Virus record (IMG/VR): IMGVR_UViG_3300020477_000075
Span: 1 to 35,083 of that record
Length of the DNA: 35,083 bases
Source: a virus
Direction: 5' to 3' (one strand)
This document shows, piece by piece, positions 1 to 35,083 of the stretch. The notes under the pieces were generated by a model. That model had not been told where the DNA came from. It made no database searches and saw only the letters and a program-made list of their open reading frames with translations. Position 1 is the stretch's first letter, and each line of letters starts with the position of its first letter. The position numbers and the translations under genes were made by a program.

Positions 1-33
1 CATACAAGTTAATCAATCGAAAGGATTTACACT

Positions 34-177
34 ATGGAATTTGTCTGGTACAACGAAAACTATCCTACCCTCGTAATCACTGAATCGGGATGGACTCCCG
101 AACAACTCCAACACGCAGCGGAGGAGCATTGTTGCTCCGTCCATTACGTTCCCACTGGAAAGTGGTATTTATCTTGA
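34..177 (+). CDS. Small hypothetical protein (47 aa)
   Basis: Not recognised. ATG start preceded by a GAAAGGA ribosome-binding site about 9 nt upstream, the same type used by many genes here. The product begins MEFVWYNENYPTLVI and contains a Cys-Cys pair near the C-terminus (EEHCCSVHYV). It has no signal peptide or membrane segment. It ends just before a promoter at 197-224, so it closes a transcription unit that starts left of the window. Confidence 0.6.
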   Translation: MEFVWYNENYPTLVITESGWTPEQLQHAAEEHCCSVHYVPTGKWYLS

Positions 178-196
178 TTTTTTCTCAAGTTTACTC

Positions 197-224
197 TTGA
201 CATTGCCGATAATTATAGTATACT
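197..224 (+). promoter_or_regulatory. sigma70-type promoter with CGATA spacer
   Basis: TTGACA (197-202), 16-nt spacer containing GCCGATAATTATAG, then TATACT (219-224). It would transcribe the gene starting at 291 with a leader of about 60 nt. Confidence 0.75.
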
Positions 225-290
225 TAAGACATAACAAGGGCAACATTCAACTGGGGTAACCGACAGCACCCTAACACGAAAGGTAATAAA

Positions 291-449
291 GTGAAAGACA
301 TAAAAGACATAAAAGAGATTAAGCGAGAGCTATGGGAAGTTATCTTCAAGGCTCAAGCACTAGGTGCATCAAAGGCTGTGAAGTATGCCATTATTGACGC
401 CATGATTGTCATAGACAAAGAAGCAAAAAAAACTGAAGTTTGCTCTTGA
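291..449 (+). CDS. Small charged helical hypothetical protein (52 aa)
   Basis: Not recognised. GTG start 8 nt after an ACGAAAGG ribosome-binding site. The N-terminus repeats a Lys-Asp-Ile unit (VKDIKDIKEIKREL), giving an amphipathic charged helix, followed by an Ala/Val-rich second half. The stop codon overlaps the TTGACA of the next promoter (446-451), a compact arrangement that argues the frame is real. Confidence 0.55.
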   Translation: MKDIKDIKEIKRELWEVIFKAQALGASKAVKYAIIDAMIVIDKEAKKTEVCS

Positions 450-474
450 CAACCGGCGCAATTTATGGTATAAT
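446..474 (+). promoter_or_regulatory. sigma70-type promoter
   Basis: TTGACA (446-451), 17-nt spacer, TATAAT (469-474). The spacer has CCGGCGCA rather than the CGATA core seen in most promoters of this window. It lies 24 nt before the ATG at 498. Confidence 0.75.
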
Positions 475-497
475 ATATACATAACGAAAGGGAAATT

Positions 498-740
498 ATG
501 AAAGACAAAACTTGGACTTATAAGAATCACGATTGTAGGATTGAATTCCACGTTGAGCCTGACGTGTGTAAGGCTTGGCATACGGTTACAAAGCCAAACG
601 GCGAAACCGTGTTTGCTGACATCTCACCCTACGACACCACGAAGGGTACAGTCAACCACTGGATTGACGCTGGCTACCCTAGCCGTATTGGTGCTGGGCC
701 TCTTCGGTACGAAGATTTGAAAAACTTCAAAAAAAACTAA
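498..740 (+). CDS. Hypothetical protein (80 aa)
   Basis: Not recognised. ATG start behind an ACGAAAGGGAAATT ribosome-binding site and its own promoter. A soluble mixed alpha/beta composition with several aromatic residues; the C-terminus (YEDLKNFKKN) is basic. The stop is 10 nt before the TTGACA at 750. Nothing in the sequence suggests an enzymatic motif. Confidence 0.65.
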   Translation: MKDKTWTYKNHDCRIEFHVEPDVCKAWHTVTKPNGETVFADISPYDTTKGTVNHWIDAGYPSRIGAGPLRYEDLKNFKKN

Positions 741-749
741 AGAAACCAC

Positions 750-777
750 TTGACAACGCCGATAATTATAGTATAAT
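750..777 (+). promoter_or_regulatory. sigma70-type promoter with CGATA spacer
   Basis: TTGACA (750-755), 16-nt spacer with GCCGATAATTATAG, TATAAT (772-777). A leader of about 115 nt follows, with a CCCC-GACCACT-GGGG hairpin, before the ATG at 899. Confidence 0.85.
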
Positions 778-898
778 AAAGACATACGAGTGACAGGCAC
801 CCCGACCACTGGGGACGACTCAAAACGGGAACTGGAGCCAACCGGCTAGGGTTAAGAGCCACTGCATCCCACTTTTTTACTCTACGAAAGGTTTTACT

Positions 899-1111
899 AT
901 GAGCAACGACAACATCCAACGCAGCAAGCCGTTTATGGACGACTACCTTCCAGAGGTGGATGAGCCTACGGTGGACGACATCATGGAAGACGACGGCCAA
1001 CCGTCTGAGTATGATGAGTGGCAGGATTTTTACGGCGGTGATGATTGGGATCACGGCCAATACGATCACGCTGAATACGAGTGGGATTGTGACCTATATA
1101 ACGAATTTTGA
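899..1111 (+). CDS. Highly acidic small protein (70 aa)
   Basis: Not recognised as a family. About a third of residues are Asp or Glu, with many aromatics in the C-terminal half (EWQDFYGGDDWDHG). This composition is shared by phage DNA-mimic and anti-restriction proteins, but that is only a compositional analogy. ATG start 9 nt after ACGAAAGG. The gene sits between a strong promoter with a long leader and the structured non-coding region that starts at 1112, and is probably co-transcribed with it. Confidence 0.65.
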   Translation: MSNDNIQRSKPFMDDYLPEVDEPTVDDIMEDDGQPSEYDEWQDFYGGDDWDHGQYDHAEYEWDCDLYNEF

Positions 1112-1605
1112 TACAAGTGCGTGATAGCCAGATAAGGAAACCTCTGCGGCTTGGACATGTCAGTCCGCAAGTTAATTCGCTTTTCCGGCATCACAACCTG
1201 CTCACGACACTGGCGTGGGCTTCACTGTCCGAGGCATCGGGTCGCAGTGAATGAGAGCGTGGTTGATCGCCACACTCACCAGTGCAATACAACGCCGCTC
1301 CCCTTTAGTAAAGTGAAAGCCTAACGTCTGCTACTGGGGTATAAACGCGGCACAATACAATGGCTTGGCGTAGTGCGCCGGTTGATAAGCCACTGAACTG
1401 ATAGATAGGACACGAAACCGAGGATGCCCCGAGGGGCGGTTAACCAAATCGGTGGATACGATGGGACAGCTTAGTCCCTCCAGTTCAGTGCAATCGGTAG
1501 GGGTGCAAATCCCCTGCAAGTCGCCACACAATTATCCCGCGCTTGATGCGCGGTTCACCAGCAGCCTCGCCGGTTTCCTTTCGTGCCGGTTTGAGGCTGC
1601 TATAT
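1112..1605 (+). ncRNA. Candidate large structured RNA with tRNA-like 3' domain
   Basis: No open frame is convincing over about 490 nt, but self-complementary segments follow one another. GTGAT/ATCAC with GCC/GGC and AGGAAA/TTTTCC (1121-1194). A junction of TTCACTG/CAGTGAA (1221-1251) and GTGG/CCAC inside ACTGG/CCAGT (1209-1283). GCCGC/GCGGC with CCCC/GGGG (1294-1351). A perfect 10-bp helix CACTGAACTG/CAGTTCAGTG (1391-1490) enclosing GGGAC/GTCCC. Then a T-arm-like hairpin AGGGG-TGCAAAT-CCCCT (1499-1515), GCAAGTC, a discriminator-like G and CCA (1524-1526). GGCTTG (1362-1367) can pair with CAAGTC (1517-1522) as an acceptor stem. A terminator hairpin closes the region. RNA class not recognised. 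Confidence 0.5.
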
Positions 1606-1608
1606 TTT
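1561..1608 (+). terminator. Hairpin terminator after structured RNA
   Basis: GCAGCCTC (1561-1568) pairs with GAGGCTGC (1593-1600), with inner CCGG/CCGG pairing and a T-rich tail. It contains GCCGGTTTCCTTT, a 3'-end sequence seen again near 3112, 6520 and 9316. Confidence 0.7.
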
Positions 1609-1636
1609 TGGCACAAAAATCGCGGGGCGTTTTTTT
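1608..1636 (+). repeat. Boundary repeat copy A (A5/T7-flanked hairpin)
   Basis: TTGGCACAAAAATCGC followed by GGGGCG and a T7 run. AAAAA-T-CGC / GCG-T-TTTTT can form a short hairpin on either strand. Related copies lie at 3130, 4777, 7662 and 9609, all at ends of transcription units. Confidence 0.7.
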
Positions 1637-1648
1637 ATTTTTTTGCCC

Positions 1649-1677
1649 TTGACATCGGCGGGGATATGTGCTATAAT
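1649..1677 (+). promoter_or_regulatory. sigma70-type promoter
   Basis: TTGACA (1649-1654), 17-nt spacer (TCGGCGGGGATATGTGC), TATAAT (1672-1677). No ORF follows before a second promoter at 1770, so its first product is a leader or RNA of about 90 nt containing AGCCAGCG at 1722. Confidence 0.75.
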
Positions 1678-1769
1678 GATCTGTCCCCCTCAATCCTATC
1701 GGGTTAAATGCTCCAATGTATAGCCAGCGGAAAGTCAGTAAAAATGCGAAAAAAAGTTTAAGTTGCCCC

Positions 1770-1797
1770 TTGACATATGCCGATAATATATTATAAT
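1770..1797 (+). promoter_or_regulatory. sigma70-type promoter with CGATA spacer
   Basis: TTGACA (1770-1775), 16-nt spacer TATGCCGATAATATAT, TATAAT (1792-1797), 31 nt before the GP88-like gene at 1829. Confidence 0.85.
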
Positions 1798-1828
1798 AGA
1801 GGAAACAATCACGCGAAAGGAAAGCACA

Positions 1829-2611
1829 ATGTTGAAGTTCTCAAAAGCCAATGCCAAAACTGAAGCCCTGAAGCAAGTCGAGGAGCTGAAGCCGTATCTT
1901 GCAGACAAGCGGAAAATCTATTCTCTTGACCTGCTGAGCGGTTATAGTTGTCCGTTTGCTGAGAAGTGTCTTTCTAAGGCAACAGTTGACAAGGCAACCG
2001 GCAAGCGGAAAATCAAAGACGGAAAGAAAACAGAATTCCGTTGTTTCTCTGCTAGCCAAGAAGTGCAGTATACCAACGTATACAATTCACGCAAACACAA
2101 TTTTGATATGTTGCGTGGATCGTCACAGTTGGAAATGAATCGTATGTTATATGATGCACTTCCATCGGATGCGGGTATCGTGAGAATCCACGTTGCAGGC
2201 GATTTCTTTAGTCGTGATTATATGTTAGCATGGATGACGTTGGCGGAACTCAATCCCAACACGTTATTCTATGCTTACACTAAGTCACTGAAGTATTGGC
2301 TTGAGTTGGAGGATTACTATTGTAGCATTGATAATTTTGTTCTTACTGCTAGCTATGGCGGAAGAAATGACGAATTAATCGAATCCCAGAATCTACGATT
2401 CGCACAGGTTGTGTTCAGTGAAGCGGAAGCGAATAAACTCGGATTAGAAATTGACCACGATGACAGCCATGCGGCACGTCCATCATTAAAGAATCAGAGT
2501 TTTGCCCTACTGCTACACGGAACGCAACCAAAGGGAACCGATGCAGCGACGGCACTGAAAGCCCTGAAAGGCGTCGGATCTTACAGTAGAAAAAAGTTGA
2601 CAACTGTATAA
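1829..2611 (+). CDS. GP88-like phage protein (260 aa)
   Basis: Resembles the phage 'gene product 88' family (named from mycobacteriophage gp88), whose biochemical role is unknown. Hallmarks visible: a Cys cluster in the N-terminal third (SCPFAEKC about residues 40-47, RCFSAS about 71), consistent with a metal site, then RIHVAGDFFS and FYAYTKSLKYW in the middle, and an H-D/E-rich stretch later (IDHDDSHAA). No signal peptide or membrane segment. ATG start after ACGCGAAAGGAAAG. Its last codons contain the -35 element of the promoter for the next gene. Family assignment comes from remembered motif order, not from a search. Confidence 0.7.
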   Translation: MLKFSKANAKTEALKQVEELKPYLADKRKIYSLDLLSGYSCPFAEKCLSKATVDKATGKRKIKDGKKTEFRCFSASQEVQYTNVYNSRKHNFDMLRGSSQLEMNRMLYDALPSDAGIVRIHVAGDFFSRDYMLAWMTLAELNPNTLFYAYTKSLKYWLELEDYYCSIDNFVLTASYGGRNDELIESQNLRFAQVVFSEAEANKLGLEIDHDDSHAARPSLKNQSFALLLHGTQPKGTDAATALKALKGVGSYSRKKLTTV

Positions 2612-2624
2612 AGTATGATATAAT
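2597..2624 (+). promoter_or_regulatory. sigma70-type promoter inside gene end
   Basis: TTGACA (2597-2602), 16-nt spacer, TATAAT (2619-2624). The -35 lies in the final codons of the upstream gene. No CGATA core. Confidence 0.75.
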
Positions 2625-2661
2625 AAAGTTGTACTAAACAATATTACGAAAGGAAAGAATT

Positions 2662-2967
2662 ATGACACTTCCAAGAATTAACATTGATACCATATTAGCA
2701 ACACTCGACAAGGCTGTACAATCGAGGCCTGATGAGTTTGCAATGACTACCATGCTTGACGGTATGACTGAACAGCCGGAACTGACTATGGCCATTCACG
2801 AGGTTATTAATAAATATGTTGAACCGCTGATTGAGCATGACGAAGACATTAACGCACAAGCGGCGGCGTCGATGTTGATTGAGCTATCCGCGTGTGTATA
2901 CGGTATCACAATGAAAGCCATGAAAGCCCAAGCCGATGCCGAAGAAATGAACGAGGCTTGGGGATAA
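2662..2967 (+). CDS. Hypothetical helical protein (101 aa)
   Basis: Not recognised. Mostly helical, Ala/Met/Glu-rich, acidic C-terminus (KAQADAEEMNEAWG). ATG after ACGAAAGGAAAG with a dedicated promoter. It is followed by 220 nt with no gene that contains CCGGTTGACC...GGGTCGCCGG pairing and the boundary repeat at 3130. Confidence 0.65.
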   Translation: MTLPRINIDTILATLDKAVQSRPDEFAMTTMLDGMTEQPELTMAIHEVINKYVEPLIEHDEDINAQAAASMLIELSACVYGITMKAMKAQADAEEMNEAWG

Positions 2968-3186
2968 GAATTCCTTTCGAGAGAATGCCGGTTGACCTTT
3001 GTGTTGGTTGCCTGCCTGTCGTCTTACGCTAACAACGGTAACTGTAAGATGAGAAGAGGGCGGCGGGATAACAGGACTCAAATAGATCTCTCATCGCCAA
3101 CATGAGGGTCGCCGGTTTCTTTAAATTTCAAAAAACGGCCCGCAATTTTTATGCCAAAGAAAATTCTGGAATTGTCTCAAGTCTAC
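2968..3186 (+). other. Non-coding 3' region with paired CCGG arms
   Basis: No convincing ORF. CCGGTTGACC near 2989 can pair with GGGTCGCCGG near 3107, closing a ~130-nt structure that ends in GCCGGTTTCTTT. The boundary repeat (3130-3158) follows. Probably a structured 3' UTR with a terminator. Confidence 0.4.
3130..3158 (-). repeat. Boundary repeat copy B
   Basis: AAAAAACGGCCCGCAATTTT continuing TATGCCAAA, the reverse complement of copy A with a few changes. It lies between the end of the 2662 gene unit and the promoter at 3187. Confidence 0.7.
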
Positions 3187-3214
3187 TTGACATATAGCCG
3201 ATATATACTATAAT
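3187..3214 (+). promoter_or_regulatory. sigma70-type promoter with CGATA spacer
   Basis: TTGACA (3187-3192), 16-nt spacer TATAGCCGATATATAC, TATAAT (3209-3214). Nothing codes for protein before the next promoter at 3408, so it should make a small RNA. Confidence 0.85.
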
Positions 3215-3220
3215 GGAGTA

Positions 3221-3320
3221 GTGACAACACCCCAGTTAAAGCCTTCGTAGCCCAGACGGGACAGCATCGGTAAGACGGTGTAGGGTACAGATGGACAGGC
3301 TTGCCATCGTGTTGTCTTCC
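3221..3320 (+). ncRNA. Candidate promoter-driven small structured RNA
   Basis: Starts a few nt after the promoter at 3187-3214. GACAACAC (3223-3230) is perfectly complementary to GTGTTGTC (3309-3316), and AAGCCT (3239-3244) to AGGCTT (3297-3302), with a further CATCG/CGGTG hairpin inside. No ORF or ribosome-binding site. The end is uncertain, as no clear T-run follows before the A-rich block at 3371-3400. RNA class unknown. Confidence 0.5.
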
Positions 3321-3407
3321 CTAAACTAAAAGAGTCAAGCGGCGATGTGGAAGTCAGCGAAAACTCACCGCCAGCGAAAAAAAGCAAAAAAAAGATTAAA
3401 GAATGAC

Positions 3408-3435
3408 TTGACAAACAGCCGATATATGTTATAAT
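3408..3435 (+). promoter_or_regulatory. sigma70-type promoter with CGATA spacer
   Basis: TTGACA (3408-3413), 16-nt spacer AACAGCCGATATATGT, TATAAT (3430-3435). Preceded by GCCAGCGAAAA (3370-3380) and an A-rich tract. Confidence 0.85.
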
Positions 3436-3471
3436 AGAAGAGTAACAAAGGACAACGTAAGGAGAAAAGAA

Positions 3472-3879
3472 ATGGGATTAGACCAATACGGGATGGCACG
3501 CAAAGGCCAGCCACAGAAAGATGAAGAAGGTTATATCTTCTATGAAGATGAGATGGAGCTAGCCTACTGGCGTAAGCATCCAAACCTGCAAGGGTGGATG
3601 GAAAACCTTTGGTATGAGAAGGGTTGTCCTAACGGTAATCCTGAAACCACTGACACTGGCTTTGGCAGTGACTTCAACTGTGTTGACTTAGAGTTGACAC
3701 TGAGTGACTTGGACTGTCTTGAACAGAGTCTTGACGAGGAAGCACTACCGGAAACAGCAGGTTTCTTCTTTGGTACTGACTCTAGTATCCACTACGCCGA
3801 GCAAGACCGTGAATTTATCGTTCAGGCTCGCGCCGCAATCAAGCAAGGATATACTGTTATATATTCTAGTTGGTGGTAA
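3472..3879 (+). CDS. Conserved phage hypothetical protein (135 aa)
   Basis: The layout matches a small protein common in large phages: N-terminal MGLDQYG, ELAYWRKHPNLQGWMENLW (about 24-42), a Cys in FNCVDLELTLSDLD, GFFFGTD, and a C-terminal YSSWW. I know of no experimentally shown function. Soluble, no signal peptide. ATG behind AAGGAGAAAAGAA, with its own promoter 37 nt upstream. The family is often mis-annotated, so no enzyme name is given. Confidence 0.75.
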   Translation: MGLDQYGMARKGQPQKDEEGYIFYEDEMELAYWRKHPNLQGWMENLWYEKGCPNGNPETTDTGFGSDFNCVDLELTLSDLDCLEQSLDEEALPETAGFFFGTDSSIHYAEQDREFIVQARAAIKQGYTVIYSSWW

Positions 3880-3897
3880 AAAAGTTAAAGAAACCGG

Positions 3898-3925
3898 TTG
3901 ACAATGCCGATAATTATTGTATAAT
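3898..3925 (+). promoter_or_regulatory. sigma70-type promoter with CGATA spacer
   Basis: TTGACA (3898-3903), 16-nt spacer ATGCCGATAATTATTG, TATAAT (3920-3925). Heads the three-gene unit 3971-4584. Confidence 0.85.
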
Positions 3926-3970
3926 GAATGCTGTAGCACAGTAACACTACTTTTTTGAAAGGGAGAGAAA

Positions 3971-4228
3971 ATGAAAGTTTCTCAACAAATCGAAGCTGGC
4001 AACCTGACCGCTTCATACGTTTCCAGTTGGTCTGAGAAGATTGAACTATACTTTGGTGATGACAAGGTGGAGTTCAGCTACGACGAGCAGCAGCTACGGA
4101 GCTTGACCAAACGTCTGAATGAGCGAATTGCTCAGTATGACAGCGAGAGAGCTGAGGAGTTGGCTAAAGAGATCGCTGAAGCCAAAGCGAAAGAAGAAGC
4201 ATTTTCAGAGGAGATTGCTGATGAGTAA
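3971..4228 (+). CDS. Hypothetical protein with charged C-terminal helix (85 aa)
   Basis: Not recognised. N-terminal half is beta-like (SQQIEAGNLTASYVSSW), C-terminal half is a long Glu/Lys/Ala helix (about residues 50-85) likely to form a coiled coil. ATG follows GAAAGGGAGAGAAA. The final GATGAGTAA contains the ATG of the next gene, indicating translational coupling. Confidence 0.65.
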   Translation: MKVSQQIEAGNLTASYVSSWSEKIELYFGDDKVEFSYDEQQLRSLTKRLNERIAQYDSERAEELAKEIAEAKAKEEAFSEEIADE

Positions 4229-4376
4229 TCAGAAGCCACTTGTTAGTGTTGGCACTGAGTTGCCGCAGGGTACTGTTGTATCCATCAATCATGATAGTGT
4301 CACGGTTGAAAAGAATGGTAAGAAGTCTACGTTGGACTTCGCACAAGTTGAACTGTCTTTCAAAGGAGACAAATAA
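4221..4376 (+). CDS. Small hypothetical protein (51 aa)
   Basis: Not recognised. Begins MSNQKPLVSVGTELPQG and is largely beta in character, with VVSINHDSVTVEKNGKK suggesting a small barrel. The ATG overlaps the end of the upstream frame by 8 nt, with AGAGGAG as ribosome-binding site inside that gene. A longer same-frame reading from 4119 is rejected because it overlaps the upstream gene heavily. Confidence 0.6.
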   Translation: MSNQKPLVSVGTELPQGTVVSINHDSVTVEKNGKKSTLDFAQVELSFKGDK

Positions 4377-4377
4377 T

Positions 4378-4584
4378 ATGTTTAATAATGTAAACATCGT
4401 CAAGGGCGATACACTCGCCTGCAAATACCCAAAGCATGGTCGTCGCAACATCTTGAAGCGACACGAGGGAGTTGTCGAGAATCTCGGCGTTAGCAAGAAT
4501 GGTCTGTATGCGACTATTCGCAGCGAGGACAACACTGTCCGCACACTCTCGTTTTCAAAGATGATTGACCCGCAGAAAGTCTAA
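4378..4584 (+). CDS. Small hypothetical protein (68 aa)
   Basis: Not recognised. Starts MFNNVNIVKGDTLACKYPKH 1 nt after the upstream stop, with AAAGGAG (4362-4368) as ribosome-binding site. Basic, beta-rich (VVENLGVSKNGLYATIRSED), similar in style to its neighbour at 4221, so the pair may be distant relatives; this is an impression only. Last gene of the unit. Confidence 0.65.
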   Translation: MFNNVNIVKGDTLACKYPKHGRRNILKRHEGVVENLGVSKNGLYATIRSEDNTVRTLSFSKMIDPQKV

Positions 4585-4622
4585 TCTTTGTTGTGTCCCT
4601 GAAAGGGGTGTTTACTTGTGCG

Positions 4623-4651
4623 GGGGAGTCCAGCATTACGCTGGGCTTCCC
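4623..4651 (+). terminator. Hairpin after 4378 gene
   Basis: GGGGAGTCCAGC and GCTGGGCTTCCC form an almost perfect hairpin around ATTAC. The T-run afterwards is weak (TTCACTCGTTTTC), so it may be a processing or stabilising structure instead of a terminator. The surrounding 4585-4700 has no gene. Confidence 0.5.
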
Positions 4652-4700
4652 TTCACTCGTTTTCATTTCGTATATATGTTAGGGTGTAGTATGTTTTACT

Positions 4701-4774
<74 letters not shown>

Positions 4775-4776
4775 CT

Positions 4777-4805
4777 TTGGCACGAAAAATGCGTAGGCGT
4801 TTTTT
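4777..4805 (+). repeat. Boundary repeat copy E (degenerate)
   Basis: TTGGCACGAAAAATGCG then TAGGCG and a T6 run, matching copy A with substitutions. It follows tRNA-Asp directly and is probably its terminator. Confidence 0.6.
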
Positions 4806-4818
4806 GACGCAAACCCTT

Positions 4819-4871
4819 CCCGGCCAAGGGGTTACATCCCGGCCACCCCAGGTCTTAGCCAATCTTCCCGG
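4819..4871 (+). repeat. CCCGG array, minor cluster
   Basis: CCCGG at 4819, 4838 and 4867, followed by AGCCAGCGAAAA at 4891. The same order of elements occurs at 9748-9950. Confidence 0.5.
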
Positions 4872-4936
4872 ATCTAAGACACCATAAGATAGCCAGCGAA
4901 AAGATTGGAAAATTCTGAGGAAAAGGCTAAAGACTA

Positions 4937-4964
4937 TTGACATATAATGACGATATAGTATAAT
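4937..4964 (+). promoter_or_regulatory. sigma70-type promoter with CGATA spacer
   Basis: TTGACA (4937-4942), 16-nt spacer TATAATGACGATATAG, TATAAT (4959-4964). Here CGATA sits 4 nt nearer the -10 than in most copies. Confidence 0.8.
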
Positions 4965-5016
4965 AGAGACATAAGAAACGATTTCTATTTCACAGGTAAG
5001 CACAAGGAGAGACGAG

Positions 5017-5256
5017 ATGCGTTACACGAAGACGGTTGACCTTTGGGACGGCAACACGGCACATATGGTTCGTACTGGTCAGTTGAAGTTGCAGGCCGGT
5101 CAGTGGGTTAAGTGCGGGCAAGAGAAGCCTTCACGTTTCGTCAAGATTGAGGATAGCGGCGTAATCGTTGCGGCTCACCCTCAAGATGGAAGTACGCACA
5201 AAAGATTTAAAACTTTGTGCAAAATCTACTTGAAATCTGTTGGAGATGTGGTATAA
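5017..5256 (+). CDS. Hypothetical protein (79 aa)
   Basis: Not recognised. MRYTKTVDLWDGNTAHM start behind AAGGAGAGACGAG. Beta-rich and basic, with LQAGQWVKCGQ and RFVKIEDSGVIVAAHP suggesting a small SH3-like barrel. Its last 27 nt contain the promoter for the next gene. Confidence 0.65.
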   Translation: MRYTKTVDLWDGNTAHMVRTGQLKLQAGQWVKCGQEKPSRFVKIEDSGVIVAAHPQDGSTHKRFKTLCKIYLKSVGDVV

Positions 5257-5257
5257 T
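5230..5257 (+). promoter_or_regulatory. sigma70-type promoter overlapping gene end
   Basis: TTGAAA (5230-5235), 16-nt spacer, TATAAT (5252-5257). The next gene's ATG is at 5264, 7 nt after the -10, about where transcription should begin. Confidence 0.6.
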
Positions 5258-5263
5258 ATAACC

Positions 5264-5662
5264 ATGATTAACACGGATGACTATAAAGAGCAGGTCACTC
5301 TGGTAGACCCCAGTCGCAAGATTGAGGTCTACCGAAACCTGCATAAGAAGTGTTGGAGCGTTAGGCAAGCCGGTCTTGTCAAGTTCCACTGTAGCGTTGT
5401 CAGTCTAAGGGATTGCGTGTTCGTAGTCCAACCGGCAGGACACGCTAAGGTTATACGAGAGAAGCGTAAGAATGTTCATGCTTTCGTTAGAGGTTATATT
5501 TCAAACAACTGCTCGCCAGCGGTTCTAGATGAAATATATTACAACCCCTACAAAGCAAAGACGTTTGTAGACTTTCAAGGTAACCCAGTTCATCAAGCAG
5601 AGTTTGTTGAACTAGACTTAAAACATGGTGAACCGCCGGTATTGGCGTTGAATCCAGAATAA
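5264..5662 (+). CDS. Conserved phage hypothetical protein (132 aa), possibly leaderless
   Basis: Resembles a small family seen in large phages with the pattern KCWSVRQAGLVKFH, FVVQPAGHAKV and REKRKNVHAFVRG (about residues 29-76). No function known to me. A reading from TTG 5240 extends the frame across the -10 box at 5252-5257, so ATG 5264 is preferred; the mRNA from that promoter would then have almost no 5' leader. Co-transcription from further upstream is an alternative. Confidence 0.7.
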   Translation: MINTDDYKEQVTLVDPSRKIEVYRNLHKKCWSVRQAGLVKFHCSVVSLRDCVFVVQPAGHAKVIREKRKNVHAFVRGYISNNCSPAVLDEIYYNPYKAKTFVDFQGNPVHQAEFVELDLKHGEPPVLALNPE

Positions 5663-5987
5663 TAGGGACTAGCTAGCAATCAAGTGAACTTAGTCCATTG
5701 CTCAGAGGTTGCCGCGTATGCAGGCTTTGGACTGTCCCTAAAATATATGTTAGGTGGGTAGCTCCCATCTGACAGGAAGGTGGCTGAAAGCGAAAGCTAG
5801 TCAGAGGTCGCAAAGGCACACCGCTAACGGAGTATGTCCGAATGGATGAGGCTGTTAGAGGTGGTACAAAGTAGGGAAGCGGGTCAAACCGTAGACATAT
5901 CTGTCCCTGAAACGTTGTGGGTGATACATAAATCCCACCCTTCCACAATACAACCAGTTAGCCTTCTGATATAAAAAGGCACGCTGC
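5663..5987 (+). ncRNA. Candidate structured RNA upstream of tRNA-Ile
   Basis: No credible ORF over 325 nt. TAGGGAC (5663-5669) is complementary to GTCCCTA (5734-5740) and encloses AGCAAT/ATTGCT (5675-5702) and GCC/GGC hairpins. Then GGTGGG/CCCATC (5753-5769), and TTGTGG (5915-5920) with CCACAA (5943-5948) around GGG/CCC. The first domain begins at the stop codon of the upstream gene and the last ends 40 nt before tRNA-Ile. No dedicated promoter seen, so it may be cut from the upstream transcript. RNA class not recognised. Confidence 0.45.
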
Positions 5988-6060
5988 GGGGCTGTAGCTC
6001 AGTGGTAAGAGCGCCGTCCTTATAAGGCGGGTGTCGTGAGTTCGATTCTCACCAGCCCTA
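5988..6060 (+). tRNA. tRNA-Ile (UAU)
   Basis: Acceptor GGGGCTG/CAGCCCT, D-arm GCTC...GAGC, anticodon arm CCGTC-CTTATAA-GGCGG giving TAT, T-arm GTGAG-TTCGATT-CTCAC, discriminator A, no encoded CCA. An UAU anticodon reads AUA directly. AUA is common in the AT-rich genes of the right half of this window, so the tRNA probably compensates for host codon bias. Confidence 0.92.
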
Positions 6061-6090
6061 CTATATATATCAGGATAAGCTAAAGTTTGG

Positions 6091-6118
6091 TTGACAAAAT
6101 GACGATGTATGGTATAAT
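6091..6118 (+). promoter_or_regulatory. sigma70-type promoter with CGATG spacer
   Basis: TTGACA (6091-6096), 16-nt spacer AAATGACGATGTATGG, TATAAT (6113-6118). Heads the small-gene unit 6158-6406. Confidence 0.8.
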
Positions 6119-6157
6119 GAAGGAGTGTACGATGTAACCTTTTGAGGAGTGCTGCCT

Positions 6158-6214
6158 ATGGGAGCGATTTTGCTTTTAGTTTTAATGTTTGTGTTAGCTG
6201 ATGGTTGGGAGTAA
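6158..6214 (+). CDS. Putative transmembrane microprotein (18 aa)
   Basis: ATG 8 nt after GAGGAG. The product is a single hydrophobic helix followed by a short polar tail (MGAILLLVLMFVLADGWE). Good ribosome-binding site and position directly behind a promoter support it, but at 18 codons it could be a leader peptide or chance. Confidence 0.4.
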   Translation: MGAILLLVLMFVLADGWE

Positions 6215-6238
6215 TTCTAACCACAAGGAGAGAAAAGA

Positions 6239-6406
6239 ATGAGTAACCCAGAAGAACCTATTTTTCACGGAGACTTTAACTTGCTGCATGACTATTGTGA
6301 AGCAACCGACGACGGAAAGCCTATTGATATGGATGACGACGAGGGTGCAAGGGACTGGCTGAATGGCCTGTTTGCCGCAATGGGAAGTGACGTTACACTA
6401 GAGTAG
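6239..6406 (+). CDS. Small acidic hypothetical protein (55 aa)
   Basis: Not recognised. ATG after AAGGAGAGAAAAG. Acidic, with MDDDEGARDWLNGLFAAMG in the C-terminal half, which looks like a helical hairpin. Followed by about 130 nt of non-coding sequence in which ACCGGC (about 6420) can pair with GCCGGT before TTTTCTTTTT, probably the transcript terminator. Confidence 0.6.
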   Translation: MSNPEEPIFHGDFNLLHDYCEATDDGKPIDMDDDEGARDWLNGLFAAMGSDVTLE

Positions 6407-6540
6407 CCTGACTAGGAATACCGGCGAGGTCACAAGTGCGGTGTGATCCAAAACCGTAACCGAGTAGCAGGACTAAGGACGTTAAAGCACTGTGCGCCTG
6501 CTGCGTAAGTCGGACAAGCCGGTTTTCTTTTTAAGAGAGA
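6407..6540 (+). terminator. Structured 3' region ending GCCGGTTTTCTTTTT
   Basis: ACCGGC near 6420 and GCCGGT near 6520 are complementary and close a ~100-nt stem-loop that contains GTAGCAGG/CCTGCTGC. The T-rich tail at 6524-6532 suggests termination. The ending matches the other CCGGTTTYCTTT 3' ends. Confidence 0.45.
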
Positions 6541-6546
6541 TTGAAG

Positions 6547-6894
6547 ATGAGTGAGAAGTATGAAAATTATTTGCCTTCTAAATTGTTAGAGGATTGTAGG
6601 GAACTTGCGGCTAAGGCTAAACGTAAGAGCAATTCCTCACATACTCTTAGCAATAGAATTACAAGTGTTAGAAGAAGGTTAAAGAAAGCAGCACGAGAGG
6701 GTTATACGAGTCTTACTGTCAGTGATTGCTACTATCATAGAGATGCGATTGCTGACGAATTTGAGAAACATGGCTTTGTGGTCAAGGTAGTTGAATCCGC
6801 AACCCACTTACGTTGTGAGATTACAATATCTTGGGGAGAGGGAAGTCGGCGGGTTCCTATGGACAGACCTGCACTGATGTTTAAGCCAGTATAA
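6547..6894 (+). CDS. Basic hypothetical protein (115 aa)
   Basis: Not recognised. Lys/Arg-rich helical N-terminal half (KAKRKSNSSHTLSNRI, SVRRRLKKAA) followed by a beta-rich C-terminal half (HGFVVKVVESATHLRCEI). Could bind nucleic acid. Begins with the cassette junction TTGAAG-ATG-AGT that is repeated at four further genes here; a TTG 6 nt upstream is a less likely start. Confidence 0.6.
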   Translation: MSEKYENYLPSKLLEDCRELAAKAKRKSNSSHTLSNRITSVRRRLKKAAREGYTSLTVSDCYYHRDAIADEFEKHGFVVKVVESATHLRCEITISWGEGSRRVPMDRPALMFKPV

Positions 6895-6920
6895 TGGTAG
6901 ACTATATAGAGGAGTTGAAG

Positions 6921-7082
6921 ATGAGTGATCTTAATTATAAGACCGGAGAAATTGCTGATAGCGATAAGCTAGTAAGCATTGTTGTAGAGGGTGGCATGGT
7001 AGTCGAAGTTAATGGACTACCTGCTGACTGGCAGTATTACATTGATGATAGAGATTGTCCACCGGAGATTGAAGATGAGTAG
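6921..7082 (+). CDS. Small conserved-type protein (53 aa)
   Basis: Function unknown. VSIVVEGGMVVEVNGLPADW followed by QYYIDDRDCP matches a short motif (beta-strand, GG turn, LP-x-x-W, acidic Asp cluster) found in many small uncharacterised bacterial and phage proteins. Start chosen at the TTGAAG-ATG-AGT junction rather than the ATG at 6894. The end overlaps the next gene by 8 nt. Confidence 0.6.
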   Translation: MSDLNYKTGEIADSDKLVSIVVEGGMVVEVNGLPADWQYYIDDRDCPPEIEDE

Positions 7083-7263
7083 AACTATATACCTACATTT
7101 AGAGCCACATATGATAAGCCCTGAGTCTGGTGCTACTGTTGAGATTCAATTAGGTGATGAGGGTATTGTTGCCGAGGCTTGGAGCTTAGATGCCTGCATA
7201 GCAGCTACTAATTATTCTTATAATGAACTTGGTATTGAGGTAAAAGGGGTTGAAGATGAGTAG
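7075..7263 (+). CDS. Small hypothetical protein (62 aa)
   Basis: Not recognised. Begins MSRTIYLHLEPHM and ends GVEDE; acidic, beta then alpha. The ATG lies inside the last codons of the preceding gene (GAAGATGAGTAG) and its own last codons provide the next gene's start in the same way. Confidence 0.55.
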   Translation: MSRTIYLHLEPHMISPESGATVEIQLGDEGIVAEAWSLDACIAATNYSYNELGIEVKGVEDE

Positions 7264-7339
7264 TGATGGATGGGATATTATGAGGCAGGTTTGGTTAGAT
7301 TGGCTTGAAGAAAATAAAGTGGAAATTGAAGATGAGTAG
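7256..7339 (+). CDS. Microprotein (27 aa)
   Basis: MSSDGWDIMRQVWLDWLEEN then KVEIEDE. Trp-rich amphipathic helix with the same E-(x)-E-D-E ending as its neighbours. Only its embedding in the overlapping GAAGATGAGTAG chain supports it. Confidence 0.45.
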   Translation: MSSDGWDIMRQVWLDWLEENKVEIEDE

Positions 7340-7469
7340 TACAGTAGTAATATATTTAGACTTTGAACGTGACGATATTGATGACATAGATGTATATGAA
7401 TATCTAAACGAGCTAATGGATAACAATGATTTGGAGTGGGAGATTGGTACGACATGCCGGATAATTTAA
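7332..7469 (+). CDS. Small acidic protein (45 aa)
   Basis: Not recognised. MSSTVVIYLDFERDDIDDID start, acidic (YEYLNELMDNNDLEW). Starts within the previous gene's end by the same junction and overlaps the next start by 16 nt. Confidence 0.45.
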   Translation: MSSTVVIYLDFERDDIDDIDVYEYLNELMDNNDLEWEIGTTCRII

Positions 7470-7633
7470 CAAATGAACAAGTTGACGCTATTACACACGC
7501 ATGGCTGGACTGTATGGCTGTAGCTCACATAGGTGAGTCAGACGTAGACTTAGGAAGTTTGGCGGAGGCTGGGAGAGATAGCGCACAGGAATTAGAAGAT
7601 GCGTTTCCGTGGTTGAATGAGAAGAGGGTGTGA
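7454..7633 (+). CDS. Small hypothetical protein (59 aa)
   Basis: Not recognised. ATG 7454 (MPDNLTNEQVDAITHAWLDC) is preferred over a GTG at 7436; the ribosome-binding site is a weak GGGAG about 14 nt upstream. Helical and acidic. Last member of the small-gene chain; the boundary repeat at 7662 follows. Confidence 0.5.
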   Translation: MPDNLTNEQVDAITHAWLDCMAVAHIGESDVDLGSLAEAGRDSAQELEDAFPWLNEKRV

Positions 7634-7661
7634 CATGGTGGAGTACCTTGAATAATATATC

Positions 7662-7690
7662 AAAAAACGCCCCGCAATTTTTGTGCCAAA
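7662..7690 (-). repeat. Boundary repeat copy C
   Basis: AAAAAACGCCCCGCAATTTT then TGTGCCAAA, reverse complement of copy A with one change in the GC core. Lies between the small-gene chain and the promoter at 7742. Confidence 0.7.
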
Positions 7691-7741
7691 AAGTTTTTCG
7701 CAAAACTCTGGTTTTTCTGGTAATTATCTCAAGGTTAGAGC

Positions 7742-7769
7742 TTGACTTTGCCGATATATATGATAGAAT
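7742..7769 (+). promoter_or_regulatory. sigma70-like promoter with CGATA spacer
   Basis: TTGACT (7742-7747), 16-nt spacer TTGCCGATATATATGA, TAGAAT (7764-7769). Both boxes are one base off consensus but the spacer motif is intact. Confidence 0.7.
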
Positions 7770-7797
7770 GGTAGTGTAACAACAAAGGAGATTGACC

Positions 7798-8007
7798 ATG
7801 AAAGAGATGCAAGAGTACCAGCTTGTCTGCCGCCTGTGCAGGGAAACCACCGTTGTCAAGGCTGATCCAGATGACATACGCAAGTGGGGAACCGGCACGC
7901 TGATTCAGGATGCACTGCCGTACCTGCCAAAAGGTCATCGTGAGTTGCTGATGTCGGCAACCTGCGATTCATGCTGGCAAGAACTTTTTCCGCCGATGGA
8001 TGATTGA
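7798..8007 (+). CDS. Small zinc-ribbon-like protein (69 aa)
   Basis: CRLC near residue 11 and CDSC near residue 59 form a CxxC...CxxC pattern typical of a zinc ribbon. Function unknown. ATG start after AAAGGAGATTGACC. The last codons overlap the promoter for the next gene. Confidence 0.65.
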   Translation: MKEMQEYQLVCRLCRETTVVKADPDDIRKWGTGTLIQDALPYLPKGHRELLMSATCDSCWQELFPPMDD

Positions 8008-8031
8008 CATTTAGATTTTATATGCTATAAT
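8004..8031 (+). promoter_or_regulatory. sigma70-type promoter
   Basis: TTGACA (8004-8009) overlapping the previous stop codon, 16-nt spacer without CGATA, TATAAT (8026-8031). Confidence 0.75.
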
Positions 8032-8072
8032 GTATGGCATAAGCACAAGTTTTTTCAATGAAAGGTTTTGAA

Positions 8073-9272
8073 ATGAATTACGAAAAATTGCAAATGACCG
8101 CTGACAAGTCCGAAGGTTCCTTCGTTAGGAATCTGGAAGGTAAGACTGGCGTGGGGTTCGCTGAGAATCATCATGTCCATAAGGACTGGTACGCCACAAC
8201 GATGTCTTACGACGATGCGTTGGAACTGGCGTATGATGCTGCCCGTGACCGTGAGGATATTCTCGCACCTGTCAAGGATATTCAAGGTTCTGTCGATTCT
8301 GACGGCAACTTTGTTTTTAAGGTTGGTGACCGTGAGTTTATCCCAACCGACCATGCCATTGAGCAATTCGCAATTAGGGCTGGCGTTCCATCGTCTAGCG
8401 TTATGCGTGAACTGCGAAAGCAGGAAGATTATGACGCACAAGATGCTGACGTTATGACCTATCTTGCCAACAATGCTTTGCGTCGATTGAATCAGGATAA
8501 AGAGTATCGCTTGCGGACTTACACTGATGGGACTTGCCGCGCATTTGTGACTGACAAGTACGCACCAGTTGACAACCGTTGGTATCTTGAGACTCTCCAA
8601 GAGTTCATGCCTGAAGGCCGTTTGTCCCACTGGAAGGGCGACGAGGATACTATATATGGTAACATCCTTCTGCCTGATACCATTCTGGATTATGGTACTG
8701 ACGACGATTCTGACTACGGTGGAATGATTAGCATTGGTAACTGTGAGATTGGTAAACGCCGTATCTCTCAGACTCCAAGCCTGTTCCGTTCCATTTGCCT
8801 GAATGGTTGTATCTGGGGTCAAGTGTCTGGCAAGCAGATTCGTCGCCGTCACATTGGTACGATTGACTTGGAAGCGTTGAAGGTTGAGATTGGTGAGAAC
8901 ATTGAACACCAGTTGCCATTGTTGCCTAACGGTATCACCAAGTTCCTCGCTATGCGTGAATTTGAGAATGGCGATGTGTCGATGAAAAACATCATTGCCG
9001 CTGTCTGTAAGGATGAGCGATTCACCAAGCGTGAAGCGTCAACGGTTCTTGAGCAGTTCGTTACCTACGAGAACCATGAGCGTAACCTGTTCGGGGTTGT
9101 CAACGCAATCACGAGAGCAGGTCAAGAGTTTGACTCTGCTACATGGGTGAAGTTCGACGAAGTTGGCGGTAGCCTGATTGATACTGACGCAAGCCGATGG
9201 TCTGCGATTCTCAAGCGTGCCGATTCAATGCAGGATAAGGACTTTGAGAAAGTCTTTATGACTGCGGTTTAG
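8073..9272 (+). CDS. DUF932-like phage protein (399 aa)
   Basis: Looks like the phage/plasmid DUF932 group, whose role is unknown. Supporting segments: YRLRTYTDGTCRAFVTDKYA followed by PVDN (about residues 147-170), YGGMISIGNCEIGKRRISQT, FRSICLNGCIWG and RRRHIGTID in the middle. Acidic N-terminus, no signal peptide. ATG 8073 has GAAAGG at the usual spacing; an in-frame ATG at 8058 lacks one. Uses CGT for most Arg codons, unlike the AGA-rich genes further right. A GC-rich terminator follows. Confidence 0.6.
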   Translation: MNYEKLQMTADKSEGSFVRNLEGKTGVGFAENHHVHKDWYATTMSYDDALELAYDAARDREDILAPVKDIQGSVDSDGNFVFKVGDREFIPTDHAIEQFAIRAGVPSSSVMRELRKQEDYDAQDADVMTYLANNALRRLNQDKEYRLRTYTDGTCRAFVTDKYAPVDNRWYLETLQEFMPEGRLSHWKGDEDTIYGNILLPDTILDYGTDDDSDYGGMISIGNCEIGKRRISQTPSLFRSICLNGCIWGQVSGKQIRRRHIGTIDLEALKVEIGENIEHQLPLLPNGITKFLAMREFENGDVSMKNIIAAVCKDERFTKREASTVLEQFVTYENHERNLFGVVNAITRAGQEFDSATWVKFDEVGGSLIDTDASRWSAILKRADSMQDKDFEKVFMTAV

Positions 9273-9288
9273 GTTTCCTTTCGTTGGG

Positions 9289-9330
9289 CCGGTGGCGGTT
9301 GGTTGGCAGCCGCTGCCGGTTTTTCTTTTT
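9289..9330 (+). terminator. Rho-independent terminator
   Basis: CCGGTGGCGG (9289-9298) pairs along its whole length, with two G-U pairs, with CCGCTGCCGG (9310-9319), followed by TTTTTCTTTTT. Closes the unit beginning at 8004. Confidence 0.85.
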
Positions 9331-9339
9331 GGAGGTGTC

Positions 9340-9570
9340 ATGTTTAACGAAACAGAACGTAACATTATTACTATGGCTCTGATGTATCTTAAAAATGATT
9401 ATACAGAAGATGACCTAGCCGACTTGGGCATGGAGTGCAAAGGCATATTGCTAGAGCGTATGTGTCAAGAGATGATTGAGGATTTCGTCGGGCCTACTTG
9501 GGATGAAGAAGCAACGGCCAAAAATATAGAGCAATACCAATTGAAATTATTTCGAGAACCTAAAGAATAG
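9340..9570 (+). CDS. Hypothetical protein (76 aa)
   Basis: Not recognised. MFNETERNIITMALMYLKND start with GGAGG 5 nt upstream; the frame is open further left but only through the terminator. Helical and acidic (MIEDFVGPTWDEEATAKNIE). Lies between two terminators with no obvious promoter of its own, so it may depend on read-through. Confidence 0.65.
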   Translation: MFNETERNIITMALMYLKNDYTEDDLADLGMECKGILLERMCQEMIEDFVGPTWDEEATAKNIEQYQLKLFREPKE

Positions 9571-9580
9571 GGGTTGACAA

Positions 9581-9607
9581 CGGGCCAAAAAACGGCCCGG
9601 CTTTTTT
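9581..9607 (+). terminator. Rho-independent terminator
   Basis: CGGGCC (9581-9586), loop AAAAAAC, GGCCCG (9594-9599), then TTTTTT. The A6 loop mirrors the T6 tail, so it could also act on the minus strand. Boundary repeat copy D follows directly. Confidence 0.85.
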
Positions 9608-9608
9608 C

Positions 9609-9636
9609 AAAAACACCCCGCAATTTTTGTGCCAAA
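9609..9636 (-). repeat. Boundary repeat copy D
   Basis: AAAAACACCCCGCAATTTTT followed by GTGCCAAA, reverse complement of copy A with one change. Directly after the terminator at 9581-9607. Confidence 0.7.
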
Positions 9637-9683
9637 CCGCCCTGTCATATATTTTACTTAACTACTTATAGACTCAAGACTTA

Positions 9684-9711
9684 TGGACATTGTGTCGATA
9701 TATGGTATAAT
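9684..9711 (+). promoter_or_regulatory. sigma70-like promoter with CGATA spacer
   Basis: TGGACA (9684-9689), 16-nt spacer TTGTGTCGATATATGG, TATAAT (9706-9711). It reads into the CCCGG array and then against the minus-strand gene at 9971-10330, with no + strand gene nearby. Confidence 0.65.
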
Positions 9712-9747
9712 GGTATAGTCTGACCACTGTATGTAGCCCAGCTCTCT

Positions 9748-9910
9748 CCCGGTTGATATTGAGACTCAATCTCTATCCCGGTGTACAGCTCCCCTGCCCG
9801 GCCACCTCTTGTTTCCCGGTGTCTCCCCCTATTCACCCCGGTCAAGTGATTCAGTGACAGCCAGCGAAAAAGTTGCGTTTTGTAACCCGGTATCAATTCG
9901 TTTGTCCCGG
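9748..9910 (+). repeat. CCCGG array, seven copies
   Basis: CCCGG at 9748, 9777, 9797, 9815, 9837, 9886 and 9906, mostly about 20 nt apart in a C/T-rich, ORF-free stretch downstream of a promoter. The density is far above the surrounding sequence. A shorter version lies at 4819-4871. Confidence 0.6.
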
Positions 9911-9951
9911 CCCAACTTATCAGTTCCAAGTGATTTAGTGACAGCCAGCGA
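9844..9951 (+). repeat. 24-nt direct repeat with AGCCAGCGA core
   Basis: AAGTGATTCAGTGACAGCCA followed by GCGA at 9844-9867 recurs at 9928-9951 with one mismatch (C to T), 84 nt apart. Both end in the AGCCAGCG(A/G)AAA element found at 1722, 3370, 4891, 10439 and 10555. Confidence 0.75.
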
Positions 9952-9970
9952 GAAAAGACCATTTTAGGAT

Positions 9971-10330
9971 CTATGGGAAGCTAAAGAATCCGAGTGTGTC
10001 GAGCCACGGTAGCATAGCGGCCCAGTAGAGTATAGTCCCGGTAATTAAGAAATAATGCCACTTCCATTTCTTCCAGTTGAGGAAATATAAGAAGAGGATA
10101 GAATATATACTAATCCGGGATATCCAGAGTGCATTATATACACCAAACCACTTAATACAATATCTCATAGGTAGAAATATTTCTCGCTCCCAAGAATTTC
10201 CAATATAGTATCTTGTGAGCCACATATCTGCCGTATGTATCAATAGAAGCAAAAATACGAAGAGGATAGAAATAGTTTTAGACGGAGTATTATTACTAGG
10301 CTTCGACGCCTTTATACAAGGACTTATCAT
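9971..10330 (-). CDS. Multi-pass membrane protein, minus strand (119 aa)
   Basis: The only convincing minus-strand gene. About four hydrophobic segments: ILFVFLLLLIHTADMWLTRY, a second around FGVYNALWISRISIY, ILFLYFLNW, and a C-terminal TGTILYWAAMLPW. The layout (Asp in the first helix, later basic stretch) recalls small DUF5658-like membrane proteins, as does the gene at 20797. GAGGT lies 7 nt before its ATG. Its 3' end faces the convergent CCCGG transcript. AT-rich compared with the left region. Role unknown. Confidence 0.6.
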   Translation of the reverse strand: MISPCIKASKPSNNTPSKTISILFVFLLLLIHTADMWLTRYYIGNSWEREIFLPMRYCIKWFGVYNALWISRISIYSILFLYFLNWKKWKWHYFLITGTILYWAAMLPWLDTLGFFSFP

Positions 10331-10367
10331 AGTTATTACCTCGCTAACGACTAGAGGGTGGTAGTAT

Positions 10368-10373
10368 ATTATA
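10368..10373 (-). promoter_or_regulatory. Possible minus-strand -10 box
   Basis: TATAAT on the minus strand 38 nt upstream of the minus-strand gene. No good -35 is visible, so it is only a weak candidate. Confidence 0.3.
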
Positions 10374-10438
10374 CACGGCTAACCATATATTCCACCGAGT
10401 GTCTCTGCTAATCATTTCAGATCCGCCCAAATAGTTAT

Positions 10439-10446
10439 AGCCAGCG
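10439..10446 (+). promoter_or_regulatory. AGCCAGCG element upstream of promoter
   Basis: ATAGCCAGCGAGAAAAACC, 30 nt before the -35 at 10476. Same element as at 1722, 3370, 4891, 9859, 9943 and (AGCCAGCTAAAA) 10555. Confidence 0.5.
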
Positions 10447-10475
10447 AGAAAAACCATTTTTTCTAAAGAATCTAG

Positions 10476-10504
10476 TTGACAAATACCGATACAGATTGTA
10501 TCAT
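10476..10504 (+). promoter_or_regulatory. sigma70-type promoter with CGATA spacer
   Basis: TTGACA (10476-10481), 17-nt spacer AATACCGATACAGATTG, TATCAT (10499-10504). Gives a 70-nt leader to the gene at 10579. Confidence 0.7.
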
Positions 10505-10578
10505 ATAGCGTGGCTGTCGCACCAAACCCAATTGGATGAAAGCGTTTATAGTATAGCCAGCTAAAAAAGGAGAGAATT

Positions 10579-10995
10579 ATGGGTAAGAAGAAGAGAGGAC
10601 AGAAGGTGTGCCCTGAGTGCGGTACAGTGAACGGTGTGCGCGCCTACTACTGTAAGGAGTGTGATTATGCCTTTAAGATGAAGAAGCGTTCTAAGAACCG
10701 TAGAGGGCGTCCTGTGAAGGACTGGCGAACCTTGGAGGTAGGGGATTACATTCGTGTCATTGGTAGGTCGGGTAGTTACTATATCAAGTCTAATGGGGAT
10801 AAGATATATTTTACAGATGCCGGGATCTATCATATAAAACAGAAACATGGGGAAGGATTGACTGTAATAGGAGTCGGAAGACAATCACATGGATTCGAGT
10901 TCCTGTATATGGGTAAGGAGAAGCAGTCTAAGCTCCTAGATAATATGTTCAACGCCCCACATAAACTGTGTAAGGTAGACTATATACCACGTTAA
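10579..10995 (+). CDS. Basic zinc-ribbon protein (138 aa)
   Basis: N-terminal CPEC-x9-10-CKEC (about residues 11-28) makes a zinc ribbon, flanked by very basic segments (MGKKKRGQK, MKKRSKNRRGRPVKDW). The RRGRPVK stretch resembles an AT-hook. The C-terminal half is beta-rich (VGDYIRVIGRSGSYYI). Probably binds nucleic acid; specific role unknown. ATG after AAAAAAGGAGAGAATT. Confidence 0.65.
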   Translation: MGKKKRGQKVCPECGTVNGVRAYYCKECDYAFKMKKRSKNRRGRPVKDWRTLEVGDYIRVIGRSGSYYIKSNGDKIYFTDAGIYHIKQKHGEGLTVIGVGRQSHGFEFLYMGKEKQSKLLDNMFNAPHKLCKVDYIPR

Positions 10996-11069
10996 ACTTC
11001 GAGGGATCTGCTAACGATATTATTCAAAAGCGGAACTGTTTTGTGAATTTTCGCGGATTCGGGTTGTTT

Positions 11070-11097
11070 TTTGTAGTCGCCGCCCCTATTATATAAT
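11070..11097 (+). promoter_or_regulatory. Weak promoter candidate
   Basis: TATAAT at 11092-11097 with a poor -35 (TTTGTA, 16 nt upstream), 26 nt before the ATG at 11124. The -10 is convincing, the rest is not. Confidence 0.35.
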
Positions 11098-11123
11098 AAA
11101 ACGTTTGCTTCCAAAAGGAAAGA

Positions 11124-11432
11124 ATGAATATGAATATTACTTACTTCACAGATATGTTTGTTAAAGCAAAGGAAGAAACAATAGGTCTTGATTCTAATTC
11201 TTCTACAGAGATTAACGATGCTTATGAAACGTTTGTCGATCTGGTAACTCAACTGAAGTCTGGAGACGATTTTGCCCTTGCTCAAATGGTTAGAATGTCC
11301 ACTATGACTCTTAAAGAGAAATTACGATGGCGTATGCACTTAGCAGAAGAAGGTATTGAAATGACCCCTAGACAAGTAGATGAATATGTCGTCTTACTAG
11401 AATTAGCTATAAATCACTCACTCGACGAATAA
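11124..11432 (+). CDS. Hypothetical protein (102 aa)
   Basis: Not recognised. Mostly helical and acidic (DAYETFVDLVTQLKSGDDFA; EYVVLLELAINHSLDE). ATG after AAAAGGAAAG; a second in-frame ATG two codons later is possible. Isolated between a weak promoter and the terminator at 11497. Confidence 0.65.
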   Translation: MNMNITYFTDMFVKAKEETIGLDSNSSTEINDAYETFVDLVTQLKSGDDFALAQMVRMSTMTLKEKLRWRMHLAEEGIEMTPRQVDEYVVLLELAINHSLDE

Positions 11433-11496
11433 CATGCGCGTACTTTGTGCTTATTGCCATGCCAGCAGGTTCAAATCAATATTTTTCTCTCCCCTT

Positions 11497-11533
11497 AGAC
11501 CTCCTGTATCCTTTGTGGTATAGGGGGTCTTTT
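11497..11533 (+). terminator. Hairpin terminator
   Basis: AGACC (11497-11501) with GGTCT (11526-11530), extended by CCT/AGG and TA/TA pairs, followed by TTTT. Probably ends the unit at 11124. Confidence 0.6.
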
Positions 11534-11550
11534 AATACTGTATATAGTGT

Positions 11551-11556
11551 TATAAT
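11551..11556 (+). promoter_or_regulatory. Isolated -10 box
   Basis: TATAAT preceded by TATATAGTGT; the -35 is poor (TTTTAA-like). It could start the unit of secreted and enzymatic genes from 11705. Confidence 0.35.
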
Positions 11557-11704
11557 GGTATATATTGTATGTCGTACTACCCTTTGAGTATCCGAAATGG
11601 CATATCTAACGTGTATAATTAAGTAGAGCATTAGGGTAGAAAACCCAATAAAAAAATAGAAACTAGAAGAAAATGGGCATAAAACCCACAAAAGGAGGAA
11701 ATCT

Positions 11705-12076
11705 ATGAAATCCGCTATTCTATCAGTAATTGTATTACTATTTTCATCTGCAACATGTGATGCACAGGAGCCTAATCGTATTATTAAACCTCCTCAGCCT
11801 AGACCTCTAGTTGGAAATAGACTGGGTGTAGGTAAACAAGAGTGGCAAAATTCTCGTCCACAACAGCAAACCATTAGGCCTAATAATTATTACAGACCCT
11901 ATGTACATCCATTCTACTACCCCTCTGTGGAGACTAGGTTTCACCCACTACATGGATTCTATAGAGTTTACAGACCTCCAGTAATCAACCCCTATTACAA
12001 TCCTCCGGTTATTACATATCCTCAACCAGTATACCCAGCGCCATTCCAAGGTTTCTACTTTCAATTTGGATTTTAG
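11705..12076 (+). CDS. Secreted Pro/Tyr-rich protein (123 aa)
   Basis: Signal peptide MKSAILSVIVLLFSSATCDA with cleavage likely after CDA (about residue 20), then a Pro/Tyr/Asn-rich low-complexity mature part (NNYYRPYVHPFYYPSVET; PPVINPYYNPPVITYP). No domain recognised. Such composition suits an extracellular or envelope-associated structural protein. Strong AAAGGAGG ribosome-binding site 7 nt before ATG. Another exported Pro-rich protein is encoded at 24247. Confidence 0.7.
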   Translation: MKSAILSVIVLLFSSATCDAQEPNRIIKPPQPRPLVGNRLGVGKQEWQNSRPQQQTIRPNNYYRPYVHPFYYPSVETRFHPLHGFYRVYRPPVINPYYNPPVITYPQPVYPAPFQGFYFQFGF

Positions 12077-12085
12077 GAGACAACC

Positions 12086-12715
12086 ATGAGACTGTTCCAA
12101 GTAAGAAAATTACCTGACTGGGTGATAGATGAAATCACCCCTTATCATAATAACTTACCAGAAACGAATCACTTGGATGGAAAATATAGACTGCGGAGAT
12201 ACTCAGTTGTAGCACCAATTATAGAAGGACATTTAATGCCTTTGGGGTATGGAAGGCTCTCTACAAATGAGTTCACACAATCATCAAAATATAATAAGTT
12301 TCAGGGAGACGTAAAGAGAGTATTTGAACCACTTGAGGAATCTTTTGTCAGATCTAAGGCATTTACCTTTATCTGCAATCTATTTAACAAGGAGTTTAAT
12401 TGGCAAGGGAACATAGAAGTTCACCAGATGAGAGTTCTAGCTAAGGAGGGAGGTAAGCTTTCTCCAGAGGGAATTCATCAGGACGGCTTCGATAACATAA
12501 GCATGCTAGGCGTTTCCAGAAAAAATATGACAGGCGGTCACTTATTATTATATCGTGATAGGAAATCTGAACCTATTGTAGATATGATACTAAGAGACGG
12601 CGAGTCTGTATACCTTGACGACAGGGAGCTGTGGCATAACGGAAGTCCTGTTGTTGCAGTAGATCCAGACTCTGAAACATACATGGACATGTTAATACTA
12701 TTAGCAAAGAGGTGA
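12086..12715 (+). CDS. 2OG-Fe(II) dioxygenase family protein (209 aa)
   Basis: Matches the PF10014-like 2-oxoglutarate/Fe(II) dioxygenases (the group containing BsmA and L-isoleucine hydroxylases). Key signs: HQMRVLA then EGIHQDGFDNISMLGVSRKN with the H-x-D iron ligands (about residues 134-136), TGGHLLLY, and DGESVYLDDRELWHNGSPV carrying the distal His. These enzymes hydroxylate amino acids or related molecules; the substrate cannot be told. Full length. ATG after AGGAGACAACC, 9 nt from the secreted-protein gene. Confidence 0.75.
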   Translation: MRLFQVRKLPDWVIDEITPYHNNLPETNHLDGKYRLRRYSVVAPIIEGHLMPLGYGRLSTNEFTQSSKYNKFQGDVKRVFEPLEESFVRSKAFTFICNLFNKEFNWQGNIEVHQMRVLAKEGGKLSPEGIHQDGFDNISMLGVSRKNMTGGHLLLYRDRKSEPIVDMILRDGESVYLDDRELWHNGSPVVAVDPDSETYMDMLILLAKR

Positions 12716-12726
12716 AATAAAGAGTG

Positions 12727-12993
12727 ATGAGCGGCGACTGCGACAAACCAACCAACAACGACTGCATAAAACCAGATCTAGACAAGACCATCAACTTCTT
12801 AGAAAGACAGGGTGTTAGTGTACATAACGCAAGTGACATGGCTGGGCTTGGGGATATGGTGGAATCAGCACTAAGTACTCTCGGTATTACTGAAGAGAGA
12901 TTTAAGAACTGGTTCAATCTACAGGAATGTAACTGTAGCAAGCGTAAGGCTTGGTTAAATAAAGTGTTCTCATGGAAAAGACGTAAATCCTGA
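12727..12993 (+). CDS. Small protein with Cys-x-Cys motif (88 aa)
   Basis: C-terminal ECNCSKRKAWLNKVFSWKRR resembles short basic Cys tails found on many uncharacterised phage proteins. The N-terminus has further Cys (GDCDKPTNNDC). A helical centre (DMVESALSTLGITEERFK) follows. Function unknown. ATG 12727 has GAGG 14-17 nt upstream; GTG 12724 is an alternative. Confidence 0.6.
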   Translation: MSGDCDKPTNNDCIKPDLDKTINFLERQGVSVHNASDMAGLGDMVESALSTLGITEERFKNWFNLQECNCSKRKAWLNKVFSWKRRKS

Positions 12994-13077
12994 ATTATGT
13001 GTAAAAGTCAATAATTATTTAAAAAAATGGGTGCTGTTCGCCATATTTAGCTATAATAGGTATGGAGGATTCACCGG

Positions 13078-13293
13078 ATGAAAGTTACATGTAAAGAGAT
13101 TTCCGAATTATTTGGAGTTGACTATCTACAGGCCAGCGGGCTTCTGAAGATATTAATTAAGAGTGGCGTATGCGAGATCTCTGGAGAGAACAGGAGTTCC
13201 GGCAGAGGTAGACCTACTGTAGAATATAAACTACCTAGATCTGTCACTATTGATTTCTCAAGCGGCAAAATAGATGGAATCGGAGAATGTTAG
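13078..13293 (+). CDS. Small winged-helix-like DNA-binding protein (71 aa)
   Basis: CKEISELFGVDYLQASGLLK is a helix-turn-helix pattern and GRGRPTVEYKL fits the wing, as in small MarR/ArsR-like transcription factors. Probably a phage regulator. Its mRNA starts near a TATAAT at 13052. ATG lies 11 nt after GGAGG. The C-terminus overlaps the next gene by 20 nt. Confidence 0.6.
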   Translation: MKVTCKEISELFGVDYLQASGLLKILIKSGVCEISGENRSSGRGRPTVEYKLPRSVTIDFSSGKIDGIGEC

Positions 13294-13453
13294 ATACAAC
13301 TCTGCTAGGTTTGAAAGGCCTAGCACTGATAGCTGGTTAACTGTGAGTTTTCCAGACATCGTTCTTGGATTTAGTGTTATGGAGTGGGAAGTATTTGCGG
13401 ATATTTTCTACGAGGGATGGGAACTTGTCTGTTGTGGCGACAACATAGAGTAG
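13274..13453 (+). CDS. Small hypothetical protein (59 aa)
   Basis: Not recognised. Starts MESENVRYNSARFERPSTDS inside the end of the winged-helix gene and continues with a Trp/aromatic-rich C-terminal part (SVMEWEVFADIFYEGWELVC) ending in CCGDNIE. The ribosome-binding site is weak. It fills an otherwise empty 180-nt gap, which supports it. Confidence 0.5.
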   Translation: MESENVRYNSARFERPSTDSWLTVSFPDIVLGFSVMEWEVFADIFYEGWELVCCGDNIE

Positions 13454-13461
13454 GAAAACAA

Positions 13462-13677
13462 ATGGCTAAATATTATGTTACATGCCTAGATAGAAAGACT
13501 ATCGTCAATGCTGACAGCGAACTAAAAGCTTGCGTTGTAGCCAGCGAAGTTATGAATGTGACGACTGCTGGTATTAGCTGGATAGTCTCTGAACGAGGGT
13601 TTGAAAAACACGAAGATGATGTCATGGTTCCCGACCATGATATCATAGCAGAATTATTAAAACGAAATGGGAATTAA
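13462..13677 (+). CDS. Hypothetical protein (71 aa)
   Basis: Not recognised. Start MAKYYVTCLDRKTIVNADSE chosen for its AGTAGGA ribosome-binding site; the frame is open further upstream but that stretch overlaps another gene. One alpha/beta domain with ACVVASEVMNVTTAG and an acidic end. Confidence 0.6.
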   Translation: MAKYYVTCLDRKTIVNADSELKACVVASEVMNVTTAGISWIVSERGFEKHEDDVMVPDHDIIAELLKRNGN

Positions 13678-13693
13678 CCAAAGGAGGATGAAG

Positions 13694-14665
13694 ATGTTTA
13701 ACAAATTAGTGGTGGCACTACTACTAGCAGTAACCTTTACGCCCAACGTTTCTGGTCAGGCTCAAGACCCAGATAGTTTATATGACAAGTTCCAGCAAGT
13801 ATCTGTTACTGTAAAATCTGGTTCAGGCGAGGGTTCTGGAACTATCATTACAAGAGAAGTTCAGATTGCACCAAACAAGACCGCTAAAATAAATTTTGTC
13901 TGGACTGCTGCTCATGTCATCGACAACCTTAGAACGGTCAGGAATACTGTTTATGATGGTAAGGTCAAAACAAGCGTAGAGTTCAAAGACGCCCAAATTG
14001 TACAGGAGCTTGTAGAAAACGGTAGACGTGTGGGTGAAGTTAAGATGGACGCTAAGGTTCTGAAATATTCAGATTCCGAAGAGGGAGAAGACTTAGCACT
14101 ATTGATGATCAGAAAGGTCAACTTCACAGACGCAGGAATTAGTTTTTATAAAGGCGAAGGGAATCCAGTTGCCATCGGAACGGAACTATACCATGTAGGC
14201 TCACTACTAGGACAGGTGGGAAGTAACTCTATGACAAGAGGGATTGTATCTCAAGTCGGTAGAGTATTAAATCTTGGTAGCGGAGACGGTGTAGTATTCG
14301 ACCAGACAACCGTTACAGCGTTTCCCGGTTCCAGTGGAGGAGGAATTTTTCTCACAGAGCGATCCGGGGATAAAAAGGGAGAATATGTAGGTATGCTCGT
14401 AAGGGGTGCTGGTGAAACTTTCAATCTAATGGTACCAGTAAGAAGGCTCAGGGAATACGCCAACAAGAATGGTATTGGATGGGCTGTTGACGAGACCGTA
14501 CAAGTCCCCTCTTTAGAAGATATCCTAAAACTTCCCATCGAAGGCGAAGTAAAGAAGGACGAAGGAAAAGAAGGCGAGAAGTCAATTTCTGCCGACTCAA
14601 AGAAATTTCCTACTCTTCCAGAGCTTGACAAAAGCAAACAGGATGTTACAATAGACAAGAAATAA
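13694..14665 (+). CDS. Exported trypsin-like serine protease (323 aa)
   Basis: Signal peptide MFNKLVVALLLAVTFTPNVS with cleavage near SGQA (about residue 22-24), then a chymotrypsin-fold protease. The triad is visible: His in VWTAAHVID (about 75), Asp in GEDLALLMIR (about 130), Ser in TAFPGSSGGGIF (about 208). The C-terminal ~50 residues are a Lys/Glu/Asp-rich tail. No PDZ domain, unlike DegP/HtrA. Likely cleaves proteins in the periplasm or outside the cell. ATG 13694 has AAGGAGG 6 nt upstream. The stop overlaps the next ATG (TAATGA). Confidence 0.85.
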   Translation: MFNKLVVALLLAVTFTPNVSGQAQDPDSLYDKFQQVSVTVKSGSGEGSGTIITREVQIAPNKTAKINFVWTAAHVIDNLRTVRNTVYDGKVKTSVEFKDAQIVQELVENGRRVGEVKMDAKVLKYSDSEEGEDLALLMIRKVNFTDAGISFYKGEGNPVAIGTELYHVGSLLGQVGSNSMTRGIVSQVGRVLNLGSGDGVVFDQTTVTAFPGSSGGGIFLTERSGDKKGEYVGMLVRGAGETFNLMVPVRRLREYANKNGIGWAVDETVQVPSLEDILKLPIEGEVKKDEGKEGEKSISADSKKFPTLPELDKSKQDVTIDKK

Positions 14666-15072
14666 TGAAAATTGGATTCACATGTTCTTCGTTTGACCTG
14701 CTCCACGCAGGCCACATACTAATGCTAAAGGAGTGTAGCAATAATTGCGACTACCTCGTAGTTGGATTACAGACAGACCCCACTATTGACAGGGAAAACA
14801 AAAACAAGCCTGTTCAAAACGTCTTTGAAAGATATATTCAACTAGACGCTATTGATTGTGTGGATGAGATAGCTATCTACGAGACCGAGGATCAGTTACT
14901 ACAACTCATTAACTACATTAATCCTGACATAAGATTCATAGGTGAGGACTGGAGAGACAAACGGTTCACTGGATGGAGACAAGCCAAGCTTAAGCATTAC
15001 GAGATGTTTTATAACAAGAGGTATGGTTACTCTACTAGCGAGTTAAGGAAAAGGGTCAATGGATCTAATTGA
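14665..15072 (+). CDS. Cytidylyltransferase-family nucleotidyltransferase (135 aa)
   Basis: TagD/RfaE-like fold: GFTCSSFDLLHAGHILMLKE carries the HxGH motif (HAGH, about residues 15-18), and the C-terminal YSTSELRKR corresponds to the (I)SST-type signature. These enzymes transfer CMP or AMP onto a phosphorylated alcohol or sugar (glycerol-3-P, ethanolamine-P or heptose-1-P). The substrate is unknown. Length is normal for single-domain TagD-type enzymes. A second member is encoded at 28255. Confidence 0.8.
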   Translation: MKIGFTCSSFDLLHAGHILMLKECSNNCDYLVVGLQTDPTIDRENKNKPVQNVFERYIQLDAIDCVDEIAIYETEDQLLQLINYINPDIRFIGEDWRDKRFTGWRQAKLKHYEMFYNKRYGYSTSELRKRVNGSN

Positions 15073-15217
15073 AGCCTGTGATCACTGCGGAACATTCTGT
15101 AGAATTCCGGTAGAGGATCTCTATGAGATGGGAATCTCAGACAATATTTGCCACAATTGCCTAAAGATTTTGGTTGACATTGACGATAAAGAAGGTATAA
15201 TAGGAGACGTAACTTGA
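15059..15217 (+). CDS. Small zinc-ribbon protein (52 aa)
   Basis: CDHC (about residues 7-10) and CHNC (about 32-35) form a CxxC...CxxC zinc ribbon. ATG lies inside the end of the cytidylyltransferase gene in another frame with AAGG upstream. The final codons carry the promoter at 15174-15201 and overlap the next start by 4 nt. Role unknown. Confidence 0.6.
   Translation: MDLIEACDHCGTFCRIPVEDLYEMGISDNICHNCLKILVDIDDKEGIIGDVT
15174..15201 (+). promoter_or_regulatory. sigma70-type promoter with CGATA spacer
   Basis: TTGACA (15174-15179), 16-nt spacer TTGACGATAAAGAAGG, TATAAT (15196-15201). Probably serves the unit with tRNA-Arg and the HAD gene. Confidence 0.8.
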
Positions 15218-15381
15218 TCAAAAGACTCTCAAAGTACATTTGGTATACATTTATTATAGTTATTCCACATGCACTAAAGTTTTTTACCGATCTTGACATA
15301 GACTACATGCTACTGTGGCAATGTGCTATGATTTGTTTAGTTGCATCTGAGTATGAACACAGGAATTTAAGCAGGAAATAA
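15214..15381 (+). CDS. Small membrane protein (55 aa)
   Basis: TTG start 8 nt after GGAG. One N-terminal hydrophobic segment (YIWYTFIIVIPHALKFF) and a second around MLLWQCAMICLVA, with basic ends. Not recognised. Translation starts only about 12 nt after the predicted -10, so the leader is very short. Confidence 0.5.
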   Translation: MIKRLSKYIWYTFIIVIPHALKFFTDLDIDYMLLWQCAMICLVASEYEHRNLSRK

Positions 15382-15382
15382 A

Positions 15383-15640
15383 ATGCGTAATAGATCCACT
15401 AGCAATTTTACTAAAGCTGTAGACTACTTGTTTCACAAAGCGGTTTCCGATAGAAACAAAGCGGAGCTTTCATTGAACCTCCTAATGAACAATGGTGTTG
15501 GTATTGGAGATCATTCCACGGGAGATTTCTGGTCTAACCTAGACGAGGCCTTAGATGCCCTTGTTGATGCAGAAGATAGGCTCGAAGTAATTGAGGAACG
15601 GTTTGGAAGGTCTGAAGACGAGGAAGAACCTCCATTTTAA
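15383..15640 (+). CDS. Conserved-type phage hypothetical protein (85 aa)
   Basis: LLMNNGVGIGDHSTGDFW (about residues 33-50) followed by an acidic helix (EALDALVDAEDRLEVIEERF) is a pattern I associate with small uncharacterised myovirus proteins. Function unknown. ATG 1 nt after the upstream stop, with GCAGGAAATAAA as ribosome-binding site. tRNA-Arg starts 15 nt downstream. Confidence 0.65.
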   Translation: MRNRSTSNFTKAVDYLFHKAVSDRNKAELSLNLLMNNGVGIGDHSTGDFWSNLDEALDALVDAEDRLEVIEERFGRSEDEEEPPF

Positions 15641-15655
15641 CACACTACGATTAGA

Positions 15656-15729
15656 GACCCTGTAGCTCAATCGGATAGAGCAACGGTCTTCTAAACCGTA
15701 GGTTACAGGTTCAAATCCTGTCAGGGTTA
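15656..15729 (+). tRNA. tRNA-Arg (UCU)
   Basis: Acceptor GACCCTG/CAGGGTT (one G-U pair), D-arm GCTC...GAGC, anticodon arm ACGGT-CTTCTAA-ACCGT giving TCT, T-arm ACAGG-TTCAAAT-CCTGT, discriminator A, no encoded CCA. It reads AGA and AGG, the main Arg codons of many genes in the right part of this window. Confidence 0.92.
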
Positions 15730-15732
15730 CTT

Positions 15733-15903
15733 ATGAGAATATATGAATTTAAACAGTCAAACACATCACCACTTAAATATAATATACAACTCACTGAAGC
15801 GGAGATGTCAAAATTAAAAAGTGAGAACCACACAGAAGTTTTTGATATTATCGGTAAACTTCTTGACCGATTAGATAAAATAGAAATTAGAGAGGAAACG
15901 TGA
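15733..15903 (+). CDS. Small hypothetical protein (56 aa)
   Basis: Not recognised. Begins MRIYEFKQSNTSPLKYNIQL 3 nt after tRNA-Arg; its ribosome-binding site would be the AGGG within the tRNA 3' end. The C-terminal half is a charged amphipathic helix (EVFDIIGKLLDRLDKIEIRE). Translation from the tRNA precursor may therefore be limited. Confidence 0.5.
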   Translation: MRIYEFKQSNTSPLKYNIQLTEAEMSKLKSENHTEVFDIIGKLLDRLDKIEIREET

Positions 15904-15904
15904 G

Positions 15905-16345
15905 ATGGGAGACCCACTAAAAAAGATAATCGTAGATTGTGACGGCGTAATTGCTGGAAAGGATAACGGTGGCGAGTACGCTAAAGCTCCACCGCTACAA
16001 CACGGTATTGATCAAGTCAACAAGCTTTACGATATGGGATATGAGATCATATTGTTCACTGCTAGATATGGCGAGAGAAAGCAGGGCAACATCAACCAAA
16101 TGTATGAAGCTGGATACGCCGAGTGGGTCGAGTGGCTTAATAAACACGGTGTCAAGTACCACCATGCATATATGGGTAAACCCGCAGGCGTCTTGTATAT
16201 AGACGATAAGGCGGCTAGAGTCGAAGCTGACACACATGAGGGATGGAATCAAGTTTGGAAAGAGGTCAAGGCTCTAGAAGGTAAGGATAAGTACGGAAAT
16301 TACACAGAAGAACAAAAGGCTTATTGGGACAGTTTCGTAAGCTAA
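15905..16345 (+). CDS. HAD-family phosphatase (146 aa)
   Basis: Motif I IVDCDGVIAG (about 9-18, nucleophile Asp), motif II in EIILFTARYGER (about 47-58, Thr), and motif IV in GVLYIDDKAAR (about 95-105). The HGVKYHHAYMGKPAGVLYID stretch is typical of small HAD proteins linked to capsule or sugar-phosphate metabolism. Substrate unknown; a sugar phosphate would fit the phosphomannomutase and nucleotidyltransferases encoded elsewhere in the window. Ends 18 nt before tmRNA. Confidence 0.75.
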   Translation: MGDPLKKIIVDCDGVIAGKDNGGEYAKAPPLQHGIDQVNKLYDMGYEIILFTARYGERKQGNINQMYEAGYAEWVEWLNKHGVKYHHAYMGKPAGVLYIDDKAARVEADTHEGWNQVWKEVKALEGKDKYGNYTEEQKAYWDSFVS

Positions 16346-16363
16346 CTGATTATATTTTAACAA

Positions 16364-16701
16364 GGGGGTGAAAAGGCATCGACAGGTAATAAAAGTATTA
16401 GTTGCATTGACTGGTTGATCGGTAGGCCAGTATAAAAACCGATTAAAGTTCTAAGTGCCGAAAAGAATTTCGCACTAGCCGCTTAGCGGCAGGGGGTTGC
16501 GTAAACCTTCTTACCCAATTACGCTGACTCCGATAATCGGATAGAGTTTTCTCACTTGAAGTAAAGGAGGGTGATGGCAATAATTTGTCTGATTCAGGTA
16601 ATTCCTGATAGCTTTGTCTTTTGTGCGACTACAATAGACTAACAATGTAGATACTAGTGTGGATATTATACTGGACGCGGGTTCGATTCCCGCCGCCTCC
16701 A
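16364..16701 (+). ncRNA. ssrA: tmRNA, tag AEKNFALAA
   Basis: Rescues stalled ribosomes and tags nascent peptides for proteolysis. 5' end GGGGGTGAAAAGGCATCGAC and 3' end GCGGG-TTCGATT-CCCGC then CGCCTCC-A make the tRNA-like domain (acceptor GGGGGTG/CGCCTCC, two G-U pairs); CCA is not encoded. Pseudoknot PK1 is visible: ACTGG (16410-16414)/CCAGT (16427-16431) with ATCGGT/ACCGAT (16438-16443). The tag frame starts at GCC 16457 and reads A-E-K-N-F-A-L-A-A-stop (16457-16486), ending in the ALAA degron recognised by ClpXP. One-piece, full length. Hsp20 follows. Confidence 0.95.
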
Positions 16702-16773
16702 CTTGCCTGTGCGGGCAAACAGCTACGCCTAAGAGGGTAGCACTTTAATCTTGCTTTAACAAGGAGAAAAGAT

Positions 16774-17232
16774 ATGAACGTAATTAAAAATTTTTCCCAC
16801 AAAGGGAAAGAGACGCCAACTCTGCACGATAAACTATTTAATGAGTTCTTTCGTAGTACCATTGGTTTAGACAGACTATTCAACCAGCTAGTTTACACAA
16901 GTCAGGTTAATAGTAACTTTCCCCCATATAATATAATTCAGAAGGACAAGACCACTCTTGTTGAGGTTGCCTTGGCTGGATATAGCAAGGACGACCTGAA
17001 TGTAGTAGTCGAGGAAGGTATTCTTTCTATTGCAGCTTCCGGTCACTCTGAACATAGTGAAGATCATGTACATGTACATAAGGGCATAGCCACACGTAAG
17101 TTCAAGCGAGACTTTAAGCTTGGGGAGCATGTGGAGGTTAAGTCCGCAGAATTTAATGATGGTCTGCTTACAGTAACTCTTGAGGAGAATATCCCCGAAG
17201 AGAAGCAACCTAAAGTAATAAAAGTTAACTAA
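16774..17232 (+). CDS. Small heat-shock protein Hsp20 (152 aa)
   Basis: An ATP-independent holdase chaperone of the IbpA type. IGLDRLFNQL (about 31-40), FPPYNIIQKD, then the alpha-crystallin domain with EVALAGYSKDDLNVVVEEGI and the RKFKRDFKLGEHVEV and FNDGLLTVTLEE segments (about 110-142), followed by a PKVIKV tail equivalent to the I-x-I/V motif. Full length. ATG after AAGGAGAAAAG, 72 nt downstream of tmRNA, so likely on the same transcript. Hsp20 genes are known in T4-like cyanophages. Confidence 0.9.
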   Translation: MNVIKNFSHKGKETPTLHDKLFNEFFRSTIGLDRLFNQLVYTSQVNSNFPPYNIIQKDKTTLVEVALAGYSKDDLNVVVEEGILSIAASGHSEHSEDHVHVHKGIATRKFKRDFKLGEHVEVKSAEFNDGLLTVTLEENIPEEKQPKVIKVN

Positions 17233-17258
17233 TTTATCAAGTCCCGCACAGGCTTCTA

Positions 17259-17286
17259 TTGACAACTAGGTTTTTTATACTATAAT
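17259..17286 (+). promoter_or_regulatory. sigma70-type promoter overlapping next gene start
   Basis: TTGACA (17259-17264), 16-nt spacer without CGATA, TATAAT (17281-17286). The -10 box overlaps an ATG at 17285. Confidence 0.75.
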
Positions 17287-17296
17287 GGAGAAACAA

Positions 17297-17575
17297 GTGC
17301 CTGACAAGATTCTCATTAAGGTAACAAAACACGATACAAAACGAGCAGAATCAGACCCCTCAAAAAGTCCGTTAGTGAGGGCAATATCAAGAGCACTTAA
17401 AACCTCAATAGATGATGTTGAGGTAAACAGAGAAAAAGTTTACATTTGGAATGAATGGGACAGCCCAGAGTATATATTCTCACTAGACGATAAGGCGAAA
17501 AGCTTTAACACTAGTTGGGAACTTAAAGAGGACTACCCAGAAACACTTGAATTTAATATCACAAGAAGGAAGTAA
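17297..17575 (+). CDS. Hypothetical protein (92 aa)
   Basis: Not recognised. Alpha/beta, charged (KVTKHDTKRAESDPSKSP; YIFSLDDKAKSFNTSWELKE). An in-frame ATG at 17285 overlaps the -10 box and could only be used by transcripts from upstream; GTG 17297 has GGAG (17287-17290) 6 nt before it. The stop overlaps the next gene's first ATG. Confidence 0.6.
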   Translation: MPDKILIKVTKHDTKRAESDPSKSPLVRAISRALKTSIDDVEVNREKVYIWNEWDSPEYIFSLDDKAKSFNTSWELKEDYPETLEFNITRRK

Positions 17576-17577
17576 TG

Positions 17578-17982
17578 ATGAGCACTAGCAGCGGAGTTGC
17601 TACCATGCACCAACCCATCAAGAACAAAAACGTCAAGAAGACCGTTAAAAAACAGGGAAACAGCTTCCCTTCAGACAGGTCTATACTAGAGTGCTTGTAT
17701 GCACACTACGGAAGACCTACTAACATAGAAAAAGAAAAGGTTAAGATATATAGATCTTACAATAGTCCAGCGGGCTGGGCGCAGGAAGACTGGGTAGTAA
17801 ACGGCTGGCAAATGGGAAGAGTCACCGTTTTTAGCGGATACCGAGACAACCCAACAGACCTCTTTGCAAAAACCAAAATAGGGGCAGAGGGAGAAGGCAG
17901 TTGGTTTATATCAATCAAAGGGGATCAGATGAGAGTCTACCTCAAAGGTAAACTAGATACAACTTTAAAGGTAGAGGTTTAA
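17578..17982 (+). CDS. Hypothetical protein (134 aa)
   Basis: Not recognised. Basic Lys-rich N-terminus (KNKNVKKTVKKQGNSF), then an aromatic-rich segment (YGRPTNIEKEKVKIYRSYNS, PAGWAQEDWVVNGWQMG) and a beta-rich C-terminus. No membrane segment. ATG 17578 has AAGGA 7 nt upstream; ATG 17575 is nearly as good. Confidence 0.6.
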   Translation: MSTSSGVATMHQPIKNKNVKKTVKKQGNSFPSDRSILECLYAHYGRPTNIEKEKVKIYRSYNSPAGWAQEDWVVNGWQMGRVTVFSGYRDNPTDLFAKTKIGAEGEGSWFISIKGDQMRVYLKGKLDTTLKVEV

Positions 17983-17992
17983 TGAGAGCTTA

Positions 17993-18343
17993 ATGTTTTA
18001 TGTGTTAGCGGCTGTAGTATTAGCAGCTTTAATTGTAGTCTACAACATCTTTCTAAAGACTCCTCCAGAGATAGACGAACCTGAACCTGATTACTTGAAC
18101 ATGACTAATCAGGAAAAGAAGGAAAGACGTAGAGAGTGGAGAGAGAAAAGAAAAGAATCACGACGAAACTGGCGAATAGAACGGATAAATGCAGTTAAGG
18201 AAAAAATTTATGCTGTGGCGTCTAAGAGAAAATGGTTGTTTTTTATCATTGCCGGTGCTATAATAGCATATCTGGTTATCTTTAAGGGTGTCGGTGGTGG
18301 AACAACAGATGGTTTATTAGAAAAGATTAAAGGGCTGTTCTAA
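17993..18343 (+). CDS. Two-helix membrane protein with charged centre (116 aa)
   Basis: N-terminal membrane segment MFYVLAAVVLAALIVVYNIF, a strongly charged Arg/Lys/Glu region (about 38-75, likely coiled coil), a second membrane segment WLFFIIAGAIIAYLVIF and a short amphipathic tail (LLEKIKGLF). The topology would fit a holin accessory or spanin-like protein, but no family is recognised. Ends 1 nt before the M19 gene. Confidence 0.6.
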   Translation: MFYVLAAVVLAALIVVYNIFLKTPPEIDEPEPDYLNMTNQEKKERRREWREKRKESRRNWRIERINAVKEKIYAVASKRKWLFFIIAGAIIAYLVIFKGVGGGTTDGLLEKIKGLF

Positions 18344-18344
18344 A

Positions 18345-19568
18345 ATGGGATTACACGAAGATTCGGTGGTCGTGGACTTGCATACACACCCATGTATAAA
18401 AGCTTCTATATTTCATAGAGACCTAGGCTCTAGACGTAAAAAGTTTTTAGCGGAACTATTTAAGCGTAAATTCTGGCCGCTCAGCAACAGAGCTTCCTTC
18501 CCTTTATTGATTGAAGGTGGTACAGATATTATATTATCTACGGCATACGTACCTGAAGGTGGCTGGTATAGCGACATGAGGCTTGCTAGATGGTTAATAA
18601 ACCTAGCCCCGAGAGTTAAAAAGAAAATCTACAAGTCACCCTACTTCAACGCTATAATGACAGTGTTAGACGATGTTGAAGAGCAGGTTCTTTCTTGGAA
18701 CGCTAGTCAAGAACCGAAGAAAATTAAGATATGCCGAAATCCCAGAGATCTCAAGAAAGCATTAAAGGACGACTTGTTCTGCCTCATCCATTCGGTTGAA
18801 GGCGCGCACTCACTAGAAACAAAATCTGCATCTGACTATCCCGACGATATTAAAAGAGGTCTACACGGTAGAGCGCAGATGCTGGAAAACTTAGACATAT
18901 TAAACAACAGAGGTGTTGCATATTTAACCTTAGCACACTTCTACCCCAATGCATGTGTTAACCCAGTTTTTCCATGGCCTGAGTACGCTTTTAATCACGG
19001 CGACTGGAAAGGGCTATTATCAAAATGGGATGAGACGCTAGGTCTTACATCCAGAGGTGAAGCTGTTGTTGAAAAAATGTTAGATCTAGGAATGTTGATA
19101 GATATATCACACTGCACGTTAAGTGCAAGGAAAAGAATATATGACATAGCTTCCCACCACAAGAAAAAACAGTGTATATTAGCTACACACTCAGGAGCAT
19201 TTGGCGTTAACAGAAATACCTACAACCTACACGATTGGGAACTAAAGTGGCTAGCTGATAATGGTGGAGTTGTTGGTATTATTTTCATGAACTACTGGCT
19301 CACTCCTCACACCACAGACCTTGGCTTAAAATATATAGAAGAAACGATGAGCCACATGACAAATGTGGCGGGTGAAGATGTCGTCAGTATAGGTACAGAC
19401 TTTGACGGATTCACAGACCCGCCAGATGAAATTGTAGACGCTTCACAGATGCCTAGGATAACAAAATATCTTCAGGCAACAGGACATAGAGATGAAGCTA
19501 TTAGTAAATTCTTAGGCGGCAACGCTTTGAGATTGTTGTTGGAGGGCTGGAAAGGCTCTCCTGTTTAA
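18345..19568 (+). CDS. Membrane dipeptidase, peptidase M19 family (407 aa)
   Basis: Zinc-dependent amidohydrolase-fold dipeptidase. VVDLHTHP (about 8-15) supplies the HxH zinc ligands, HSVEGAHSL (about 148-156) the bridging Glu, MLIDISHCTL and ILATHSGAFGVN the two later His ligands, and VVSIGTDFDGF (about 347-357) the catalytic Asp; GGNALRLL is the usual C-terminal motif. Full length. No signal peptide, so probably cytoplasmic. Known members cleave dipeptides, including D-amino-acid-containing ones. Its place between a two-helix membrane protein and a holin-sized protein suggests a link to peptidoglycan, which is inference. Confidence 0.9.
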   Translation: MGLHEDSVVVDLHTHPCIKASIFHRDLGSRRKKFLAELFKRKFWPLSNRASFPLLIEGGTDIILSTAYVPEGGWYSDMRLARWLINLAPRVKKKIYKSPYFNAIMTVLDDVEEQVLSWNASQEPKKIKICRNPRDLKKALKDDLFCLIHSVEGAHSLETKSASDYPDDIKRGLHGRAQMLENLDILNNRGVAYLTLAHFYPNACVNPVFPWPEYAFNHGDWKGLLSKWDETLGLTSRGEAVVEKMLDLGMLIDISHCTLSARKRIYDIASHHKKKQCILATHSGAFGVNRNTYNLHDWELKWLADNGGVVGIIFMNYWLTPHTTDLGLKYIEETMSHMTNVAGEDVVSIGTDFDGFTDPPDEIVDASQMPRITKYLQATGHRDEAISKFLGGNALRLLLEGWKGSPV

Positions 19569-19596
19569 TTGTTTTTAGGAGGTTTAAGGATAGAAT

Positions 19597-19776
19597 ATGG
19601 GAAAGATTAAAGCTTTATTTGCCTCTCGTCGTTTTTGGGTTGGTGTAGCTGGCGTTATCGTCATCTGTGCTGATACCGTTCTTGGCGAAGGTACTATCGA
19701 CCCGACCACTGTTCAGAATGTAGTACTGTTAGCTGCGTCTTGGATTGTAGGTGACAGTATCCGAGTTACCGAATAA
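19597..19776 (+). CDS. Small two-helix membrane protein, holin-like (59 aa)
   Basis: Basic N-terminus (MGKIKALFASRRFWVGVAGV) leading into one hydrophobic helix, a polar Asp/Thr turn (GEGTIDPTTVQ) and a second helix (NVVLLAASWIVGDSIRV). Size and topology fit a class II holin or a general phage membrane protein; no proof of lysis function. Strong TTAGGAGG ribosome-binding site about 14 nt before ATG. The stop overlaps the next ATG (TAATGA). Confidence 0.6.
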   Translation: MGKIKALFASRRFWVGVAGVIVICADTVLGEGTIDPTTVQNVVLLAASWIVGDSIRVTE

Positions 19777-20195
19777 TGAAAAATTATTTGGCTGGTATAC
19801 TTTGTTTGGTTTTCCTAAATTTAAACCAGACAGATGCTCCAGACTCAGGGAGCAACGAGGCTCAATGGGCTGAGTTTGTGGCGGGTGTTCTCAACGTTGA
19901 GGAGGAAGGCGTTGAGTACATCTTGCCAGACGGAAGACGTATAGATATATACGACAAAAGCAATAATATATCATACGAAGTAGACTGGTGCCAAAAATGG
20001 GAAGAGGGCATAGGTCAATCTCTTGGCTACGCTATAGCCACCAATTCAGATCCCGGACTTATCTTATTATTTAAGAACGGAGATGATGAGTATTACAACA
20101 CTGCTCTTGGTGTTGTGAACCAACTCAGAGAAAGAGGCTTCAACTACAAGTTCATTGTGGTAAATGTTGGTTCTGGAAAAATATGGAAATATTAG
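19776..20195 (+). CDS. Exported nuclease-fold-like protein (139 aa)
   Basis: Signal-like N-terminus MKNYLAGILCLVFLNLNQTD. The mature part has ILPDGRRIDIYDKSNNISYE then VDWCQKWEEGIGQSLGYA, a pattern shared with small uncharacterised proteins that look like PD-(D/E)xK nucleases: strand with Asp, strand E-x-D in place of E-x-K, and a helix with Gln (GIGQSLGYA). LILLF and FIVVNVGSG fit later core strands. Activity is uncertain. Translationally coupled to the upstream membrane protein. Confidence 0.55.
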   Translation: MKNYLAGILCLVFLNLNQTDAPDSGSNEAQWAEFVAGVLNVEEEGVEYILPDGRRIDIYDKSNNISYEVDWCQKWEEGIGQSLGYAIATNSDPGLILLFKNGDDEYYNTALGVVNQLRERGFNYKFIVVNVGSGKIWKY

Positions 20196-20199
20196 CCTA

Positions 20200-20373
20200 G
20201 TGAAAATTACAGACAAGCCGTTCATTGCGTTAATGTCCATACTTTTTACCATTCAAATGCCTTTTGAAGGATCTATACTTGTGGTTCTCCCTTTGTTTTT
20301 ATTTGATTTTGCTCAAAAAAACTTAAAGAACCTTCTTGACATTGACGATACATATAGTACAATAAAGCCATGA
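20200..20373 (+). CDS. Small membrane protein (57 aa)
   Basis: Not recognised. One or two hydrophobic segments (FIALMSILFTIQMPF; ILVVLPLFLFDFA) and a polar end. GTG 20200 is chosen; an in-frame ATG at 20164 overlaps the upstream gene. Weak ribosome-binding site. The promoter at 20336 lies in its 3' end. Confidence 0.4.
   Translation: MKITDKPFIALMSILFTIQMPFEGSILVVLPLFLFDFAQKNLKNLLDIDDTYSTIKP
20336..20363 (+). promoter_or_regulatory. sigma70-type promoter with CGATA spacer
   Basis: TTGACA (20336-20341), 16-nt spacer TTGACGATACATATAG, TACAAT (20358-20363). 38 nt before the ATG at 20401. Confidence 0.75.
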
Positions 20374-20400
20374 ATATATTTTACCTATGGAGCCTGACCA

Positions 20401-20580
20401 ATGGCTAACTTTTGTTATGACTGTTGCTTGGAGCTTTTTTCAGGCAGCGAAGAGGAAGCGATGGAAAATGATTTTGCAGGGATCGTTAGAAACAATGAAA
20501 AGTATTTCTGCCTGTGTGAAGGGTGCGGGTGGATTACCGTAGATAAAAATGGAAAGAAGATCAATGAGACAGATGAATAA
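20401..20580 (+). CDS. Small zinc-ribbon protein (59 aa)
   Basis: CYDCC (about 5-9) and CLCEGCGW (about 40-47) form a Cys4-type ribbon. Acidic linker. Function unknown. ATG after TATGGAGCCTGACCA. Overlaps the next gene by 17 nt. Confidence 0.6.
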   Translation: MANFCYDCCLELFSGSEEEAMENDFAGIVRNNEKYFCLCEGCGWITVDKNGKKINETDE

Positions 20581-20776
20581 GCGTGAATGGCTTAGCTTTG
20601 TTTTAGAAAACAGAGATAAACTCATATCCGAGATAAGTCAAGATCCTGTAGCCATTAGAAATGTTATGGCAGAGAGTGGTGTAGAAGTAACCCCAGTAGA
20701 GCTTTCAAATCTAATAGGCCTCATCAAGGACACTATCCACTATCTTGATAGCACTATTGATTTTTTTTCAGAATAA
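20564..20776 (+). CDS. Small helical hypothetical protein (70 aa)
   Basis: Not recognised. NKREWLSFVLENRDKLISEI and a second acidic helix pair (IGLIKDTIHYLDSTIDFF). Start ATG 20564 chosen for the GGAAAGAAGA upstream; ATG 20573 also possible. Confidence 0.55.
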   Translation: MRQMNKREWLSFVLENRDKLISEISQDPVAIRNVMAESGVEVTPVELSNLIGLIKDTIHYLDSTIDFFSE

Positions 20777-20796
20777 TTTAAGTCTAGGGTTGATAA

Positions 20797-21072
20797 ATGA
20801 AAACGGGCATGTATACATGTTTCACAATGCTTGTAATTGCCGATCTATTTGTTACAGAATATGTGATAAGGTTCCCATTCATCGCTGAAGGCAACCCAAT
20901 CATGCAAATTGCAATGGACTATATTCCCGGTGGAATGTGGACACCAAAGCTTATAGGATTACTGGGCATTATTGTTTTCTGGAAAAAGGTTACGCCTAAT
21001 TTCATGGTCACTCTCTGTGTGGTGATGTCTGCGGTTGTCCTTGTTAACTGTTTTCTACTGGCCACGTATTAA
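20797..21072 (+). CDS. DUF5658-like membrane protein (91 aa)
   Basis: About three membrane helices: YTCFTMLVIADLFVTEYVI, TPKLIGLLGIIVFWK and FMVTLCVVMSAVVLVNCFL. The Asp in helix one followed by an EGNP motif (about residue 31-34) and a helix-capping Lys match the DUF5658 layout. Function unknown. The minus-strand protein at 9971 has a similar arrangement. Confidence 0.65.
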   Translation: MKTGMYTCFTMLVIADLFVTEYVIRFPFIAEGNPIMQIAMDYIPGGMWTPKLIGLLGIIVFWKKVTPNFMVTLCVVMSAVVLVNCFLLATY

Positions 21073-21108
21073 TATGGATTATTTCTGAAAATTTTTTAAA
21101 GTTTGGGG

Positions 21109-21136
21109 TTGACAAAACCGATAAGTACTGTATAAT
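21109..21136 (+). promoter_or_regulatory. sigma70-type promoter with CGATA spacer
   Basis: TTGACA (21109-21114), 16-nt spacer AAACCGATAAGTACTG, TATAAT (21131-21136). Drives rIIA. Confidence 0.85.
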
Positions 21137-21179
21137 AAACGCATCGTTAGCAAACTAGCAAAGTAAAAAGGATAGCAAA

Positions 21180-23294
21180 ATGAAACTTCACACCCAAGTA
21201 AAAAATATTGAAAAGTCTGGCGTTCTGGAAGATTCCAGTTTTAGCATTGAAGCATCTGCTAAGGCTTTCTTCATTCTCTCTGACGGCCTTTACTCCAACA
21301 AGGTCAAAGCTGTTATTCGTGAGCTGTCTACAAACGCTTACGACTCCCATGTAGACGCAGGTATGATTGATTGTCCGTTTGACGTGCATCTTCCTACCCG
21401 TCTCGACCCTGTTTTCTATGTCAGGGACTATGGCACAAGCATGACTCACTCTGAGTGCATGTCTCTTTACACGACATACTTCCGTAGCACCCGCAATGAT
21501 AGTAATGATGCGGTGGGTTGCCTAGGTCTGGGAAGTAAAGCTCCTTTTGCATACTGCGACCAGTTCACCGTAGAAGCATATCTCAATGGGGTTGCCCGTG
21601 TATACTCAGCGTTCATGAATGAAGATGGCTCGCCAGTCTTTTCTCTCCTTGATGAAACCGTAACCGATGAGCCTGACGGTCTCAAAGTTTCAATGCCGGT
21701 AAAAGAGGAAGATATTTACGATTTTGAGAGAGAGGCTTCTGAACTATATGCCTTCTTTAATGTCGCCCCCAAGATGATTGGCAAGGAGATCTCAACGGCT
21801 ACCAAAGAAGTAATTCTCTCCGGCTCTAACTTCGAGTTCGTAAAGCGCGAAAGTAGAAATTTTGTGATCATGGGGCAGATTGCCTACCCACTCGACGCTG
21901 ATGATGTCTGGAGCTGGCCAATTGCTGATGAAGACTCCGAGGCGTACAATTTCCTTGATCGGTCTCGTGGTCTCCGTATATATGTAGACATTGGTGATGT
22001 TGATATCACTCCTAGTAGGGAAGCTCTGTCATATAATGCGGTGACAAAACAGGCTATTAAGAATATTATAACGGAGATGAGTCTTGAGCTTGCCGTTGAT
22101 ATGGAACGACAGGTTCAGCAACAACCTACTTTGTACAAGGCTCGTCGTCAGTACCTCAATCTTTGTAATCAATGTCAATCCCTGAAGTCCGTAATGGATT
22201 CTCTGGATAACTCGATCTCATATAACGGCGAGGCGTTGTGGGATAGCGGTTTGGAACAAATTGAAGTTGGTGAATTGATTTCCGTAAAACATTATTACAA
22301 AAGTCAGTGGCGACAAAAGATTGAGACAGATCACGCCACCAAGATTAACCTTCGTCACGATACTACAATCATTATTGACGATCTCCCAAGAGGTGGACTC
22401 AGCCGTATTAGGGAATATATTAAAGAGCAGAGAGAGTTCTCTGGCTATATGTTCCACGCTGGAGACCTTGAGGATAATCCAAATGCCGCCAACGCTTTTC
22501 TTGAGCTTCTTGGTGGAGCTGAGGTTGAAGACTGCATCCTTACGTCTACCCTACCTAAACCTGTTCGTAACTATTCTTACAGCGGTGGTGGAGCTAGTGT
22601 TCAGGGTCAGGTTTATGACCATGAGGCAGGTCATTTTGTAGAGTGTAAGATCAGTGTAAAAGAAGAAGACGCCTATTATATTGAGGAGTCTAGGGGTGAA
22701 GTGTACTTGAAATTTGAGGACTACTATCGCTCCATTCATATATCTGCTTTGCAAAGTAAGCTTAGGACAATTGCTCAGCACGCCGATAGCATTAATGACT
22801 ACAAGATCTTCTTGGTCAAGCCTTCTGTAGCTAAGAATAAGAAGCTTAGCGAAAGAGACGGTTGGCGTAACGGCAGCAAGCTAATTGTGCGATACATAAA
22901 TGAGCTTATTGAAGAGAATTATGAAATACTCAACAAGCACCGTAACAAACCTGAAATCTCAAAGGAACGATCAGGTCAACGGATTGCTAAAGCGGTTGAA
23001 CTTACCACTACTGATAATGATCTCAAGAAGATTCATGCTGAGTGGAAAGAGCACTGTGCCGACATCACAGAGAACGAATACACTTGTGAACAACTGTTTA
23101 AGCTGGAGCACTGGGCGACCACCGAGGTTCCTAAATACGAGGAGAATAACAGCTTCTCAGATAGGTATGACAAAGCCTTGGAGTCCTACCCTATGATCTC
23201 ACATTCTGACATTGGATGGTATGGGCTGGATGATGATCAGGCTCAAGATTTCGCCAATTATATTGATTTGATTCAAAATTCTGTTGACAAATAA
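21180..23294 (+). CDS. rIIA: rIIA-like GHKL ATPase protein (704 aa)
   Basis: Similar in size and N-terminal fold to T4 rIIA (725 aa). GHKL motifs: VIRELSTNAYDSHVDAG (N-box with Glu and Asn, about 42-58), YVRDYGTSM (G1, about 80-88), and GCLGLGSKAPFAYCDQF (G2 lid, about 113-129). The C-terminal half is unrecognised and helical. T4 rIIA with rIIB is membrane-associated and needed against the lambda Rex exclusion system. Arg codons are largely CGT. ATG after AAAAGGATAGCAAA behind its own promoter. The rIIB partner follows. Confidence 0.85.
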   Translation: MKLHTQVKNIEKSGVLEDSSFSIEASAKAFFILSDGLYSNKVKAVIRELSTNAYDSHVDAGMIDCPFDVHLPTRLDPVFYVRDYGTSMTHSECMSLYTTYFRSTRNDSNDAVGCLGLGSKAPFAYCDQFTVEAYLNGVARVYSAFMNEDGSPVFSLLDETVTDEPDGLKVSMPVKEEDIYDFEREASELYAFFNVAPKMIGKEISTATKEVILSGSNFEFVKRESRNFVIMGQIAYPLDADDVWSWPIADEDSEAYNFLDRSRGLRIYVDIGDVDITPSREALSYNAVTKQAIKNIITEMSLELAVDMERQVQQQPTLYKARRQYLNLCNQCQSLKSVMDSLDNSISYNGEALWDSGLEQIEVGELISVKHYYKSQWRQKIETDHATKINLRHDTTIIIDDLPRGGLSRIREYIKEQREFSGYMFHAGDLEDNPNAANAFLELLGGAEVEDCILTSTLPKPVRNYSYSGGGASVQGQVYDHEAGHFVECKISVKEEDAYYIEESRGEVYLKFEDYYRSIHISALQSKLRTIAQHADSINDYKIFLVKPSVAKNKKLSERDGWRNGSKLIVRYINELIEENYEILNKHRNKPEISKERSGQRIAKAVELTTTDNDLKKIHAEWKEHCADITENEYTCEQLFKLEHWATTEVPKYEENNSFSDRYDKALESYPMISHSDIGWYGLDDDQAQDFANYIDLIQNSVDK

Positions 23295-23312
23295 CAAGAT
23301 CTACACTATAAT
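23284..23312 (+). promoter_or_regulatory. sigma70-type promoter in rIIA 3' end
   Basis: TTGACA (23284-23289) in the last codons of rIIA, 17-nt spacer without CGATA, TATAAT (23307-23312). Gives rIIB its own transcript. Confidence 0.75.
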
Positions 23313-23352
23313 AGGTTATCGGTGAAACGATTTTACTTTTAAGGAAAAAACT

Positions 23353-24225
23353 ATGAAGTACGTAATTGCAAATGACGGGACAGTAACTGCGGTTGTAGCG
23401 GGTCAGACCTACACATTCAACAGTGACCACCCAAGCTATGATAAACTTTTGAACAACCTGAAGACAGGTAACGTTGAGTACTTTGAGGCTTCATACGACA
23501 TTATTAGTCGTGTAAACAGTTTTTGCGAAGGCTACGTCAGCGCTGATGGAGGCGAAATGACTTGGGACGGCATCGCTATGCCAGACCTGTTTACTGACAG
23601 AATCCTAGATATGATAAGTCAAGGATTTCCCTTTGAGCCTATGCTCAATTTCCTAGACAACCTCAGCCAAAACCCTTCAGACCAAGCAGTTGTTGAGTTG
23701 TTTGATTTTATGCAAAACAAGCATCTCCCAATAACCTCTGACGGCCATTTCTTGGCTTACAAGGCTGTAGGTGAGGACTTCACAGACCTGTACTCAGGCA
23801 GTCTAGACAACTCTGTTGGGCAAACTGTTGAAGTTCCCAGATCCAGCGTAAATAGCAATCGCAATTCGCATTGTGCTGCTGGACTGCACGTTGGCGCTAT
23901 TGACTATGCTGCCAGCTATGGCGGTATTGATATTAACAACAAGTCAGACGACGATGGTGGTAACAACCTTGTTATTTGCAAGGTGAACCCAATGGATGTC
24001 GTCAGCGTTCCAAGCGACTCAAGGTTCCAAAAACTGAGATGCTGCAAGTATGAAGTGGTCTCCATGTTTGATAACATTTTCAGCTCTTCCGTCTACATGA
24101 CAGAGAATGAAATTGACTCTATCAAGCGTGAGAAGCGTACCAAAGAATGGGCGCATGAGATTACCTCAAAGCTTAAGAGGGTCAAGGAAGTACTTGAAAA
24201 GGTAGAGCGTTACGCTACTGTTTAA
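23353..24225 (+). CDS. rIIB: rIIB-like protein (290 aa)
   Basis: Matches the T4 rIIB family (312 aa) in its central block: FLDNLSQNPSDQAVVELFDF, MQNKHLPITSDGHFLAYKAV, then DFTDLYSGSLDNSVGQTVEV and HCAAGLHVGAIDYAASYG (about 97-205). This region also occurs in phage proteins annotated as helicase- or protector-like, with no proven enzyme activity. The C-terminus is a Lys/Glu coiled coil. ATG follows TTTTAAGGAAAAAACT. With rIIA it forms the only classical T4-type gene pair in the window. Confidence 0.85.
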   Translation: MKYVIANDGTVTAVVAGQTYTFNSDHPSYDKLLNNLKTGNVEYFEASYDIISRVNSFCEGYVSADGGEMTWDGIAMPDLFTDRILDMISQGFPFEPMLNFLDNLSQNPSDQAVVELFDFMQNKHLPITSDGHFLAYKAVGEDFTDLYSGSLDNSVGQTVEVPRSSVNSNRNSHCAAGLHVGAIDYAASYGGIDINNKSDDDGGNNLVICKVNPMDVVSVPSDSRFQKLRCCKYEVVSMFDNIFSSSVYMTENEIDSIKREKRTKEWAHEITSKLKRVKEVLEKVERYATV

Positions 24226-24246
24226 TTATAGAAAGGTTAAAGTATA

Positions 24247-24696
24247 ATGAGATTTTTTAGAACGTTCATCGCTGTTATTGCTATCTGCGGGTTTGCTAAC
24301 GACTGCTTTGCAGGCAACCAGCGACGAGGGGTTGAGTTTAAATGCTTCACTCCAATTGATGTCTTGCACGGTACGGGAATCTTTATTAAGGATACCGGCA
24401 AGAATGTGGTGGATGGTGTTCATACCACAGTGGAAGGTCTAGGTGAGCTAATTACTGCACCATTTAGAGCAAGGATCTGTGTTCCACAAAGACGCTTTCG
24501 TTATGTTCCTCCTAGGATTCATCTCGAACCAGCAGAAATGTATGAAATTAAGCCGCCCTCTGTCGTCATCCCTCCAAAGGGATTACCTGCTCCACCAAAG
24601 CCTCCGGCTAGGGTTGACGGGGTGGACGACCCGCTACCTTTGAGGTATCTGCCAGCACCATACAAAGTTGCTGATGACAGAATAGCCAAGAAGTAA
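24247..24696 (+). CDS. Secreted Pro-rich protein (149 aa)
   Basis: Signal peptide MRFFRTFIAVIAICGFANDC with probable cleavage at CFA (about residue 23). The mature part has a helix-like GLGELITAPF segment and a long Pro-rich C-terminus (PPSVVIPPKGLPAPPKPPAR). No enzyme motif. Likely envelope-associated. Ribosome-binding site GAAAGG 10 nt upstream; no separate promoter seen, so it may be read with rIIB. A strong terminator follows. Confidence 0.7.
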   Translation: MRFFRTFIAVIAICGFANDCFAGNQRRGVEFKCFTPIDVLHGTGIFIKDTGKNVVDGVHTTVEGLGELITAPFRARICVPQRRFRYVPPRIHLEPAEMYEIKPPSVVIPPKGLPAPPKPPARVDGVDDPLPLRYLPAPYKVADDRIAKK

Positions 24697-24703
24697 GCGT
24701 CAA

Positions 24704-24737
24704 GCACTGGTGGTTCCCGCCACCAGTGCATTTTTTT
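24704..24737 (+). terminator. Rho-independent terminator
   Basis: GCACTGGTGG (24704-24713), loop TTCCCG, CCACCAGTGC (24720-24729), then T7. Perfect 10-bp stem. Ends the rIIA-rIIB-secreted protein unit. Confidence 0.93.
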
Positions 24738-24755
24738 CTACAAAGGTAAAGACAC

Positions 24756-24959
24756 ATGAAATATATAGTAAACCTAACTCACAAAACAACAGGGAAGGGA
24801 AAAGTGAGAAAAGTAAATGCGGAAACTATGGAGTCAGCGCATAACACGATGGCAAAGAGATACCCAGAATATGAAGTTGGCAGAATTTACGCAGACGCAG
24901 ACGCATCCGTCAGCATGCTGTATCAGATAATGAAGGAAGCTAAACGTGAGGCTGAGTAG
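24756..24959 (+). CDS. Small basic hypothetical protein (67 aa)
   Basis: Not recognised. MKYIVNLTHKTTGKGKVRKV then an alpha/beta fold with VNAETMESAHNTMAKRYPEY, a pattern common in small phage proteins of unknown role. ATG after AAAGGTAAAGACAC, 19 nt past the terminator. Confidence 0.6.
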   Translation: MKYIVNLTHKTTGKGKVRKVNAETMESAHNTMAKRYPEYEVGRIYADADASVSMLYQIMKEAKREAE

Positions 24960-25024
24960 TACTAGCCTATCTAATCGGGTATCTCGCATGATCGACCCGC
25001 CAGTGAAAAACAGGAGCTTATAAA

Positions 25025-25282
25025 ATGGCAAAGAGTTCAAACAGACACGAAACAGGGAAGAAAGTTACTACCAGAAGTCGATTTGGTAGTCACTCTGATA
25101 TGGTTCTAGACCCCACAAGTGCTGAGCCATGGCCTAAACTTGAGTATAACGAGGTTGTGTGCAAGGATGATGAAGGGTACTACATAACCCTCACAAGCCG
25201 CTTAGATACAGGGTTGGCTGATCCCAATAGATATTCAACAAACAAAAGAATTGAACTCATAGAGTATGAACAGGGAGATTGA
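25025..25282 (+). CDS. Hypothetical protein (85 aa)
   Basis: Not recognised. Basic Ser/Arg/Thr-rich first 25 residues (SNRHETGKKVTTRSRFG), likely disordered, then an acidic beta-rich part. ATG after CAGGAGCTTATAAA. Ends 2 nt before the next ATG. Confidence 0.55.
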   Translation: MAKSSNRHETGKKVTTRSRFGSHSDMVLDPTSAEPWPKLEYNEVVCKDDEGYYITLTSRLDTGLADPNRYSTNKRIELIEYEQGD

Positions 25283-25284
25283 AT

Positions 25285-25497
25285 ATGCAAGTCATGAGAC
25301 CGGGAACAAAGGTGGTTATAGACGATGAGATACAAGCTACAATTACGTCTGTAGCAATACATGTTGGCGACTATATACAATACCAGTGCGCTTGGTGGAA
25401 TGGAGACTCTAGAAACACGGAATGGTTTCATGAGAACAACCTAGAGGCGCTTGACAAGAGAAAGAAAAAAATAAAAATAGGATTTCATAGTGAATAA
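25285..25497 (+). CDS. Small hypothetical protein (70 aa)
   Basis: Not recognised. MQVMRPGTKVVIDDEIQATI then aromatic-rich strands (DYIQYQCAWWNGDSRNTEWF), which looks like a small beta-barrel. ATG 25285 has AGGGAG 7 nt upstream; a TTG at 25279 is less likely. Followed by the phosphomannomutase gene. Confidence 0.6.
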   Translation: MQVMRPGTKVVIDDEIQATITSVAIHVGDYIQYQCAWWNGDSRNTEWFHENNLEALDKRKKKIKIGFHSE

Positions 25498-25499
25498 AA

Positions 25500-26207
25500 A
25501 TGGCTAACTTTTTATTTGACGTAGATGGAACTCTCACACCGTCTAGAAAATCTATAAACAGATCTTTCCGTAAAATGTTTGGGGGTTGGATTACTGAGGC
25601 TAGAAGCTTGGGACATAAAGTTTTTCTGGTAACAGGTTCAGATAAGAGAAAATCAGTTCAGCAACTAGGCGTTTCCCTATGGAGACATATATCTTGGGAC
25701 GGTTGCTACCAATGTTCTGGTAATGTCCTCTACATAAGAAACTCTGTAATCAAGTCGGCTTCTTGGGTCGCTTCAGATGATCTAAAAGAAGATCTGAAAA
25801 TGATAGTCGAAGGTAGCCATTGGCGTAACACAGCTACAGTAAAGCTTGAACAAAGAACAGGCACCTGTAACTTCTCAACTATCGGAAGAAATTGCTCTGA
25901 CGAAGAGAGGCAAGAATACTACACTTGGGATTTAGTTAACAAAGAGAGAGATAGAATAGTGAAGGAACTGTCTCCCAAGTACCCAGACTTACAATTTATG
26001 ATAGGTGGGGAGATAAGCATAGACATCTTTCCAAAAGGGAGAGACAAGTCCCAAGTTGTACAGGACATGTCTGGAGAAACTATATATTTTGGGGACAGAT
26101 GTCACCCAAACGGAAATGACTACACGATATCACAGGTTTGTGACTCATTTTATAATGTACATAGCTGGATGCACACTAGAGAGATACTAAAGGACATAAT
26201 ACTATGA
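25500..26207 (+). CDS. Eukaryotic-type phosphomannomutase (235 aa)
   Basis: HAD-superfamily PMM (PMM1/PMM2/Sec53 type), converting mannose-6-P to mannose-1-P. FDVDGTLTPSR (6-16) holds the catalytic Asp pair D7/D9; FLVTGSDKR is motif II; NFSTIGRNCSDEERQEYY (about 122-139) is the PMM signature; GGEISIDIFPKGRDKSQVV (about 164-182) and YFGDRCHPNGNDY carry motif III Lys and the Mg-binding Asp. Slightly shorter than the ~246-aa human enzymes but complete. Bacterial PMMs usually belong to the unrelated alpha-D-phosphohexomutase family. Overlaps the next gene by 4 nt. Confidence 0.9.
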   Translation: MANFLFDVDGTLTPSRKSINRSFRKMFGGWITEARSLGHKVFLVTGSDKRKSVQQLGVSLWRHISWDGCYQCSGNVLYIRNSVIKSASWVASDDLKEDLKMIVEGSHWRNTATVKLEQRTGTCNFSTIGRNCSDEERQEYYTWDLVNKERDRIVKELSPKYPDLQFMIGGEISIDIFPKGRDKSQVVQDMSGETIYFGDRCHPNGNDYTISQVCDSFYNVHSWMHTREILKDIIL

Positions 26208-26320
26208 AGGCTGTCATGGCTGGAAGTTTAGCGTGGGTAATTGAAATATCAATTGTGATGTTCATATTATTCCTTGTAAAGTGGGAAGAAACCAAGGTAA
26301 TCAAAAGAAGGCAAAAATGA
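26204..26320 (+). CDS. Single-pass membrane microprotein (38 aa)
   Basis: One hydrophobic helix (MAGSLAWVIEISIVMFILFL) with a Lys/Arg-rich tail (KWEETKVIKRRQK). Starts within the phosphomannomutase stop (ATGA overlap) and ends in the next gene's ATG (AAAATGA). Overlaps on both sides support translation. Confidence 0.5.
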   Translation: MKAVMAGSLAWVIEISIVMFILFLVKWEETKVIKRRQK

Positions 26321-26901
26321 GACTTGACCATATAGCATATAGAGTTCAAGACCGAGACGCTACTGTAGAATACCTTGAGAACGTACTGAAATACACGCAA
26401 GCCGAAGAGTTTGAAATAACTTTCAGCGATAACTCCAAGGCTATGTGTGTCGCCATGACTCCTCCAGAGAAATCCCATAGCTCGCAAAAGTTCTCAGTAG
26501 ACTTTCCAGCAGTCGGGCCAACGGTAACGTCGTACCATCTGGCTCCAGAGATATTTATTAGCCAAGGATCAAAAGGCTCTATCGTTGACACATGGGTCAA
26601 GGAAACCGGTGGAGGCATACACCACCTAGCCTATAGCGTGCAGGACATAGACGCGAAGGTTAAAGAGTTTCGGTCACTCGGCGTCAGATTTCTGTCAGAT
26701 GAAATCATAGACTGCCCAGAAGATAACCTGAGACAAATTTTTACTGAGCCTCAAACACTCCTAGGAGGTATAATAATAGAGCTAATAGAAAGAGGCGATA
26801 AGGGCTTCTGCAAAGGTTCGGTAAAGAATCTGATGGAATCTACCAGCACAGAAAGCAAAAATAAAGATGGACATGAAGGAATGGAACGACCTAGGCTTTG
26901 A
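26317..26901 (+). CDS. VOC-superfamily (glyoxalase-like) protein (194 aa)
   Basis: Two-module VOC fold resembling methylmalonyl-CoA epimerase and 4-hydroxyphenylpyruvate dioxygenase. MRLDHIAYRVQDRDATVEYL starts module one with a His ligand; GGGIHHLAYSVQDIDAKVKE (about 104-123) starts module two with the second His; GGIIIELIER (about 151-160) provides the Glu. The C-terminal 30 residues are charged and may be disordered. The reaction cannot be told. Start ATG 26317 chosen because it gives the expected VOC N-terminus. Overlaps the next gene by 35 nt. Confidence 0.75.
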   Translation: MRLDHIAYRVQDRDATVEYLENVLKYTQAEEFEITFSDNSKAMCVAMTPPEKSHSSQKFSVDFPAVGPTVTSYHLAPEIFISQGSKGSIVDTWVKETGGGIHHLAYSVQDIDAKVKEFRSLGVRFLSDEIIDCPEDNLRQIFTEPQTLLGGIIIELIERGDKGFCKGSVKNLMESTSTESKNKDGHEGMERPRL

Positions 26902-27055
26902 TCCTATGAAGGATGGCTACTGGCCAACAGCTCAGCATATAAGGGATCGGCTAGAAGAAAAGGATAGGATGAGGAGGAAGGCTAGGCTTATAACTCTTGG
27001 TATAGTTTTTATGTCAATGGCTTTCTTGTTAACCTTAATCTGGTTTCTATCATGA
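26867..27055 (+). CDS. Small C-terminally anchored membrane protein (62 aa)
   Basis: Acidic/basic N-terminus (MDMKEWNDLGFDPMKDGYWP), a charged helix (RDRLEEKDRMRRKAR) and one C-terminal membrane helix (LITLGIVFMSMAFLLTLIWF). Not recognised. Embedded by overlap between the VOC gene and the next small membrane gene. Confidence 0.55.
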   Translation: MDMKEWNDLGFDPMKDGYWPTAQHIRDRLEEKDRMRRKARLITLGIVFMSMAFLLTLIWFLS

Positions 27056-27201
27056 GTCTTGAACTAAGCAAAAGACTTTGCATCCTCTTCGGTTTTACAA
27101 ACCTAATCCTTGGATTAACCGTAAGGTCTAACTTCAACCTAGGTATAGCTATCTTGATGTTTTTATGGGTTGCATTTCTTGAATATAGTGGAGTGGAATA
27201 G
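27052..27201 (+). CDS. Small membrane protein (49 aa)
   Basis: Two hydrophobic stretches (LCILFGFTNLILGLTV; LGIAILMFLWVAFLEY) separated by a short polar turn. Not recognised. Overlaps its neighbours by 4 nt (CATGAG) and 1 nt (TAGTG), so translation is coupled through to GMP reductase. Confidence 0.55.
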   Translation: MSLELSKRLCILFGFTNLILGLTVRSNFNLGIAILMFLWVAFLEYSGVE

Positions 27202-28253
27202 TGAAGTTTGAAGACGGGATTAAACTAGACTTTGATGACGTTTTAATTAAACCCAAGAGGTCTACCTTAGCTACTAGGTCTGGCGTAGATATTGAAAGAT
27301 CTTACAGATATCTCCATTGCAAGTGGTGGGAATCAACTATTCCTATAATAGCTGCCAATATGGACACGACAGGGACTTTTGCAATGTCAAATTCCCTTGA
27401 AGGTTTTGAAACAATGGGAATGCAAACAGCCCTACATAAACACTATAGCCTAGATGATTTAGCTGGATTCTTTTCCTCTGGGTGGTGTACAAACACTTGG
27501 TATACTATAGGAATTAAGGAAGAAGATGTTAAGAAACTCATAGCGGTAGACGATATTGTTCGATCCAGATGCCCCACGTCAGTGGGACTTGGAATAGAAA
27601 GAATATGTATTGATGTAGCCAACGGATATCAAAAGGTTTTTGTTGACCATGTTAGGCGTGTCAGAAACCTATTTCCCCATTCCGTTATAATGGCTGGCAA
27701 TGTTTGCACTCCCGAGATGGTAAGTGAGCTATTAATTAGTGGTGGAGCAGACATAGTTAAGATTGGTATCGGGCCGGGGTCTGTTTGTGCTACAAGAAAG
27801 ATTACCGGGTGTGGATATCCACAACTATCAGCTATAATAGAGTGTGCTGATGCTGCCCATGGTGTGGGTGGCCATATATGCGCTGACGGTGGTTGCAGAG
27901 AAGCTGGCGATGTAGTTAAAGCTTTCGCTGCTGGAGCGGACTTTGTTATGCTAGGAGGCATGCTTGCTGGAACAGATGAGTGTGAAGGGGAATGGGAATA
28001 CTCAGATGGCGGCGAAAAGGTCGCCTTAAAGTTCTACGGGATGTCAAGTGAAGAAGCTATGAACAAACATGGGTCGGGAATGGGTTCCTACAGGGCATCT
28101 GAAGGCATTGTAAAATCAGTCCCCTACAAAGGCTCGGTATCAAGAATACTACAGGAGATAACTGGCGGCATAAGAAGCGCTTGCGCTTATGTTGGAGCGC
28201 CCACCCTAAAAGATTTACCTAAATGCGCCACATTTGTTGTAAGGAGAAAGTAA
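27201..28253 (+). CDS. guaC: GMP reductase (350 aa)
   Basis: Converts GMP to IMP with NADPH, salvaging guanine nucleotides. IMPDH/GMPR barrel: LDFDDVLIKPKRST near the N-terminus, IPIIAANMDTTG (about 48-59), IGIGPGSVCATRKITGCGYP (about 187-206) with the catalytic Cys, GGHICADGGCREAGDVVKAF, GADFVMLGGM, then FYGMSSEEAMNKHG and YRASEGIVKSVPYKG, a block typical of GMPR rather than IMPDH. No CBS domains. Length matches bacterial GuaC (about 347 aa). GTG start overlaps the upstream stop. Confidence 0.93.
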   Translation: MKFEDGIKLDFDDVLIKPKRSTLATRSGVDIERSYRYLHCKWWESTIPIIAANMDTTGTFAMSNSLEGFETMGMQTALHKHYSLDDLAGFFSSGWCTNTWYTIGIKEEDVKKLIAVDDIVRSRCPTSVGLGIERICIDVANGYQKVFVDHVRRVRNLFPHSVIMAGNVCTPEMVSELLISGGADIVKIGIGPGSVCATRKITGCGYPQLSAIIECADAAHGVGGHICADGGCREAGDVVKAFAAGADFVMLGGMLAGTDECEGEWEYSDGGEKVALKFYGMSSEEAMNKHGSGMGSYRASEGIVKSVPYKGSVSRILQEITGGIRSACAYVGAPTLKDLPKCATFVVRRK

Positions 28254-28254
28254 T

Positions 28255-28686
28255 ATGGGCTTAACAGTATGTATAAGTGGAGGCTTTGACCCAGTACATG
28301 TGGGACACTTAAGAATGATAAGAGCAGCCAAGAAGCTCGCTGGCATAGATGGAAAGCTTATTGTAATACTCAATAGCGATGATTGGCTCCAAAGAAAGAA
28401 AGGTTATGTGTTCATGCCTTTTGACGAGAGAAGGGAAATACTGATGGGCTTTAGAGGTGTCGATGCAGTCTCTTCTGTTGATGATAGTGACGACACTGTA
28501 TGCAAAGCTCTTGAACGTCTTCGTCCAAACATTTTTGCTAATGGTGGAGATAGAAAAGAACACAACGTACCAGAGGACGCCACATGTGACGTGTATGGCA
28601 TCGAGATGGTTTACAACGCAGGAGGAGGAAAGGTTCAAAGCAGTAGCGAACTTGTATCTAACTCTAAAGGGGCAAAAGATGAATAA
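28255..28686 (+). CDS. HldE/TagD-type nucleotidyltransferase (143 aa)
   Basis: ISGGFDPVHVGHLRMIRAAK contains HxGH (HVGH, about 15-18); GGDRKEHNVPE and VQSSSELVSN (about 126-135) match the later motifs of the heptose-1-P adenylyltransferase (RfaE/HldE C-terminal domain) and glycerol-3-P cytidylyltransferase group. It would activate a phosphorylated sugar or polyol with ATP or CTP. It sits in the run phosphomannomutase, GMP reductase, this gene, phosphomannose-isomerase cupin. Overlaps the next gene by 8 nt. Confidence 0.85.
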   Translation: MGLTVCISGGFDPVHVGHLRMIRAAKKLAGIDGKLIVILNSDDWLQRKKGYVFMPFDERREILMGFRGVDAVSSVDDSDDTVCKALERLRPNIFANGGDRKEHNVPEDATCDVYGIEMVYNAGGGKVQSSSELVSNSKGAKDE

Positions 28687-29059
28687 AAGCAGAATCCACG
28701 ATGGCAAGGTTCATGTTTCTAAACCTTGGGGTCAGTACACAGATATATACAGAACAAAAAATGTAGTCTTTAAAAGAATAGAGGTTTCCCCCGGAGAAGA
28801 GATGTCATACCAATACCACTCCAAGCGGGATGAGTTTTGGTATATCCTAGAAGGTCACGGGCTGATGATTATAAATGACATAGAGGCTGGTGCCTTTAGT
28901 GGTGATACTTTCTCAATTAAAAGCGGTGTTAAGCATCAGGTTAAAAATATAGGCACGTCCATGCTAGTTATCTTTGAAATGCAGGTTGGCGTATGTGACG
29001 AGAACGACATTGTTAGACTGACAGATAAATACAACAGGAACCAAAAGGAAGAAAGTTGA
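28679..29059 (+). CDS. Cupin, mannose-6-phosphate isomerase type II (126 aa)
   Basis: Corresponds to the C-terminal isomerase domain of ManC/AlgA-type enzymes, which interconverts fructose-6-P and mannose-6-[32 protein letters not shown] (about 35-54), the metal-binding cupin motif with [13 protein letters not shown] and [15 protein letters not shown], then [19 protein letters not shown]. The N-terminal nucleotidyltransferase domain of ManC is absent. Start ATG 28679 is the only one giving a clean cupin. Together with the phosphomannomutase at 25500 it could make mannose-1-P. Confidence 0.85.
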
Positions 29060-29685
29060 AAACAAAACTCATCTCGGTAACGCCAGAAGCCGAAAATGTA
29101 ATTGGGTACTGCGCTAGAGTAAGCAACCCTAAAAACCAAGACAACCCAGACGTTTCCAAGCTTCTTGGTTATTGCATTAAACACGGCCATTGGTCTATCT
29201 TCGAGATGGCCAATATGGTTGTAGAAATAGAGACAACTCGTGGTATTGCTGCACAAATACTCAGACATAGAAGCTTTTCTTTTCAGGAGTTTAGCCAAAG
29301 GTACGCAAAAGCTCAAGGCTTTGAAGACGTTAAACCACGTAGGCAGGACACTAAAAACCGACAAAATTCTATAGACGACATAGAGGATGGTATTATTGAT
29401 TGGTTTAATGGAGCGGTAAAGGAAGTTGAAGAACTTAGTAACTATTATTACGAAACGGCTCTGTCGTTAGGCATCGCTAAAGAATCTGCTAGGTTCCTAT
29501 TGCCGCTAAACACTAAGACACGCATGTACATGAATGGTACTGTTCGTAGCTGGATTCACTACATACAACTTAGAACAGACCCATCTACACAGAGAGAACA
29601 CAGGGATATTGCAGAATCAATCAAGTCCCTCTTTATAGACAATTTCCCTAATACATCAGAGGCACTAAATTGGAAAAATGGCTAA
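29056..29685 (+). CDS. thyX: Flavin-dependent thymidylate synthase ThyX (209 aa)
   Basis: Makes dTMP from dUMP with FAD and methylene-tetrahydrofolate. The ThyX motif [14 protein letters not shown] (RHR-x7-S class, about 75-88) is intact; [17 protein letters not shown] and [20 protein letters not shown] (with the substrate-binding Arg) fit, as does [15 protein letters not shown]. Normal length. TTG start overlaps the cupin stop by 4 nt. Common in phages of hosts in many phyla. Confidence 0.95.
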
Positions 29686-29953
29686 ATATAAGTTAAGTTG
29701 TTGCGGCAAGGTTGTCGATGTTGATAACAAGCCTAAGTGGTGCCTTGCGTGTGCAGAACATAATATAGAAGTTACTGAATTAGATGATGTCTTGTCTCCC
29801 TGCCCCTTTTGTGGAGGTAAAGCTGGCGCAGAGTGTTTGAGTTCAATATCTCTGTACTGGTACGAGTGCGAGACTTGCGGTGGAGCTTCTGGCTCCGGTG
29901 AAGATTGGGTTGAAGCCCAGAGAAAGTGGAATATGAGAGATGAGTCAATATAA
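29678..29953 (+). CDS. Lar-like zinc-binding protein (91 aa)
   Basis: The C-terminal half, [17 protein letters not shown] then [20 protein letters not shown], matches the Lar restriction-alleviation zinc-ribbon family. In the Rac prophage, Lar modulates EcoK restriction; most phage homologues are unproven. An additional Cys cluster precedes it ([13 protein letters not shown]). ATG overlaps ThyX by 8 nt. Confidence 0.75.
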
Positions 29954-30176
29954 GTTTGAGAAGTACGATGATCCATTTAGAGCGTTTAACATACAAATGT
30001 CTATTATATGCGATCTAGAACAGGGCGGCAAGATAGACGAGAATGAAGCATTTGAACAAGTAAAAGCTCTATACAAGCAATTTAAACATTATTTCAAACA
30101 TGTACATGAAGCTGAATCAGTAGAGAAGCATAAAAAAGAATACGAAGAAGGTAAATACGAAAAGGAAAATGGATAG
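29940..30176 (+). CDS. Hypothetical protein (78 aa)
   Basis: Not recognised. Helical, Lys/Glu-rich C-terminus (HEAESVEKHKKEYEEGKYEK). ATG overlaps the upstream gene by 14 nt (GAGAGATGAG) and its end overlaps the methyltransferase gene by 8 nt. Confidence 0.6.
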   Translation: MSQYKFEKYDDPFRAFNIQMSIICDLEQGGKIDENEAFEQVKALYKQFKHYFKHVHEAESVEKHKKEYEEGKYEKENG

Positions 30177-30765
30177 TAAATATACTTTTACAGAAGACTG
30201 GTTTTCCGAACAAAACGGAGAACCTGTGATCAGAGAATTTAATAAGTTCTTGTCACCCTACGCTGGCAAGCCTTGTAAATTTCTTGAGATCGGCTCTTAC
30301 GAGGGTATGTCTGCTTTATGGATGCTTGAGAACATACTGACGCATAATAGCTCAAGACTGTGGTGTATAGACGCTTGGGCTGACTGGACTGGGGAAGCCT
30401 TCAAAACTTTCATCAACAACCTGTCGGCTAGCGGACACAAAGACAAGGTTGAAATAATAAAGGGATGCTCCTCAGACCATCTAGGAAATTTCAGCAAAAA
30501 CTTTTTTGACTTTATTTACATTGATGGCAACCACGACGAAAAGCAGGTACTGAGCGATGCGATCATGTCGTTCAGGCTACTAACAAGCGGTGGAATAATC
30601 GCCTTTGATGACTACCTTATGGGGATAAGATATCCAGATTCTCCGGGGTCTAAAACATTAAAGGGTCTTCCTAAAAATTCAATAGATTATTTTTTAGACC
30701 TCTTTAGAGACGAGCTTGAAGTTATTCATTCAGACTATCAGTTGTGGATTAGAAAAACATTATGA
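30169..30765 (+). CDS. Class I SAM-dependent methyltransferase (198 aa)
   Basis: Methyltransf_24-like. Motif I FLEIGSYEGMSALWMLENIL (about 38-57), LWCIDAWADW as the acidic strand-2 motif, DFIYIDGNHDEKQVLSDAIM (about 115-134) and GGIIAFDDYLMG. These resemble enzymes that methylate sugars or small metabolites and lack DNA-methylase motifs. Substrate unknown; a sugar would fit the neighbourhood. Overlaps the next gene by 4 nt. Confidence 0.8.
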   Translation: MDSKYTFTEDWFSEQNGEPVIREFNKFLSPYAGKPCKFLEIGSYEGMSALWMLENILTHNSSRLWCIDAWADWTGEAFKTFINNLSASGHKDKVEIIKGCSSDHLGNFSKNFFDFIYIDGNHDEKQVLSDAIMSFRLLTSGGIIAFDDYLMGIRYPDSPGSKTLKGLPKNSIDYFLDLFRDELEVIHSDYQLWIRKTL

Positions 30766-31439
30766 GACCTCAAGATCTAACAAAAGTAAACAAGGCTAGA
30801 AGTCTTGTTAAGGAGTTAATGTTTGACCCCCTGAAAGATTCAGGTGTTTACTTCTGGGTTGTTGGTGGCACAATCACGGACTGCATGTTGGAAAAAGAAC
30901 GCAGAGACGTAGACTTATACTTTAGAAATATGAGTGACAGCGAAAGGATGTCTAACTTTTGTATCAATTGCGAATCACTTCCATGTTACCCAAATCGTCC
31001 TTTAGCTTTCAATGGATACAACTGTCACAATAGGCAGTTTTTATCACCCTCTATGGACACTTGGGAATTCTGGACTTATCCAAACATAGACGACCTAACT
31101 CCAGAGAAATGTATTAGCTATTTTGACTTCACAGTCTCAGCATGTGCCATAGACTCAAACCTAGATTTTTACTACTGCGAAAGTTTTTTTGACGACTTAG
31201 AAAGCAGGACACTTAATTACACAGGAAATCATTACCACCTCGCTTGGGGCGAGTACCACTCTTGCATCAAAAGACTACAGCGATACCAAGATAAAGGGTA
31301 CAAGCTACCAGACTTTAACTTTTGGCTTAAGTGTAATTACGACAGAAGAGATATGGTGATAAGAGAAGAACCTTGGAAGCCCGTTATCACAACAGAACTA
31401 AACATATTAGTTGACAGGTATGACAATGATGATCAATAG
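30762..31439 (+). CDS. Pol-beta-type nucleotidyltransferase-like protein (225 aa)
   Basis: YFWVVGGTITDCMLEKERRD followed by VDLYF (about 30-54) matches the GG...DxD signature of the pol-beta nucleotidyltransferase superfamily (poly(A) polymerase head, CCA-adding enzymes, and many phage proteins). The rest is unrecognised, with several Cys/Tyr/Trp residues and a WLKCNYDRRDMV helix near the end. It could act on RNA or a small molecule. The end overlaps the dCMP deaminase start. Confidence 0.65.
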   Translation: MRPQDLTKVNKARSLVKELMFDPLKDSGVYFWVVGGTITDCMLEKERRDVDLYFRNMSDSERMSNFCINCESLPCYPNRPLAFNGYNCHNRQFLSPSMDTWEFWTYPNIDDLTPEKCISYFDFTVSACAIDSNLDFYYCESFFDDLESRTLNYTGNHYHLAWGEYHSCIKRLQRYQDKGYKLPDFNFWLKCNYDRRDMVIREEPWKPVITTELNILVDRYDNDDQ

Positions 31440-31860
31440 CGGGTGGGACAACAGGTTTTTAGAGATGGCTGAGCTGGTAGCGAGTTGGTCTAAAGACCCG
31501 TCCACGAAAGTAGGTGCGGTAATAGTGGATGAGGACAGGAGAGTGCTCTCTCTTGGATATAACGGATTCCCTTTAGGACTTTCTGACGATAAAAGACTTG
31601 ACAATCGTGAAATCAAATATAAAATGATAGTACACGCTGAGTGCAACGCATTGTTGTTCTGCTCAGAACCACCCGTGGGTGCTACAATATATACATACCC
31701 ATTCATGCCCTGTCCTAAATGTGCGGGTATGATAATACAAACAGGCATAACCAGAGTTGTGTCTTATAAAAGTAACAATGAGAGATGGAGCGAAGAATTC
31801 GCCCTATCGAGAAACATGTTTAAGGAGGCAGGCATAGAACTGTTGGAATATGAAATTTAA
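31426..31860 (+). CDS. dCMP deaminase (144 aa)
   Basis: Converts dCMP to dUMP, the substrate of ThyX. Zinc site: VHAECNALLF (His and Glu, about 66-75) and PFMPCPKCAGMII (PCxxC, about 89-101). FLEMAELVASWSKDPSTKVG near the N-terminus and GYNGFPLG are typical. Three in-frame ATGs (31420, 31426, 31429) are possible; 31426 is placed 7 nt from an AGG. Overlaps both neighbours. Confidence 0.9.
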   Translation: MMINSGWDNRFLEMAELVASWSKDPSTKVGAVIVDEDRRVLSLGYNGFPLGLSDDKRLDNREIKYKMIVHAECNALLFCSEPPVGATIYTYPFMPCPKCAGMIIQTGITRVVSYKSNNERWSEEFALSRNMFKEAGIELLEYEI

Positions 31861-32371
31861 GCTTAGTAAAAAACAATTAAAGTACGCATTAGAACTTGCC
31901 ATCATGAGGCATGACGCAAAACACATATCCTTCAGAAACAAAGACACGAAGAAGTTTATCAATGAAAGCAAAACCAAACTGTCCGAAGACATGAAGGTTG
32001 ACTTCCAGTATATGGCTCACTTTCTAGGAGTTATTGGGGAGCTTGGGTATTCCCTAGCCACAGGCGAGCCTGTTGACGAGGAGATATATTCCGTAAGAGA
32101 TTCTGGAGAAGACTTTGATGGCGTTGAAGTGAAGACCATAACGTATATGGGAGCAGGGGAACCGGAGCTTAAAATTCCTGTCAACGAATACGAGACCAGA
32201 ACCCCGCCAAAAACATACGCCTTGGTTAGGTACGATAGGGGTAGAAAAGAAGTAGACGTTCTGGGAACGATAACTAGAGAAAGCTTCGACAAACACAAGA
32301 AGAAGAAGAAGTACGGGGCTGGAAAGCCTCTAAACTACATAGTTCCACTTTCGGTAATGGAAAAAATGTAA
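31850..32371 (+). CDS. PD-(D/E)xK nuclease-like protein (173 aa)
   Basis: No close family recalled. The core GELGYSLATG (about 63-72), then GEDFDGVEVKTITYM (D-x-n-E-x-K, about 87-101), PPKTYALVRYDRGRKEVDVL with strand YALVRYD and GTITRESF is the usual order of a PD-(D/E)xK endonuclease fold, as in many type II restriction and phage recombination nucleases. The N-terminal 50 residues are basic and helical. Stop and next ATG overlap (TAATGA). Confidence 0.6.
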   Translation: MKFKLSKKQLKYALELAIMRHDAKHISFRNKDTKKFINESKTKLSEDMKVDFQYMAHFLGVIGELGYSLATGEPVDEEIYSVRDSGEDFDGVEVKTITYMGAGEPELKIPVNEYETRTPPKTYALVRYDRGRKEVDVLGTITRESFDKHKKKKKYGAGKPLNYIVPLSVMEKM

Positions 32372-32601
32372 TGATTCCTGAAGATTCAGACCCTCAAGAA
32401 TCTCCTGAGCAAACAATAATAAAACTGGCTGCGATATTAGAAGATCTTGTCAACTCAGGAAAATCTGAATTTGTTGCGAGAGTCGTAACAAAACTTCAAC
32501 TGGATTATATTGAGCTTGCCAGACTAGCTACTGATGATCAATACGATGTACAGTGGACTCACATTAAGCTCATGGACTTTTTAACAAAAGGCGAATTCTA
32601 A
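32371..32601 (+). CDS. Small helical hypothetical protein (76 aa)
   Basis: Not recognised. Acidic N-terminus (MIPEDSDPQESPEQTIIKLA) and helical remainder. ATG and stop overlap both neighbours by 1 nt (TAATG), so it is coupled to the GAPDH gene. Confidence 0.6.
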   Translation: MIPEDSDPQESPEQTIIKLAAILEDLVNSGKSEFVARVVTKLQLDYIELARLATDDQYDVQWTHIKLMDFLTKGEF

Positions 32602-33605
32602 TGAAACCCCATATAAATGTCGGTGTTTTTGGGTATGGCACCATAGGTAAAAGAGTAGCCGATGCCGTCCTATTGCAACCAGATATGAACCTAGTAGGGG
32701 TCACTGCTAATAGCTACAATTTTAAGATCAAGACCGCTCACGAAAAGGGCATCCCAATCTTTTCTGATATTGAAGGATTTGTACATGTAGAACATGGGCT
32801 GCGAGTAGCTGGTAGCGTAGACGACCTGATAAGCAAAAGTGATGTAGTTGTTGACTGTACACCAAAAGGTGCAGCAGAAAGAAACACCTCTAGATATAAG
32901 AAGTACAATACCAAGGCTATATTCCAAGGTGGAGAGCCAAGCTCATGTGGGAAAAGCTTTGTGTCTCAATGCAATTACGAAGATTGCGTTGGTCATGAGT
33001 TTATTCGTGTTGTAAGCTGTAACACAACAGGGCTTTGTAGGACTCTAGACGCATTACATTGGAAATACGGGGTAGATAAAGTTCATGCGACTATGATACG
33101 AAGAGCTGCTGACCCTTGGGATATATATCATGGCCCCGTTAACGCCCTTGTTCCGCACTTAATCGTACCATCCCATCACGGGCCAGACGTAAGAACAGTT
33201 CTTGAGGATATGGAAATTTTTACAACTTCAATATCTGTACCAACCACACTGATGCATCTCCACAGCATAACGGTTGATCTTAATAAAAAGCCTAGTGTTG
33301 ATGGTGTTGTTGGACTTTTTGATGCATCTACTAGAGTCAGGGTAGTCAAAAACTCTGACGGCATACGATCTACCGCTGAGATTATGGAATACGCAAAAGA
33401 CTTAGGGAACAGTAGGGGTGACATGCCAGAGGTTTGCGTTTGGGAGGAAACTATGGGAGTTTGGGGGAATAAGCTTTTATACATACAAGCCGTTCACCAA
33501 GAAAGCGATGTTGTCCCAGAAAACATTGACGCTATAAGATGCCTCATGGGAACCAGCTCATCAGCTAGCATTGAGTTAACAAACAAAACTTTAGGATTAT
33601 TTTAG
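32601..33605 (+). CDS. Archaeal-type (class II) glyceraldehyde-3-phosphate dehydrogenase (334 aa)
   Basis: Phosphorylating NAD(P)-dependent GAPDH of the archaeal class (Methanothermus fervidus type). Rossmann loop VFGYGTIGKRVADAV (9-23), VVVDCTPKG (82-90), AIFQGGE, the active site RVVSCNTTGLCRTL with nucleophile Cys140, IRRAADPWD, PSHHGPDVRTVL, and VPTTLMHLH with the general base His219, both at the positions known in the archaeal enzyme. C-terminal AEIMEYAKDLGNSRGDMPEV and YIQAVHQESDVVPENIDAIR are also conserved. Full length and apparently intact. It ends the operon. The physiological substrate in a phage is open. Confidence 0.93.
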   Translation: MKPHINVGVFGYGTIGKRVADAVLLQPDMNLVGVTANSYNFKIKTAHEKGIPIFSDIEGFVHVEHGLRVAGSVDDLISKSDVVVDCTPKGAAERNTSRYKKYNTKAIFQGGEPSSCGKSFVSQCNYEDCVGHEFIRVVSCNTTGLCRTLDALHWKYGVDKVHATMIRRAADPWDIYHGPVNALVPHLIVPSHHGPDVRTVLEDMEIFTTSISVPTTLMHLHSITVDLNKKPSVDGVVGLFDASTRVRVVKNSDGIRSTAEIMEYAKDLGNSRGDMPEVCVWEETMGVWGNKLLYIQAVHQESDVVPENIDAIRCLMGTSSSASIELTNKTLGLF

Positions 33606-33614
33606 AGATTTCGG

Positions 33615-33643
33615 TTGCACTTCGGTACTCCACATGCTATAAT
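33615..33643 (+). promoter_or_regulatory. sigma70-type promoter
   Basis: TTGCAC (33615-33620), 17-nt spacer, TATAAT (33638-33643), 41 nt before the ATG at 33684. Starts a new unit after GAPDH. No CGATA core. Confidence 0.6.
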
Positions 33644-33683
33644 AAAGCATGAGAAAGTCGGTCTTTATTGGAAAGGTATAAAA

Positions 33684-33941
33684 ATGAACCTTAGAGAAAT
33701 GGCAGAAGCCCACCTGAGAAACGTTGAACAACAGATTCAGGAGCTTCAGCAAAACAAAGCTCGTATCGAGCAGGACATTCAGACATTAAGTGACTATCTG
33801 CAACAAGGCGTTGCCGAGCTTAATGCTGGTAATCAGGACGCTAACCCAGAACAGGCAATGAACCAACAGGGTCAAGATTTTATTGACGGAAAACAGGTAT
33901 CCCCTAGCATTCCGACATTGACACTGCCTCAGCAAGGTTAG
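33684..33941 (+). CDS. Small coiled-coil protein (85 aa)
   Basis: Not recognised. MNLREMAEAHLRNVEQQIQE and LQQNKARIEQDIQTLSDYLQ (about 1-45) form a coiled coil; the rest is Gln/Asn/Pro-rich. ATG 33684 has GAAAGG 9 nt upstream and lies after the -10 box; an upstream same-frame extension overlaps the promoter and is rejected. Confidence 0.65.
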   Translation: MNLREMAEAHLRNVEQQIQELQQNKARIEQDIQTLSDYLQQGVAELNAGNQDANPEQAMNQQGQDFIDGKQVSPSIPTLTLPQQG

Positions 33942-33959
33942 TAATTTTAGGAGAAGTTT

Positions 33960-34283
33960 ATGATGAATAGTAGCGAGTTTTACGACAAGCTTTCCCAAAC
34001 CTCTGCCACGTACAACTGGCAGGTCAGTGATAAAAAAACTATTACTGCAACAGGTAAGCGTGGGAAGGTTAAAGGAGAGTCACTAAATCCTGTGACAGCA
34101 GTTGCATATAAGCAAGGCAAAGGTGTGTTCGCCTCAAACAAGCGCGGAACGCAGCAAGCAGGGAAGGCTCTCGGTCTTACTAAAACGTTTACTGAAAATC
34201 TTTATGAAGCCACGACAAACAAGTCAAATCGTGGTCACAGTCAAGTAGTTCGTGGAAAAATTCGATCAGCATTGGAGATCTAA
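33960..34283 (+). CDS. Conserved-type phage hypothetical protein (107 aa)
   Basis: Not recognised by name. Basic (GKRGKVKGESLNPVTAVAYK, KRGTQQAGKALGLTK) and probably nucleic-acid binding. YDKLSQTSATYNWQVSDKK at the N-terminus. Two adjacent ATGs, with AGGAG 6-9 nt upstream. Lies 5 nt before SSB, so the two may act together. Confidence 0.6.
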   Translation: MMNSSEFYDKLSQTSATYNWQVSDKKTITATGKRGKVKGESLNPVTAVAYKQGKGVFASNKRGTQQAGKALGLTKTFTENLYEATTNKSNRGHSQVVRGKIRSALEI

Positions 34284-34288
34284 ATAGT

Positions 34289-34654
34289 ATGAATATTAAT
34301 CAACTAGTAGTAGCAGGTCGTCTGACCAAAGACGCCGAAAATAGCCAAACCCAAAAGGGTACTTCCATGTCAAAGTTTCGTCTGGCGGTAAACGATAGAC
34401 GTAACGACGACACTCTTTTTCTCAACGTCCTCTGCTTCGGAAAGATGGCTGAAGCGCTTGGGCCACACCTCAACAAAGGACTCTTAGTAGGGGTTCAAGG
34501 TAAGCTCAAAATTGACGACTACGAGGACAAGGAAGGCGTCAAGAGAACCTCTGTCTGCGTGATGGCCGACGATATTTCTCTAGGCCCTAAAAATGGTGAT
34601 GGTGCATCAAAGAGTAAGAGTTCAGAATCTTCTGATGAATCAGTACCCTTCTAA
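34289..34654 (+). CDS. ssb: Single-stranded DNA-binding protein (121 aa)
   Basis: Bacterial-type OB fold: MNINQLVVAGRLTKDAE, KFRLAVNDRRNDDTLFLNVL (about 30-49), CFGKMAEALGPHLNKGLLVG and VQGKLKIDDYEDKEGVKRTS. The C-terminus ends in DESVPF, close to the DDDIPF tip that recruits replication partners in bacterial SSB. T4-like phages use the unrelated gp32, so this is a host-type SSB. Slightly shorter linker than the host proteins. Arg codons mostly CGT. A terminator follows. Confidence 0.93.
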   Translation: MNINQLVVAGRLTKDAENSQTQKGTSMSKFRLAVNDRRNDDTLFLNVLCFGKMAEALGPHLNKGLLVGVQGKLKIDDYEDKEGVKRTSVCVMADDISLGPKNGDGASKSKSSESSDESVPF

Positions 34655-34696
34655 TAGAAAGTTGGTGAAAATCTCTGCCCGACTTTCATAAGGTCT

Positions 34697-34738
34697 AGCC
34701 CAGCCTTGCTAATTATATTAGTGAACTGGGCTTTTTTT
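34697..34738 (+). terminator. Rho-independent terminator after ssb
   Basis: AGCCCAG (34697-34703) and CTGGGCT (34726-34732) with a 22-nt loop that has its own AAT/ATT pairing, then T7. Confidence 0.85.
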
Positions 34739-34759
34739 AATTTTAATTCAATAATTGGG

Positions 34760-34788
34760 TTGACAATTGCCGATAAACAAGGTATAAT
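34760..34788 (+). promoter_or_regulatory. sigma70-type promoter with CGATA spacer
   Basis: TTGACA (34760-34765), 17-nt spacer ATTGCCGATAAACAAGG, TATAAT (34783-34788), 36 nt before the ATG at 34824. Confidence 0.85.
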
Positions 34789-34823
34789 AAAGTATAAATT
34801 GAAACCTTATTTGGAGAACCTAG

Positions 34824-35006
34824 ATGAACCCTCAACCAGAAGCTTGGTTGGTAAGCTTAACCTCGATAGCAGTCGTATACATTACCCTCTGGGCGATATT
34901 TTCGGGCATGCGTGAGCGACCAACCCCTATAAAACCAGAAGAAAGCAAGAAACCTGTCGATGACTGGAGCTTGTTTGAAATTGGCCGGATATACGACAAA
35001 GATTAG
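34824..35006 (+). CDS. Single-pass membrane protein (60 aa)
   Basis: Not recognised. Short polar start (MNPQPEAW), one membrane helix (LVSLTSIAVVYITLWAIFSG) and a charged tail ending RIYDKD. ATG after GGAGAACCTAG. Nothing is recognised in the remaining 77 bases to the window end. Confidence 0.6.
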   Translation: MNPQPEAWLVSLTSIAVVYITLWAIFSGMRERPTPIKPEESKKPVDDWSLFEIGRIYDKD

Positions 35007-35083
35007 GTTGTATTTCCCTAAGCAATAGGATCTACCTGATCTTGGGGTAATTATTTGTTAACGGAGTGGAACAGCAAGTACAT

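Follow-up and report, generated by a model that had tools for sequence, protein, structure and literature searches.

A tRNA-shaped RNA in a modular RNA cassette upstream of gp88 in uncultured phages

Results

Genomic setting of the cassette

The window, by which we mean the whole 35,083-nt stretch of viral DNA analysed here (IMG/VR record IMGVR_UViG_3300020477_000075), is part of contig C13, itself contained in a 1.36-Mb bin. C13 encodes a DnaB helicase, a primase, a UvsX-like recombinase, a ribonucleotide reductase and gp88; because these genes are of phage type, C13 is a phage contig and the host assignment of the bin is uncertain. The window also encodes a membrane dipeptidase (M19; 18345-19568), an IMP dehydrogenase (27201-28253) and a GAPDH-like protein (32601-33605), while two DUF1501 proteins and a member of the ornithine cyclodeaminase family are encoded in the other half of C13. 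Three tRNAs are identified in the window by ARAGORN and Rfam, together with the real tmRNA named in the earlier note. This phage tmRNA (16364-16704) carries the tag AEKNFALAA, and that of the L026 phage carries AEKQFALAA.

The RNA cassette begins directly after a very acidic 70-aa ORF (899-1111) that has no Pfam match. Like all features described below, the ORF lies on the + strand. Upstream is a sigma-70-type promoter, TTGACA-16-TATAAT (750-777), which matches the consensus at 12 of 12 positions and, judged from sequence, would drive a transcript carrying both the ORF and the cassette. The 5′ leader of the ORF (781-898) is structured and carries the motif TAGGGTTAAGAGCCACTG, which resembles motifs of contigs L090 and L091 as well as the segment GGTTGATAAGCCACTG of the tRNA-shaped domain described below. 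On the 3′ side, sequence and fold reveal a terminator-like hairpin, AGCAGCCTC..GAGGCTGCT followed by ATATTTTT (1560-1610); it is missing from the terminator-pattern listing, its loop being larger than the tool's pattern admits. Just 3′ of this hairpin lies a repeated intergenic element (1605-1639), with copies at positions 54531 and 56475 of C13 and in L004 and L011.

Downstream follows the gp88 gene (1829-2611; PF17338, Pfam 3.6e-38). We collected relatives of the locus through gp88 and through DNA patterns; all are uncultured metagenomic contigs, and the sequences available for comparison are few and related to one another. At every locus that has both, gp88 follows the tRNA-shaped RNA on the same strand, at a distance of 0.1-6 kb. 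The AlphaFold model of gp88 (pLDDT 92) has no PDB match at E < 0.001, and gp88 therefore does not explain the RNA.

Three separable RNA domains

The earlier note had described the region as a single structured RNA of 490 nt at 1112-1605. BLAST against relatives and comparison of their sequences instead resolve three conserved RNA domains: domain A (1113-1285), the hairpin HP (1294-1351) and a tRNA-shaped RNA, TLS (1362-1523). Because these domains stand alone or recombined in related phage contigs, the locus is a cassette rather than one 490-nt RNA. All three are combined in the window, L004 and L019. Domain A is joined to a different TLS in L009 and has no adjoining TLS in L011 and L093. HP is followed by TLS in L024, comes second after TLS in L070, precedes another tRNA-like unit in L016, L023, L025 and L026, and occurs by itself in L090 and L092. 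TLS occurs by itself in L097, L013, L014, L020 and C7.

Between 1112 and 1605, ARAGORN and Rfam detect nothing. GOLLD and ROOL are large structured phage RNAs often found near tRNA genes (PMC12286853), and the earlier note had raised them as possible relatives. That kinship fails: at the gathering score or at E values up to 10, Rfam returns no GOLLD, ROOL, RNase P RNA, riboswitch or intron match, and the window's domains, unlike those RNAs, are short and separable. The observation of the earlier note is thus real, and the tRNA-shaped RNA, carried by a marine phage, had not been catalogued before.

Domain A is a multi-branched junction RNA closed by the helix GTGC/GTGC, with homologues in L004, L019, L009, L011 and L093. 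Over six sequences the consensus fold has 59 predicted pairs, 13 of them with compensatory changes; this support is good, yet the L011 row aligns poorly in the 5′ part. The relatives keep no protein frame across the domain. By eye its 3′ arm had seemed tRNA-like, an impression that was dropped since the loop is not kept in L093.

HP is a 58-nt hairpin, GCCGC..GCGGC, whose loop GTGAAAGCCTAAC and 3′ bulge TATAAAC are nearly invariant across 11 aligned sequences. Its outer and inner stems covary in the same alignment, with seven pairs changed on both sides; none of 500 shuffles reaches the covariation score, and slid controls are at most 54.5% paired. The HP covariance model (R3) matches 12 loci, and in L016 an extra hairpin sits within the loop. 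A strict HP pattern is absent from GTDB genomes. A looser pattern gives eight matches there, in unrelated hosts, which we regard as chance. HP and domain A are two further candidate Rfam families.

Architecture of the tRNA-shaped domain

The third domain runs, 5′ to 3′, through a 6-bp acceptor stem, a D-like mini-hairpin, helix P2a, a bulge, helix P2b, a variable tip and a T arm, back to the acceptor; we delimit it from the acceptor through the discriminator using covariance models R1 and R2 and 11 sequences. The acceptor GGCTTG/CAAGTC (1362-1367/1517-1522) and the T arm AGGGG-TGCAAAT-CCCCT (1499-1515, loop 1504-1510) are both present as first noticed. All six acceptor pairs covary, with 100% of cells paired; the acceptor sequence differs among relatives. 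In the T arm four of six pairs covary, and the loop motif T[GT][CT]RA is common to 11 of 11 copies. The D-like mini-hairpin (1368-1376) has the loop GTAGT with an AG; both of its pairs covary, the loop having been compared by eye.

Where a tRNA has its anticodon arm, TLS has a long structured arm. The 7-bp helix P2a, CCGGTTG/CAATCGG (1378-1384/1491-1497), covaries in six of seven pairs and leads into a 6-nt bulge, ATAAGC (1385-1390), conserved in the alignment of the 11 copies with consensus AURRGN. Next comes P2b, which is the 10-bp helix of the earlier note and lies exactly at 1391-1400/1481-1490; it is complete in the window, but relatives keep only about six of the ten pairs, the outer ones. 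The proposal that this helix replaces the anticodon arm in the manner of tmRNA holds in outline, except that the arm is longer, with P2a and the bulge added. In TLS of the window type, the tip comprises a helix ACCGA/TCGGT (1417-1421/1449-1453) with covarying pairs, which encloses the hairpin GCCCCGAGGGGC (1426-1437), and a second hairpin, GGGAC-AGCTTA-GTCCC (1463-1478), in which one pair covaries from GC to AU.

A discriminator-like G and an encoded CCA (1523-1526) do follow the acceptor in the window, yet CCA is no defining feature: the equivalent positions read GCCT in L019 and L009, ACCG in L070 and AGCC in L013, and 3′ of the acceptor there is mostly N and then CC.

The two loops vary together. 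A T-loop with U54-G55-C56 co-occurs with xAG in the D-like loop, and U54-U55-C56 (L009, L070 and C7) co-occurs with UGG. Such a pattern is as expected if the loops dock like a tRNA elbow, although this by-eye sequence reading is based on two main lineages.

Covariation and distant relatives

Folding energy is mildly unusual against shuffled sequence, with z of -1.8 for 1113-1528 and -2.5 for 1360-1528; at these values energy alone would not prove structure, whereas covariation does. Compensatory changes were sought in homologous phage regions and found. Among six close TLS sequences, 99.1% of cells pair and eight pairs are changed on both sides. Over 11 sequences, 97.8% of cells pair and 28 of 37 pairs are changed on both sides; slid partners are at most 48.6% paired, and none of 500 shuffles equals the alignment. 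These pair counts are inflated, the alignment having been fitted to the model. Hit E-values and the fold of a single sequence are independent of that fitting, and the minimum-energy fold of the L013 TLS, computed from that sequence only, is near-tRNA.

Model R1, built only from five of the six close sequences, finds the distant L020 copy at 39.9 bits (E 1.9e-5 in 1.37 Mb). Run unfiltered, it finds the copies in L009 (34.4 bits, E 1.1e-5) and L070 (15.7 bits), in both cases where we had placed TLS by eye. Model R2, built from eight sequences, adds L013 and L014. It also finds a diverged copy (62.3 bits, E 1e-10) at 7629-7787 of a second phage contig of the same bin, C7 (G000:C7, L137; 152.7 kb), where it sits between a TTGACA/TATAAT promoter and C7's own gp88. 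The bin may thus contain two phages. A separate scan for a T arm with a distant acceptor partner recovers L009, L070, L097, L011 and L016, and nothing in shuffled sequence. Model matches of 10-26 bits and about 80 nt were set aside as ordinary tRNAs, judged by length and position.

Applied to 249 more genomes from the host order and 399 from the phylum, the TLS model finds nothing beyond the bin. TLS is likewise absent near gp88 in the cultured cyanophages S-SRM01, S-EIVl and Sf-FR1. BLAST of the region against 50,697 phage records gives no match, BLAST of the C7 TLS, the L013 TLS and the L023 unit gives nothing useful, and an exact 37-base pattern has no match in IMG/VR.

We also looked for a conserved protein frame, and relatives keep none across the region, in agreement with the lack of a credible ORF reported at the outset. 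With a fold that covaries among relatives, the core of the earlier note, a structured non-coding RNA with a tRNA-like 3′ part, is upheld, and we regard the structure of TLS as near certain. The relatives have the same fold in different letters, so that shape is what evolution has kept.

Relation to known RNA classes

Like the tRNAs of RF00005, TLS has an acceptor stacked on a T arm with a 7-nt T-loop (six acceptor and four T-arm pairs covary) and a D-like hairpin with AG or GG. It is not itself a tRNA: the place of the anticodon arm is taken by P2a, the bulge, P2b and the apical domain, and neither ARAGORN nor Rfam reports a hit. An insert flanked by tRNA-like ends might instead suggest a tRNA gene with an intron, and group I-like inserts seem to occur in phage tRNAs (L063 and L065, 493-767). 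This explanation is already contradicted, and we give it almost no weight, for neither side of the insert has an anticodon stem-loop, covariation marks the stem within the insert (P2a/P2b) as part of the RNA, and Rfam returns no group I or group II match.

The likeness to tmRNA (RF00023) extends further. In both, a long P2-like helix extends from the acceptor and T arm where a tRNA has its anticodon arm, and there is a weak D analogue; in L009 and C7 the D region, ATGGTCTCG, is tmRNA-like. TLS might accordingly be a reduced tmRNA-like RNA, with a tmRNA-derived body and a short tag frame whose UAG stop lies in a hairpin loop. The frame corresponding to window 1408-1473 ends ..VN[QL]I[GD]G[YH][NTD]G[TA]A-stop, with its TAG in the AGCTTAG hairpin loop, in the five full window-type copies. 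This shared end, ..G[YH][NTD]G[TA]A-UAG in the AGCUUA hairpin, recalls tmRNA tags, and the phage's own tmRNA tag likewise ends ..AA-UAG in a hairpin; it may also be a by-product of the stems. The frame is missing from L009, C7, L020, L070 and L013, so that the family has no common mRNA-like domain. The alanine identity pair of tmRNA is G3:U70. All 11 TLS copies have C:G or U:A at this third position of the acceptor, and none has G3:U70. TLS is also half the size of tmRNA, has no conserved tag and no pseudoknot chain, and escapes both ARAGORN and RF00023, and the phage already has its real tmRNA at 16364. We reject TLS as a tmRNA, and a reduced descendant of one is very unlikely.

Bacterial Y RNAs offer another precedent, since in YrlA a protein-binding stem is joined to a tRNA-like D/T/acceptor module (PMC8394870), much as TLS combines a tRNA-like module with a long bulged arm. 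A relative of YrlA would tether the Ro60/Rsr protein. The order of the parts is permuted, however: the ends of YrlA make the Ro stem, whereas those of TLS make the acceptor stem. No Ro60/Rsr (TROVE) protein occurs in the phage's own genome bin, which is about 90% complete, and Rfam gives no match. We consider such kinship highly improbable.

The nearest analogue in kind is T4 species 1 RNA, a small stable phage RNA of unknown function (PMC9697503). Its gene, rnaC (RNA C; NC_000866 70908-71046, L132), has a canonical T arm, CCGGG-TTCGAAT-CCCGG, near the 3′ end and belongs to no Rfam family. As in TLS, a T arm and a long non-anticodon arm occur without an anticodon. The T4 RNA differs in having a poor acceptor stem, a long variable-type hairpin 5′ of the T arm and a position in a tRNA cluster, and the TLS model does not join the two: rnaC scores 13.2 bits (E 0.32), level with T4's ordinary tRNAs.

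Proposed maturation and role

HP and stand-alone TLS copies begin 13-17 nt past a strong -10 hexamer in L016, L023, L097 and C7, which places them at transcript 5′ ends. The L097 copy starts 13 nt past a promoter hexamer pair matching at 11 of 12 positions, and the C7 copy 14 nt past TTGACA/TATAAT. Elsewhere the RNA lies 3′ of an ORF (window, L004, L019, L009, L020, L013 and L014), which is short in the window, L004, L019, L009 and L020; in L020 and L013 TLS begins directly past the stop codon.

The acceptor/T-arm part of a tRNA is what RNase P and the 3′-trimming and CCA-adding enzymes recognise. A TLS precursor should therefore be processed like a pre-tRNA. RNase P has been reported to cut the tRNA-like phage RNAs C4 and M3 as well as pre-tmRNA (PMC11143913). 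Covariation shows a tRNA-like body built from the acceptor stem, the D-like hairpin and the T arm, in which the bulged long arm with its variable tip replaces the anticodon arm. Cleavage of the precursor 5′ of G1362 and trimming back to G1523 would leave a stable product of about 162 nt and release HP and domain A from its upstream side. A CCA tail, if present, would be added by the CCA-adding enzyme, the window's encoded CCA not being general.

The arrangement behind ORFs lends itself to another interpretation, in which TLS serves as a device for processing and stability and nothing more: RNase P would cut at it to detach the mRNA or RNA domains upstream, the body would protect a 3′ end and the excised RNA would have no function of its own. 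In the window, L019, L009, L020 and L013 in particular, the RNA past the ORF could be only a 3′-UTR element of this sort. In L097 and C7, however, TLS directly follows a promoter of its own, and no upstream part exists there to be detached. The bulge and long arm are moreover conserved, whereas an RNase P signal would need no more than an acceptor/T-arm minihelix. We rate the device explanation as rather unlikely.

Having no anticodon, TLS cannot decode. Our preferred reading, to which we give a probability of roughly 60%, is that TLS is a small stable phage RNA, matured by tRNA enzymes and acting as a tRNA mimic. It is favoured by the covariation, the distant model hits, the stand-alone copies near promoters, the consistency of the elbow and the lack of a protein frame; the non-conserved CCA counts against it. 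Its most likely role would be to occupy or recruit a host tRNA-handling protein during infection, the tip being the part that exerts the effect and changes from one phage lineage to another; this is the weakest step of the proposal. More tentatively, TLS may belong to a class of phage RNA new to science, in which a tRNA chassis bears exchangeable effector arms. It would have spread in a modular cassette together with A and HP as two other new elements, and would possibly mimic tRNA to disarm a host system that handles or targets tRNAs.

To our knowledge, few RNAs other than tRNAs have a tRNA shape, namely tmRNA, Y RNAs, the ends of plant viruses and mascRNA, and we know of no function assigned to the T4 species 1 and species 2 RNAs. 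TLS adds a family backed by covariation that combines a defined tRNA body with a conserved bulge and an arm that varies, and it neighbours gp88 in a clade of uncultured marine phages. Its role can now be tested, as the given sequences allow assays of its exact ends, of the enzymes that would process it and of its binding partners.

Further tRNA-like units

Related contigs carry other units that are probably TLS-like, although model R2 does not join them to the family. A second type (L016 781-955 and L011 9346-9521) has the acceptor GCCCTGT/ACAGGGC and the T-loop TGCAATK; in L016 it is directly 3′ of HP. A third lies past HP in L023 (~760-925), L025 (~270-460) and L026 (~8120-8330), and combines a canonical D arm, TAGCTCGGTGGCATGAGC, and a T arm, GGTTCGAATCC, with a long insert containing TGGCGGGCC..TTCACCCCGT. 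The element at 493-767 of L063 and L065 is a tRNA, unrelated to TLS, whose anticodon loop holds an insert of ~200 nt resembling a group I intron.
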